Positions 1-64,000 of a DNA stretch of 64,000 nt are shown here, in pieces. The notes below the pieces were generated by a model. That model saw only the letters and a list, made by a program, of their open reading frames with translations, did no database searches and had not been told where the DNA came from. Position numbers and translations under genes: made by a program. The first letter of the stretch is position 1. Each line of letters starts with the position of its first letter. The DNA lies in NCBI GenBank assembly GCA_964006375.1, contig OZ023264.1, positions 16,812,225-16,876,224 on the forward strand, given 5' to 3'. This stretch comes from Tillus elongatus (Eukaryota > Arthropoda > Insecta > Coleoptera > Cleridae).

Positions 1-169
1 CGAGCTTTCTTCCATAGTTCCTCCACCTGCTGCCCCCAACAGATCTACCAGGGGAACAGAGCGAACCTCCAAATCTTCAAGTCCAGAATTAACAAGTTGA
101 CTCTTTTCTCCTTGTCGACATCCACGGTACGCTAGTATAAAGGCTGTAAGCCCTCGTGGTGTGTTGTTG

Positions 170-172
<3 letters not shown>
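1..172 (+). mobile_element. LINE-E copy 1: 3' tail fragment of a non-LTR retrotransposon
   Basis: This stretch matches the last part of the LINE-E copies ending at 44715 and 58014, from the CTTTCTTCCATAGTTCC segment to the terminal GTGTGTTGTTGAAAT. About 116 bp present in those copies (from after GGGGAACAGAGCGA to before ACCTCCAAA) are missing here, so this is an internally deleted tail. The family end TTGTTGAAAT runs straight into an (AT)n array. The fragment begins at or before the window edge, so its true 5' extent is unknown. Confidence 0.85.

Positions 173-254
<82 letters not shown>
173..254. repeat. (AT)n microsatellite, about 80 bp
   Basis: Uninterrupted TA dinucleotides follow directly on the TTGTTGAAAT terminus of LINE-E copy 1. 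The array may have grown from the A/T-rich LINE tail. It is not flanked by the ACE consensus seen around most other arrays here. Confidence 0.97.
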
Positions 255-257
<3 letters not shown>

Positions 258-364
258 AAACAACATCCATGTTAAATGAAATCCAATAATCAGCTAATAA
301 CAATACTAAGACCCAATTAGATTATTTGTTGCGCGCGCTATTTGTCACTCACCAGCTGAATGCT
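255..364. other. No recognisable feature
   Basis: AT-rich sequence with no coding potential or repeat family that I recognise. Confidence 0.5.
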
Positions 365-441
365 GAATAAAAATGTTTTTAATAGCAAATATGTCTCCCT
401 AATGCAAGCAGGCATCAATTGGGTTACCGGTATAATGTATA
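365..441 (-). repeat. ACE 3' module, left part, split by a transposon
   Basis: The stretch from AAAAATGTTTTTAATAGC to TTACCGGTATAATGTA aligns with the middle of the ~300-bp ACE 3' module at 40031-40349 (GCAGGCATCAAATTTCG...CCAGTATAACC). The alignment resumes at 2377 with TATAGTAGAAACAA. The transposon at 442-2374 is therefore inserted in this module, and the pre-insertion sequence can be read across the TA. The GGACGC terminus of the module is missing on the left. Confidence 0.75.
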
Positions 442-2374
442 CAGGGTGGCGCATTGAAAACGTAACAGACCGATTTGCGTCCAGAGAATTTTTTTTTTAA
501 GAAACGCTGAAACACGTCAATCTTAATATTGAGAGGGACATGTTTTGACATAAAACTCAACTTTGTCACATCAACCCTATTAAGGGTGGTGATAACAACC
601 CTTATATTTTAAATAGGGAACATGAGTCGAGTTTACATCATTTGACAGCTCATTCTTTTCTGAATTTAGCACACTAATTTTTTTGGAAGTTTTATCAACT
701 CGTTTAAAAATTATTCACAGTTGGAATTGCAAGAACGTATTTTATTCATTGTGATAATAAATGCATTAATTACTCAATTTTTCGTTACAAAAAAAAACTA
801 AAAAACAAAACCAAACGTTTAAAAATCTGTATTAAGTTAAGTAAGTGTTCAAATTGTTGGCCACCAGCTTCCATACAAAAGTACAAATTTTGTTCAAAAC
901 GAGCCCTGACATTCTGGAGCATTTGTGGAGTTATTAGACGGCATTATTCAATAATGTGTCGTCGTAATTCTTCCAGAGACTCCGGTTCTGTTGCGAAAAT
1001 TCTACTCTTTAAATGGCCCTATAGAAAGAAGTCTAAAGGAGTTAAATCCGGTGATCTAGTGGACCACTCAATAGCATTTCTACGCCCAATCCATTGCCCT
1101 GGAAAGTCTCTGGTCAAAAACTCCCTAACACGTTGTGAAAAATGCGGCGGCGCTCCATCTTGTTGAAACACTAATTGATTTTTTGATAGCGATCATCGTT
1201 TTCTACAATGTCAATTAGTAGAGGGCAAACGATATCTTCTAGTAACTCCAAATACGTTTCGCCACTCAAATTGCCATCAAGAAAAATTGGTCCGGTTAAA
1301 GGGTCTCCAAAAATGCCAGTCCAGACATTCAAGTTCTGTGGAGTTTGAGTGTGGACTTCGTGAAAATTTCTTGGATTATTATCTGCCCATAACGACAATT
1401 ATGATGATTGACTGTAGAGTTTAATAAAAATGTACACTCGTTTGAAAAAACAGGTATTGAACAGAAAGTTCCCGTTATCAGCTATTCGTGCAGTCATAAA
1501 TTCACAAAACTCAAGCCTTCGATCAAAATCATCTCCATTTTGTTGTACAAGATTAATTTTATACGGGTGAAATTTCTGATGCTTCAATATTCGCTGAATA
1601 GTTCTTCTTTTGATGTTTAAAACAGTGGCCAATTTTCTCGTGCTCAAAGTTGGGTCTGCAGCAATTTGTCATAAAACTTCAATCTCAGCAGTCTCATTTA
1701 TAACCGGAAATTCACGTTCAAAATCCCGTTTTTTGTTGGCTACTGAACCACTTTGTCGAAACTTTGCAACTAACGCCAAAATTATTTTCTGTTAACATGT
1801 CTGTTCGGATGTCGTTCATTAAACAAATTTGCGGTACGGTTGGCACAGTCATCGTTTTTGAAAAAAAAAAGAGTAATTATTTCAACTCTTTCTTCTACAG
1901 AATACACCATTGTGAAATTAATTTTCGGTAGTACTATAATGTATCAAACCGACCGATAAACTGAAATAGTAAACCGCATTTCTCTCATTTCGATAAGAAA
2001 TGTTCTGATAGTCAATTTTTTTGTTTACAAACCAACAAAACATTGACTATCAGCACATTTCTTATCGGAACGAGTGAAATGCGTTTTTGCATCTTCAACT
2101 GTGAATAATTTTTAAACGAGTTGATAAAACTTCCAAAAAAATTACTGTGCTGATATAAAAAAAAAGAGCTCTCAAATGATGTAACACTAGACCCATGTTC
2201 CCTATTTAAAATATAAGGGTTGTTATCACCACCCTTAAGGGGTTGATGTGACAAAGTTGAGTTTTATGTCCATACATTTCCCCCACAATATTAAAATTGA
2301 CGTGTGTCAGCATTTCTTAAAAAAAAATTATCTGGACGCAAATCGGTCTGTTTAATTTTCAATGCGCCAGCCTA
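442..2374 (-). mobile_element. Tc1/mariner DD41D (rosa-like) transposon, family A, copy 1
   Basis: The left terminal repeat CAGGGTGGCGCATTGAAAAC is matched in inverse at the right end (TTTTCAATGCGCCAGCCTA), and the inverted similarity continues inward for over 150 bp. TA dinucleotides at 440-441 and 2375-2376 are the expected target duplication of this superfamily. At 1933 bp with a degraded minus-strand transposase, the copy is probably inactive. The host sequence is an ACE 3' module. A second copy lies at 37730-39632 and a fragment at 31504-32130. Confidence 0.9.
831..1910 (-). pseudogene. DD41D transposase remnant, family A copy 1
   Basis: On the minus strand an ATG at 1910 opens a reading frame beginning [10 protein letters not shown]. 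Pieces follow in shifting frames. A helix-turn-helix region with KLATVLNIKRRTIQRILK lies around 1570-1640. A DDE_3-type core with WADNNPRNFHEVHTQTPQ and FLDGNLSGETYLELLEDI lies around 1180-1390. The sequence ends in QFEHLL near 845, where the stop codon seen in copy 2 has become a sense codon. Family members cut and paste DNA at TA sites. Several frameshifts and stops break this copy. The DD41D assignment comes from the related fragment at 31.8 kb and from sister families, because the last catalytic motifs are frame-broken here. Confidence 0.8.
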
Positions 2375-2376
2375 TA

Positions 2377-2445
2377 TAGTAGAAACAATATACCGTCATT
2401 CATCAAAATAACAAAAAACAATTATTTTGAAAGGTTTCACCTGCT
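2377..2445 (-). repeat. ACE 3' module, right part after the transposon
   Basis: TATAGTAGAAACAATATACC and CATCAAAATAACAAAA continue the module interrupted at 441; compare TATAGTAGAAACAACGTACC at 40145. Similarity fades after about 2445. Confidence 0.65.
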
Positions 2446-2687
2446 AGTGAACATAAAGACATGCGTGATTCATATTGATGTCTTCTTTATCACGCAGAGG
2501 TAAGCTCGTTTTCGAGACGTAACGTTTTGCAAAGAGTGTTACAATCTAATGTACTTATAAGATGAGGAATACAAAACCTTTTATCCAACTGTCTTCGGGT
2601 TCTTAGGATCACTTTTTTTGCTAATACTTTCAAACACCTAGGTATTTTAAAAAGTAGTTTTAATGTCCGCCATGTTAATATACATTT
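2446..2687. other. No recognisable feature
   Basis: No coding sequence or repeat family recognised. Confidence 0.5.
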
Positions 2688-3145
2688 CAGGACGTAGCAA
2701 GTGCGTTAAAGTAGTGAATTTTTATTAGAATTGGACACTATTATTATACAACTTATTACTAAAATTATTACTTTACACTTCACAGACTTTGAAGATCGAT
2801 TTTATAGGTCTTGTAGGCGCACATTTGAAGAATTCTTTCGAAAGTGTTACCATCGATATTTCTCTATTATCAAAAAAATCTTGTGTCCTGACTACTTTTG
2901 GGGAAAATGTCGAAAACGCAGTTTTCTATGAAGCTGTAGAATTAGATTTTGTTATATTTATAGAAAGTTAAAGTCTCCTCAAAAGAAACCGGTATGACAA
3001 ATTTCACCAAAGGCTTTTTAGAAGGAAGCTTAATTCAAAATTAGGAAAGTAAAGTAGCTGTCAAGTTATAAATGTAGCAGTTGTTTTTCCTTATTATTAT
3101 TCTGAATGATTAAATTTTAGTCATCTTAATCCAACCGGTGTTTTT
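2688..3145 (-). repeat. AT-less ACE relative, copy 1
   Basis: The segment starts with the inverted ACE 3' terminus (GGACGTAGCAAGTGCG) and aligns over its length with 19939-20400. Both contain the complement of ATCGATGGTAACACTTTCGA, which corresponds to the ACE 5' region GTATCGATGGTGAGA. Where ACE copies carry an (AT)n array this relative has ordinary sequence. It ends flush against the 5' end of the ACE copy at 3146. No coding potential is seen. Confidence 0.7.
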
Positions 3146-3283
3146 AGTGAATCGTTATTAAAAAAATTCACTAATAGAGAGGTATCGATGGTGAGACTTT
3201 GACAAAAATTTTTCAAATGGGCGCGATTTAGGACCCCTAGAACCCATATTCTGGGTCAGTTTCAATTTTTATATGTTTTATAT

Positions 3284-3357
<74 letters not shown>

Positions 3358-3745
3358 CCGTCTGATAACTCAAAAAATAATTAACCGATTTCAATGAAAC
3401 TCGGCAAGTGCCTTTCTTTTATTAATGGCTTGGATGAGTTCGTTAGGCAGGTAAATCGGACGGTTAATTTTATTTTCTACGAAAATAACAAAGCTGTTTT
3501 AATAAAATTTACTATACATGTTGCCTTGGAAGAGGACTTACCAAGTACCAAAATTCAACTTTCTCAGTTTATAGAAAATTGAGTTATTCAAATTTTAAAT
3601 TTTCTTTTGAAACAATTTTTTTTCTCCAAAAATTACAAAGTTATTTTAATGAAATTTGGTGGATATCTTGTCCTAGGAAATACATTACTACCTACCAAAA
3701 TTAAACTTTCTAAGATGATAGAAAACTAAGTTAATCAAATTTTTA
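3146..3745 (+). mobile_element. ACE (AT-core element) copy, 3' end lost
   Basis: The copy begins after a T-run with AGTGAATCGTTATTAAAAAAATTCACT, an imperfect hairpin. It continues with GAGAGGTATCGATGGTGAGA, GGACCCCTAGAACCCATATT and GGGTCAGTTTCAATTTT. An (AT)n array follows, then the body (CGTCTGATAACTCAAAAAATAA...). The body degrades after about 3745 without reaching the GCGTCC terminus. No protein is encoded. Confidence 0.8.
3287..3353. repeat. (AT)n array within ACE
   Basis: About 67 bp of TA dinucleotides lie at the standard internal position of the ACE family. Confidence 0.97.
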
Positions 3746-4099
3746 TAGCTCACTGCAGTGTTAAAATCAATCGTATTTTCCTCACTATTTTAAACACGTG
3801 GGTCGGGGACTGACCGAATTCATTCCCAGTTGCTATTGATCTACTCATATTCTCTGAATATGTTACAAGACGTGGTATCTACTTCATTCCAAGTCACTAT
3901 TTACCGACTATTTATGAAATCAAATAAGTAAATTAAATCGATTATCATAAAATATGTAGTGTATTAAGACTAAGGGAAAAAGAAATAAAACATATATAAC
4001 TGTGCACATTTTGATTATATTTTAGGGTGTGCGGCGCACACCTAGCTCACTATGAGAAATCGCCACTGCTTGAGAGGTATTGTCACAGCATAATATCTT
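3746..4099. other. No recognisable feature
   Basis: AT-rich sequence with an inverted GTGTGCGGCGCACAC motif at about 4025. No gene or family recognised. Confidence 0.5.
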
Positions 4100-4705
<606 letters not shown>

Positions 4706-4751
4706 GTTTTTTAATATCAACAATAACAAAATGTCTGCTGAAATTTTTAAT

Positions 4752-5786
4752 TAAATAATTTAAAAAATAATAGGGCGATTTTGATTAAATATGGTGAATA
4801 AATTCATTTTGCAAATGGCTTGGATAAGTTCGTTAGCCAGGAAAATTTGCCCAGGTTTTCCCGGAAAATTTTGTGTTTTCTTTAAAAAAATATTATATCT
4901 CCGGAATTAAGAAAGTAAGGGCAACTAAATTTGGTACGCCGGTTTATATGCTTATGGGTAAGTAACACACCAAAATTTAGCTATGTAGATCAAAGTACAA
5001 AAAAGTTATAGGCATTTAAAGAAAATAAATTGGGGTTTTCCTCAAAACGTCAAAGTTGCGATTTAAAACGTCAAAATCGGCAACATTTAGGCAAAAAACT
5101 TTAATCTAATACGGACTATGAAAATAAAATGTCTCAAGAAGAATGTTTCACAAACCCTAAAGTTTTAGTTTCAACCGTCATTGTCCTTCATTTTGCTAAA
5201 ATGTTTCCAGGAAATTCATTTCAAATAGACCCTTTTTCTGATGCTTGGCAGTAGTCTTAGCTATAGAGTTTATCGTTTAATGGTATATAATTTTTTTCGT
5301 AAAAAATCAATAAAGCTCAATATATCAGTTATTATACAAGATATGAAAAAAAATGTATATATTAATTATAGGGTGTCTTAAGCTACATCTTAAAAAAATA
5401 TTTCGACAATCACAGGCTGGCCCATAAGTCGTTGGTGATACAAATTTTCTTTTTTTTTAATCAAACACGCCTTATGTTATTGCATTTTTGCATTTTCCAT
5501 CGAAATATAATGCATGTTTCATATTTGAATAGCCCAATTTGCTATTAACCTATAAGGTTGACCAAGAAACGAGTTTCTCCGGGAACACTTTAATTTTACT
5601 TTTGGAAATTTTTGTACATTTTCACACAATAAAATTGTTTTTATGAAACATGGCACATTGTTTTTACGATATAGGTTATACCCGGTAACCAAAATTGATG
5701 CTTGCTTTCTTAAAAAGAAAACACATATTTGCATTAAAAACATTTTTATGAAAATTCACTACCATAACGCACTTGCTGCGTCCAGA
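4752..5786 (+). mobile_element. Long-form ACE copy, 5' truncated
   Basis: The copy starts inside the body (AATAATAGGGCGATTTTGATT) without an AT array. It continues through segments shared with the 16.0, 34.2, 46.9 and 63.6 kb copies (CAAAACGTCAAAGTTGCGAT, TCATTTCAAATAGACCC, GGCCCATAAGTCGTTGGTGA). It ends in the 3' module and the hairpin terminus at about 5783. The left inverted end of the module (GGACGC...) is absent, unlike at 47576. Confidence 0.8.
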
Positions 5787-5877
5787 GTTTTTCTTTATTC
5801 TGAAGTTTATGAAAATTTTATAATGTATAAGAACAGGCTAAAGCTCATTTTGTATGCCACGTTGTATAAATATGGTA

Positions 5878-5972
5878 AATAAATATACTAACAATATACT
5901 ATAATATACTATAATATACTATAATATACTATAATATACTATAATATACTATAATATACTATAATATACTAC
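5878..5972. repeat. 10-bp tandem repeat (AATATACTAT)n
   Basis: About eight to nine near-perfect head-to-tail copies of AATATACTAT. The period and composition differ from the (AT)n arrays. Confidence 0.95.
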
Positions 5973-6235
5973 TTCAGTGCGTTCGACATGTGTCATGTAA
6001 GTTACTTTGCGCATTTTAAAACATCAGCTTAGTGAATATTCTCTAAACGCACTTATAGATAGATAAAGAGACCCTTTTTGACAATTACTTTGAACATGCT
6101 ACAATTCCAACAACTTTAAAGGAACACCTATTTAAATATCAGGTGGTGGAATGTTTAAAGTAGAATTTCTTTTCGAGAACTCGGATAATTTTTGTATTAA
6201 AAGATTTCAGGCATACCCTGAACAGGCAAACTAAG
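5973..6235. other. No recognisable feature
   Basis: No coding sequence or repeat family recognised before the LINE fragment. Confidence 0.4.
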
Positions 6236-6239
6236 CTCT

Positions 6240-6780
6240 AAAATGTTTCGCTCCATTTGCAACATTATATTTATGCGAGTTAAGTTTCTCATCGATGAAT
6301 GCTATTAAAACAAAAATTAGAAAGCTCTTGGAACCAAAAAAAATCATTATTATCATTGCCTGTCTACCAAATACAGAACCCAAATTGTGCAAGGCAAATG
6401 AGAGATCAAATGACGTACATAATTGCACATAAAAAGAAACTCATTTTCAAGTTCATCCCCTCCCACGTAAACATCCAAGGTAACGAAATTGTGGATGCAC
6501 TTGCAAAAGAAGTAGCCGCTTCCTGTAACGATCCAGAGTACCAAATCCATATGAACGAGGATATCAAGATCAATACAACAACAGTTATCTCTAGCAAATG
6601 GCAAAAAATGTGGGAGACTAAACCCTCAAAACTGTTCCTTATTGAACCAAGAGTATATGATAAGCTACCACTTCCAAATGGAAAAAAAAATCAGACAGTC
6701 ATATCCAGTTTGAGAATAGGCCATACTAAATTCACCCACGAATACATAATGAAGAAGCTTCCCAATCTATTTGTTTTTGC
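6240..6780 (+). pseudogene. LINE ORF2 C-terminus (RNase H region), part before the hAT insertion
   Basis: The open frame at 6299-6832 shows RNase H hallmarks: FIPSHVNIQGNEIVDALAKE (the H/D motif of LINE-type RNase H). A downstream RIGHTKFTHEYIMKKL segment is typical of I/Jockey/R1-group ORF2 tails. After a one-base shift the frame reads ICFCCDT just before the hAT element and continues as QCTVQHLLVECPLYEE after it. This gives the Cys-His motif (CxxC...H...C) that closes such ORFs. The 5' part (endonuclease, RT) is absent, so it is a 5'-truncated, shifted LINE later split by a DNA transposon. Confidence 0.85.
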
Positions 6781-6788
6781 TGTGATAC

Positions 6789-9189
6789 CAGGGGCGTGCG
6801 GTGACATTTCAAATAAGGGAAGCAATTCTTAGAAACTTACCTATTTGTAGTGTAACTCGATTCTTCTGTCGTTTTTGGAAAATTCGTTAATAGTGTCGTC
6901 ATGTAACTGTGGATTCTGGGACATTTCCTGGATGAGTTTATTTTCAACTGACAAAATTGAAATTTGGGAAAGTCTTTCCTGTCCTGTTGAATTTCCAACA
7001 AAACTCTTGATACTTTTCAATATAGAAAAATTTCGTTCGAAAGGTGCACTAGTAGCAGGAATTTTTAATACTAATTCACATAATTTGAACACTTTAGAAT
7101 ATGATGAATTTTCCAATTTTGATTGTTTTAAGAAAGTTAAAATTCACTCGCGTTAGTTTTTGTGTCAATAACATCGGGTTCATAAATGACTGTAAGTTCT
7201 GATCGTAATAACGCTCTGTCAAAATAATGTCCATACTGGTAAAATAATGATTTGAATGAATCTTCTGGGAAAGGTATCCCTTTAAATCCTCCAAAATTAC
7301 ACAATTCAAGAAATGTCAGGTCACTGAGATGATAAAATCTGCAGTTAATTTGCTGCTGAATTTGATCTATAATTTCGTAGAAAAGGCGGCGGTAAGAAGT
7401 TTGAAGGTCTCCCACATTATCAGTGCACACACCCTTTCTTTGTGGCTCCACTTCTCCTAATTCAATTGTTTTTGCACAGAACTTATCAAATTCATTCATT
7501 TTTTGAATTATAATGGATTTAAATTCACAAATTTTTTTCAGGCAAAAACCAATGTCATTTGTTTTACATTGCAATATGTTAAATACATTATCTGAAAACG
7601 GAAATATTTCCGAAAATATATTAATTAAAAAATTAAAATTACAGTCTTCTTTGAAACCATCTAAAAATCCTCTATAACTATTTATTGTTTTTGCGTCCCA
7701 ATTTTTGCTATTTTCCATTAGGTTTTCAAAAAGTTAAATGAACGTTTCACGGTGTTCAAATATAGTTAACACAAGTCTGCCGTTGTAGTTCCATCGGATT
7801 GCAGCTACTTTGGGTAAACGTTTTTTAACAATTGAGTCTAAGGCTTGTGTGCGCTTCGTAGATTTGGGAAAAAGCAGCCATTTAACACTTTACATTCTTT
7901 AATATGATTTACAGATTGGGATACAATTAAATTTAAATTATGAGCACAACAGTGTACAAATAGAGCAATGGAGAACGTTTCCCGCACTTTAGCTTGAAGA
8001 CCTCCTAAATGTCCGGCCATAACAGCAGCCCCATCATAGCTTTCGTCATTTAATTTATTATCAGCCTCCTCAATATCTTTCATAATATTAAGCACAATTT
8101 TATATAGAGCGTTTGCGGTACGACCTTCGGTCACATTTTTAAAGCCTAAAATTCTTTCTTGTACATTCCCATCCATTTTTACGTAGCGTATTACTACAGA
8201 TACTTTGCTTAAATTAGTCACATCGGTTGTTTCATCTAGAACAATAGCAATGAAACGAATCTGTTTAAATTCAGATTTAATTATGTTCAAAATAATAGTG
8301 GCAGCAGCCAAAATTAAGTCATTCTGAATGCAATTTTATGTCCCGCGAAAAACGTTAGGCTGTTCCAAGTGATTTTTTAAACAAATTTCGTATTTAAGAC
8401 TACAAGACCAGCAAAACAGTTTATTCCTGTTTTCACAACCCGTTAACTATTCATATTGTTTATAAGTTTTTTTCGCGTTAAAATGTCGAATAGGTACATG
8501 TTTTAATTCTTGTATTTAAGTTTTTTAGAGTCGGTTTAGGCCTACCTTTATTAATAATAGCAAGTTTTTCAGCAAACTGTAAAGCTGAAAATCCTTTAGT
8601 TATCAAAAAACACACAATACAATTACAGTTATTATTACCACTTTTTTGTAAAGTTTGTAAATCCCCACCCCCACCGTCACGGCTGTTAAAAGCTGATCTA
8701 CTTGCAGCCATATTAATAATCATAAAATGCCAATGTATTTAACTTAGTCGACTGCTTATATCTACGAAATAATCAGGCACATTCACGTTGTACTCGCATC
8801 GGGTCTTCGTAGTACAACACGTTCTAAAAACACGCGTACATCGCGCCGAGTCGGGGTTTCTTTTATAAAGTTGCCTGCTGACTACGTGTATTTAACTGAA
8901 GTCATTGCATCCACTCCTAGTATCAGATCAGGTTCATGCTGTCCGCATGCGGTCGCATTTACTGGGACGACGTCATTGCTGGGAGCGTATATACAAATAC
9001 AAAATGATGCATAATAAATAATTATGTGTGTGAGCTTGCGAAATAAAAATTTTAATAATTAAATTAGTTTCAGAATTTGAAATATAATATTTAAAATACA
9101 AAAGGGATTTTAAAAAATGCGGTTAGGTATGTAGTCGTTATTTTAAGGGAAGCAATGCTTCCCTTGCTTCCATGGACCGCACGTCACTA
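6789..9189 (-). mobile_element. hAT transposon with 8-bp target duplication
   Basis: TGTGATAC occurs at 6781-6788 and again at 9190-9197, a perfect 8-bp duplication as hAT elements make. The ends are CAGGGGCGTGCGGTG on the left and the complement TAGTGACGTGCGGTC on the right, each followed by an AAGGGAAGCA subterminal motif. The right end has an extra palindromic GGGAAGCAATGCTTCCC. The minus-strand transposase inside is broken. The insertion splits a LINE ORF2 tail, whose reading resumes on the right when one copy of the duplication is dropped. Confidence 0.95.
6841..8723 (-). pseudogene. hAT transposase (ZMYM1/DUF4371-like), broken
   Basis: Read on the minus strand from 8723. The N-terminal piece is followed by an LTGCENRNKLFCWSC segment (8340-8480), resembling the TTF/zinc-finger region of these proteins. 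Next comes an RNase H-like core, IAIVLDETTDVTNLSKVSVV (8200-8240), with the first catalytic Asp in the LDET motif, and an FVHCCAHNLNLIV segment (7925-7975). The ORF at 7137-7718 supplies the alpha-helical part. The C-terminal PFERNFSILKSIKS...ERLSQISILSVE (6930-7050) is the hAT dimerisation region. Stops, frameshifts and an apparent deletion near 8330 make it non-functional. Confidence 0.88.
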
Positions 9190-9197
9190 TGTGATAC

Positions 9198-9522
9198 ACA
9201 ATGCACTGTTCAACATCTCCTCGTCGAATGCCCACTATACGAAGAAAATAGAATATCCTCAAATATACCAAACAACTTGACCGATCGTTAAGGATCCAAC
9301 AGAGAAAACCATACTCAGCTCCTGACATTCCTGAAGTCAAGTGCATTATTCAACCAGATCTAGTGCTAATTAACTTTAACTGCTCCTTCTTATAATATTA
9401 TTGTATTTATTGTATGTATTCATTGTTGTCATCTAATTATTATCTAATTATATCTCACCAAGACCTACTAATAATCTTTTAGGTTGAAGCAGGATATTTC
9501 TTAAATAAAAAATAAATAAAAA
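9198..9522 (+). pseudogene. LINE ORF2 end and 3' tail after the hAT insertion
   Basis: The reading continues the pre-insertion LINE: CACAATGCACTGTTCAACATC gives QCTVQHLLVECPLYEE, followed by a stop near 9290. A 3' UTR follows and ends in a simple-sequence tail of AAATA units near 9505-9522, a plausible retrotransposon terminus. Confidence 0.8.
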
Positions 9523-9584
9523 AAGGAACCCAAATTCAGAAAGCTAGCGTCTGAGAAAAAATCACATATGTCGCATTAATACTG

Positions 9585-9656
<72 letters not shown>
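9585..9656. repeat. (AT)n microsatellite
   Basis: About 70 bp of TA dinucleotides. Flanking sequence does not match ACE. Confidence 0.97.
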
Positions 9657-9658
<2 letters not shown>

Positions 9659-10479
9659 ATAAATTAAGGAGTTATATTTTATATACGATGCAAATGCTAA
9701 CAATTAAGCTCTAAATAAGTTATTTTTCTTTATTTTGTAAATCATATCGCGACCCTTCCAGTGAATGGTCTTTACACTTTGAGAACCACTAGTATATAGG
9801 GCCCATAACCTTATCGTTTCAATATCCTAGCTAGCTAGAGTAATAATTATAAGCGTCGTTCTTATTTAAAACAAGACGTCAATCTCCAGAAATTTCACAA
9901 GAGTTTATTCTTGTCTAGCTTATATATAATGCGCCTTATCTGTTAGACACAAACGACGTTCAGTCACCCGTTAATAATGTAAGTAATATAACTTGTCTTG
10001 GAAAGTTTAAACTTATGTCTATAATTTCTGTTAGCATAGGCCATAGCAGCAATAACTTTGCGACTGCTGACAACGACTTGAGACTAGTAAACAGTTTAGC
10101 ATTCTCCTTAATTTCAGAGTTTTGTTAAGCCAGACGAGTATAATCTATTTGTTTTGCTAGAAAATTATTTCAGGACTAGTTTGAATAACGAGTCACTCGG
10201 AATCCTTTAGCTATAATATTTTATTTTCACCAAGTTTAAAAAAATAATTATCAAGCAATCGAAATGAGTTGCTAAAGCTTTAAAGGGAGAATTGTATAGA
10301 TGTAATACTAATAGTTTTTTCTGCCAAAAGTACATTCGCTTATATCCAGAAAGACATCAGTCTCACGAAACTTACTTTCAAAAGTCTGTTAGATACACGA
10401 AGCCTTGGAGTGCTTGCACCAGAAAGAGGCAAAGGTAACGTCTGAAACCTGGTATAAATGAAATTAACTTTCTTGTTTA
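9657..10479. other. No recognisable feature
   Basis: AT-rich sequence without convincing ORFs or repeats shared with the rest of the window. Confidence 0.5.
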
Positions 10480-11425
10480 CATTTGTGTTAATAACTAGGG
10501 TTAAGCCACTGCGAAATCGCCTCGAAGAATAATAGGTTGTTCGATAGTAGTAGTAGTAGTAGCAGTGGTGGGGAGGCTGACGCCAGGCAAGTAGGTCACA
10601 ATGGGACCTTTTTGCCAACCCTGGCAACCCAGCAACCGTGCTCTACACTTCCTCGGTTCCGTCGCCAAACCATCTCGACCTCTAAATGAAGGCCATGACG
10701 GTCTTCCATTGGACGGTACTTACCTGGTTCCTCTGCAGAGTCCTCGAATCAAACAATTCTGCTCGAAGACTTCCAAAAGCCCCGCATTCACACAGGTAGT
10801 GGTAAGACGTTTCTTCAATCTCGCCGTATTCCTGGCACATGGGATCCCTCTCTACGCCTATCAATGCGAGGTGCCTTCTAAGGGCGCAGTGACCTGTCAG
10901 CACCCCAAGGATGCGGCGAAGCGCAGGCAATTTCCTACCTAGTAGCCAGACAGTCTCATCTCTGTCCGGCCCCTCCACGAAGTCCCTCGCCTGCCTACAG
11001 CCACCAGCCGACCCCCAGTGCCTCTCCATGGCCTCCTCAGTCCACCAGTCTAAGGCTACAGAGATCGTCTTCCTACTTATGCCTATCGCAGGCTCCGGGC
11101 CACAGAACGGCCGTCGGGAACCAAGTCTTGCGGGATCATTCGCCATCTATTCCGCACTTGACCACAGTGCCCCGGAACCCACACCAGTTGCACCTCCTTT
11201 GTCCTGGCTAGTCCTTTAAGGGCGTGAGCGCACTCCTGAACTAGTGTTGACTTAATTCTGGACGCGCAGATTGCCCGGAGGACCGCCTGGCTATCCCGGG
11301 GCTCATCCTCATATCCTCTGCCCGTAGTGTAGGGCCCTTTCCACCTTTCGCGTCACAGCATGGAGCGCCGTCTCCCCCGCTGCCGCTGGCACGCGTGCTG
11401 ATTTTTGTGGATGGGGTGATCCCTG
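10480..11425 (-). pseudogene. R1/I-group LINE fragment: RNase H and C-terminal Cys-His region
   Basis: Markedly more GC-rich than its surroundings. On the minus strand an RNase H segment is readable across frames: DSQAVLRAI near 11290, VWVPGHCG near 11180, then DPARLGSRRPFCGPEPAIGIS in the 10682-11146 ORF. That ORF continues with LTGHCALRRHLALIGVERDP and a CQE...HYLCEC motif typical of R1/I-group ORF2 tails. Downstream is GLAKRSHCDLLAWRQPPHHC and a CTA/TTA-rich run (10546-10563 on the plus strand), likely the 3' end. RT is absent, so the copy is 5'-truncated. Confidence 0.82.
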
Positions 11426-12236
11426 AGGATCCCTCCTAACACAAACATATCTACTATCTTTTCCAATGTCCTAAGCATTAAGCTTTAAGGTTGTTAGATA
11501 AAAAAATATAGTAATTACTGGTCACAAATAAATCTAGAGCTGTCCAGCGAAACTTGACGTTTGGTGTAAATGTATGGTATGATCTGTTAAGCGATACTGT
11601 AATTGCGCCATGTTTGATATTTGTTACATTTAACGCACAAAATATTTGAAAATTCTAAGTGATTAAATCACACCACTTTTACAAAATGAGCCACCGAGGC
11701 ACTATGTAAACTGCTGCTGTTTCAAGTATTTGAGTACGAATTAGAGTGATCCGTGAAATCAAAAAAAAAATCAATGTAGGCTGGCGAGCTTGATCTCCAC
11801 ACCCCAGTTTGTTTGATTACCCCTTTTAGAGAGACATAAATGATTATTTTTGGAAAATACAAGTAAGTAATGCCTTTTGAAATGCTTTTGTTACATTCTC
11901 ATTCCAGTTCTTCCGTTGTCTTTACCACCTTCTTCATTAACTGAGCATTGCCCTCCACACACTCCCAACCTGTCCACTAGCTGTAACTCTCTGACAATGC
12001 CTTAATCACTGAAGATTTTTTCCACTTATATTTGACATCATATATAATTCTTATGTCATTGCTTATAATTTTGCTATTTCTCGGTACCCTTTTAATTTGT
12101 CTTGAGAACTTTATTTCTACAGATCTCGCCTGGTTTTTCTGCCACTTCGATTATGCTCACTCCCAAACATTATAATTGGCTGGCAAACTGCTTTTAACCA
12201 TTATCTCCGTTGTTTTTGATGTTTGTGTGTGTTTTT
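11426..12236. other. No recognisable feature
   Basis: No gene, RNA or repeat family recognised. Confidence 0.5.
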
Positions 12237-12362
12237 AGCAAAGTTTCATTAATAAAAATTCGCTAGTTGAGAGGTCACGACGAAAAGCTTGGAAACATTT
12301 CTTCAGATGAGCCCGAATGGGTCTCTAGAACCCAAAACCAAGGTCCGTTAAAATGTTTATAT

Positions 12363-12445
<83 letters not shown>

Positions 12446-12700
12446 AGCGGTAACTCAAAAATATTAAACTGGTTTCAATCAAACTTGGCAAAACTCTTGT
12501 TTGGGCTAAAACAGAAGTTGAGTTCGTTAATTAACCTTTATGCTCAAGTTTTTCCGGTGGAAAATCGGGGAAATCTTTTTGAAAACGCTGTATTTTTTAA
12601 ATTATTAAAGTGGGTGGAATGGAATTTTTCAAATATATATAGAGCATTCAAAGATCTTCTTATATGTTAATTTTGAGGCGTTTCTCTCAACACAAATTAA
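12237..12700 (+). mobile_element. Diverged ACE copy, 3' end not seen
   Basis: After GTTTTT the copy starts AGCAAAGTTTCATTAATAAAAATTCGCT, an ACE-type 5' hairpin. It continues with GAGAGGTCACGACG, CTTCAGATGAGCCCGAA and CTAGAACCCAAAACCAAGG. The AT array is followed by AGCGGTAACTCAAAAATATT and a body most similar to the AT-less copy at 21115-21416 (GGAAAATCGGGG...TTTTTGAAAACGCT). No GCGTCC terminus follows. Confidence 0.7.
12366..12442. repeat. (AT)n array within ACE
   Basis: About 77 bp of TA dinucleotides at the ACE core position. Confidence 0.97.
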
Positions 12701-13826
12701 AGTTTTCCTGGATTAAAGAAATTTAAAAGCCACGACACGCTTCTAAGAGTTTATTAAGGCGTTGTGTAATGTGTGTGGAAGAGGTTGACATAACGGATGT
12801 CTTAGTTTGTTTACTTTCAATGCTGGAGAGCCACAAAATCTGGCTGACAAATTGAAGCAGCCAGAGTTGTCAGTTTCAAATTTTTATTAGAGAAAGTTGG
12901 GAGGTTTCTCTCGTTAGGAAAATTAACGGCAATATTTCTTTCTAGAAGTGATTCGTTATTTAAAAAGATATATGGTAAAATCGGCAGGTAAAGAGCTTAA
13001 GCCTGATTTTAAGTTGCGATCCAAACAATAACTAAATAAAAATCTTATAAGTTGAATAAAACTTTTACAATTATTTAATTTTTTGTGAATTTAGTCTGGG
13101 GAAATTTATCTGTAGATTCGACATTCTGAAATGACCAACAACACAATTCTTGGTCACGTGGTTAGAAAATAAATTGCTATTGATTTGTTCTGTTATTTGC
13201 ATTCTTATAGCAAATAGCGCGGGTTATGTAGCGTCATATGTCATATAAATTTATTTTTATTTTAGGTTAGTGAGAGAATGGTTTGTTTTTCGATTCATAA
13301 TTTTAGTTTATATGAAAAGCTTGTGAATTAAATGGTAGCTTTATTTGATCATATTGCAAGTGAGTGAGTTGTCCAACCTAACCTTTAAAATAAGTTATGT
13401 TAAATTCTTTTACACAGGAGCAGTACGTTTGCACTCAGGACTGCTAAAAATTTTGTAAATAATGCAAAATTTGGAAACAATTTAATTCTGGCTACCTTGT
13501 TTTAAACGAGCAAGCTGATTTAATGAATTCACCTTTCTTGGATGTTCTTCTTTCTAATTAAATAAGTAAAAAAAAATAAATTTAACTATTCTTTCAAAAA
13601 AATTGTAATAAGATAATGAGTTGATGTATATCGATATTTTCGTTGTATAGAGACTGCTTTTATACTGTTATTGTTTAGTTATTTTATCGTTGTAACTGTT
13701 ATCATAGTTATTATAGGCTAGTTCTATTTTTATGTGAAATATTGACATACACGTAGACATTTTGAAAGCCTCATCTGTCATCTGTGTTTCATTTATATTT
13801 TCAATTTGATAAATTTCTTGATCAAA
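12701..13826. other. No recognisable feature
   Basis: AT-rich, low-complexity sequence with no convincing gene. Confidence 0.5.
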
Positions 13827-14100
13827 ACATCATATCATAACATAGCAACAGATCTTTATTTGTAGTTGTCATGATTTCGTACAAATTCAATTTTAATCTG
13901 TCTGAGAATGCTGTCAAGCAGCGAAACTATAGTCACAGAAACGTTGAAGAACATCCTAGAACGTCCAGAATTCGTAAAGGCCACCTGCTCCAGTTAGCTT
14001 ACGCGCTGGCTACGTCCTTCACCAACGAAAAGCCAGAGAAGCAGTCTCCAAGTCTATATGTAGTATGGACAAGTTTCACCAAGTAAGGGCAACAACAATC
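13827..14100 (+). repeat. Unidentified duplicated segment, copy 1
   Basis: The stretch from ATCAAAACATCATATCATAAC to CAACAACAATCAATGAA recurs at 46494-46788 with high identity. At the second site it sits inside an ACE (AT)n array. It contains a short open frame (MISYKFNFNLSENAVK..., 13871-14086). A second frame, MLSSETIVTE...LKNILE, is also shared between copies but broken by stops. I do not recognise a protein. Two copies with sharp edges suggest a small mobile or captured segment. Confidence 0.75.
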
Positions 14101-14169
14101 AATGAACATAAAAACGATTTCCAAGGTCCACTTAAATTTAAAGAATTTGTTTTAATAATATTTCTTACT

Positions 14170-14226
14170 AAAAGTGTACAGTTCTTATAAAAATTCACTA
14201 CTATAATGCACTTGATGCGTCCCGAA
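14170..14226 (+). repeat. ACE 3' terminus fragment
   Basis: TTATAAAAATTCACTACTATAATGCACTTGATGCGTCC matches the ACE end, with one stem position changed (TGCACTTGATGCG). Only the last ~50 bp are present. Confidence 0.75.
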
Positions 14227-14249
14227 CTGTTTTATAATAACAATAAGAC

Positions 14250-14466
14250 CACAATAGACAAACTACACACCCAGAAGTCTTTGACTTGTGCTTGGGGAGC
14301 TTACAGACACATATAGATAAAGGACACCACCCATAACTCATCAGTAGCCAGCCTTTCGACATTCGAGTAAAAAATACCGACTATCTGAATACGGGATTCG
14401 AACCCGCGACCTCCTAGTCCGATTCTAGAGGCTACTCACCTCGCGAACTGAGCTAGCTACTTGACT
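14250..14466 (-). mobile_element. tRNA-derived SINE
   Basis: On the minus strand a tRNA-like head carries an A box (TAGCTCAGTTCGC, complement at 14443-14455) and a B box (GGTTCGAATCC, complement at 14394-14404), the split RNA polymerase III promoter. The body continues leftward for roughly 130 bp (TATTCAGATAGTCGG..., then a GGTGGTGTCC segment) and ends close to the ACE terminus at 14226. The insert between the boxes and the missing acceptor pairing argue against a functional tRNA gene. Confidence 0.8.
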
Positions 14467-15251
14467 TGTAAGTGACCATTACTTATATTACCAGTTTTTT
14501 ATTCGAATATAAGATAAATCGACGTCACCCATAGACTGTAATAATATGAACACTTGTAAGCCACATTGATTATGCTGCGTCAATTTTTTCGATTAGGAGG
14601 TACTGCAAGTAATCTAAAAGTCACCCTTGATACATTAATTAACTACGAAAACTGAACTAACAAATCATCTAAATCTGCGCATGGTATAATAACTTTGACT
14701 TTTATGCTACAAAATTTATATTTCGGTCAGATATATTATTGTGCAGTTGTTATGAGTTTACCTCATTGTTCACATTAATATCAAAGTTTTGAACAGAAAT
14801 TGAATAACTCCACGTTTTAATCAAAAAGGGTCTAAATTGATGCCGAATTCTGTTAAACTAAGCCTCTGGGTTTTAATCCTGGCATACAGTCATCGATAAC
14901 CCACTCTGTTTGGGATTAGCTACATGCGCTTTAGTAAGTGATGCCTAAGCTTATTTATATGTTTCTTATCTAAATCTTAAAGGATTTATACAGTAGCAAA
15001 CAAACATAAGAGAACCAGTTTAGACAGAGAGCAACAGCAAATCCTATAGAAACTGTAAGGAGATTTTATATTATCCGACTGCGCCAGTTTATAAGCCTAG
15101 TTTGTTGATTTATCATTTTCAATAATAGTACTTTGTAAAGTAATCTTTATCAGCGACTTATATGGTATGAAATAATACTTAATAGCATACATACGTCATT
15201 AATAAATTACATTCATCATCTAACCATTTTGTTCAACAAAATGAGATTTTT
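14467..15251. other. No recognisable feature
   Basis: No gene or shared repeat recognised. Confidence 0.5.
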
Positions 15252-15846
15252 AGTGCAATTTGTTTAAAAAAATCACTAACAAGTAGATCACGACTTTAGA
15301 AAATTCTTCAAATGACCACAAACTAGGACCGCTGGAACCCAAATCCGAGGTCAGTTTCAGACATTATATTATATATATATATATATTCTTAAAAAATTTT
15401 TCTCACATTATGAAACTTTCATTAACAAAAGAATGTTTTTAGAAGACTTTGAAATTACTTTTAACGACAATTTAATAAACTTAAAGAAAGCTAATAATTT
15501 TATAAATCACTACCCCTATTTATATTTCCTAGAGAAAAGCAAGAAACAAATTTAAACACACCATAATTAGCTGCATGTCAGGGTGACTCTATGTCTGGGT
15601 GACTCCTATCGACTTCAGTCAAATTTTTTAAATAATTTTTTACATGTTTGTTATTTCATAATTTGCTCAAGTTCAAGTAAAATTCACGTTATATGTAAAT
15701 TGTACATTTTTTCCTTTCCGTGTTGTAGCCTTGATAAAGGAAAAAAATTTCGGAAAGCTCCGCCATTAATAAAGAGTTTTAGTTGCGCAACTGACTGCTA
15801 TCCCAGAATTTTTAAGAAAATAAAAATACTACCTTCACAAAAACCA

Positions 15847-15942
<96 letters not shown>

Positions 15943-16500
15943 CACACATACACGAGTATTTATGTGTCACACCGAGAACTCAAACAATAATGAGCCGATT
16001 TTGATAACATTTGGTAGGTACCTTCCCTTCGCAAGTTGCTGGGGCAAGCTCGTTAGCCAGGAAAATCGTATAAGTTTTTGCCTGAAAATTCTGTGTTTTC
16101 TTTCGGAACATTTTTGTATCTCCGGAAATAACGAAGCTATAGTAACTAAGTTGGGTACGTGGTTTTACGTTATAAAAGTAAAACCACGTGTCAAAGTTTG
16201 GATCTCTACGTTAAGAGAAGAAAAAGTTATAGCCATTATAGCTTTTCCTCTTAAAACGTCTGTCGCGACTCGAAACGTCAAAATTGACATGTTCTAGATA
16301 AAGAACCTGAAAGCAATACGGATTATGTACAAAAAATATCGTAAGAAGTGTATTCTATCAAGCCTAAATTTTCAGCTTTAGCCGTCATTGTCCTTCATTT
16401 TACTTAAATGTTTGCAGAAAATGAATTTCAAATAGACTCATTCTCTGATGCTTTCAGTAGTTTCAATTATAAGGTTATAATACATGAAGAAAAAACATTG
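15252..16500 (+). mobile_element. ACE copy with a ~460-bp insert and two AT arrays
   Basis: The 5' end AGTGCAATTTGTTTAAAAAAATCACT, then GTAGATCACGACTTT and GGTCAGTTTCAGACATT, leads to a short AT run (15371-15386). About 460 bp of unrelated sequence follow, then a long AT array, then the ACE body (GTCACACCGAGAACTCAAACAA...). The body stays open for 111 codons (15962-16297) and includes the shared segment around TCAAATAGACTC. No 3' terminus is seen. The insert holds no protein I recognise. Confidence 0.75.
15852..15940. repeat. (AT)n array within ACE
   Basis: About 89 bp of AT dinucleotides between the unidentified insert and the ACE body. Confidence 0.97.
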
Positions 16501-16916
16501 TACCCCTTTTTAATCACATTGCGCGCACGGAGCAGTGTGAGATTTGGCATAGTTAAAGTTCATAGAAAGATGGAGAGCAGAAAGATAAAATGTATGTATA
16601 ATATGTGCTACAAAGAGATTAAACAATGATTTGCTCTAATTAGACAGTAGGATTTCCAGTGCCAGGTTTGAGCTGACATATATTAATATGTCAATGTAAA
16701 ACACACATTACTCTATGGTCGTACAGATGTATAGGGATGCGTTCATACGTTCATACTGAATATTAAACTTTAGTTTTTCAGTTCCTAAAAATGTAGCTAC
16801 AAATTTAATGAAATCATTGAATGTCACGTTATGATTTTAGTAAATTTACACTCAACATAATATTTTATCTGTGATTATTCTTTTGTTTTCCTTGCCATTT
16901 TAGTATTGGGGTTTTT
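16501..16916. other. No recognisable feature
   Basis: No gene or repeat family recognised. Confidence 0.5.
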
Positions 16917-17455
<539 letters not shown>

Positions 17456-18833
17456 TTTTTATTGTTCAAGCACTTGTATTATTTTAGATTAAAAAAAAAT
17501 GTGACGCTTTAAATTTCCATCATCTATCAGCATTATAATTTGTCGCCAAATCCAGATAAGGACATATTGCCAATTTGGCACTGTATGCAGCAGTTTACAT
17601 TTATTAAATCCTGCAGACAATCATCTGTTTTTGTTGTTGCAGAAGACCAAAATATTACTTTGAATATTTTATAGTGTTTTCTTTTAAAAATATCACAGTG
17701 GCGTTTTTAAGCGTTGAGATTAATTATTTTTAAGCAATTGTTTAAAGAGGCGTGTTCAACAAAATCTTAAAATTGTATTTTAATCCCTACAGAATGTAGA
17801 TGCAGATCTGCAGATCTGAGATGTTTAGTTTATAGAGTTTGGTGATTTAAAACTGTTACATTATTTATTTAACTACCAAACTTAAAAACGTCGCTCTCCT
17901 CAATCGTTTGATAGACTGACAAACCATATATGACCACCAGTAGTAAAAGTTTAGACGCAGTAATGGTTGCATATTTTCGTAGCAACTTGCTTACAAATTT
18001 CAATAACTTGGTTTGCTATAAACCTATAAACTTTACTGTTAGTATCTACCTAAGTTTATATAAAACATTGCTTTTGGAGGTACACTTTTTAGAACATGAA
18101 TTTTTTTCCTTATACCTTAGCCAAATAAGAAATAATTGTTTTATTGGATATTGAAAATGTATTTAGATTAGTAGGCCAATTTTTTGATGTAGTTTCATAA
18201 TTCAAACAATACTGGAAGTAGTTACAAAATACCTCATACATAATGTCATATTTAAATCATGTAAAGGGTTAATTAACTTCGCTTTCATCGTGGACTTCTA
18301 ATACTAATCCTGTAACCAGGCAGTCGGTAGTCGCTGAAGGCTTGGCCAAGAGGCTCACACAAGCATAAACAGAATTCACGGTTGACTGAAGAGGCTCTCC
18401 TAGTCTAATTCGGTCCGGGAGGAACAAATGGACTTGGTTATCAATGTATCAACTGTAGAGGTATGTAAACACTAAACCCTTGAGTTTATGTTAGAGTAGT
18501 GAGCACATTCCAGCTAGAGGAATAGTTGCTTTAGACCCTTTTGAATACAACATAAAGTTATTTGACTTCCTCTGGAAACATAAAATTAATACGACCAATT
18601 AGACCAACTTGCTCACTTCAGTAGGATTTAAATAAAATAAGGGTTATCAAGGAGATCGTGTGTTAAACGCTTACAAAAAAACTAATAATGCTAGAATTGT
18701 GAACTCCCCTAAAATTATAATTTTTACAGTTTGCGATTGTCCTGAATGTCAATGTTACGTTTGTTATTTTTAACGGAACGCCCATGTCCAGTTTTACAAA
18801 TCTCAATTAAATATTTAACGGACCCCGGGTTTA
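17456..18833. other. No recognisable feature
   Basis: The longest stretch here without a recognised gene or repeat. Small ORFs (for example 17930-18154) have no recognisable domain. Confidence 0.5.
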
Positions 18834-18835
18834 TA

Positions 18836-19372
18836 CAGGGCTTTCATTAATTCCCGAACCCCACGTAACCGAATTCTGTCTCTCTCTTAGTGGAATATTA
18901 TTTTATGAGTTGGCAGTCAAAAAGTAACCAAAAAAGCCCTATCAAATCTGTTGGTCGGTAATCTGCCAAAACAGGTACATATTTGTTACATGTTACACAA
19001 TACACATTCCTAAAACCGTAAATTAAAAATTTAAATAATCGGACCTCAATTTGTTTACGTACATTACAAAATTTTGATATCTATACAAAATAAAAGTAAT
19101 ATTTTATTATGTTTTTAATTTATTTTTTAACAATCAATAACAGTAAAGTATACATGAACAGACTTGCTGTTAAAAATACTAAATAATAAATACATTTAAG
19201 ACATTTACTGTTTCAACTTATTATAACTTTTATATTTTTTATAAAACCCCAAAGGAAATATGAGACAACACTGGCATCTTAGAGATTTCATTAATTCAGG
19301 TTGTACAACCGTGTATGCCGGGTTGCCTAACTTAAGCAGTCACGTGGGGTTCGGAAATTAATGAAAGCCCTG
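18836..19372. mobile_element. TA-flanked MITE, 537 bp
   Basis: The left end CAGGGCTTTCATTAATTCCC...GAACCCCACGT is matched by the inverse ACGTGGGGTTC...ATTAATGAAAGCCCTG on the right, giving inverted repeats of about 34 bp. TA at 18834-18835 and 19373-19374 flank the element. There is no transposase. Size, TA duplication and CAGGG termini fit a non-autonomous Tc1/mariner-type element. Confidence 0.93.
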
Positions 19373-19674
19373 TAGATTAGATACGTTGTCAGGTAACTCT
19401 AAGGAGGGTGAGGCGCGAGAGGAGGGGAATACGTCACGTGTATTCCAGACGCGGATATTTCCTATAGTTTCCGTTGGGTCCTGGTGTTTTAAATAATATT
19501 TATTAGAAATTTGTGTACCTTTTAATTGGCTTGCTAAACATCTTTCGATTACGATCAGTAACATATTTATTTTAATGTTTGTTTTTTACGTTTATATAAA
19601 AATAGATATATTAAGATTATTACTGGATACACATCCTCTTATTCGCATGTAAAAGTCTGTCGGATGTTAAAAGT

Positions 19675-19930
19675 CGTTACTCACAGAAAATTAAAGTTTC
19701 GCTTGGTATAGATATATAGGAAGTTAAACGATTTCATTTATACTTAGCAGGACTGGAATTCGAACTCGTAACGGACCACAAACCCCTTGAAAGTATACTT
19801 AGGCTAACATCACAACGGCCGGCTCGCATTGAGCGATGGCTACTTAGATTACAAGCCTTTAAATTTAAAGTTGAGTATCAACCGGGTAAACTTAATATTG
19901 CAAATTTAGTTTGAAGTCTCTGCAAGTTAG
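19675..19930 (+). pseudogene. Ty3/Gypsy-type polymerase fragment (RNase H region)
   Basis: One frame reads RYSQ...EVKRFHLYLAGLEFELVTDHKPL, then RIERWLLRLQAFKFKVEY and QPGKLNIA. This is the conserved order of Ty3/Gypsy RNase H, where TDHKPL and the WLLRLQ...YQPGK..NIAD block are diagnostic. An internal TAG near 19717 and a TGA at 19912 interrupt it. About 80 codons survive. No LTR, integrase or envelope sequence is seen nearby. Confidence 0.9.
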
Positions 19931-19938
19931 AAAAATTT

Positions 19939-20400
19939 CGAGACGCAGCAAGTGCGTTATAGTAGCGAATTCACGCAAGAACTATACATTATTATTATAC
20001 GGCATATTAGTAAAGTTAGTAATTTAAACTTACACAGACCTTGAAGATCGATTTTAGAGGTCCTAGTACGTGCACATTTGTAGAATTCTTTCGGAAGTGT
20101 TACCATCGATATATCTCTATTATCAAAAAATCTTGCGTTCCAACTCCTTTTGAGATAAATGCCCAAAACACAATTTTCTATGGATCTAAAGAACTAAATT
20201 TGGCTATATCTGTAGATAGTGTAAGTCTCTTTAAAATAACATTTTATAAATTTCATCAAAGTTAAACAAAAGATTCCAAGGGGGAAACTTAATTCCTATT
20301 TAGAAAAGTAAAGTATCTGCCAAATTATAAATGTATCAGTTATTTTTTCTTATTAATCGCCAGTATTATATTGTTTTAGTCAACCTAATCAAACCGGTTT
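19939..20400 (-). repeat. AT-less ACE relative, copy 2
   Basis: It begins GAGACGCAGCAAGTGCGTTATAGTAGCGAATTC, the inverted ACE terminus, and aligns throughout with 2688-3145 (for example CTTGAAGATCGATTTTA and GAATTCTTTCGGAAGTG). Non-coding. Confidence 0.75.
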
Positions 20401-21114
20401 TTTTTCAATATCAACAATAACAGAATTATAATTTCAGACTCAAAGGTGACAAACTATTGTTTCTCCAAATGTCAAAATAAAACATAAAAAACATACATTC
20501 ATCGAGCTGTATTCGATCGCGTAGACTTCTGCGCCATGTAAGCACACGTTAGCTAACGTTTTGTTTACATGATACTCCAGATCGGCTTCATGCTCGGGAT
20601 ATTATACGTAACAATTAATTACAGAATTAGTATAATTACCATTGAAATACATCCCACGACTGTTTCGGTCCTATGATATGACGTGTTATGTTTAAGTTCA
20701 AAGATAAAATACTTGGCTTGATTTTGTTTACATTTCTACTATATTATACGACAGCATAATATATCCATGTTGCCCCAAAACTGTATCTGGGGCCGTTCAT
20801 AAAGCTACAGATATAGTGTATCTTAATAATTGATTTAATGCCCCAGTTAAATAGCAATCACTTGGGAAATTTTTAATTTCATGTCGTCTGTCATGTTCCA
20901 TAATTCACGATTGTTGGTTCGGGTAGTATGTTTTATGACTGGTACATATTTAGTTTGGTTACCGTTGATGTATGGTTTATACCTGTTGTATGAATCAATC
21001 TATTCGTGGCAGTTAACTACTCTCACTGTTAGGCATTGGACTTTAACCACTAAGTCATTTCAACGCATGTCTTTGGGATTTTATTTTTAATTTGGAAAAA
21101 AACTCTAAATATTG
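20401..21114. other. No recognisable feature
   Basis: No gene or repeat family recognised. Confidence 0.5.
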
Positions 21115-21416
21115 TGTACCAAATTACGTAAAATTGACAAGATAGGTTTATTTGCACTATCTCTATCCACGTGTAAAGTCTTATTCAAGTTACTCTGATA
21201 CTTACAAAGATATAGCGTTTTCAAAAAGTTATCCCCGATTTTCCTACGGAAAAACTTGAGCGTAAAGGCTGACTAACGAACTCATATAAAAATTTTAACG
21301 CACTTTGGTTTTGGCATCTAGGGACCCAAATTTGCGCTTATCTGAAGAAACTTTTTCAAATGCTTTTTATCATGGCCTTTCTATTAGCATATTTTTCTTA
21401 TTGAAAATTCGCTAAA
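21115..21416 (-). repeat. AT-less ACE copy
   Basis: On the minus strand it starts AGCGAATTTTCAATAAGAAAAATATGCTAAT. It follows the ACE 5' region (CTTCAGATAAGCGCAAATTTG, CCCTAGATGCCAAAACC) and passes through TTAAAATTTTTATAT straight into GAGTTCGTTAGTC and the body. The AT array found at this point in 12237-12700 is reduced to a few bases. Confidence 0.75.
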
Positions 21417-22049
21417 ACAACATCGCCTTTAGAATGTAATAGTGATAGTGATTATTATTATTCAAGTTGGCACGTCAAAATTATAGTTGCAAGAATTTTA
21501 ACATTTAAAGGTTCTTTTGGAAACAAGTAGGGCTGAACTGTAGTTTGAAGTTAAGTTTAGAATGAAGAAAGGTTGGAGACATCCTAGTGATCGAAAAAAT
21601 ATATAATTAGAGCAATATCTGAGCAAAATTTGTAAAGTGGCAGTTAAGGTTAATCATTTTTGACAGTTTTGTTTAGAATTCATCTTTATAGAAATCATGT
21701 CTTATACAAGCACAAGCCAAGGTTATTTGTATGACGCATTGTATAACTGTGATAAATCGATTATTATTATTATTATTTGATATAAGCGTTACACTTTCTC
21801 AGTATTACTACTGTAAACCATTTGACGAACCCCCGCGCGCGACGTTGGGGCTCGTCTCGGTGGATGGGGATGAAATTCATCATATCCCATTATGCCGATA
21901 TTATCCTTACAGTCTGACTTCCGGTGCTTCAACACAGCAGACGTGTTTGAGGTCGCCACTTAACTGAGGAATTTTCGGACTATGTGACATGTCTGCAGCA
22001 GAACCGCCCTCTGCCCCATGTGTAGGATTTTGTGTAGATTTGTTATTTG
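21417..22049. other. No recognisable feature
   Basis: Contains a short ATT run near 21766; otherwise nothing recognised. Confidence 0.5.
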
Positions 22050-22109
22050 GTAATCCAAGTTCCTTTAGATTTCCCATGAAATTTTTGGTGACTATTCCTT
22101 CCGCCGACA

Positions 22110-22565
22110 TTACGAAAGGATATATATAGCCACCTTCTGGAGCTTCCATATGTTTTTTATTCCATATGCCAAGTTTTCATACTTTGTGATATTTTCAATT
22201 TCAGTTTTCTGAATGTTATGCGACAGCGGTACAGCAACGGCTATGATCACAGCAAGCCTCACCTGTTTGTTTATCAGGACAATGTCTGGCCCATTGAAGT
22301 CCACAGTGCGGTCCGTTATCATGGGTCGGTCCCAGTGCAGGAGAAAGTCCGCCGACTCCAGCACCACCTCCGGAGAATACTTATAGTAAGCTGGTGTTGT
22401 TGACGGGTTCAGGAGGCTGTATTTCAAAGCGATTTGTTGACGGATGATCTTGGCGAGCTGGTTATGTCTGTCTAAGTAAGCTGAATCTGAGAGGGCAGGA
22501 CATGCTGCCATGACGTGTTCAATGGTCTCTCCAACAACTGCGCATTTTCGACATTTATCCACCAC
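22110..22565 (-). pseudogene. LINE C-terminal zinc knuckle and endonuclease-like domain
   Basis: 151 codons starting DKCRKC...ETIEHVMAACPAL, a CxxC...H...C motif. It is followed by a YLDRHNQLAKIIRQQIALKY helix and PDIVLINKQVRLAVIIAVA. The PDIVL...K arrangement resembles the PD-(D/E)xK core of restriction-like endonucleases in R2/NeSL-type LINEs, with the usual acidic residue after the strand not obvious. It is in the same frame as the upstream ORF, separated by a single stop codon. Confidence 0.75.
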
Positions 22566-23473
22566 TTATAATTTTAGGCAATGCTTCTCGTAGTTTTTAG
22601 TTTTTATAACCCTATCCTGAATGGCCATCACAAAACCCTCTGTCTCCGGGTAGAGTTGCCCCACGACCAACCACATAAGCCAAGAGGTTTTATCAACACT
22701 ATCTGCCTGCAGGTGTTTGGGGTACCTTCCATGCATAGCCTGGCCGCTCCACTGGATTAGACCGTCCTGGTCAGCTGAGGCGTTCAACTCATAGTTGCGC
22801 TGACCCAGCCTAAGTGGAGTATAATCCTTATCCTCGCACACCACCAACCTCATCAGTTCATCCTGCGATGCATGAAAACGTTGTCGAATGTTTCTTTCTT
22901 GCTTAAAACATAGGTTCTTTATATGGATTAACCATCTGCCGCCTTCTTTCCGAGGTGCATACAGTCTTCTAATAGATGAGTTGATGTGAAGGCACCGGAA
23001 TTTCATAAGAAGCCTTCTCGTGAGTCTGTCCAGTTCATCCAAGTCGGTGTTAGACCATTTGACAACTCCAAAAGAGTATGTCAATACTTGTACCGCCCAT
23101 GAGTTGATAGCAGCACAGAGGTTACCTCCGGTAAGCTTAGTATTTATGAGCTTCGTGACTCGCTTCCTATATTTCTCCTGGAACTCTCGCTTTAGCCGGC
23201 TATGGTCCACACGCTGGTTTTGAGGACACCTAGGTAGCGATATGTCTCCTCAGGCGGTGGTTGTTCTATATCGCAGAAGGGATGTTGGTGACCTTCGACT
23301 GCCCCTCTCCTGACGTTAATTATAGCACATTTGTCGAGTCCAAACGACATTTTTATATCATTGCTAAAGATTCTAACAGTATTAAGTAGTGAGTGGAGCT
23401 TATCTTGTGTCTCAGAGTATAATTTAAGATCATCCATGTATAGTAAGTGGGATATTCTTTTTCGGTTTTTCAT
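22566..23473 (-). pseudogene. LINE reverse transcriptase, C-terminal half
   Basis: The 23192-23473 frame carries the RT catalytic box HLLYMDDLKLYSET, then LDKCAIINVRRG and a YRYLGVL segment. After a frameshift near 23210 the 22566-23210 frame continues (VDHSRLKREF, then LTYSFGVVKWSNTDLDELDRLTR and LYAPRKEGGRWLI). The GVVKW..TDL..LDR and PR.EGGRGL blocks are characteristic of a widespread arthropod LINE group. Motifs before the catalytic box are missing. Confidence 0.85.
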
Positions 23474-23512
23474 ATTGAGCCTATACCCAGCTTCAGTTTT
23501 GTTTAGGACAGT

Positions 23513-23513
23513 C

Positions 23514-23568
<55 letters not shown>
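23513..23568. repeat. (TTA)n trinucleotide microsatellite
   Basis: About 18 tandem ATT units adjoining the truncated 5' side of the LINE fragment. Confidence 0.97.
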
Positions 23569-23570
<2 letters not shown>

Positions 23571-24187
23571 TTTCATTCATTCACCCATAATCGTTACTTC
23601 TCCATGAGGGAATCGTTTCTACACAATGCTGAAATTTTAAACCATTTATGCAAGACTTACGCCGCAAGCAAAATCTCTGTAATGTATTCGGTTAGTTTTT
23701 GAGTAAATTATTATATCAAGCGCTCCAATCTTGCAGCATTCTTGTTGAATATAATATAATATTTAGGTTAGTAAGTTTAACTCTAACATTGTTAATAAGT
23801 TTCCTCATTGTGCACGTTAATTTGAAAGTTTTAAGAGGAAATTTAATAACTTTGTGTTGTGTTCGAGAGGGTCTGAGTCGACTGGCTCTCTCTTCCACGC
23901 TGGCATGTGTTTGCTTCTCGAACACCAACGCTAAATTTAAGGGCTTAATGTTTACTTACCTCCACCGTTGATACATTGATAACTGACTAAATTTGTTTCT
24001 CGAGAGCAGGACTATATACGCAAAGCTCGCTCTAGTCGACAGAAATTTTATGCTAGAGGTTTTAAAGTACTTTATCCAACAGGCAGCAAACACAATTATT
24101 ATTTCCCGTTAATTTTAAATGCCCTAACTTCGTAAAACCGTTTCACGTATAATAACCACGTATTTTAGTTTTTGAGTGACTTCATTA
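23569..24187. other. No recognisable feature
   Basis: No gene or repeat family recognised. Confidence 0.5.
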
Positions 24188-24231
24188 TTAGTGAATTTTC
24201 TTAAAAAAATTATCTAATGAGATGATCTGTG

Positions 24232-24234
<3 letters not shown>
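24188..24234 (+). mobile_element. ACE 5' end (copy interrupted by a LINE)
   Basis: AGTGAATTTTCTTAAAAAAATTATCTAATGAGATGATCTGTG is an ACE 5' hairpin region leading directly into an AT array. The matching body resumes at 25492, so this is probably one copy split by the intervening insert. Confidence 0.75.

Positions 24235-24318
<84 letters not shown>
24235..24318. repeat. (AT)n array within ACE
   Basis: About 84 bp of AT dinucleotides. Confidence 0.97.
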
Positions 24319-24320
<2 letters not shown>

Positions 24321-24650
24321 TTATTATTTATTTATTGATAAAAATTATACAGTATGCCTATACAATAAGTCTGAGACTTGTGCTGTACATTTGCATAATT
24401 TTAAAAGTTATATCTAAAGCAATGTGACAATTATATATCAAATTCAGCAAACTTCAAATTTTGACAAACCAGGTAAAAAAATTTATTCACTTTTATTTCT
24501 TCAATCTAATGCTTCACCCATTGCCTTCATTTATGATAGATATAAACCACTTCAATACACCATATTAACTATCACTCTACCTCCACATACCATACTTTTG
24601 CCAAAATTATTAATTTTATATAAGATCAAAACTGACATTAAACGTCAATC

Positions 24651-24652
<2 letters not shown>
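24319..24652 (+). other. Insert of unknown origin between two AT arrays
   Basis: Open for most of its length (the 24424 frame reads through the second AT array into the LINE). The translated product has no domain I recognise. It may be an upstream part of the same LINE insertion or a separate insert. Confidence 0.4.

Positions 24653-24714
<62 letters not shown>
24653..24714. repeat. (AT)n array
   Basis: About 62 bp of TA dinucleotides immediately before the LINE coding remnant. Confidence 0.97.
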
Positions 24715-24718
<4 letters not shown>

Positions 24719-25491
24719 GTGTTAGAATTGACAGTATCCTCTTATATATAGACCAGATTGATTACGTGTGCAAGAAATTAAATTCCGCGTTTTATGCAAT
24801 TTTGATGCTTAAAGATTCCTTAAGCTCGGAACATCTGCTGAAAGTCTATTACGTGGCTGTCTATTCACATCTGAGTTACGGTATCATTATCTGGGGCCAA
24901 TCTTCGGACTGCCATAGAATATTTGTGCTACAGAAACGAATCCTGAGATTAATATACAATCTACCTTATGGGCACTCTTGTCGTGACATTTTCAAGAAAA
25001 ATAACATTATGACGTTAACATCAGTTTATTTGTTCCATCTGTTAACTTACATTCATAAAAACAAGAGAAAATTTGTTATCAACTCGGATTTTCATAAGCA
25101 CAACACTCGTGAAAAAAATACTTTTCACCTGAATAAATGTCACCATTCTTTTTTTAAGAAGTCGCCATGTTATGCGGGTTGCTTTTTGTATAACCAGCTG
25201 ACTTGTTCTCTGAAGGACACAAATTGTACAAAAAAATTTAGAAAGCAACTGAAGGTTGCTTTAATTACTCATAGTTTTTATAGTTTGAGTGAATTTTGTG
25301 AAGCGGTACTTTGAATGTATCTTTTTTGTTGTGATGTGAAGCTCGTTAGATTTTAGATTTTTGGGCACGTACCCTTGTGATAAGTTGTGATACGTTCTGT
25401 ATCTTTTTTATCTTGTAAGTTCTTGACTTGTCCGATTTACAATAATTGTAACTAAAGGACCAAATAAATATTATTATTATAAACATATCAC
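24715..25491 (+). pseudogene. Jockey/CR1-type LINE RT C-terminus, inserted in an ACE AT array
   Basis: About 200 open codons: LGVRIDS, then CKKLNSAFYAILMLKDSL, LLKVYYVAVYSHLSYGIIIWG, VLQKRILRLIYNLPYGHSCR and FRKQLKVAL. These are the post-catalytic thumb and C-terminal segments of Jockey/CR1-group RTs (A..SHL.YGI..WG.....I..LQKR..R). The ORF is intact to TGA at 25312. A 3' UTR and an ATT-rich tail end at about 25490, just before the ACE body. The catalytic domain is missing, so it is a 5'-truncated retrotransposed copy. Confidence 0.85.
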
Positions 25492-25720
25492 ACCGATAAC
25501 TAAAAAAATAATGTAGTGACTTTGATAAAATTCGGTAGGTATCTTCATTTTACAAGTGGCTTGGGCAAGTTTGTTAGCTAGGAAAATCGGACCATTTTTT
25601 CCTGGAAAATTTTGGGTTTACTTTCGGTACATTTTTGTATCTCTGAAAATAACAAAGCTATGGCAACCAAATTAAAATGGGTACTTATATTTACACTATT
25701 AAACCAAATACTATGTAATG
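25492..25720 (+). mobile_element. ACE body fragment, continuation after the LINE
   Basis: CATATCACACCGATAACTAAAAAAAT, GTGGCTTGGGCAAGTTTG and GCTAGGAAAATCGGACC match the ACE body. In other copies this follows directly on the AT array; here the LINE tail precedes it. Confidence 0.8.
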
Positions 25721-25826
25721 ACAATACAGGACACTCCTATGCTTTAGCATTGGTAATATTTGTGACAAGTACACTAACGCCACCTCGCGTGAAGTACTGT
25801 CAACTGAGCGGGTAATTTGAATTATA

Positions 25827-25845
25827 TGTGTGTGTGTGTGTGTGT
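25827..25845. repeat. (TG)n microsatellite
   Basis: About nine GT dinucleotides. Confidence 0.9.
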
Positions 25846-26331
25846 GGAAGGAATTGGCTTCGGACATTACGTCCATTGGCCACAAAACTCTGCAGTAAAA
25901 TTGTACCATTGTTATATCTATACATTGTTATAAAAAGCGATTCTCCTTCAAATATATTTATAATTTGCAGCATGGATATCAATACTTACAGCAATAGGGG
26001 GGGTTAAAGCGATAGACGTACCTTTATGTGTAAGCTCTTACAGAGTATGACTATTTCTAAATGGCTATAGCATAAGCAATATTTATATTCTAACATATCA
26101 ATTTTGTCAAAATATAAATGTTTGTGTTCTTACTTATTATTAAGGATAGAAACATAGGATACTCGCTTCTCGCCCAGGTGTCCTTCAGGGCATTTTTTTA
26201 AACAAACAACACTGGACAGCTAATGACATGGGATAAAAACAATAGGTGAGACAGTAGGAAAACTAAATTTAAATTAATATTATTATTAACTAAGGCTTAT
26301 ACTAAAATACACATATAGAGAAATAGCAAAA
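25846..26331. other. No recognisable feature
   Basis: Probably includes the 3' UTR of the minus-strand LINE starting at 26332; no other feature seen. Confidence 0.4.
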
Positions 26332-27408
26332 CTAAATTTTGATTTTTGTATGCCGAATGAATTTTATAAGTATATTATAGATTTTCAGGCTATTTGTACA
26401 AATAAGTGTGGCTAAGTTCACAGGAAACTCTACTCCTGCATCTTTGAGTTCTTTCCAGAGTTGTTTACGTGTCGGGTTATACAAACTGCACTGAAACATG
26501 AGGTGTTCTAAAGTTCCTAGGTAACTGTTGTCACATGTACAATAAGGATTGTTACTAATGCCTATTTTATGTAGGTGTTGTGGAAAGCAGCCGTGATTCA
26601 GCTTCATTCTGGTAATTACAGTAGTATAGTACCTTGGCATAATAAATTCGTCAATGTGTGGAATTTTTTTAGGCAACATTGGATGAATAAGTGTATATCG
26701 GTTAGTTGTTTTGTTAACAAACTCATGCCAAACACTTTCCCACGTTTCCCTTATTTCAAATTTAATTTTTTGATTTACATCGTCAGCAGTAATCCAGTTT
26801 ATTATTTTATTTGGACTTTCAATAGATTCTTTAGCTAGTTTGTCTGCTATTTCGTTGCCTGCTAGTCCCGTGTGCCCTTTTATCCACATAAATATGACTC
26901 GATTACCACCATCCTTTATCGACTGATACAGACTGATAATGTCAGATATTACTGGATTTTTGCCATGTCTTGTGTAATTTTTAAGTGAAAGCAGAACTGA
27001 TTTGGAATCTGATAAAATTAGAGTATGTTTAATTTTGTTTTCAATTGACCATTGAAGTGCTTCATACAAGGCATATGCCTCCGCAGTGTAAATAGATGCT
27101 ATATTATTTAATTTAATTTTTTGGTATCTACCGTCTTGGGAATAAAAAGCACAGCCTGTCCCAGATAAGGATTTTGAACCATCTGTATATATTTGTGTAT
27201 ATTTGTCAAACTTTTCCAATGTTGCTTTAAGTATGGAACGATTTAGAGATGGGAAAGTGGTGTAATTTGGAAATATTATATCTATTTTGTGCATTTTTTG
27301 ATAGAGTAGGGTAAATATTGGGATTTTGTCTTTTGGAACAATCGCGTCAGCAAAGTGCATTGTATTGCCGTATGCATCAACCAATGGTGGATTATTTTTT
27401 TTGACCAA
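26332..27408 (-). pseudogene. LINE ORF2: RNase H and C-terminal domain
   Basis: 358 open codons. RNase H catalytic positions are visible in order: YTDGSKS (Asp), TAEAYALYEAL (Glu), LILSDSKS (Asp) and IKGHTGLAGNEIADKLAKES (His and final Asp). The enzyme would remove RNA from the RNA:DNA hybrid during retrotransposition. The tail has RMKLNHGCFPQHLHKIG and CTCDNSYLGTLEHLMFQC, the Cys-His motif also seen at 9200. It ends with TAG near 26332. Confidence 0.9.
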
Positions 27409-28430
27409 TAAGTATTAGACAAGCATTCAAGAAAAAGCCAATATAATACCTTTAAACGCAATGGATAATAGTGTCGCCATTCTATAACTAGTTTTTTGGC
27501 CAAAAATGCCCTTCTTAAATATATCGGTGGTTCCTGGCTTTCCACTAGGACCGCATTATTTGGTGATGATTTCATCGCACCAATATATATTTTAATTGCT
27601 TTCGTTTGTATGCGATCTATTATTTTTAAATTAGAGTTTGAAGAAGATCCATATACGACGCAACCATAATCTATAATCGACCTAATGTAGCATCTATAAA
27701 ACATTAGACATATCTTAACATCTGCACCCCACGTTGAATTACAAACTGACCTTAGTAAGTTCATTCCTCGTTCGCACCTTCCCTTAATATATTTGATATG
27801 CGAAGTCCACAACAATTTCATATCAAAGATAACACCCAGATATTTATATTCTTTAACTATTGGAATATCACAATTTTGAAGTCTTATTGTATTGCTTATT
27901 CTTAATCTATGCCTAGTAAAAAACATAACGCAAGTTTTTTGAGGACTAAGTTCAAAGCCTTGCTCAAAGAGCCACTTATTTAAAATTGACATAATATACT
28001 CAAGTTTATTGACACAATATTGATATGAATAACCATTAATGTATAAACAAATGTCATCAGCATACTGAATGCACTGCACTGAATCTTCAAATAGTTTATG
28101 CAACTCAGCTGTGTAAATGTTAAATAGCAAGGGGCTTAGAATGGATCCCTGCGGCAGACCTCTAGATGTAAGTAATGGACCATGTAAGTTGTTATATGTA
28201 TCTCTAATATATATTTGTCTTGCATTATATAACTCAACAATGTTACTGGCAACTCTGTCTGACAATCCGTCTAATATTAGTTTGTTTTTCAATATTTTTA
28301 AATTAACAGAATCATATGCTCCCTGTATGTCAACAAAAACACAACCTACGTAATTTTGAATTATATATTTCCGTGAATATTCTTTATTGGACAATTGGTT
28401 TATTCTAGATAAATATAAAAACTTGTACAT
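27409..28430 (-). pseudogene. LINE ORF2: reverse transcriptase domain
   Basis: About 340 usable codons in the 27282-28430 frame. Motif A is VFVDIQGAYDSV, motif B is SRGLPQGSILSPLLFNIYTA, and the catalytic box is CIQYADDICLY, encoded at 28053-28064 and intact. EYKYLGVIFD and the thumb region (IRSIIDYGCVVYG) follow. The fingers subdomain before motif A is absent. The frame is lost just before the RNase H region. Confidence 0.9.
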
Positions 28431-28440
28431 GACAAAACAG

Positions 28441-28980
28441 TGAAAATTTTCTGATTATATAGTTATAAATAGAACATGTATAACAATCAGCTTGAAATAT
28501 AAATTAATTCAGCATGGACAGTTGTGCAAATTTCTCTTACACATAATCTCATTTCATCATAATTTAATGTACTACCTTGAAACCGGGGTTAAACTACTAT
28601 TTCAAGGGTAGATATAGGAATATACTGAAAGCTGATTCTGATGATATTAAGCTACAATCTGTACTTACCTATAAATAATTGTTCTAGGTATAAATGGTAG
28701 CACAGTACTCAATTTCCTATATCTCTACATGAAACCTGTCTTATTAATCTAATATTTTGAAATATATAACTGATATGCCTAGTACATAATTAAGAAATTG
28801 TGCAGATTGAAGGTGTGATTAACTTTGTCTTCCGTGAATAAATCTATTATAGGGCTGAATCTGCTATTTCTACTATGTCTCTTTTAAACTTGTCTTAGAA
28901 AGATAATTAAAAGCATTACCAAGTAAAATAATTTTAAACGTAAAAAATGCGACAATTTATACCATACTAAAATAAAAAAT
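28441..28980. other. No recognisable feature
   Basis: No gene or repeat family recognised. Confidence 0.5.
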
Positions 28981-29291
28981 TCGGGACGCAGCAAGTGCGG
29001 TATGGTAGTGAATTTTCATAAAAATGTGTTTAATAGGAAATATATTTTTTTAAAGAAAGCTTGCATGAAATTTGGTTACCAATATAACCTACATAGGATA
29101 AACAATGTACCATATTTTATCAAAATTACTTTATTGTTTGACAATATACAAAAAATGTCCGAAAATAAACTTAAAATGTTCCCAAAAAACTGGTTTTCTG
29201 GGCAACGAACCTTAGGTTAATAGTAAATTAAGCTATCGAAAGAAACATTTTATGAAAAATCGCTACCATAACGCACTTTCTGAGTCCAGAA
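28981..29291 (-). mobile_element. ACE 3' module with inverted ends (about 305 bp)
   Basis: The left end is GGGACGCAGCAAGTGCGGTATGG...GAATTTTCAT. The right end is its inverse, ATGAAAAATCGCTACCATAACGCACTTTCTGAGTCC. The interior aligns, inverted, with the last third of long ACE copies. With both ends it looks like a stand-alone MITE of about 305 bp with inverted repeats near 36 bp. Further ACE body continues on its right, so it may instead be part of a longer minus-strand copy. Confidence 0.8.
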
Positions 29292-29420
29292 CTTATTTTC
29301 TTACAAACATGCATTATTTTTCGATGGAAAATGGAAAAATTGCAAGAATATCAGGCATGTTCGATTAGGAAAAGAAATTGCATCACCAGCGACTTATGGA
29401 CCACCTGTGATTGTAAAAAT
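29292..29420 (-). repeat. ACE long-form body fragment, minus strand
   Basis: TTTTCTTACAAACATGCATT...TTCGATGGAAAATGGA, GGCATGTTCGATT and GCGACTTATGGACCACC are the complement of the 5386-5520 and 47440-47570 segments. Order and spacing match a minus-strand long-form ACE. Confidence 0.75.
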
Positions 29421-30301
29421 AATTTTATAAGATCCAGCTCCAGACATCATATAATTAACATATAAAAAATGTTGTTATATATTGTATAATAATGGATATA
29501 TTGAGCTTTACCCTAGAAACGCGTCACCCTGTATACAGGCTGTTTCAAAAATGATGGTCTATGTTACAGATGCACATTCAGCACAAAAAATAAGACTATT
29601 TTTTCATATAAACATTAGTCCGCAAATGCTTAGTTTTTAAATACAGCGTATTAAAGTCATTTGTTTTTGTCAGTTTTTCACGAATAAGTTCGAGTCAAAT
29701 TAAAATTGGCATGTAGGGGTTTTCGAGGGCAAGAAATTTAAATATGGTATTGTTAATAACACTGCTGGCAGAGGGCGCCACCTGTAAGACATGGCTTGCA
29801 TTCAATTGGCTATATTTTTTTGACACCCAGTAATATCGACCTACCGTATAGCTACATTGCAACTCTTATCAATTGTAAGCAAAAAATGTATACTTGATTT
29901 AAATCTCTCAGACACACCATTTTCGAGATATTTCAATTATTGTATGTCGATGTCGCTCAAAAATTAATTCTGCGACAAACCATAGGAATACATTTTTCAC
30001 CTCTTAATTGCTATCAGTATGTATAAATTTAATTTTCTTATTCTCTAGTTAAAAATTAAAATCTTACCAGAAATAAGAACCGACAAGATACAATCATGAA
30101 CAAAAATTTGAAAAAACCATTTAATAAAGTGGTTTCCATCGTTACGGGACTTGACTTTTGCGTTTTCCTCGTGACATATATTACATTTGACTTTTACGTT
30201 TGAGACTACTCACGATTTTTAAGTAATTAATTGTATTGTCCGTAATTTTTCTAATTAAATATGGAAGTTTTTACCAACAATGAACTAACAGACAGCAAGT
30301 T

Positions 30302-31371
30302 ATGTATTCACGGGCTTTTGGTAACTGTTATGAGGCGAAACGACTATATGAAGAAGCCTTCCCAAATCGGAGAATTTCAGACAGAAGGATGTTTCAACGG
30401 ATTGACATCCGTCTGCGAGAAACAGGTACATACTTACATTATCTAATACATCGATCTGTCTCTTTCGAATATATATTTTTTTTACCAGGTACCCTTAAAA
30501 AAGTTACTGCTGATCGAGGCAGACCACGAAGTGCACGAAATCCTGATTTTGAAGAGGCTGTTCTGGATGAAATTGAACAAAATCCAAAAATAAGTACTAG
30601 GGAAATGGCCAATCATCTGGGAGCATCCAATGCAACGATATGGTGAGTTCTTCATGAGCAACAATTGCGTCCATATCATATCCAACGTGTGCAGGCACTA
30701 TCGCCTGAAAGAGATTTTATACTTCGCCTACCATTTTGCCAATGGTTTCTTCAACACAGTGATGTAGAGAACTTGTTGAATTGTGTATTGTTCACTGACG
30801 AGTCTAGATTTAGGCTCATCAATTTTCATAACAGCTATATTTGGGCTGACGAAAATCCCCACGCAGTTTTTGAAAGGCATCATCAACACCAATTTTCCTT
30901 AAATGTGTGGGCTGGAATTTTTTACCTCACAGACTTAATGCTACAACTTATCTTGAATTCCTGCAAAACCAACAAAATGGGTTATTAGAAAATGTACCTC
31001 TTGACATAAGACATAACCTGTGATTTACGCATGACGGAGCATCACCCTCCCCCCACATTTCGGCCTAAATGTCAGAAATTACCTAAGCAATACTTTTGGA
31101 CGCAGATGGATCGGACGCGGTGGACCTCAGCCATGGCCGGCTCGATCCCCTGATTTAAATCCTATAGACTTTTATTAATGGAGGGCATCTCAAAAGTATT
31201 GTTAATGAAGCAAATGTTGAAAATGTTGATGATCTGCAGCAAAGAATTGTACTTGGATGCGAACTAATTAGAAATACACCAGAAATATTTCACAGAGTAC
31301 GACGTTGTGTGCTCAGCAGAATACGAAAGTGTATTGAAGTGGAGGGTGGCCATTTTGAACATTTATTGTAG
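30302..31371 (+). pseudogene. Family B transposase, broken; contains a possible 63-bp intron
   Basis: Pieces in order: an N-terminal EAFPNRRISDRRMFQRIDIRLRET; TLKKVTADRGRPRSARNPDF; helix-turn-helix KISTREMANHLGASNATIW; then HHQHQFSLNVWAGI after the first catalytic Asp in LFTDESRF (about 30797). THDGAS (about 31030) holds the second Asp. Debris of the SPDLNP(I)DF region follows at about 31150-31170, then a tail RVRRCVLSRIRKCIEVEGGHFEHLL with TAG at 31369. Frameshifts and stops after 30985 inactivate it. The 30426-30488 segment interrupts an otherwise continuous protein. Confidence 0.82.
30426..30488 (+). other. Possible 63-bp intron in a transposase gene
   Basis: The segment starts GTACATACTT and ends in a T-rich tract and ACCAG, as a spliceosomal intron would. 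Removing it joins ...RLRETG to TLKKVTADRGRPR, the spacing expected of related transposases. Its length is a multiple of three and it has no stop in frame, so unspliced translation would add 21 residues. Confidence 0.5.
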
Positions 31372-31503
31372 TCAGGTATCATAAAATATTATAAACTTTT
31401 TTATTTGTTGTTTTATTTGTTGTTAAAATTTACAGACAGTATAATTAATTACTTGAGAAAAATTAGTTTTTGAGCGATATCGACATACAAAAATTGAAAT
31501 ATC

Positions 31504-32130
31504 TGTTCAATATCTGTTTTTCAGACGAGTGTACGTTTTTATAACTCTACAGTCAATCGTCATAATTGTCTTTATTGGGCAGATAATAATCCAAGAGATT
31601 TTCACAAAGTCGACACTAAAACTCCACAGAAATTTAATGCCTGGACTGACATTTTTAGAGACCCTTTAATCGAACCAATTTTTCTTGATGGAAATTTGAG
31701 TGGCGAATCGTATTTTGAGTTACTAGAAGATATCGTTTACCCTCTATTGACATTGTTGAAAATGATGATCGCCATCAAGAAAATCAATTAGTGTTTCAAC
31801 AAGATAGAGCTCCCCGCATTTTTCGAGGCGTGTTAGGGAGTTTTTCAACAGAGAGTTTCCAGAACAATGGATTGGGCGTAGAGATGCTATTGAGTGCCCC
31901 CCTAGATCACTGGGTTTAACTCCTGTAAACTTCTTTCTATGGGGCTATTTAAAGAGTAGAATTTATGTAACAGAACCGAAGTCTCTGGAAGAATTACGAC
32001 GACGCATTGTTGAAGAATGCCGTCTAATAACTCCACAGCTGTATTGCAGCAGTGCCCTAACACATAACAGTATATAAAAACTGGAGTCAAGTTTCCTCTA
32101 GAAATTCAAATGGAATACCTTGTATATTAT
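31504..32130 (+). pseudogene. DD41D transposase fragment, family A copy 3
   Basis: Plus-strand match to the 1171-1430 and 38451-38800 coding regions, starting abruptly at CTGTTCAATATCTG. It reads SDECTFL (first Asp), WADNNPRDFHK and FLDGNLSGES. FQQDRAPRIF carries the second Asp at 31803, and the third position is TAAAC (Asn instead of Asp) near 31928. Allowing one lost base, the second and third positions are 41 residues apart. Frameshifts and stops are frequent. Confidence 0.82.
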
Positions 32131-32389
32131 AATCAATTTCGATACAGCAACAAACGTTGCTTTCAGCTTCATGAAGTATCCTTATACCTAGAGCTAGTAT
32201 TTACTGAGATATTGGGTATTTTTTAAGGAGAAAGACACACTTATACACAGGAACGAATTAGTGTATTATATCGTAACTGTGCAAAACAAACAATGTGTTG
32301 ACTTGCTTGTCAAACAACCTAAACTAACAAGTAGTTATTTTCTCGTATTTGAATTCTGACAAGACGCTAAAATCAATTTCTTTCGACAA
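32131..32389. other. No recognisable feature
   Basis: Probably flanking or terminal sequence of the neighbouring transposons; ends not identified. Confidence 0.4.
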
Positions 32390-33300
32390 GAAATGATTTA
32401 TATAAATTAAATGTTAGGATCAAGTAACAAAACTGTTTGTTCGCGACTAGAATCTACCATGAGAAATATCCCAATACAAGACAACCACACAGAAGCGCTT
32501 TTAAAAGATTGATGCGACGCTTTGACCAAACGAGGAAAACAGCATACAAGGAGACTGAGAGAACTAAGCCTGTTCTGAACGAAGAGGAAGATTTGGTGGT
32601 AAATTTGAAAGCGATAGGCCCTCATATCAGCTCAAGGAAAATAGCAAGGGAAACTGATATCAGCAAGACCTCTGTTTGACGAATTTTACGTAAAAACATA
32701 TCTCACCCATACCATATTCAACTCCACCAAGAACTTTACAATGATAATCATCAAACGCGACTATCATTTTGTCACTGGACAGAGCAACTAATCCAAAGAG
32801 ATACAAGATTCTTCGGCTTTGTGTTGTTCACTGATGAAGCAACATATAATAAAAACGGACCTGTCAATAGACATAACTTTCACTATTATTCTATTGAAAA
32901 CCCTCATCTTACTCGCACGACTAGTCAAAATAGGTGGTCTCTTAACGTCTGGGGTGGAATTATTGGAAATTTTGTCATCGGTCCGCATTGCCTTTAAGAA
33001 CGGTTCACTGCACAGCGATATCTTTAGTTTATAATAGAAGATCTTGGACTTTGGACCATTAGTAGACCAACTGCCTATTAGCATACGTGACCATATGTTG
33101 TTTATGCATGATGGTGCCCCAGTTCACCATACAGCTAACATTCATGATTTTCTTAACTAACATTTTCCAGAACGCTGGATTGGAATAGGAGGGCTGAATT
33201 CATGGCCGCCTAGGTCCCCTGATCTAACAAAAGTGGACTTCTTTCTATGGGGTTATGCAAAAAAATTAGTTTATCAGACACAGCCGTCGACACAATAAGA
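32390..33300 (+). pseudogene. DD41D-type transposase, family C
   Basis: Largely collinear remnant. IYHEKYPNTRQPHRSAFKRL opens the first helix-turn-helix; IGPHISSRKIARETDISKTS is the second, ending in a stop at 32677. LFTDEATYNKNG carries the first Asp (about 32830). RWSLNVWGGIIGNFVIGPHC follows. FMHDGAPVHHTA has the second Asp at 33110. WPPRSPDLTKVDFFLWGY has the third Asp at 33236, 42 codons on, i.e. 41 residues between them. Scattered stops and a shift around 33000 make it a pseudogene. Terminal repeats were not found. Confidence 0.85.
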
Positions 33301-33559
33301 TATGAAGGCAAAAATCTGTGGTGTATTTGATAATATTAATTAAAGTGTATTACGAGACACTAACTATTCTTGTACCGTTTTGTTTTGTGCCATTGACTTT
33401 AAATATTTGGTAGAAACAATAGTGCCCAGATTTCATACATTTGGATTAAGATCTCATTTTTCTTTAAAACGCCTGGATAATTTTGTCACCTAAAGTCTCA
33501 AATTATAAATTTTAGCAGACATTTTTTTAAATCTTTGATAAAAAAGAAGACAATTTGTT
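33301..33559. other. No recognisable feature
   Basis: No gene or repeat family recognised. Confidence 0.4.
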
Positions 33560-33878
33560 TTTCAAATACCTCTTTTATTGTTGGAAAATATCTGCTACTT
33601 TTATAATTTGGGAGATACTTGCTGTTTCTAAATACCATTTAAGTTTTCTTTCAGAAAGCTTTTGTAACTTTAATAAGATTTGTAATACAAGTTTACTTTA
33701 AAGCGGTTTACTGTACCTAGATATACTAAATTTGAATTTTTCAGCTTCATAGAAAATTCAGTTCTGGGTATTTGCTCAAATGAAGCTAGAACACAAGATT
33801 AAAATGTTTTGATAATATAGATATATCGATGGTAACAGTTATTAGGGCCTGTAAAGCCGATTTTCAATTTAAAGTGTT
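33560..33878 (+). repeat. AT-less ACE relative, copy 3
   Basis: It aligns in inverse with 2750-3110: GCTTCATAGAAAATTCAG, CACAAGATTAAAATGTTTTGATAATA, ATATATCGATGGTAACAG. It lies directly before the ACE 5' end at 33883. Confidence 0.65.
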
Positions 33879-33918
33879 ATTTAGCGAATTAAAAAAAATC
33901 GCTTATGGGGAGATCTGT

Positions 33919-33920
<2 letters not shown>

Positions 33921-33989
<69 letters not shown>
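33921..33989. repeat. (AT)n array within ACE, left part
   Basis: About 69 bp of TA dinucleotides before the spacer. Confidence 0.97.
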
Positions 33990-34179
<190 letters not shown>

Positions 34180-34756
34180 ACCGATTACTCAAAAAATAAT
34201 GGACCGATCTTGATAAAATTTGGAGAGTACCTTCCTTTTGAAAGTGGCTTAAATAGGTTTGTTAGTCAGGAAAATCGGACCCGGTTTTCCCGGAAAATTT
34301 TGTGTTTTCTTTATAAAAAAATTCATATGTTCCGAAATAACAAAGTAAGAGCAACCAAATTCGGTACGTGTGTTTCTATTATAAACAGTGAACTTTGTAC
34401 TAAAATTTAGGTCCCTAGCTTTAAAGACCAAGAAGTTATGGGCAGTTAAAACAACAAATTTTGGAGTTTTCCTCAAAACGTCAAACTCGCAATTTTAAAC
34501 GTCGAAATTGGCAATGTTTAGGCAAAGAATATGAAACAAATACCGTTTGTGAAAAGAAAATGTTGCAAGAAGAGTGTTCTGCAAACCCTTAAGTTTCAGA
34601 TTCAACCGTCATTGCCCTTCATTTGACTAAAATATTTACAAAATATCCATTTCAAATAGACCCTTTCTCTCTCTGGTTTAACGGTCCATAATTTTTTTTA
34701 GCTAATTATCGTAGAACAAATTTGTTAATGCATTTTTGCATTTTTTATCGAAATAT

Positions 34757-35460
34757 GATGCGTTTATAAGAAAAAATCTGGACGCAGTAAGTGCGTTCTG
34801 GTAGCGAATTTTCGGTAAATTTGCAGATTAGCTCCCTAACGCTTTTCAAAAAACAGTTTTCAGAAACCTGCCTAGGGCCCCCCTCCATCCACAAAACCCA
34901 ATTAAAATTTCTTGTTTACACCCCCCCAAGGAAGTAACGGGACCAGGAGTGAATAGGGGTGCTGGGCGGGGTGGGTATTAAAAAGGAAATATGAGCAGAA
35001 AATGCGAATAAAACGGGCTTTAAAGTTGTCTTTTTCACATCTTGAAGCCATATCCCCCTTAAACCCTGTCTACCCCGCACAGCACCTCTATTCCCCCAAA
35101 AAATTTCTTATGATGCGTTAGTAAGAAAAAATCTGGACGCAGTAAGTGCATTTTGGTAGCGAATTTTCGGTAACATTTTTTTCGGTAGCGGTGTAGGTAG
35201 TAAAAAGGAAATATGGGCAGAAAATTCGAATAAAGCGGACTTTAAAGCTGTCTTTTTCACATCTTGAAGACATATCCCCCTTAAACCCTGCCTACCCCGC
35301 ACACCACCCCTATTCACTCCCAGTCCCATAACTTCCTTGGGGGGTGTGAACAAGAAATTTTTCTTGTGGTTTGTGCATCCAGGTGGGGTCCTAGTAATGT
35401 TTCTGAAAACAATTTGTTGAAAAGCGTTCGGGAGCTAATCTGCAAATTTACCCAATTTTC
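34757..35460. repeat. Composite inverted and tandem repeat
   Basis: 34824-34990 (CAGATTAGCTCCC...AACGCTTTTCA...GGGGTGGGTA) is mirrored by 35290-35446 (TACCCCGCACA...TGAAAAGCGTT...GGGAGCTAATCTG). Between them, a ~95-bp core (TTAAAAAGGAAATATGAGCAG...) and the flanking GATGCG...TAAGAAAAAATCTGGACGCAG...GAATTTTCGGTAA are present twice in direct orientation, about 345 bp apart. The whole could form a long hairpin. No coding potential. Confidence 0.85.
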
Positions 35461-35464
35461 ATTA

Positions 35465-35885
35465 AATCCTTCAAATTTCAATAACTCAATTTGCTATTAA
35501 CGTAAGCTTTATTGGATAGAAAACCAACATTTAAGTTTATTTTCGGAAAATTTTGGTATATTTTCAAACCATAAGTAATTTTGATAAAATATAGTACATT
35601 GTTTCTATCAGATATGCTATACCGGTAATCAGATTGATGCCTGCTCGAATTTGCTGTTAAAAACATTTTTATGGAAATTCACTTCCATAACACATTTGCT
35701 GCATCTAAACTTTGAAAAATGGTTATATATTTTCAAACAATAAATTTATTTCGATGAAATATGGTACATTGTTTCTACTATATAGGCAACCAAGTTTGAT
35801 GCCTGCTTTCATCAAAGAAAGACATTTGCTATTAAAAATATTTTAAAGAAAATTCGCTACCATAACGCATTTGCTGCGTCCAGAG
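35465..35885 (+). repeat. Two consecutive ACE 3' module copies
   Basis: 35465-35704 (CAATAACTCAATTTGCTATTAACG to TTTGCTGCATC) and 35705-35885 (GGTTATATATTTTCAAAC to GCATTTGCTGCGTCCAGAG) are both 3' portions of the module in plus orientation. They form a partial tandem duplication of the element end. Confidence 0.78.
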
Positions 35886-35924
35886 ATTTTTTTAGTAATA
35901 GTTTTAGTAATAGTGGACAATTCT

Positions 35925-35960
35925 TATGAAGATTCACTGCGATAATGCGTTCCGAGTTTT
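35925..35960 (+). repeat. Degraded ACE terminus
   Basis: TTATGAAGATTCACTGCGATAATGCG followed by TTCCGAG is a shortened copy of the family end. Confidence 0.5.
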
Positions 35961-37120
35961 TATTTTTATTTTTGGGGACAATAATTGAAATATTCATAGC
36001 TTTAGTGTACAAATTTGCTTGTAGCTTACATAAAATATGTAATAGGTACGTAATACTCATGTGCTTACGCTAAAATTCTACGTTAAAACAGTGCGATATA
36101 TTTTTAATTAAATTATCAGTTACTCTCTTAAAATTAATCTGTCAGTAAACATAAACACGGATATAACAATGTTATCTAAATTACGTTTAACACATGACAG
36201 TAATCAATCATCTCTTTTACTGAAACTTATCCTCCTATTCAAGCAATTTTAATGATAACACTAGCAAATTCCTGAAGCAAGCGACTTGCCCTTTTTCATG
36301 CGGAACTTCCTAAAGTTCGCGACTAATGAAGCAAAAATAAGCTGACAGTATACTAATTATTTTATGAATAATGATACGAGTTCGACAGATGATTGATAAC
36401 AACCCTGAAAACTTATGATAGGTATACTTACCACCTCAAAATCGCAACCCCAATCGAACCATGGACCGCTAACATCAAGAAAGCCACAAGCTGAAACCAA
36501 AAGCTCCAGGGGATTCACCTGTTGTCTGTGAACTATCGGCAGCGATGCATCATGTTTCAATATGACACGCAGTCACGTCAGATACGCGCGTGTTGCAAGA
36601 AATCCCGGAGGTTGGCGAGCTTGCAATGCAGTATCCCAGATGGAACTGAGCTTATATCTCTGGCGTGAGAGCTTTTACATCTACGAGCGGGATCGTATGG
36701 TTTCGCATATCATCGTATTCTCTCCACAATTTTGAATTATCTGACTCTGACCTATCCTGGCCTTATTCCTCTCCCTTACCTCTTACGTTCTGGTGACTGG
36801 AATTGATGAGGAATACACAATTTGATTATATAACTCACGTATTCTCCTCATTTAGAGTCGGAGGAAGTTGAGGAAGTATGCGACATGAAGTTATGATGGT
36901 CCTTACCGCACCCTCTTGCCAATGCAATTTTGTACGTGGTGATCAAAGTTATGTGACTCACCACTGGCTATTTAATTACTTATCCAAAAAAAGTTAAATT
37001 AACTGCGAAGTAGTAGGTACATGTATCTGTCAAATGCAGCTAACTGATAAAATATGGTAATATTTTTTTAAGTATATTATATAATTTAAGTTCAAAAATG
37101 TTCTACATTTCACTTACTAG
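35961..37120. other. No recognisable feature
   Basis: About 1.1 kb, locally less AT-rich around 36450-36800, without a recognised gene or repeat. Confidence 0.5.
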
Positions 37121-37245
37121 TGAATTTTTTTTAAAGTTAACCAATGAGGAGATCCCGACTGTGAATTTTAAACATTTTCTCCAAATGAGCGCGAACTAGC
37201 CCTTCCAAAACCTATATACAGGGTCAGTTTCAATTTTTATAAGCT

Positions 37246-37248
<3 letters not shown>
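37121..37248 (+). mobile_element. ACE 5' part (host of a nested cluster)
   Basis: AGTGAATTTTTTTTAAAGTTAACC, then GAGGAGATCCCGAC, CAAATGAGCGCGAACTAG and GGGTCAGTTTCAATTTTTAT: a well-kept ACE 5' region. The matching body appears only at 39719, after two further arrays and two inserts. Confidence 0.85.

Positions 37249-37314
<66 letters not shown>
37249..37314. repeat. (AT)n array within ACE
   Basis: 66 bp of AT dinucleotides left of the inverted repeat. Confidence 0.97.
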
Positions 37315-37318
<4 letters not shown>

Positions 37319-37351
37319 AGAAAGGTTTAAGGGCAAAGCCGCAAAGAGACA

Positions 37352-37396
37352 AAGGCAAACACGTGTTTTAGGCTAATTAGCCATCATCAGTACGGT
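37352..37396 (-). ncRNA. Degenerate type I hammerhead ribozyme motif, left arm
   Basis: Minus strand: ACCGTA, CTGATGA, a stem II TGGCTAATTAGCCT with GGCT/AGCC pairing and an AATT loop, then AAAA where GAAA is required, CACGTG, TT, and TGCCTT instead of TGCGGT. Stem II and the palindromic stem III are intact. The core G to A change and the weakened stem I suggest it no longer cleaves. Confidence 0.65.
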
Positions 37397-37536
37397 ATAG
37401 CCAGGTGGAGATAGTAACATTCTGGATAAAGATGGAAAAATATACGGAGTCCCAACAGGCAACCAGTGCACAATTTGTTGGGACTCCGTATATTTTTCCA
37501 TCTTTATCCAGAGTGTTACTATCTTCACCTGGCTAT

Positions 37537-37573
37537 ACCGTACTGATGATAGCCTGAAACACGTGTTTGCGGT
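37537..37573 (+). ncRNA. Type I hammerhead motif with deleted stem II, right arm
   Basis: ACCGTA (37537-37542), CTGATGA (37543-37549), a collapsed stem II (TAGCCT), GAAA (37556-37559), CACGTG (37560-37565), TT, then TGCGGT (37568-37573) pairing with ACCGTA through one G-U wobble. All core nucleotides are present, but most of stem II is deleted. Confidence 0.65.
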
Positions 37574-37646
37574 TGTCTCTTTGCGGCTTTGCCCTTAAAC
37601 CTTTCTCATTGTATAGTACATAAATGCCGTGTTACCAATCCTGTTT

Positions 37647-37650
<4 letters not shown>

Positions 37651-37729
<79 letters not shown>
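37651..37729. repeat. (AT)n array between nested inserts
   Basis: 79 bp of TA dinucleotides. The DD41D transposon terminus follows immediately. Confidence 0.97.
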
Positions 37730-37732
<3 letters not shown>

Positions 37733-39630
37733 TGGCGCATTGAAAACGAAACAGACTGATTTGCGTCCAAATAAATTTTTTTAAAGAAACGCTGAAACAA
37801 GTCAATTTTAATATTGAGGTTGACATGTTTTGACATAAAACTCAACTTTGTAACATCAACCCCTTGAGGGTGGTGATAACAACCCTTATATTTTAAATAG
37901 GGAACATGAGTCGAGTGTTACATCATTTGAAAGCTCTTTCTTTTCTGAATTCATCACACTAATTTTTTTGGAAGTTTTATTAACTCGTTCAAAAATTATT
38001 CACAGTTGGATTTGCAAGAACGTGTTTCATTCATTATGATAAGGAATGCACCATTTAGTCAATTTTTCGTTAAGAAAACTAAAAACCAAAACCAAAGGTT
38101 AAATAATGTTCATTCAGTTAAGTAAGTGTTCAAATTGTTGACCACCAGCTTCCATACAAAAGTACAAATTTTGTTCAAAACGAGCTCTGACATTCTGGAG
38201 CATTAGTTATTAGACGGCATTCTTCAACAATGCGTCGTCGTAATTCTTTCAGAGACTCCGGTTCTGTTGCGTAAATTCCTCTCTTGAAATGGCCCCATAG
38301 AAATAAGTCTAAAGGAATTAAATCCGGTGATCTATAGGGCCACTCAATAGCACCTCCACGCCCAATCCATTTTCCTAGAAACTATCTGTTCAAAACCTCC
38401 CTAACACGTTGTGAAAAATGCGGAGGAGATGCATGTTGTTGAAACACTAATTAATTTTCTTGATAGCGATCATCATTTTCAACAATGCCAATTAGTAGAG
38501 GGTAAACGATATCTTCTAGTAACTCCAAATACGTTTCGCCACTCAAATTGCCATCAAGAAAAATTGGTCCGATTAAACGGTCTCCAAAAATGCCAGTCCA
38601 GACATTCAATTTCTGTGGAGTTTGAGTGTGGACTTGGTGAAAATTTCTTGGATTATTATCTGCCCAATAACGACAATTATGACGATTGACTGTAGAGTTT
38701 AATAAAAACGCACACTCGTCTGAAAAGCAGATATTGAACAGAAAGTTCCCGTTATCAACTATTTGTGCAGTCATAACTTCACAAAACTCCCCGCCGATCA
38801 AAATCATCTTCATTCTGTTGTTGTACAAGATGAATTTTATACGGGTGAAATTTATGATGCTTCAATATTCGCTGAATAGTTCTTCTTTTGATGTTTGAAA
38901 CAGTGGCCAATTTTCTCGTGCTCAAAGTTGGGCCTGCAACACTTTGTCCTAAAACTTCAATCTCAGTAGTCTCATTTCTAACCGGAAATTCACGTTCAGG
39001 ATCTCGTTTTTTGTTGGCTACTGAACCACTTTGTCGAAACTTTGCAACTAACTCCAAAATTTATTTTCTGTTAATATGTCTGTTCGGATGTCGTTCATTA
39101 AACAAATTTGCGGTACGCTTGGCACAGTCATCGTTTTTGAAAAAAGGATTAGTTATTTCAACTCTTTCTTCTACAGAATACACCATTGTGAAATTAATTT
39201 TCGGTAGTACTATCAAGTATCAAACCGATCGATAAACGGAAATAATAAACCGCATTTCTCTCATTCCGATAAAAAATGTTCTGATAGTCAATTTTATGTT
39301 TATAAACCAACAAAAATTGACTATCAGCACATTTCTTATCAGAATGAGTGAAATGCGTTTTTGCATCTTCAACTGTGAATAATTTTTAAACGAGTTGATA
39401 AAACTTCAAAAAAAAATTAGTTTACTGAATTCAGAAAAGAAAGAGCTTTCAAATGATGTAACACTCGACCCATGTTCCCTATTTAAAATATAAGGGTTGT
39501 TATCACCACACTTAAGGGGTTGATGAGACAAAGTTGAATTTTATGTCGAAACATGTCCCCCTCAATATTAAAATTGACGTGTTTCAGCGTTTCTTAAAAA
39601 AAATTCTCTGGACGCAAATCCGTCTGTTTC

Positions 39631-39632
<2 letters not shown>
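37730..39632 (-). mobile_element. DD41D transposon, family A, copy 2, inside an AT array
   Basis: The left end GAGTGGCGCATTGAAAACG abuts TATATA. The right end (GACGCAAATCCGTCTGTTTCG) stops about 20 bp short of the full terminus and runs into TTTATATATA. AT arrays thus flank both sides, as expected if a TA-targeting element jumped into an (AT)n tract. About 90% similar to copy 1 by eye. Confidence 0.9.
38114..39185 (-). pseudogene. DD41D transposase, family A copy 2
   Basis: The minus-strand ATG at 39185 starts [10 protein letters not shown]. The 38779-39057 frame carries VAKFRQSGSVANKKRDPEREF and the helix-turn-helix TLSTRKLATVSNIKRRTIQR. The 38451-38828 frame carries FNICFSDECAFLLN (first Asp), YWADNNPRNFHQVHTQTPQK and FLDGNLSGETYLELLEDI. 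After frame breaks the C-terminus reads QFEHLLN with TGA (complement at 38114-38116). Original length about 355 residues. Several shifts make it inactive, but it is the most readable family A copy. Confidence 0.85.

Positions 39633-39718
<86 letters not shown>
39633..39718. repeat. (AT)n array
   Basis: About 84 bp of TA dinucleotides between the transposon and the ACE body. Confidence 0.97.
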
Positions 39719-39726
<8 letters not shown>

Positions 39727-40030
39727 TACACCGATTTTGATCAAATTTGGTACATACCTTCCCTTTGCAAGTGGCTAGGATAGGTTCGTTAGTCAGAGAA
39801 ATCGACACATTTGTGCTTTCTTTCGGAAAAAAATAAATCTCTGGAAATAACAAAGTAAGGGCAACCAAATTTGGTACTCTAGTTTCTGTCATAAAGAGTA
39901 TCCTACGTACCAACATTCAGATGTCTAAGTTAAATGACAACAAAGTTGTAGGTAAGCCTCTGAGTTAAAAATATTAAAACGTTGAAATTAATAATTATGG
40001 TAAGCGTACTAATGTAAATGAAAAAAGTCT
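39719..40030 (+). mobile_element. ACE body, continuation of the nested copy
   Basis: GTATTACACCGATTTTGATCAAATTTGG, CAAGTGGCTAGGATAGG and CTTTCGGAAAAAAATAAATC are the ACE body, slightly shortened at the start. It leads to a 3' module at 40031. Confidence 0.8.
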
Positions 40031-40349
40031 GGACGCAGCAAGTGCATTATGGTAGTAAATTTTCATAAAAACGTTATAAATTACAAATATGTGTTTTTTT
40101 AAAGATAGCAGGCATCAAATTTCGTCACCAGTATAACCTATATAGTAGAAACAACGTACCATATATCATCAAAGTAATTTTATTGTTTGAAAATGTACAC
40201 CAATTTTTCAAAAATAAACCTAAAATGTTCCCGAAAAAACTAGTTTTCCGGTCAACGAACCTTATACGTTAATAGCAAATTGAACTATTCTAATTTGAAG
40301 CATTTAATAAAAATTCGCTACCATAACGCATGCTGCGTCCCGAATTTCT
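40031..40349 (-). mobile_element. ACE 3' module with inverted ends (about 320 bp)
   Basis: It opens GGACGCAGCAAGTGCATTATGG and closes CTACCATAACGCATGCTGCGTCC. Internally CAGGCATCAAATTTCGTCACC and GAAAATGTACACC match the modules at 28981 and, inverted, 47576. Confidence 0.82.
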
Positions 40350-40489
40350 TTTCTGACAAACATGCATTAAAATTTCGTGGTCGCAATTCTATACAATAAA
40401 GGTCAGCTCAGAACTGGCCGGACCGGCGGAATCCGACTATCTAACTAAAACAAATCATTGTTTAATCTATTTGAACTGAGCAGACTTTA

Positions 40490-40535
40490 ATAAAAGTTCG
40501 CCACAATAACTCACTTGCTGCGCCCAGAATTTATT
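40490..40535 (+). repeat. ACE terminus fragment
   Basis: AATAAAAGTTCGCCACAATAACTCACTTGCTGCGCC, followed by TTATTTTCTTACAAACATGC as at 29292. A damaged terminus. Confidence 0.7.
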
Positions 40536-41038
40536 TTCTTACAAACATGCATCACTTTTTTTCGTTCCATTTTCACTTGTTTTAATATCCACAATTTCTC
40601 TTCGATGGTAAAGCGTGTTCTATTAATATCGGATGCGGACATTGTGTAAACAAGACTCTATTCTGAGTCGAAACCTCCCTCACAGAAAAACAAAAAGCTG
40701 CACAAATTTATGGTTGTAAGGAACGTTTATTTCAAATGAAAGAACCCATAAATCTTTTCTCTTGTCCTGTGTACAGTAAAATTTATTACCCATTAGTCAA
40801 TCAAAAAACATGTGCGTCGAATCCTAGTGTGTCTGGGTGGTTACATTTGTTTACGTAGAGAGGCAACGAAATTCCCAGAAAGGCGAGGCTCCATTGTTTA
40901 CTTCCGCATATCTATGTATCACAACAAAAATGTGAAGGGGTCAGAATTACTTTGCTAAAACTGAAATCGCCTAAAAAGCGGTCTTGTTAAGACAGAAACA
41001 TTTTAGTGTTGTCTGTTACATATGTCCATTCAAATCAA
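40536..41038. other. No recognisable feature
   Basis: No gene or repeat family recognised upstream of the LINE-E 5' end. Confidence 0.5.
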
Positions 41039-41465
41039 GCGGCAGGTGGTAGTCGAGTTTTCCATTACGTGATAGTAAAGGATTTTTTTCACGTCCGAGG
41101 AGGTACCACCCCGTACATCAAGTGACCGGTGAAGTCCCAAGGGACCTTTCCGATTCTGTTGTATGACTCGGTTTCTCTTATACACAAAAATGATGATGGC
41201 CCCTCCTTGTACAAAAGATTCCGGAGATAAAATACCCCTCCATTCGGATCCCCGGAAAAGGGGTGTGCAGGGGGCGCCGGCATGAATATTTAACATATCA
41301 TTTTCGAATATATGTGGCCTAAATTCTAACCTGAACTCCGTCCACCACTCCGTCCTCCAGGCTAATAGGCCCCAACTCCTCTTCCTCACCGAAACTCGAA
41401 TCAGTGCCAAAACTGCCACTAATCGCCTTAATTTCCCGGAGTAGGAGCTCCTTACTTCCTTTAGA

Positions 41466-42110
41466 TTGCTTGGAGGCGTGTGCGCATACATCCGTAGCAA
41501 TCTACCCTGCACTAGACTCCCCAATTTAGAAGCTGAAAGAAAAGACTTACTTTGGAAAAAACTCTCTCTCAGGGCTGCAACTAAATGCATCTGTTGCATT
41601 AACCGGTCACCTTCTGACAACAACTTTGTCCAGCTCTTCGACAACCTTTCTGAAAAAAACGACCTTATGATTTCTGAATATCCTTCCTCCGAGGTCACTA
41701 CTCTTAGTGATTTCAATGTCCAAAATAAGGAATGGCTAGGATCTTCAAAAACTGATCCACAAGGGAGAGAAGCGGAGGCCTTTGCAGTCAGCAATTCTTT
41801 AGCCAATATGGTTCAGCAACCTACTTACTTTCCTCGTATCCGAACACGCAGCTCAAATCCCTTGGAGCTCTTTCTTACTACAAAACGTGAATGCTTAAAA
41901 CATCAGTCACCGCCCCCATTGGTTGCTCAGACCACGGCATGGTCACTGCTTCCTGCGCAATGCAACCCGAGATCACACAGTCATCATACGTATCGTTTGG
42001 CACTACAACTCCGCGAACTGGGACCAAATGCGGGACTGCTTTTCCTCACTTCCATGGGCGTCTGTCTGCTTCTCTCATCCCGACCCCTCTGATATCTCAC
42101 AAAACTTCAC
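41466..42110 (+). pseudogene. LINE-E apurinic-like endonuclease domain, copy 2
   Basis: The frame GGVCAYIRSNLPCTRLPNLE ... SEVTTLSDFNVQNKEWLGS (D-x-N motif) ... FAVSNSLANMVQQPTYFPRI matches EN of CR1/Jockey-like LINEs. EN nicks target DNA to prime reverse transcription. The SDHGMV box that normally closes the domain is shifted into another frame at about 41930. The N-terminal 140 residues are frame-broken. Confidence 0.85.
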
Positions 42111-43861
42111 CGAAATTATCCAAGCTGGCATGGAATTATTTATTCCGCGTACACAGAAAACCTCTTCAACCACTCCAAAGCGCTGGTTCTCTAAATCATG
42201 TGACAAGACTAGACTTGAAAAGGTCAAAGCTCACAAAACGCTTCTACACAATCCCAGTCAAGAAAACCGTCAAGTATTTAACGACTTAAGAAACCGCTAT
42301 GTCCGCATTCTTTCTGAGGCAAAAAACTCGTTAAATGACCACATCAAAAACAAAGTCCTCTCAAGCTCTAATGGCAGGAAACCATTCTGTACTCTAGCTA
42401 AACCTATTGGGAATAATTTCTGCAAGGGCATGTTCCCACCCCTTGTTTCAGGGAATAAAATTGTTTCTACCGCTCTGGGCAAGGCTGAAATTTTTAGCAC
42501 CTTGTTCTCCGGCAATTCTACTCTCAACCCGCTTCCAAATGTTCAACCACCAACAGTCCCTAATGTCGCGCATAAAATGATTGATATAATTTTCAAAACT
42601 AAAAGGGTACGAAAGATGCCCTCTTCTCTTAATACCAGGAAAGTCTCTGGCCTTGACGAGATCCCAGCAATAGTTTTGAAAAAATGCGCACCAGAACTTG
42701 CTCCTGTCCTAACTGTCTGTTTCAGACATCTTACAATAGAGGCATATTTCCTGGTAACTGAAAAACTGCTCGAGTACAACCCGTCCCCAAGAAAGGATCC
42801 AAAGCGCTTCCTAGCAACTACAGGCCAAATTCTCTCCCTTCAGTCGTCTCTAAAGTGACGGAAAAGTATATAAACACCGAACTACTAAAATTTATTGAAA
42901 AAACACGGTCTAATCCACGACAAGCAGTATGGATTCCGTCAGCGCAGATCAACTGCCGACCTCTTTTCCTTTGTTCCCCATTCTTGGAACAAGTCTGTGG
43001 AACTACAGGGTGAATCCCAGATTGTCGATCTAGACATATACAAAGTATTTGACCAGGTCTGGCACGCAGCACTGCTTAATAAACTTCCAGCCTATGGCCT
43101 ACCAACAAAACTCTGTACCTGGACAGCAAATTTCCTCTCCAACCAGAGCATTTCTGTTGTCGTGGATGGTCATTCCTCTAAGCTGTATCCAGTTAATGCA
43201 GGAGTCCCTCAAGGTTCAGCTTTAGCCCTTACTTTGTTTCTTCTCCACATTAATGACCTCCTCTCTATCACATCCAACCCAGTCACAGTTACGCAGGCGA
43301 CAGCACCCTCTACGCAAATATACAACATTCTAAGCCTGTTTATTTAGCCCAATTAGATGAGGATCGCAGACTCATGGAGGGTTCTGACTCTGTCGATCTC
43401 CAGAAAATATTAGATTGAGCAAGTAGAAATCTTGTACAATTCAACTCCACTAAATCTGAGTCTTGCTTCCTATCTCATACACGAGCCCTAGACCCATCAC
43501 AATGAACAACCAAGTTATTCAAAGCAATGAGTCATTTTCATTTGTTGGCATTTCTCTGGATCGAAATCTCAATTGGCACGAACATGTCACATCAATTGCA
43601 GAAGCGACTGCTAAGAAATTAGGTTTTCTCTTTCGGGCTCGGAAATACTTTTCACCAGCTAATCTCTATACCTTGTGTACTTCACAAATAAAGCCAAACC
43701 TCGAATACAGCTCCCACATCTGTGGTGCCGCTGCCGCTTCTACACTCGCTATCCTGGGCTCCATTCAGAAGAGAGCTATACGTATCATCGGTGACCCTAC
43801 CCTCACCAAAGGCCGCCATCCCTTGCCCACCGACGTGCCATTGGTGACCTCTCTCTCTTTT
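42111..43861 (+). pseudogene. LINE-E reverse transcriptase, copy 2
   Basis: RT segments in order across frames: NPSQENRQVFNDLRNRYVRI; LFSGNSTLNPLPNVQPP; SGLDEIPAIVLKKCAPELAP; KHGLIHDKQYGFRQRRSTADL; VFDQVWHAALLNKLPAYGLP (motif A region); NAGVPQGSALALTLFLLHINDL (motif B); then TACGCAGGCGAC at 43290-43301, i.e. YAGD in place of YADD. The thumb region (SFVGISLDRNLNWHEHV, LFRARKYFSPANLYTL) follows. Catalytic change plus frameshifts make it dead. Confidence 0.88.
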
Positions 43862-43971
43862 AGTCAATTTTCGTTAAAAAATTCACTAATGCGGAGATCC
43901 AAACTTTTGAAATTTTTTTTGCAAATGAGCGCGAACTAGGAACCCTAGAATCCATATCCGGGGTCAGTTTC

Positions 43972-44056
<85 letters not shown>

Positions 44057-44387
44057 TCACACCGATAACTCAAAAAATAATAGGCCGATTTTGATAAAAT
44101 TTGGCATGTACCTTCCGTTTGTAAATTTCTTGGATAAGTTCGTTAGTCAGGGAAATCGGACGAGGTTTTCTGGAAAAATTTTGAGTTTTCATAGGAAAAA
44201 ATTTTTTATCTCAAAAACTAAAATAGGTATCATAACCAAATTTCGTAGGTAGATTTACGATATAAAAAGTACACTACACGCCAATATTTAGATTTCTATG
44301 TTACGAAGAAAAAAGTTATGATAAAATATTTGGTGCCAGATCATTTCTATGAAAATTCACTACCATAACGCACTTTCTGCGTCCAAG
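43862..44387 (+). mobile_element. ACE copy inserted in LINE-E; defines the element ends
   Basis: The LINE reads CTCTCTCTTTT|...|CTTTTATAGATATCT here, and the uninterrupted homologue at 57700 reads CTCTCTCTTTTATAGATATCT. The insert starts AGTCAATTTTCGTTAAAAAATTCACT and ends CTACCATAACGCACTTTCTGCGTCCAAG. CTTTT flanks both sides (43857-43861 and 44388-44392), either a 5-bp target duplication or T-tract microhomology. Internally: GCGGAGATCC, GAGCGCGAACTAGG, GGGTCAGTTTCAATTTT, AT array, GCATCACACCGATAACTCAAAAAATAATAGG. 526 bp, non-coding. Confidence 0.92.
43977..44053. repeat. (AT)n array within ACE
   Basis: About 77 bp of AT dinucleotides. Confidence 0.97.
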
Positions 44388-44715
44388 CTTTTATAGATAT
44401 CTACACGGGCACTGCTCAGAGGAGCTTTCTTCCATAGTTCCTCTACCTGCTGCCCCCAACAGCTCTACCAGGGGAACAGAGCGAATGTACCCTTTTACTG
44501 TCCAGCTCATCAGACATATAACATCTTGTTACGCCCGCTCTTTTGTCCCGAGGACTTCCAAGTTGTGGAATTCTTTGCCGGCACATGTTTTTCCTTCTCC
44601 TCCGAACCTCCAAAGCTTCAAGTCCAGAATTAACATGTTGACTCTTTCCTCCTTGTCGACACCCACGGTAAGATGATATTTGGGCTGTAAGCCCTCGTGG
44701 TGTGTTGTTGAAATA
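44388..44715 (+). pseudogene. LINE-E copy 2, C-terminus and 3' end after the ACE insertion
   Basis: It resumes with CTTTTATAGATATCTACACGGGC. The 44485-44676 frame gives HPFTVQ-type sequence (MYPFTVQLIRHITSCYARSFVPRTSKLWNSLP...), the conserved LINE-E tail RTSKLWNSLPAHVFPSP..LQSFKSRIN. It ends GTGTGTTGTTGAAATATAAT. Confidence 0.88.
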
Positions 44716-45549
44716 TAATAGATTTCCATTAAAAACATTTAAATGAAAATTTGCTGCCACACTTCACTAGCTGCGTAACGACTTATATCTATCTATGTTT
44801 TGGGTAGATTAATGCTTCGATAACACTATTACTTTTATACTTCCTTCTTCTTAGTTTGATAGAAATTTGTATGAATTTATTTAGGTATTTAGTACCTATA
44901 AAATGTCAGTTTAGCGAGACGGTGTATTTTACGAGAAATATCTTTCAAACCCCACACTTATAACAACTCCGTTAACCTAGTATTACCTCAAGCGTTACAT
45001 GAGAACGATGTTAAACTTGACGTAACATGCTTAAACAAGTACCTGCAGTTCATGTAGTCTTCAGCATCGATAACATCCCATCCTATGAGATGACATTTAG
45101 CGGAACCTCTCCATTAACTTAATAGATCCATTAGGTCCAATTAATTTATTGATTTTCTGTGAGTGCCAGCAATCAAGATCATATGGCCAATCAATTAGCT
45201 GACTACTAATTAATAGGTTATTAGTTTTACTAGATTCTTGATTAAATATTAGTGCCAAGATAAGACTGAAATTGAAGGTGACGAGCTCTACTCTGAAAGT
45301 AATTTCCATAGTGATAACATCGTCGCTAGTTACTACAACTTTCATTAGCTTTTCTGTTCGTCTTTTTTTTGTATTTTAAATAGTAATCTGGATTATTCAC
45401 GGAGTAGAGTAGAGAATTTCTCTGTCGAGAGGTATAAGTACAGTGAAGATGATTTTGGATTGTGTTGTGGATAATAAATATTCTGTTTGAAACTGACTGA
45501 ATACATAACTAGACGAACTTTGCTTTTCAAGCTTTCTTCTACAATTTTT
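44716..45549. other. No recognisable feature
   Basis: The short GAAAATTTGCTGCCACACTTCACTAGCTGCGT at about 44745-44775 resembles a degraded ACE terminus. Otherwise nothing recognised. Confidence 0.45.
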
Positions 45550-45677
45550 AGTGAATTTTCATTAAGAAAATTTACTAATAGAGAGGTATCGATGGTGAGA
45601 GTTTCGAAAAATTTCTTCAAATGAGCGCCAATTAGTGCCTCTAGAACCCATTTCCATGGTCGTTTAAATGTTTTTAT

Positions 45678-45775
<98 letters not shown>

Positions 45776-46117
45776 AACCGATAACTCAAAAATTACTTCA
45801 CTGATTTGGACCAAATTTGGAAATTACCTTTATTTTGCTAATGGCTTGGATGACTTCGTTCATCAAATCTTAGCGGTCAATTTTTCTTAGTAAAAAATTT
45901 ACAATTTTTTTAAAACGCAATATCTCTCAAATTGTCTAAGTGATTGAAACAAATATTTACAACTAAAAAGAACATAGGCAGATGTGATTGTGTACCAATT
46001 TCCAATTTTATTATAATTTTTTTTTTATTTACAATAAAATAAGGTACATATTTCTCAAAATCAATCAAAAATTTAATTTCCACATTTTAAACGTATAAAT
46101 AAAAATCCTTCCTATTA
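45550..46117 (+). mobile_element. ACE copy, 3' end lost
   Basis: After ATTTTT it starts AGTGAATTTTCATTAAGAAAATTTACT. It continues with GAGAGGTATCGATGGTGAGAG, CTTCAAATGAGCGCC and CCTCTAGAACCCATTTCCATGG. After the array come CCGATAACTCAAAAATTACTTC and GGCTTGGATGACTTCG. The 5' part is closest to the 3146 copy. It is followed immediately by another ACE copy. Confidence 0.8.
45689..45774. repeat. (AT)n array within ACE
   Basis: About 86 bp of TA dinucleotides preceded by CATACATACATA. Confidence 0.97.

Positions 46118-46788
<671 letters not shown>

Positions 46789-46856
<68 letters not shown>
46789..46856. repeat. (AT)n array
   Basis: 68 bp of AT dinucleotides to the right of the inserted segment. 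Confidence 0.97.
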
Positions 46857-46859
<3 letters not shown>

Positions 46860-47575
46860 TAGATATTTATGTATCACACCTATAACTAAAAAAATAATGG
46901 ACCGATTTTGATAAAATTAGGTGAGTACCTTCCTTTCACGAGTGGGTTGGATAAGTTCGTTATCCAGGAAAATCCTCCGAGATTTTCCTGGAAAATTTTG
47001 TGTTTTATTTCGAAAAAAATAAATAAAATATATCTCTATAACTAACAAAATAAGGGCAACGAAATTTGGTACACAGGTTTATATTATTATCGGTAAGCTC
47101 CCTACCAAAATTTAAACGTCAAAATTGTTAATATTTAGGCAATGAACCTGAAATTAATATGATCCATGGGAGGAAAATATTTCAAGAATAATGTTTTACA
47201 AACTCTGAAGTCTTAGTTTCAATCGTCATTGTGCTTCATTTTACTAAAATATTCCCAGAAAATTAATTTCAAATAGACCCTTTCTCTGATGATTTAGCAG
47301 TAGTGTTGGCTATAGTTTTTTTTTCGTAAAAAATCATTAAAGCGCAATATATCCATTATTATGCAAGTTACGAAAAAAAGTTGTATATATTAATTGTAGG
47401 GTGTCTTAAGCTACGTCCTAAAAAATATTTCCACAATTACAGGGTGGCCCATAAGTCGTTGGTGATTTAAATTTTCTTTTTTTTAGTGAATTTATTTAAT
47501 CGAACACGCCCTATGTTATTGCATTTTTGTATTTTTCATCGAAATATAATACATCTTTGTAAGAAAAGAAATTCG
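46857..47575 (+). mobile_element. ACE long-form body
   Basis: GTATCACACCTATAACTAAAAAAATAATGG, GGTTGGATAAGTTCG, TTCAAATAGACCC, GGTGTCTTAAGCTACG and TGGCCCATAAGTCGTTGG follow in the same order as at 4752-5520. It ends TTGTAAGAAAAGAAATTC at the module. Confidence 0.85.
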
Positions 47576-47884
47576 GGACGTAGCAAGTGCGTTATGGTAG
47601 CGAATTTTCATTAAATGCTTCAAATTTTGAATCAATTTGCTATTAACCTATAAGGTTGACCAGAAAACCAGTTTTTTCAGAAACAATTTAAGTTTACTTT
47701 CGGAAATTTTTGTACATTTTCACACAATAAAGTTATTTTGATGAAACATGGTACATTGTTTCTACTATATAGATTATACTGGTAACCAAATTGGGTGCTT
47801 GCTTTCTTAAAAAAACATATTTGCTATTAAAAACATTTTTATGAAAATTCACTAGCATAACGCACTTGCTGCGTCCAGAGTTTT
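47576..47884 (+). mobile_element. ACE 3' module with inverted ends (about 305 bp)
   Basis: It starts GGGACGTAGCAAGTGCGTTATGGTAGCGAATTTTCATT and ends ATGAAAATTCACTAGCATAACGCACTTGCTGCGTCCAGAG. The middle has CCTATAAGGTTGACC, TTTCGGAAATTTTTG and ATGGTACATTGTTTCTAC. It is the opposite orientation to 28981-29291. The best-preserved module in the window. Confidence 0.88.
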
Positions 47885-47889
47885 TAATA

Positions 47890-48445
47890 AATTAATTCTT
47901 TTCTTGTTATCTCAGTATCTGTTGATATTGTCTTATCCTCTCTTTTAGTAACTCAATAAACACATTTAACTTCGCATGGTTGTCAGATTCAAATATTGTA
48001 TAGTTAATTAAGGAGGCAATCACAATAAAAACAATATTATTTTGCCATACATTAAATTTAAAATCTAAGCTTAGCAGTAAACTTTGGTCCAGTTTATTTA
48101 TAAGTGTCTCTGCTTTGTTAAATTCCAAACTATAGTCTGTTATTTTTAACCATTCACTACCACACGTTAATCTATGCACTAAGATGTCTGGGTACAATTT
48201 GCATCCTCTACAATTTGGTGAATTATTGAGACCAATTTTATATAAAACAATTTGGAAGGTAAAGGAATTATGCGCTGCCTTTCTTCTTGATGTGACAAGT
48301 ATCGATTGTTAACATTTCTCCAGAGCTGATTATTTTTTATGTCAGCTTTTCTTTTCCCTCTCATGATATCCCAATAAACTATTTTTGTTGTAGTGCTCTG
48401 AAAATCAGTTATCTCCAGATAGGCCATCTCCTCAAAGATTCGGCG
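47890..48445 (-). pseudogene. Tx1/L1-like LINE ORF2 C-terminal region
   Basis: The frames at 48179-48427 (MAYLEITD...VYWDIMRGKRKADIKNNQLWRNVNNRYLSHQEERQ) and 47907-48197 (helical C-terminus) fit the post-RT region of Tx1/L1-like ORF2, where a WKNVN..LLS..E block precedes a zinc-knuckle tail. It is cut at 48445 by LINE-E copy 3. The same element continues beyond 50290. Confidence 0.65.
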
Positions 48446-48446
48446 A

Positions 48447-50210
48447 ATGTTTTTTTTTTTTTCAACAACACACCGTGAGGGCTTACAGCTTAAATACTAT
48501 CGTACCGTGGGTGTCGACAAGGAGGAAAGAGGCAACTTGTTAATTCGGGACTTGAAGGTTTGGAGGTTCGGGGAGAAGGAAAAACATGTGCCGGTAAGGA
48601 ATTCCACAACTTGGAAGTCCTCGGGACACAAGAGTGGGCATAACAAGATGTTCTATGTCTGATTACCTGGACGGTAAAAGGGTGCATTCGCTCTGTTACC
48701 CTGGTAGATCTGTTGGGGGCAGCAGGTGGAGGAACTACGGAAGAAAGCTCCTCTGAGCAGTGCCGTGCAGATATCTATAAAAGAGAGAGAGAGAGAGGTC
48801 ACCAACAGCACGTCGGTGGGCAAGGGATGGCAGCTCTTGGGTGACGGTAGGGTCACCGATGAGACGTGTAGCTCTCTTCTGAATGGAGTCCAGGATAGCG
48901 AGTGTAGAAGCGGCAGTAGCACCCCAGATATGGGATCAGTATTCAAGGTTTGGTCTTATTTGTAAAGTATATAAGGTATAGAGATTAGCTGGTGAAAATT
49001 ATTTGCGAGCCCGGAAGAGGAAACCTAATTTCTTAGCAGCCGCTTCTGCAATTGATGTGACATGTTGGGGCCAATTGATATTTCGATCCACAGAAATGCC
49101 AACAAGTGAAAAGGACTCATTACTTTGAATAACTTGGTTGTTTATTGTGATGAGTCTAGGGCTGGTGTATCTATTATGATAAAGAAAGCAAGACTGTGAT
49201 TTGGTGAGGTTGAATTGTACAAGATTTCTACTTCCCCAGTCTAATATTTTTTGGAGATCCATGGAGATAGAACCCTCCATGAGTCTGCGATCCTCATTTA
49301 CTTGGGCTAAAGAGATAGGCTTAGAATATTGTATATTTGAATGGAGGGTGCTGTCTTCCGCGTAACTGTGAACTGGGTTGGATGTGCTAGAGAGGAGGTC
49401 ATTGATGTGGAGAAGAAACAAAGTAGGGGCTAAAGCTGAACCTTGAGGGACTCCTGCATTAATTGGATAGAGTTTAGAGGAATGGCCATCCACGACAACA
49501 GAAATGCTCTGGTTGGAGAGGAAATTTGCTGTCCACGTACAGAGTTTTGGTGGTAGGCCATAGGCCGGTAGTTTATTAAGCAGCGCTGCGTGCCAGACCT
49601 GGTCGAATGCTTTGGATATGTTTAGAGCGACAATCTGGGATTTACCGTGTAGTTCCATAGACTTGTTCCAAGAATGGGTGACAAAGGAAAGGAGGTCGGC
49701 AGTTGATCTGCGCTGACGGAATCCATACTGCCTGTCGTGGATTAGACTGTGTTTTTCAAGAAATTTTAGTAATTCGGTGTTTATATACTTTTCCATCAGT
49801 TTAGAGACGACTGAAAGGAAAGAAATAGGCCTAGAGCTGCTAGGAAGAGCTTTGGATCCTTTCTTGGGTACTCGAACAGTTTCCAGTTACTAGGGAATAT
49901 GCCTCTATTGTAAGATGTCTGAAACAGACGAGTCACTACAGGAGCAAGTTCTGGTGCGCATTTTTTGAGAACAATTGCTGAGATCTCGTCGAGGCCAGAG
50001 GCTTTCCTGGTATTAAGAGAAGAGAGCATCTTTCGTACCCTTTTAGTTTTGAAAATTATATCCGTTATTTTATGTGCGACATTGGGGACTGTTGGTGGTT
50101 GAACATTTGGAGGTGGGTTGAGAGTAGAATTGCCGGCGAACAACGAAGCAAAAAGTTCAGCCTTGCCCAGGGCGGTAGAAACGATTTCATCCCCTGAGAC
50201 AAGAGGTGGG
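48447..50210 (-). mobile_element. LINE-E copy 3, minus strand, 5' truncated
   Basis: The 3' end is at 48447-48480, read on the minus strand as CACGGTGTGTTGTTGAAAAAAA. Similarity to copies 2 and 4 extends to about 50208 (CACGTTCCCACC), within the RT N-terminal part. It lies within a Tx1/L1-like LINE of the same orientation. Confidence 0.88.
48490..50143 (-). pseudogene. LINE-E reverse transcriptase and C-terminus, copy 3
   Basis: The 49796-50143 frame carries FAGNSTLNPPPNVQPPTVPN and ASGLDEISAIVLKKCAPEL. The 265-codon frame at 48999-49796 carries EKYINTELLKFLEKHSLIHD, AFDQVWHAALLNKLPAYGLP, NAGVPQGSALAPTLFLLHIN and the catalytic box as YAED (49353-49364), an Asp to Glu change in YADD. The thumb FLFRARK follows, then shifts and the RTSKLWNSLPAHVFPSP tail (48490-48687). 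Long open frames suggest a recent but already defective copy. Confidence 0.88.
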
Positions 50211-50288
50211 AACGTGTGGTGTGGTGTGGTGCTTGATGAGGAACCTTAGCAGGAAAAGGTGAGTTTCCAGGGCACAGTACAGAGCACT

Positions 50289-50887
50289 TTACATATTCCA
50301 ACATGTCAGGACTGCCTGTGACGATTTTATCGTTCTAGCTATTAGTAGTGCATTACACTTACTTAAAGGATCTATCAGTCCTAGACCACCCTTCTGTTTC
50401 GGCTGTATTAGTATTTCTCTGGATATCCTGTTGCTTTTTCCGGCCCAGATTAACCTCCCACACATCCCAGTCACCCTTGTTGCTGACAACTTTGGAATTG
50501 GCAAAACTTGTGCCAAATACCAAATTTTGTATATTGCGTATGTATCAACAAGAAACACTTTTTGATGCAAACTGAAATTTCCAGATGTATTAGATGCTAT
50601 CACCTGCTGCAACTTGTTCACTGCATTGTACCAATTGTTGTTAATCATTTGGTGTACATTACTGCAATAGCTTATTCCAAGGATGTTAATTGAGTTTTCT
50701 ATGCTAAACCAGCCTGTATTTAAGATATCCCCGTTTTCATATTCTCTACCCAACTTCACTGCTTTATATTTATTGGTAATCAGCACTGCCTCTAATATGT
50801 TTGTATAAAAATCAATTAGATTTTGGATCTTACTGATTTCATCACCTTTTAGTATTTGTAGTGTCACATCATCAGCGTAAGCATGTA
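50289..50887 (-). pseudogene. Tx1/L1-like LINE RT: catalytic box and thumb
   Basis: On the minus strand HAYADDVTLQILKGDEISKIQ opens immediately left of the transposon at 50888. YADD is encoded at 50868-50879 and is intact. Downstream: GWFSIENSINILGISYC, LIWAGKSNRISREILIQP and KQKGGLGLIDP, the K..GGLGL block of L1/Tx1 RTs. It ends at the LINE-E insertion. Confidence 0.88.
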
Positions 50888-52742
50888 CAGGGTGATTCTT
50901 TATAATGTCGCCCCCCTTTAACTTTGTTATTTGAAGTGTCCCAAAAAATTGAAAGTATGGTTATGTAGGTGCTAAAAAATACTTTTTTTTTTACGTATAA
51001 AAAAATTTGAAAAATGATCAGTATACAGGGAAAACCAAAAAGTTCATTTGTTGTCAATAGATAACCCTATATATGAATTTATTTTTCGATTCCTCGTAAA
51101 ATTCTAAGCATAATTTATAAAAGATACCGTGTACTTAAAATAAATAGTTTTTGAAATATTCGCATTTGAAACGTTATCATCACAAATTTTATTAAACAAC
51201 TGTTACAAATCAAGAAGTCCCAGGATACCACGCTTTTAAATGAAAACCAATAACTGACAGTGACATTCTGTCAATATTGTTGTAGTTGTATTGGTTAGTA
51301 AGTAAAAATGCCATACTTAGAAGAATTATTATATTAAAAATAATTTAAATTGTCATGCTGCCATTAGACATATGATAGAAGATATTCCCGGTGTGCATGT
51401 CTCAACTCGAAAAACGTTCACATCTATATATAGGAAGTTTCAAGAAACGTCAGATTTACAAAGGAGAAAAAGAACTGCTGTGAGCGTAGATGAAAATGCA
51501 GAATTAAATATTTTACATGTTATAGAAGGGAATCCAAACAATTCCATAAGAAAGATTTCAAAGACATTACGAGCAACACAAGAAAATATTCAGCGAACTT
51601 CATACAGTAAAGTCCAAAGGACGTTAAGAAAATGGAATCTAAAGCCATATAAGATTAAACCCACTACAAAGCTTACCCAAATGCAAAAAGAGGATCGGTC
51701 GCATTTTGTCAACTGATTCTAGACAGAAGAAACATAAATAACAATTTTTTGAAAACAGTTCCATGGACTGACGAGTCTACCTTTTCTACTATTGGCCTGT
51801 TTAACCGAAAAAATACCAGACAATGGGCAAGAGATAATCCACATTCTTTTAGGGTATTTAAGTTTCAAGGGTGACAATCCGTGAATGTGTGGTGTGGTAT
51901 CCTGTGCGATCGAGTTATCGGTCTGTATTTTTTGATACTGTTTTAAATGGAGGCCGCTATTTAGATTTCTTGGAAGACGAGTTTGAAGAATATTTACACG
52001 ATTTGCCTTTAAATATAATACAAAATATAATTTTTCAACAGGATGGAGCACTCCCTCACAACACTCGTGCTGTGCGTAATTACCTAAGTGAAAGGTTTCC
52101 TGAATGGATCGGAAGAAATGCGCCAATTAAATGGCCTGCAAACAGCCCCGATTGGACACATATAGATGCGTTTCTTTGGAGTTATATAAAAAACCGTGTA
52201 TATGACCACCAAATTGAAAACCTCGATCATCTTAAAGATTTGATACGGAATGAAATTATTAGTTTAAATGAAAATAACCCAGCATTCATAACAGATTCAT
52301 TAGAGAAAATGCGAAGAACCCTTATGCAATGTGTTGAAGAAGATGGAGGCCCAGTAGAGCATCTTCATATTTAATTAGAAACTGTTTTTTCTTATATTAT
52401 TTATTGTTAGATTTCTTGATTTGTAACAGTTGTTTTGGTTTAATAAAATTTGTGATGATAACGTTTCAAATGCGAATATTTTAAAAACTATTCACTTCAA
52501 ATATACGGTATGTTATATAAATTATGCTTAGAATTTTACGAGGAATCGAAAAATAAATTCATATATAGGGTGATCCATTGAAAAAAACTGAACTTTCTGG
52601 TTTTCTCTGTATACTGATCATTTTTCAAAAAAATTTTTTATTCGAAAAAAAAAGTATTTTTAGCACCTACATAACCATACTTTCAATTTTTTTGGGACAC
52701 TTAAAATAACAAAGTTAAAGGGGATTATAAAGAATTACCCTG
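50888..52742 (+). mobile_element. Tc1/mariner-type transposon D with ~330-bp inverted repeats
   Basis: The ends CAGGGTGATTCTTTATAATG and, inverted, CAGGGTAATTCTTTATAATC are flanked by TA (50886-50887, 52743-52744). Inverted similarity extends inward to about 51218 and 52413 (ATTCGCATTTGAAACG, TTACAAATCAAGAA). Removing the element and one TA restores the LINE frame ...LISQNVEVHAYADD, so it interrupts RT six bases before the catalytic Tyr codon. Confidence 0.95.
51308..52374 (+). pseudogene. Transposon D transposase, lightly broken
   Basis: ATG at 51308 with an early frame break. 51372-51716 encodes VSTRKTFTSIYRKFQETSDLQ and a helix-turn-helix NNSIRKISKTLRATQENIQ. A TGA and a one-base loss at about 51714 precede PWTDESTF (first Asp, near 51768) and RQWARDNPHSF. 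51871-52374 then holds FDTVLNGGRYLDFLEDEFEE, IIFQQDGALPHNT (second Asp at 52042) and NSPDWTHIDAFLW (third Asp at 52165), ending VEEDGGPVEHLHI. The second and third Asp are separated by 40 residues, one fewer than in the DD41D families here. Confidence 0.88.
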
Positions 52743-52744
52743 TA

Positions 52745-53330
52745 CCTCTACATTTTGGGAAATTAGATTCTGTAAAAAGGGTTCAAGAATAATTACAAAC
52801 AACACCATTGAAAGTAAGCACCCTTGTCTAACGCCATTATTAATTATTGTAGGGTCTGAAAAACCTCCGTTTATCTAGATGACTGAAGTAGCTCTTGTAT
52901 AAATAATCTTTACAATTTGTATTATCGACTGATCGAAGCCAAACTTTTCGAGTACTTTCCACAAGTACTGATGACTGACTCTATCAAAAGCACGATAAAA
53001 ATCCAAGCTAAGAAGCATTTGAAATTTTCCCTCCATCTTGCTGCCACTGTTTCCCTGAGAGTAATGAGCACCCCAGATATCGAACCATCTTTTTTACAGC
53101 CAGCTTACTTGCTAGTTATTATTTCGCTTAGATGTTTTGCTATTCGTTGCTTCATGCATTTCATAAAGATTTTATAGTCTGTGTTCAACATGGAAATTGG
53201 CCTAAAATCACTTACGTGCTCTGCGTTGCCTTCTGGTATCAACACCATTACTGCTTTCTTAAATTCACTTGGGATTTCTACTCCCCTAATTATTTCATTC
53301 AAAACTTAAATTAATTCTTTGTTGATTATG
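52745..53330 (-). pseudogene. Tx1/L1-like LINE RT: fingers and palm before the transposon
   Basis: The 53105-53302 frame carries IPSEFKKAVMVLIPEGNAEHVSDFRPISMLNTDYKIFMK, the L1-type LIPK...RPISL.N.DYKI block. Other frames carry LDFYRAFDRVSHQYLWKVLE (motif A, about 52980) and NNGVRQGCLLSMVLFVI (motif B, about 52830). It joins in frame across the transposon to HAYADD. Confidence 0.85.
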
Positions 53331-54000
53331 CCCCAGTATGGTCCATAAAACTCCAGAGCCAGGCCGTCTATACCTGGTGATTTGTTTTTTCTGCACTGTT
53401 GTAATGTATCCCAAACCTCATCTTCCGTTATGTTTTCCATTATTTGCTTGTTTGCTTTATCAGCTTTGTCCAGCAGTCTTTTAAACTAGAGCATTGTAGA
53501 AAGGAGTTCAGTGTATTACAAAAGCTGTACGAACCTGGATCTGATGTTTCGTTTTTATTCATAGCACAATTAAAAGCTCCCCCAATTAATATATTTTCTC
53601 TTTTATCTGTCAGTAGTGTTGGCAATTAATTTGCAAAAAAGTGGTGCCTCTCCCCCTTGTTTTGACTTCCGATTGGTGCATATATATTAACTATTTTGAA
53701 TCTTCCTACCTTTAGGCTAAGTCGTCTTGAATTTTGTCTAACTATCTCTCATGTGAAACATGTATGTGTTCTTTTAAAAGAATTGCAATGCCCCTCTTGT
53801 TTTCATCTATATTTATCAGAGCTTTGTAGCCTTGAATCAAACTAAAATCTAAGATAGAGACTTCATGTAGCAGCATGATGTCTATAATATTCCTGTGTAT
53901 AAACTGTTTGAGCATATGCAGTTTTAAGGTGGAAGAAGCTGTTCATAAATTTAGCGTTCCTAGAACATAACTAATAGCTGGTGGTGACATTAATTTTATC
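53331..54000 (-). pseudogene. Tx1/L1-like LINE endonuclease domain
   Basis: Across frames: LINIDENKRGIAILLKEHIH (about 53800), RFKIVNIYAPIGSQNKGERHHFF (about 53690), then LTDKRENILIGGAFNCAMNKNE (about 53570). NIYAP and GG(D)FNC are L1-type APE endonuclease motifs, with the catalytic Asp of GGDFN replaced by Ala. Stops and shifts throughout. Confidence 0.8.
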
Positions 54001-54029
54001 TTTTATTCGTCTTGTGACTCGGACGAAAC

Positions 54030-54965
54030 CGTAGTTTCTTCCATATCATGATGAGGTGTCGCTTCCTTTTCAAGAACTATTGGATGACTTTCATTCTGGA
54101 CGATCAGTCCATCCATTAGATCTAACCAGGATGTGTCTACTTTTTTCTTCGCAATCCGCGCATTTTCACCTGTCTCACTCATTTATTTACTCGATAACCT
54201 TACCAGGGCTTTTCTTTTCAATTTTACTCCTCTTCTTGATATGATATTGCGGGTCCAGCGTCGCTTTTTAAATTGCTTACTTCTGCTTGTTCAGGGTTGG
54301 TTTTTATGCCATTGGTATTTTTACCATTTCCATTTTCCTTTCTAATAAGTTCTCCAGAACCACAATTGACATTGTATATTGTTATGTTTTCTAAAATAAG
54401 CAGCTTTTTGGACGTTTTTTCAATAGTTTGTTTTTGGAGGGGGTTAGCTACAATACTTGTTTCTTTCCTCGGTGCTATGGGATCACTTTCTTGTCTGTCA
54501 CCGCTCAAGGCTCCAGCGTACAGTCTCGCGCCTCATGTTCAAGAGAGTTACAGTTTCTGCATGTTCTCTGTTGACCTACATATGTTATCCAATACTGACG
54601 TGAGCCCATAAATATATATGATGAGATAGGCCTTTTTATCTCCATTTTAACCGATTTGATCTCGCTATAGCATTTGTAAGGTAGATTAGTCCATACATTA
54701 TTCTTTATACTCTGTACAACACCATATTGTCACAGTGTTTTCTTTACATCAAAATCGGACACTTCGATCGAGATTGTATGTATTCTTAAAATTTTTGTTG
54801 CTTTCATTTAGAAGTATTACTTTGTAAGTTTTATCTTCTTCAGTATCAGTATACAGAAGTTTATCTTCAAAATTTTCAAAGATCCTTTCAAATAGCTCAT
54901 TCGAATCGACTTTTATCAAGCAAGTTCTAGAGCTGGTCAGCTCTTTAGTAGTTGGCTGGTGTGGC
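54030..54965 (-). pseudogene. Tx1-like LINE ORF1 (gag-like) with zinc knuckle
   Basis: The minus-strand frame TCLIKVDSNELFERIFENFE...KTYKVILLNESNKNFKN (54749-54930) precedes VKMEIKRPISSYIFMGSRQYWITYVGQQ. A CCHC zinc knuckle, CRNCNSLEHEARDC, is encoded at 54520-54561 with exact C-x2-C-x4-H-x4-C spacing, then an Asn/Lys-rich tail (54224-54508). ORF1 proteins bind the LINE RNA. Its 5' side is cut by LINE-E copy 4. Confidence 0.75.
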
Positions 54966-55114
54966 ATACTTGTAATATGGCAGGTGGTAGTGGAATTTTC
55001 CTTTACGTGACAGTAAAGGATTCTTTCACACCCGAGGAGGTACCACACCTTACATCGGATCCCAACGAACGTTTCCGGTTCTCGTGTATAAGTAGGTTTC
55101 CCTTATAAGCAAAA

Positions 55115-56221
55115 ATGATAATGGCCCCTCTTTGTACAAAAGCTTCCGGAGGTAAAATACCCCTACATTCGGATCTCCGGGAGAGGGGTGTACAGTGGGC
55201 ACTAGCATCAAGATTTAACATATCCTTCTCGAATATATGTGGCCTAAATTCTAACCTGAACTCCGTCTACCATTTCTCCAGGCTAATAGGCCCCAACTCC
55301 ACCTCCTCACCAAAACTCAAATCAGTGCCAAAACAGCTACTAATCACCTTAATTTCCCAGGGTATCAGCTCCTTACTTCCTTAGATTGCATGGAGGCGTG
55401 TGCGCGTACGTCCGTAGAAATCCAACCTGCACCAGACTCCCTAATTTAGAAGATGGAAGAAAAGACATACTATGGATAAAATTCTCTCTCAGTGCTGCAA
55501 CTAAATTCATCTGTTGCATTTACCGGTCACCTTCTGACATCAACTTTGTCCAGCTCTTTGACTACCTTTCTGAAAAAAAAGATCTGATTTCTGAATATCC
55601 TTCCTCCGAGGTCACTATTCTTAGTGACTTCAATGTCCATAATAAGGAATGGCTAGGATCTCTAAAAACCGATCCACGTGGAAGAGCAGTGGAGGCCTTT
55701 GCAGTCAGCAATTATTTAGCCAATATGCTTCACCAACCTACTTACTTTCCTCGCATCCCAACACACAGCTCAAATACCTTGGATCTCCTTCTTACTAAAA
55801 ATCCTGAAGGATATAAGATATCAGCCACCGCCCCCCTGGGTCGCTCAGACCACGGCATGGTCACTGATTCCTGTGCAATGCAACCCGAGGTCATACAGTC
55901 ATTACACCCACGTATCGTTTGGCACTACAACTCCGCAACCCGGGCCGAAATGCGAGATTACTTTTTCTCATTTTCATGGGCGTCACCGAAATTATCCAGG
56001 CCACTCAAAAGCCCTGGTTCTCTAAATCCTGTGACAAAGCCAGACTTAAAAAGGTCAAAGCTCACAAAAAGCTTCTACACAACCCCAGTCAAGAAAACCG
56101 TCAAGCATTTAACGACGCAAGAAACCGCTATGTCCGCATTCTTTCTGAGGCAAAAAACTCGTTTAATACCCACATCAAAAACAAATTCCTCTTAAGCTCC
56201 AGCGGCAGCAAACCCTTCTAG
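55115..56221 (+). pseudogene. LINE-E endonuclease and linker, copy 4
   Basis: 55115-55384 encodes FNISFSNICGLNSNLNSVYHF (N-terminal APE motif with N-x-x-G-L). 55386-56195 encodes GGVCAYVRRNPTCTRLPN, KFICCIYRSPSDINFVQLFD, SEVTILSDFNVHNKEWLGS (catalytic Asp and Asn) and LGRSDHGMVTDSC (SDH box, about 55845). The reading then shifts to the 55919-56221 frame (LLHNPSQENRQAFNDARN). One frame break at about 55384 and another near 55980 separate the parts. Confidence 0.88.
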
Positions 56222-56332
56222 ACTCGTGCTAAATCTATTGGGAATCATTTCTGCAAGAGCACGTTCCCACCTCTGGTCTCAGGGGATGAAATTGTTTCTA
56301 CCACCCTGGTCAAGGCTGAACTTTTTGCCTCG

Positions 56333-57690
56333 TTGTTCGCCGGCAATTCTACTCTCAACCCACTTCCAAATGTTCAACCACCAACAGTCCCCAATGTCGC
56401 GCATAAAATGACGGATATCATTTTCAAAACTAAAAAGGCACGAAAGATGCTCTCTTCTCTTAATACCAGGAAAGCTTCTGGCCGTGACGAGATCCCAGCA
56501 ATTGTTCTCAAAAATTGCGCACCAGAACCTGCTCCTGTCCTGACTCGTCTGTTTCAGACATCTTACAATAGAGGCATATTCCCTAGCAACTGGAAAACTG
56601 CTCGAGTACAACCCGTCCCCAAGAAAGGATTCAAAGCGGTTCCTAGCAACTACAGGCCTATTTCTCTCCTTTCAGTCATCTCTAAAGTGATGGAAAAGTA
56701 TATAAACACCGAATTACTAAAATTTCTTGGAAAACACAGCCTAATCCACGACAGGCAGTATGGATTGCGTCAGCGCAGATCAGCTGCCGACCTTCTTTCC
56801 TTTGTTACCCATTCTTGGAACAAGTCAATGGAACTACACGGTGAATCCCAGATTGTCGCTCTATACATGTCCAAAGCATTCGACCAGGTCTGGCACGCAG
56901 CGCTGCTTAGTAAACTTCCGGCCTATGGCCTACCACCAAAACTCTGTACCTGGACAGAAAACTTCCTCTCCAACCGGAGCATTTCTGTTGTCGTAGAAGG
57001 CCATTCCTCTAAACTATATCCAACTAATGCAGGAGTTCCTTAAGGTTCAGCTTTAGCCCCTACTTTGTTTCTTCTCCACATCAATCACCTCCTCTCTAGC
57101 ACATCCAACCCAGTTCACAGTTACGCGGACGACATCACCCTCCACTCAAATATACAATATTCTAGGCCTGTATCTTTAGCCCAATTAGATGAGGCTCGCA
57201 GACTCATGGAGGGTTCTGTCTCCGTGGATCTCCAAATAATATTAGACTGGGGAAGTAGAAATCTTGTACAATTCAACCCCACCAAAACCTAGTCTTGCTT
57301 TTTTTCTCATAAGAGATACACCAGCACTAGACCCATCACAATGAATAACCAAATTATTCAAAGTAATGAGTCCTTTTCACTTGTTGGCATTTCTGTGGAT
57401 CGAAATCTGAATTGGCTAGAACATGTCACATTAATTTCAGAAGCGGCCGCTAAGAAATTAGGTTTCCTCTTCCGGGCTCGCAAATACTTTTCACCAGCTA
57501 ATCTCTATACCTTATATACTTCACAAATAAGACCAAACCTCGGATACTGCTCCCACATCTGGGGTGCCGCTGCCACTTCTACACTCGCTATCCTGGAGTC
57601 CAGTCAGAAGAAAGCTATACGTGTCATCGGTGACCCTACTCGCACCCAAATGCTGCCAGCCGATTGCCCACCGACGTGCTGTTTTTGACC
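56333..57690 (+). pseudogene. LINE-E reverse transcriptase, copy 4
   Basis: 236 open codons (56333-57043): GRDEIPAIVLKN, ARVQPVPKKGFKAVPSNYRPISLLSVISKVMEK, QYGLRQRRSAADL, AFDQVWHAALLSKLPAYG. The frame ends at TAA 57041-57043, where copies 2 and 3 have CAA (Gln of GVPQGS). After the stop, 57065-57292 carries SYADDITLHSN with the catalytic YADD intact (57122-57133). 57341-57688 covers the thumb (LVGISVDRNLNWLEHV, RPNLGYCSHIWGAA). Only this copy retains YADD. Confidence 0.9.
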
Positions 57691-57699
57691 TCTCTCTCT

Positions 57700-58014
57700 T
57701 TTATAGATATCTGCACGGGCACTGCTCTTCCATAGTTCCTCCACCTGCTGCCCCCAAGAGATCTACCAGGGGAACAGAGCGAATGCACCCTTTTACTGTC
57801 CAGGTCACCAGACATAGAATATCTTGTTAAGCCCGCTCTTTTGTCCCGATGACTTCCAAGTTGTGTAATTCCTTGCAGGCACATGGTTTTCCTTCTCCCA
57901 CGAACCTCCAAACCTTCAAGTCCAGAATTAACAAGTTGCCTCTTTCCTCCTTGTCGACACCCACGGTACGATAGTATTTAGGCTGTATGCTCTCATGGTG
58001 TGTTGTTGAAATTA
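57700..58014 (+). pseudogene. LINE-E C-terminal tail, copy 4
   Basis: HPFTVQVTRHRISC...LFCPDDFQVV-type sequence, frame-shifted relative to copy 2, followed by the shared 3' UTR. The CTCTCTCTTTTATAGATATCTGC segment at 57690-57712 is the empty site for the ACE inserted in copy 2. Confidence 0.8.
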
Positions 58015-58971
58015 AAAAAAATACTTTCATTTTGCGTACCTATCGTTACAACATTTTCTGGTCTTCATTTTAATGAAATCATAATATATTTATAATATTC
58101 GTCAGCTGACAGTTTTCTGTTTACGTGCGAAAAATCGAGGCAAATTGCATTAACTCTCATTTTGATACTGCACTTTATACCGACAATAAAATATCGCACT
58201 TGTTACCTGCAAATACCGCACACTTACGATGCGTGGTACGTCCCAGACTCTCATCATCGTTCATCGTACTTAAGTGATTAAAATTTCGTAGGGTTCCACG
58301 AACCCCTTTCTGTAGGATAAACTTTGTCTGTATACGATGTTGTTTATATTTAATCGACTATAAATTTCTTTAAAAGACGCAAGATACCAGTTTTTATGCA
58401 AGCCTTTAGGACATTATTGTGCACACATAATAGACAAAATCAAACAATTTCACACCATCTATATCCCTAGCGGAAAAGATTTGGTCATAATTCACTGCTA
58501 TCAAGAGCTGTAATCTTTGATTCAAAATTACGAATCGATATCAAGAAGGAGCAGTGAATGGGAAGCGCCATCAACCAAACTTGAAGAGATGCTATCCGAT
58601 GATTAGTGTCCCGGATGAGGGCAAGTCGCATTATCACTTTCTCTTTCCACAGTTCCGGCCCAAGGGATCGTTCACTCCTCTAATGTATTTGTTCTGTAAA
58701 TTTACAGTTATAGTTGACGAGCAAATCGACGTTGATACTACTGGCCCAGATTTTAGGTTGACTTTATTACGTCCAGAAATATTCCAGAGTATTCAATCTT
58801 TTAAATGCCTGGAAAAATCAAGGGCACTAAATCAACGAATTTTTATTAATAAATGGCTTTGATTACAAAAATGAAGTTATTAGATACTTATTGGATTATG
58901 CAAAAACCTACCAACCCACAATTTTATGAAATTGAACCAAGAATACTATTATAACTGGTAGAAACAGTTTT
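58015..58971. other. No recognisable feature
   Basis: Includes a 102-codon open frame (58554-58862, MNGKRHQPNLKRCYPMIS...) with no domain I recognise. No repeat shared with the rest of the window. Confidence 0.5.
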
Positions 58972-59095
58972 AGTGAATTTTCTTTAAAAAAATTAACTAA
59001 CGACGAGATCCCGACTTTTGGATTTTGAAACAATTTTTCAAATGAGCGCTAATTAGCCCCCCTAGAACACATATCTGGGGTCAGTTTCAATTTTA

Positions 59096-59099
<4 letters not shown>
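58972..59099 (+). mobile_element. ACE 5' part (host of the terminal nested cluster)
   Basis: After CAGTTTT: AGTGAATTTTCTTTAAAAAAATTAACT, then CGACGAGATCCCGAC, CAAATGAGCGCTAATTAG, CCCCCTAGAACACATATCTGGGG and TCAGTTTCAATTTT. An ACE body appears only at 63596, beyond the inserts. Confidence 0.85.

Positions 59100-59178
<79 letters not shown>
59100..59178. repeat. (AT)n array
   Basis: About 79 bp of TA dinucleotides before the ribozyme-bearing repeat. Confidence 0.97.
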
Positions 59179-59181
<3 letters not shown>

Positions 59182-59195
59182 AGAAAGGCTTAAGG
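59179..59195 (-). repeat. Short inverted piece of the retrozyme-like unit
   Basis: AAGGAGAAAGGCTTAAGGG is the inverse of CCCTTAAACCTTTCTCCTT at 59431 and 59736. The 37-kb locus has the same junction, but with a much longer inverted arm. Confidence 0.7.
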
Positions 59196-59362
59196 GCTCC
59201 GGATGTTCACGCAGGTGATTTCTTTGCCTCCGTAGCTTTTTTGGTTGTTTCCCTCGGATTGAGGGTCTTCCAAATGTTGCTGCAATTGTGCACTGGTTGC
59301 CTGTTGGGACTCCGTATATTTTTCCATCTTCATCCGGAGTGTTACCATCTTCACCTGGCTAT

Positions 59363-59407
59363 ACCGTACTGATGATGACTAATTAGCCTGAAACACATGT
59401 TTGCGGT
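59363..59407 (+). ncRNA. Type I hammerhead ribozyme motif, unit 1
   Basis: Stem I is ACCGTA (59363-59368) with TGCGGT (59402-59407): five Watson-Crick pairs and one G-U. Core CTGATGA is 59369-59375. Stem II is TGACTAATTAGCCT with loop AATT, but one A-C mismatch where the 37-kb copy has G-C. GAAA is 59390-59393. Stem III is a short CACATG. The U16.1/H17 positions are TT, predicting cleavage between 59401 and 59402. U at the cleavage site is permitted but usually slow. Confidence 0.75.
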
Positions 59408-59667
59408 TGTCTCCTTGCGGCTTTGCCCTTAAACCTTTCTCCTTGTATAGTTCATAAATGCCGTGTTATCAATCCTGTTTTAGTTAATATAACTTCCTGG
59501 GCTCCGGATGTTCACGCAGGTGATTTCTTTGCCTCAGTAGCTTTTTTGGTTGTTTCCCTCGGATTGAGGGTCTTCCAAATGTTGCTGCAATTGTGCACTG
59601 GTTGCCTGTTGGGACTCCGTATATTTTTCCATCTTCATCCAGAGTGTTACCATCTTCACCTGGCTAT

Positions 59668-59712
59668 ACCGTACTGATGATGACTAATTAGCCTGAAACA
59701 CATGTTTGCGGT
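59668..59712 (+). ncRNA. Type I hammerhead ribozyme motif, unit 2
   Basis: Identical layout 305 bp downstream: ACCGTA 59668-59673, CTGATGA 59674-59680, GAAA 59695-59698, CACATG 59699-59704, TT, TGCGGT 59707-59712. Predicted cleavage between 59706 and 59707. Cleavage at both motifs would release a 305-nt RNA. Confidence 0.75.
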
Positions 59713-59788
59713 TGTCTCCTTGCGGCTTTGCCCTTAAACCTTTCTCCTTGTATAGTTCATAAATGCCGTGTTATCAATCATGTTTTAG

Positions 59789-59794
<6 letters not shown>

Positions 59795-59880
<86 letters not shown>
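59795..59880. repeat. (AT)n array
   Basis: About 86 bp of TA dinucleotides between the retrozyme-like dimer and a DD41D remnant. Confidence 0.97.
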
Positions 59881-59883
<3 letters not shown>

Positions 59884-60447
59884 TTCCACGTGCACAAATG
59901 CACCCACTGATAGAACATCGAAAAATAAGTGGGGGTCTGTAGATAAACATGTGTCCTCCGATGGTTCATTACGGAGATACAACCCCTCAAAAGGGTGCCT
60001 TGAATATTTAAATTGCATTTAAATATTTTTTTGGTCATAACTTCCAAATGCCTCATTTTATTTTGATGAAATCTTAATTTTAAAAGTTGTTTTCTAGGGG
60101 GTGGGGGTGGTTTTTCACTCTCAACTTTTTTGGGGGTGGATATTTGAAACTCTGGACACAGGCATTGAATTCTACTTATAAAACTAAATAAAAAAAGGTA
60201 TAATTAGTAAATTACAATAAAATGCACCGTTTGGGAGTTATTTGATTTAGAATATTTTGGCTAAAAGACCAATTATGGTAATTTTTTTCGGCCAACTGCA
60301 TGCGAAATTAGTTTTATAGAGAATTAAGGGATGAAAGTAAAAATAGCGCATACCAGAAAACCACCATATTTGTAAATAAAAAATAATAATTTCAAGACAC
60401 ACACAGCGTTGTTTTATGGGACTATTCGTATTAATGACATTATTCAA

Positions 60448-60467
60448 ATAATAATAATAATAATAAC

Positions 60468-60498
<31 letters not shown>
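60448..60498. repeat. (AAT)n microsatellite
   Basis: About 16 ATA units with one ACA interruption. Confidence 0.95.
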
Positions 60499-60500
<2 letters not shown>

Positions 60501-60653
60501 CACATTTCTAAGTTAACGATAATTGATACCATCAATAACAAACAACAAAATAACGGAATTTGAATTCGTTTATAATACATGCCTAAAATGACCACGCTCT
60601 ATTTGAATATATGCAGTACACCTCCAAAACAAAGATTGGTAAGCTCTAAATAT

Positions 60654-61130
60654 TTATCCATTATCTTCATTTACTTGATTTAGAGCTGCATGCATTCTTT
60701 GAATAAGCTCTTCTCTGGTGTTAACCACTTCTGCATAAAGCAGTTGCTTCAAGTGGCCCCATAAAAAGAAGTCAAGTGGTGTGAGATCTGGTGATCTCGG
60801 TGGCCATGAACTAGGACCACGTTGACATATCCACCTGTGACGATACCGGGAAATCAACCAATCCGTTACAAGTCTCCCACTATGTGGGAGTGCACCATCT
60901 TGCATGAAATACATATTCCCTCTTAGGTCTAGCGGCAAGTCCTAACATATCCGGCGGTCCGTTGTCTAAAAATGCGATATGTCGCTGCATTTACATTTCC
61001 TTAAAATTCGCAAGTCCCTATGATATTACGGTCGCTAATGCTGACCCAAACATTGACTGAATATCGTTCTTGAAACCCTACTTTCCCTGATTACATGACG
61101 ATTGTCGATGGACCAAAAATGATAATTTCT
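60654..61130 (-). pseudogene. DD41D transposase fragment, family F
   Basis: The minus-strand frame 60654-60938: RGNMYFMQDGALPHSGRLVT carries the second catalytic Asp. SSWPPRSPDLTPLDFFLWGH carries the third, 41 residues after it. A helical YAEVVNTREELIQRMHAAL tail follows, ending early (NEDNG, stop). Upstream frames to about 61130 hold eroded coding sequence. The first Asp and DNA-binding domain are missing. Confidence 0.85.
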
Positions 61131-61154
61131 GAAGTTGTTTATACCGCTTTTTGT

Positions 61155-61295
<141 letters not shown>

Positions 61296-62095
61296 GGTGT
61301 TACAAAATAGTGGGCCAATCCGCTAACCACGGATTCCCGGGACGAAAATTTTATGACTTTTCTTATAACATTTTTCTTCTGGGGGCCCCGTTTTCGAAAT
61401 ACAAAGTGTTGAAGTTGAACTTGAAAAATAGTTTTTCATTTCTAATTTTTATGTTTATGAAGTTATCTCCATGAAATTTTGCACGTAGCCTTATTTCAGA
61501 ACTAGACGCCATCTGTGTAGATGAGGAGAAAAAAATCAAATCCCAAGGGGGGTACAGGGGGGGGTGGAACAAGTATTGACCCTCTAAACTTTTTTGTGCG
61601 CACGCCAATGGTTTCAAAACAAATGGCTTTTGTTAGACAAAATAATTTTATAACTTTTATTTCTCGAGTTTAATTTTGATAAAACAACTAGTTTATGAGT
61701 TATTGTAAGTTGTATGGTCGGACCCAAACAGGCGAGAAAAAACCGACGAAACTTTTTTCATTTATAATTTTTATGTTTTTGAAGTTATCTTCATGAAATT
61801 TTGCATGTGGTCTTATTTCATAACTGGACGCTATCTGTGTAGATGAGGAGACAAAATTCAAATCCCAAGGGGGGTACAGGGGGTGGAACAAGTATTGACC
61901 CTCTAAACTTTTTTGTGCGCACGCCAATGGTTTCAAAACAAATGACTTTTGTTAGACAAAATAATGTTATAGCTTTTGTTTTTCTAGTTGAATTTTGAGA
62001 AAACGACTAGTTTATGAGTTATTGTTGTATGTTCGGACCCAAACAGATCAGAAAGAACCTACGAAACGTTATCTCTATGAAATATAACATGTAGT

Positions 62096-62320
62096 TCCCC
62101 CGACCTCAACCCCTTAGATTTTAGTTTCTGGGGATATATGAAAGAATTTGTGTACAGGGTGCCTATACTCGATGGAGAACATCTGCGGGAACGAATCCTA
62201 CAAGGCGCAGAGGAATACCGTATGAAACCAGACATTTTCAAAAAAATTCGGTTTTCTCTTATCAAAAGAGCCCGCCTGTGCATCCAAGAGGATGGTAGCT
62301 ATATTGAGCATTTAATTTAA
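62096..62320 (+). pseudogene. Transposase C-terminal remnant of element G
   Basis: 74 in-frame codons starting exactly at the arm boundary: SPDLNPLDFSFWGYMKEFVY (third catalytic Asp in NPLD), RERILQGAEEYRMKPDIFKK and LCIQEDGSYIEHLI, ending TAA at 62318-62320. The C-terminal (F/I)EHL signature matches families A, B and D. The first two catalytic Asp and the DNA-binding domain are deleted. Confidence 0.88.
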
Positions 62321-62740
62321 TTATAAATTTATTTCTATAACATCGCTTTACTTGCCATTTTTCCTTATTTTTAGTTTAGTTTTCATGTTAATACTAGACT
62401 GACAGTTTAAGTTTAATACAAGTTATACTTATAAAACGGTTTTGATGACTTCTAATTACATATGTGTGAAACAAGTATGTATGTATTCAAGCAGCAATAT
62501 TTAAGGCAATGGAATGAGCTACAATTTCTTTGTATTACATTCTTTATTCTGATTGCAAAAAAGTAAAAGTAAAAGTAAAAAAAATTCCAAATTTTTTAAA
62601 TTTGTTGAGACACGTCACCGGCGTTGAAGAACGCAAATAACCTACGATATTAGTTTGTATTAGACCACCGGCGCCCGAATAAATAATGTAGGGCTGTGAT
62701 TTTTCTTATTCACGCAGATGTCGTCTAGTCGTGGTATAAG
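62321..62740. other. Non-coding middle of element G
   Basis: Non-coding sequence between the transposase stop and the right arm; nothing further recognised. Confidence 0.5.
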
Positions 62741-63544
62741 ACTACATGTTATATTTCATGGAGATAACGTTTTGTAGGTTCTTTCTCACCTGTTTGGGTC
62801 CGACCATATAATTTACAATAACTCATAAGCTAGTCGTTTTCCCAAAATTCAACCAGAGAAACAAAAGTTATAAAATTATTTTGTCTAACAAAAATCATTT
62901 GTTTTGAAACCATTGGCGTGCGCACAAAAAAGTTTAGAGGATCAATACTTGTTCCACCCCCCCTGTACCCCCCTTGGGATTTGATTTTTTTCTCCTCATC
63001 TACACAGATGGCGTCTAGTTCTGAAATAGGGCTACGTGCAAAATTTCATGGAGATAACTTCATAAACATAAAAATTATAAATAAAAAAAGTTTCGTCGGT
63101 TTTTTCTCGCCTGTTTGGGTCCGACCATACAACTTACAATAACTCATAAACTAGTTGTTTTATCAAAATTAAACTAGAGAAACAAAAGTTATAAAATTAT
63201 TTTGTCTAACAAAAGCCATTTGTTTTGAAACCATTGGCGTGCGCACAAAAAAGTTTAGAGGGTCTATACTTGGTCCACCCCCCTGTAAACCCCTTGGGAT
63301 TTGATTTTTTTCTCCTCATCTACACAGATGGCGTCTAGTTCTGAAATAACGCTACGTGCAAAATTTCATGGAGATAACTTCATAAACGTAAAAATTAGAA
63401 ATGAAAAATTATTTTTCAAGTTCAACTTCAACACTCTGTATTTCGAAAACGGGGCCCCCAGAAGAAAAATGTTATAAGGAAAGTCATAAAATTTTCGTCT
63501 CGGGGATCCGTGGTTAGCGGGTTGGCCCACTATTTTGTAACACC

Positions 63545-63547
<3 letters not shown>

Positions 63548-63596
<49 letters not shown>
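63548..63596. repeat. (AT)n array
   Basis: About 48 bp of TA dinucleotides following the element terminus. Confidence 0.97.
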
Positions 63597-63598
<2 letters not shown>

Positions 63599-64000
63599 TT
63601 GTGTATCACAGATAATTAAAAATAATGGGCAGATTTTGATCAAATTTGTTTAGTACCTTCCTTTTGCAAGTGGCTTAAATAAGTTCGTTAGCAAGGAAAA
63701 TCGGCCCAGGTTTTGCCGGAATATTTTGCGTTTTCTTTCGGAAAAAAATTATCTCCGAAAATAACAAAGCAACAGCAACATAAATTTAATACGCATGTTT
63801 ATATTATAAATAGTAAACGACGTACCAAAATTTAGGAATGTAAGTTAAAAGATAAAAAAGTTATGGGCAGTTAAAGGAAACAAATTTGGAGTTTTCCTCA
63901 AAACGTCAAAGTTGCGATTTGAAACGTCAGAATTGGCAATATTTAGGCAAAGAACCTGAAGCAAATACGGATTATGAAAATAAACTGTTGCAAGAAGAGT
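63597..64000 (+). mobile_element. Long-form ACE body running off the window
   Basis: GTATCACAGATAATTAAAAATAATGGGC, CAAGTGGCTTAAATAAGTTCG, GGAAAATCGGCCCAGG and CAAAACGTCAAAGTTGCGATTTG match the 34.2-kb body closely. It is probably the other half of the ACE whose 5' end is at 58972. The 3' end lies beyond 64000. Confidence 0.82.

Follow-up and report, generated by a model that had tools for sequence, protein, structure and literature searches.

Penelope-like elements have been proposed as a strong candidate for the mover of animal retrozymes, with which they share hammerheads and a tandem form and with which they co-exist (PMC7229834). Minimal hammerheads are found in the pLTRs of Penelope-like elements, and these pLTRs often occur alone or in partial tandems (PMC3846280, PMC7761336). 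In the Penelope inserts that have been published, a terminal unit sits head-to-head in shortened, inverted form, a 31-bp tail is optional and simple AT-rich targets are favoured (PMC3846280). In the case of the anole element, both strands are cut and extended by the enzyme and two adjacent internal start sites bound a tail of 30-40 bp; the start lies 111-118 nt and the hammerhead cut 26 nt into the ORF, a gap of 85-92 nt by subtraction, and the start has no homology to the target (PMC11167929). Metazoan retrozymes are described as more than 70% paired (PMC4918200).

We describe a family of 305-bp hammerhead units in the beetle Tillus elongatus, both in a window of 64,000 nucleotides (positions 16,812,225 to 16,876,224 of contig OZ023264.1, assembly GCA_964006375.1) and in the genome around it (1.72 Gb, 30 contigs). 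In this family an end rule ties two known things together, the retrozyme unit and Penelope-style ends. A preliminary description of the window had noticed one tandem locus, here called locus A; it recognised neither a second one (locus B, 37316-37651) nor the inversion of arms, the fixed position of both ends and the link to Penelope.

Results

Locus A does hold two head-to-tail 305-bp units, as had been claimed: TRF gives a period of 305, 2.0 copies and 98% matches at 59194-59796, and the two units differ at 3 of their first 297 positions. The span first proposed was 59179..59799; of this, 59179-59193 is an inverted arm, antisense to the unit, which overlaps the sense unit by GGGC; at this inner junction antisense to unit position 231 is joined to sense from 305/1. 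No ATG ORF within the unit exceeds 32 aa, and its two long stop-free frames gave no Pfam match over the cut-off. Both units carry the motif ACCGTA-CTGATGA-(14 nt)-GAAA-CACATG-TT-TGCGGT with a stem I of six gapless pairs, one of them U.G, just as described. Stem II has the A.C mismatch that had been reported, and a U.U at its base as well. By hammerhead numbering the cuts would presumably fall where Table 1 places them, releasing 59402-59706. The constrained hammerhead fold of the locus A motifs is without stem II and lies 5.7 kcal/mol over the minimum; folded as a circle, unit 1 has a z of -1.3 with 50% of its bases paired, and 18 of 200 shuffles were equally stable.

Table 1. Features of the two window loci and of the second hammerhead family (family 2; positions within genomic loci L046, L054 and L079)
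Feature	Position	Strand	Remark
(TA)n array, left of locus B	37249..37315
Locus B inverted arm, tail-less	37316..37475	-	motif copy: stem II intact, stem I and G12 broken
Locus B sense arm, ends with tail	37476..37651	+	motif copy (CTGATGA at 37543), 8-nt stem II deletion
(TA)n array, right of locus B	37652..37729
(TA)n array, left of locus A	59099..59178		flank like empty sites 3287, 43977, 45690
Short inverted arm, tail-less end	59179..59197	-	19 nt including 4-nt GGGC overlap
Unit 1, 305 nt	59194..59498	+
Unit 1 hammerhead motif	59363..59407	+	worn stem II; predicted cut after 59401
Unit 2, ending with tail in (TA)n	59499..59796	+
Unit 2 hammerhead motif	59668..59712	+	predicted cut after 59706; offset 305
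Tail, between the two putative RT start sites	59750..59796	+	both ends recur genome-wide
(TA)n array, right of locus A	59792..59880
Family 2	L079 1-900	-	fused to 305-bp family
Family 2	L054 2066-2449	-	fused to Penelope ORF remnant
Family 2 fragment	L046 2030-2145		inverted, near GIY-YIG domain

Locus B consists of an antisense arm head-to-head with a sense arm, antisense to position 90 being joined to sense from 108, and contributes two further motif copies with different damage in each. Both loci start in the same way, with (TA)n followed by AGGAGAAAGG[C/T]TTAAGGGC, which reads antisense to the unit downwards from position 250, and both finish in sense orientation close to unit position 291-297. 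The two kinds of end lie 43 and 84-90 nt beyond the predicted cut. The concept of a tail, as applied to locus A, is taken from what PMC11167929 and PMC3846280 describe for Penelope-like elements. Matches of locus B to microRNA models, MIR3704 at 43.6 bits (cut-off 60) and mir-2253 at 25.4 bits (cut-off 47), were below threshold, lay on its foldback and were rejected.

The inserts at A and B are 95% (171/180) and 93% (150-151/162) identical and their left flanks only 79%, and because of this difference we read the loci as two separate insertions. By BLAST the left flank of A matches that of B at 78.9% and those of three empty sites at 77.1, 78.6 and 75.0% (there was no BLAST row for the fourth site, 12366), and the left flank of B matches three empty sites at 69-74%; the flanks of A and B are thus slightly closer to each other than to these empty sites, and two other left flanks match that of A equally well (79.8 and 80.2%). 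BLAST figures were used because end-free alignment was uninformative: random 130-mers averaged 0.74 by that measure, which was dropped.

An abundant host repeat of the window has a (TA)n microsatellite at its centre and receives nested insertions of several unrelated elements (at 3287-3353, 12366-12442, 43977-44053, 45690-45773 and others). Those four are the ones, among 22 (TA)n rows in the window, that are directly flanked by both recurrent halves of the host repeat; at loci A and B the left half is direct and the right half is met only past further nested insertions. On each side of both inserts the (TA)n is as long as a whole empty array (80 and 89 at A, 67 and 78 at B, 67-84 when empty), perhaps through target duplication or later expansion. 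Other features of the window include a 2255-bp element in (TA)n at 61293-63547, which is bounded by near-identical CAGGGTGTTACAAAATAGTGGGCCAA terminal inverted repeats and contains a 319-bp tandem dimer (61432-62067); a 1904-bp segment between (TA)n arrays at 37730-39633, next to locus B on its right side, whose ends are inverted around AACGAAACAGAC; a (TA)n insert of about 35 bp at 33990-34024 (CTGACGA...CACGAAA, no stem II by eye), which was set aside; and two separate 147-bp tandem dimers with 78-79% matches at 3466-3743 and 4359-4656.

Counting tandem copies genome-wide, as the preliminary description had advised, gave 144 matches to the 305-bp unit, grouped in 40 clusters, from the best 40 of 1456 candidate places, those most like the window's unit. 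Head-to-head inverted pairs make up 26 of the 40 clusters, and those with a single arm may, like locus A, have a short inverted one that is easily overlooked. Among the 80 outer ends, 66 are outward 3' ends and 14 are 5' ends. Of the 66, 30 lie 90 nt beyond the predicted cut (unit position 297), 24 lie 42-48 nt beyond it (249-255) and 12 lie elsewhere. The class at 249-255 (17 at 255, 1 at 254, 6 at 249) is counted as one site because BLAST can slide a few bases in TA. The end rule is the one first found at loci A and B: 21 of the 26 two-armed clusters have one end of each class, with an inverted terminal unit and a tail at fixed ends as at both window loci, 5 have at least one end elsewhere, and in none do both arms share a class.

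Residence in an (AT)n array, proposed for locus A, extends to the family, since TA repeat makes up 60% or more of the 60-nt flank at 66 of the 80 outer ends, against a background of 89 of 3197 window 60-mers; both sides qualify in 28 of the 40 clusters and neither side in 2. The TA-less cluster at C3:97463183 adjoins what looks by eye like both halves of the host repeat. Inspection of flanks brought no poly(A) end to light. A distance of less than 20 kb separates only one pair of clusters among the 40 (1333 bp); no pair forms a unit-ORF-unit arrangement, and in the loci read no ORF with RT plus GIY-YIG is joined to the 305-bp unit.

From the window alone the case for a hammerhead is modest. 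A relaxed descriptor found only the two motifs of locus A there and 10 matches in 300 Markov windows, a strict one gave no match in the window and 2 in the Markov set, a six-pair stem I was reached by 0.59% of 100,000 shuffles with the core words fixed, and none of 15 pairs covaries among the window copies. Across the genome, 91 of 124 motif copies (123 of the 124 in clusters) have the core, the U-H and stems I-III, and 37 of the 40 clusters have at least one complete copy. None of the four window copies is complete in core and stems; the window copies are therefore among the worn ones, in agreement with the slight decay first suspected. The base before the cut in the 91 complete copies is T in 78, C in 12 and A in 1, and the helix III octamer is a perfect palindrome in 110 of the 124, a property that is lost at locus A (6/8). 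The rate of change is 1.58% in the motif and 1.52% and 1.77% in the rest of the unit; the test for constraint is negative, the rate being no lower inside the motif than outside, as expected for copies not selected after insertion.

The covariance search with Rfam type I hammerhead models that had been suggested returned no match for the 305-bp family. There was no hammerhead in the window at gathering level, none at loci A and B at E<=10, and none for the family in four genomic loci (L028, L074, L079, L081), in searches with single copies and not with a family model. In our view this silence is due to the shortness of helix III and to the U.U of stem II. A search of the own genome with RF00163, covering the best 74 of 207343 candidates, gave one match at 33.7 bits, just below the cut-off of 34 (L061; G000:C1:253323806-253323851); its sequence looks by eye unlike the 305-bp family, and the 305-bp unit was not seen by eye in the part of that locus inspected. 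Ribozyme activity of the family is a prediction from its sequence.

The early view of a non-autonomous, ORF-less tandem hammerhead unit is borne out by the 40 clusters, most of whose motifs are intact and whose arms reach about 7 units without an ORF (C3:97463183-97465434); one two-armed cluster has 5 plus 3 units. C before the cut occurs in 17 copies from 6 clusters, never alongside T in one cluster, and in all three C clusters with both arms readable it is present in both. Minor-allele sites are uniform within the cluster in 16 of 43 cluster-by-site cases (200 permutations gave a mean of 1.8% and a maximum of 9.7%) and mixed in 27, which could be explained by later mutation and by site 251, next to an end. 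Divergence averages 2.7% between opposite arms, 2.2% within an arm and 3.2% between clusters. Given these figures and the 27 mixed cases of 43, the argument for one template per insert rests mainly on the C variant. Multi-unit arms from a self-cutting RNA suggest a circle as template; an uncut multimer is the alternative.

A second family of hammerhead units, about 319 nt long and with a similar fold, links this material to Penelope. Two of the five stem II pairs are changed on both sides between the families (five sequences only); shuffles reached two pairs in 135 of 500 cases and the covariation score in 13 of 500. Rfam sees family 2 below threshold (HH9, 30.3 bits, E 2.4e-4, cut-off 52). 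In L079 family 2 in antisense is followed by a short sense piece and then by the 305-bp family in sense, which runs out into (TA)n; the two families are not separated by (TA)n, and the arrangement is most simply one insertion with a template switch. In L054 family 2 stands ahead of a truncated ORF in the same orientation, beyond which lies a GIY-YIG domain. Either a template switch could have produced this order, or a Penelope element with a pLTR of the family 2 type could have suffered a deletion. Residues 1-12 of the ORF piece derive from the unit and residues 13-108 recur, whole or in part, in 7 other GIY-YIG loci. The piece has no match in Pfam or PDB; we take it to be Penelope ORF because of that recurrence and of an RT motif. 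It is absent from the loci of the 305-bp family. GIY-YIG domains are abundant in the genome (all over cut-off among the best 150 of 14221 candidates), and a tblastn search with all ORF pieces of at least 90 codons from GIY-YIG loci, in which many matches are other repeats, gave matches near, not within, clusters at L007 and L077. The window also contains LINE-type ORFs, with RVT_1 in 4 of 19 and Exo_endo_phos_2 in 2 of 19.

Discussion

The 305-bp family is a multicopy, ORF-less tandem hammerhead unit of 170-400 bp with a GC content under 50%, the features by which a retrozyme is recognised; high self-pairing is a described trait of retrozymes that we do not treat as defining. Our preferred reading, to which we give a probability of about 0.78, is that it is a retrozyme whose 305-nt unit is copied and inserted in trans by a Penelope-type RT/endonuclease. 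We file it as a retrozyme with Penelope-type integration, and not as a Penelope element, because no ORF with RT plus GIY-YIG is joined to the unit in the loci read. Both the circularity of the RNA and the identity of the enzyme are inferences. An RNA of 305-nt units, circular or multimeric, would be bound by the enzyme, which would open a (TA)n tract and let each of the broken strands prime reverse transcription at an internal site of the RNA, downstream of the hammerhead cut by about 42-48 nt for one strand and about 84-90 nt for the other. Synthesis would go round the template, in many cases past the length of a single unit, before the two cDNAs were joined head to head. The wider proposal is that Penelope-type enzymes integrate animal retrozymes by dual-start priming: the two strands of a cut (TA)n array would prime on one small RNA circle, one at the near and one at the far start, and extension round the circle would give head-to-head multimers; we think it has slightly better than an even chance of being right.

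The clusters might instead be ORF-less derivatives of an autonomous Penelope-like element whose pLTR is the 305-bp unit. The hammerheads, solo copies and partial tandems of Penelope pLTRs (PMC3846280, PMC7761336) would suit this, as would the fusion of family 2 to a Penelope ORF remnant, but arms of many units lack an ORF, the sole pair of clusters within 20 kb does not enclose one, the L054 ORF piece finds nothing in loci of the 305-bp family, GIY-YIG pieces come near clusters and not within them, and the unit's own frames are short or without Pfam match; we consider the idea unlikely. Movement by a LINE enzyme, with the inverted arms produced by twin priming as in L1, could draw on the LINE-type ORFs of the window, and the GGGC overlap at locus A would suit twin priming. 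That process predicts neither two fixed starts, one per arm (21 of 26, with the same class in 0 of 26), nor the copying of a single RNA variant into arms of several units, the flanks inspected showed no poly(A) end to the eye, and we judge a LINE enzyme to be very improbable here. A dispersed satellite with a chance or irrelevant likeness to a hammerhead would account for the silence of Rfam on the 305-bp family and for a motif that shows no visible constraint after insertion; it is hardly credible given 91 of 124 copies complete in core and stem features, insertions with retroelement ends, and a second family that keeps the same fold with two of five stem II pairs changed on both sides and a sub-threshold HH9 match.

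Several observations count against the retrozyme reading that we prefer. Five of the 26 two-armed clusters lack the two standard ends, the circular fold is not unusual, no 305-bp locus among those read is joined to a Penelope ORF, Rfam finds no hammerhead in the family, and opposite arms are 2.7% apart with most minor-allele cases mixed. The right end lies on ATATA, and the anole start is not homologous to its target. The genomic evidence as a whole comes from the best 40 of 1456 candidate places, those closest to the window's unit. In these clusters, most of which have the end signature of the Penelope enzyme class with one start per arm and whose arms share RNA variants, the Penelope-style ends support the existing idea about the enzyme that moves retrozymes, and the count of ends can be repeated in any genome with retrozymes. 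A literature search covering titles and the starts of abstracts found no retrozyme end structure of this kind, and pattern searches of viral and genome contig collections gave no matches; we do not claim that the structure is unreported.

Minimal Penelope hammerheads reportedly cleave as dimers (Lunse et al. 2017; Cervera and de la Pena 2014). The 305-bp family resembles them in its self-complementary helix III octamer (110 of 124), activity here being predicted only, and differs from them in the locus A copies, where the palindrome is lost. With the metazoan non-LTR retrozymes of Cervera and de la Pena (2020, PMC7229834) it shares an ORF-less tandem unit of 170-400 nt and 44% GC, a type I hammerhead and an organisation in dimers to multimers; in the axolotl HHR_Amex2 of the same paper, stem II likewise has a U.U at its base, and a tetraloop caps a helix III of 2 bp. 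Unlike those retrozymes as described in the sections used, the 305-bp family has arms that meet head-to-head, one of two fixed ends on each arm, and insertion into (TA)n (the word 'inverted' does not occur in the main text of PMC7229834), and its 305-nt RNA, judged from unit 1 of the window, is not strongly self-paired (50%). From Penelope-like elements it is set apart by the absence of an ORF, by many-unit arms and by a right end on TA microhomology. In common with A. vaga Pen2a (PMC3846280) and Anolis Poseidon (PMC11167929), it has a head-to-head inverted terminal unit, an AT-rich target, a hammerhead and a structure that points to priming from both strands; its tail measures 41-48 bp against 31 or 30-40 bp in those elements, and its end lies 84-90 nt past the cut against 85-92.
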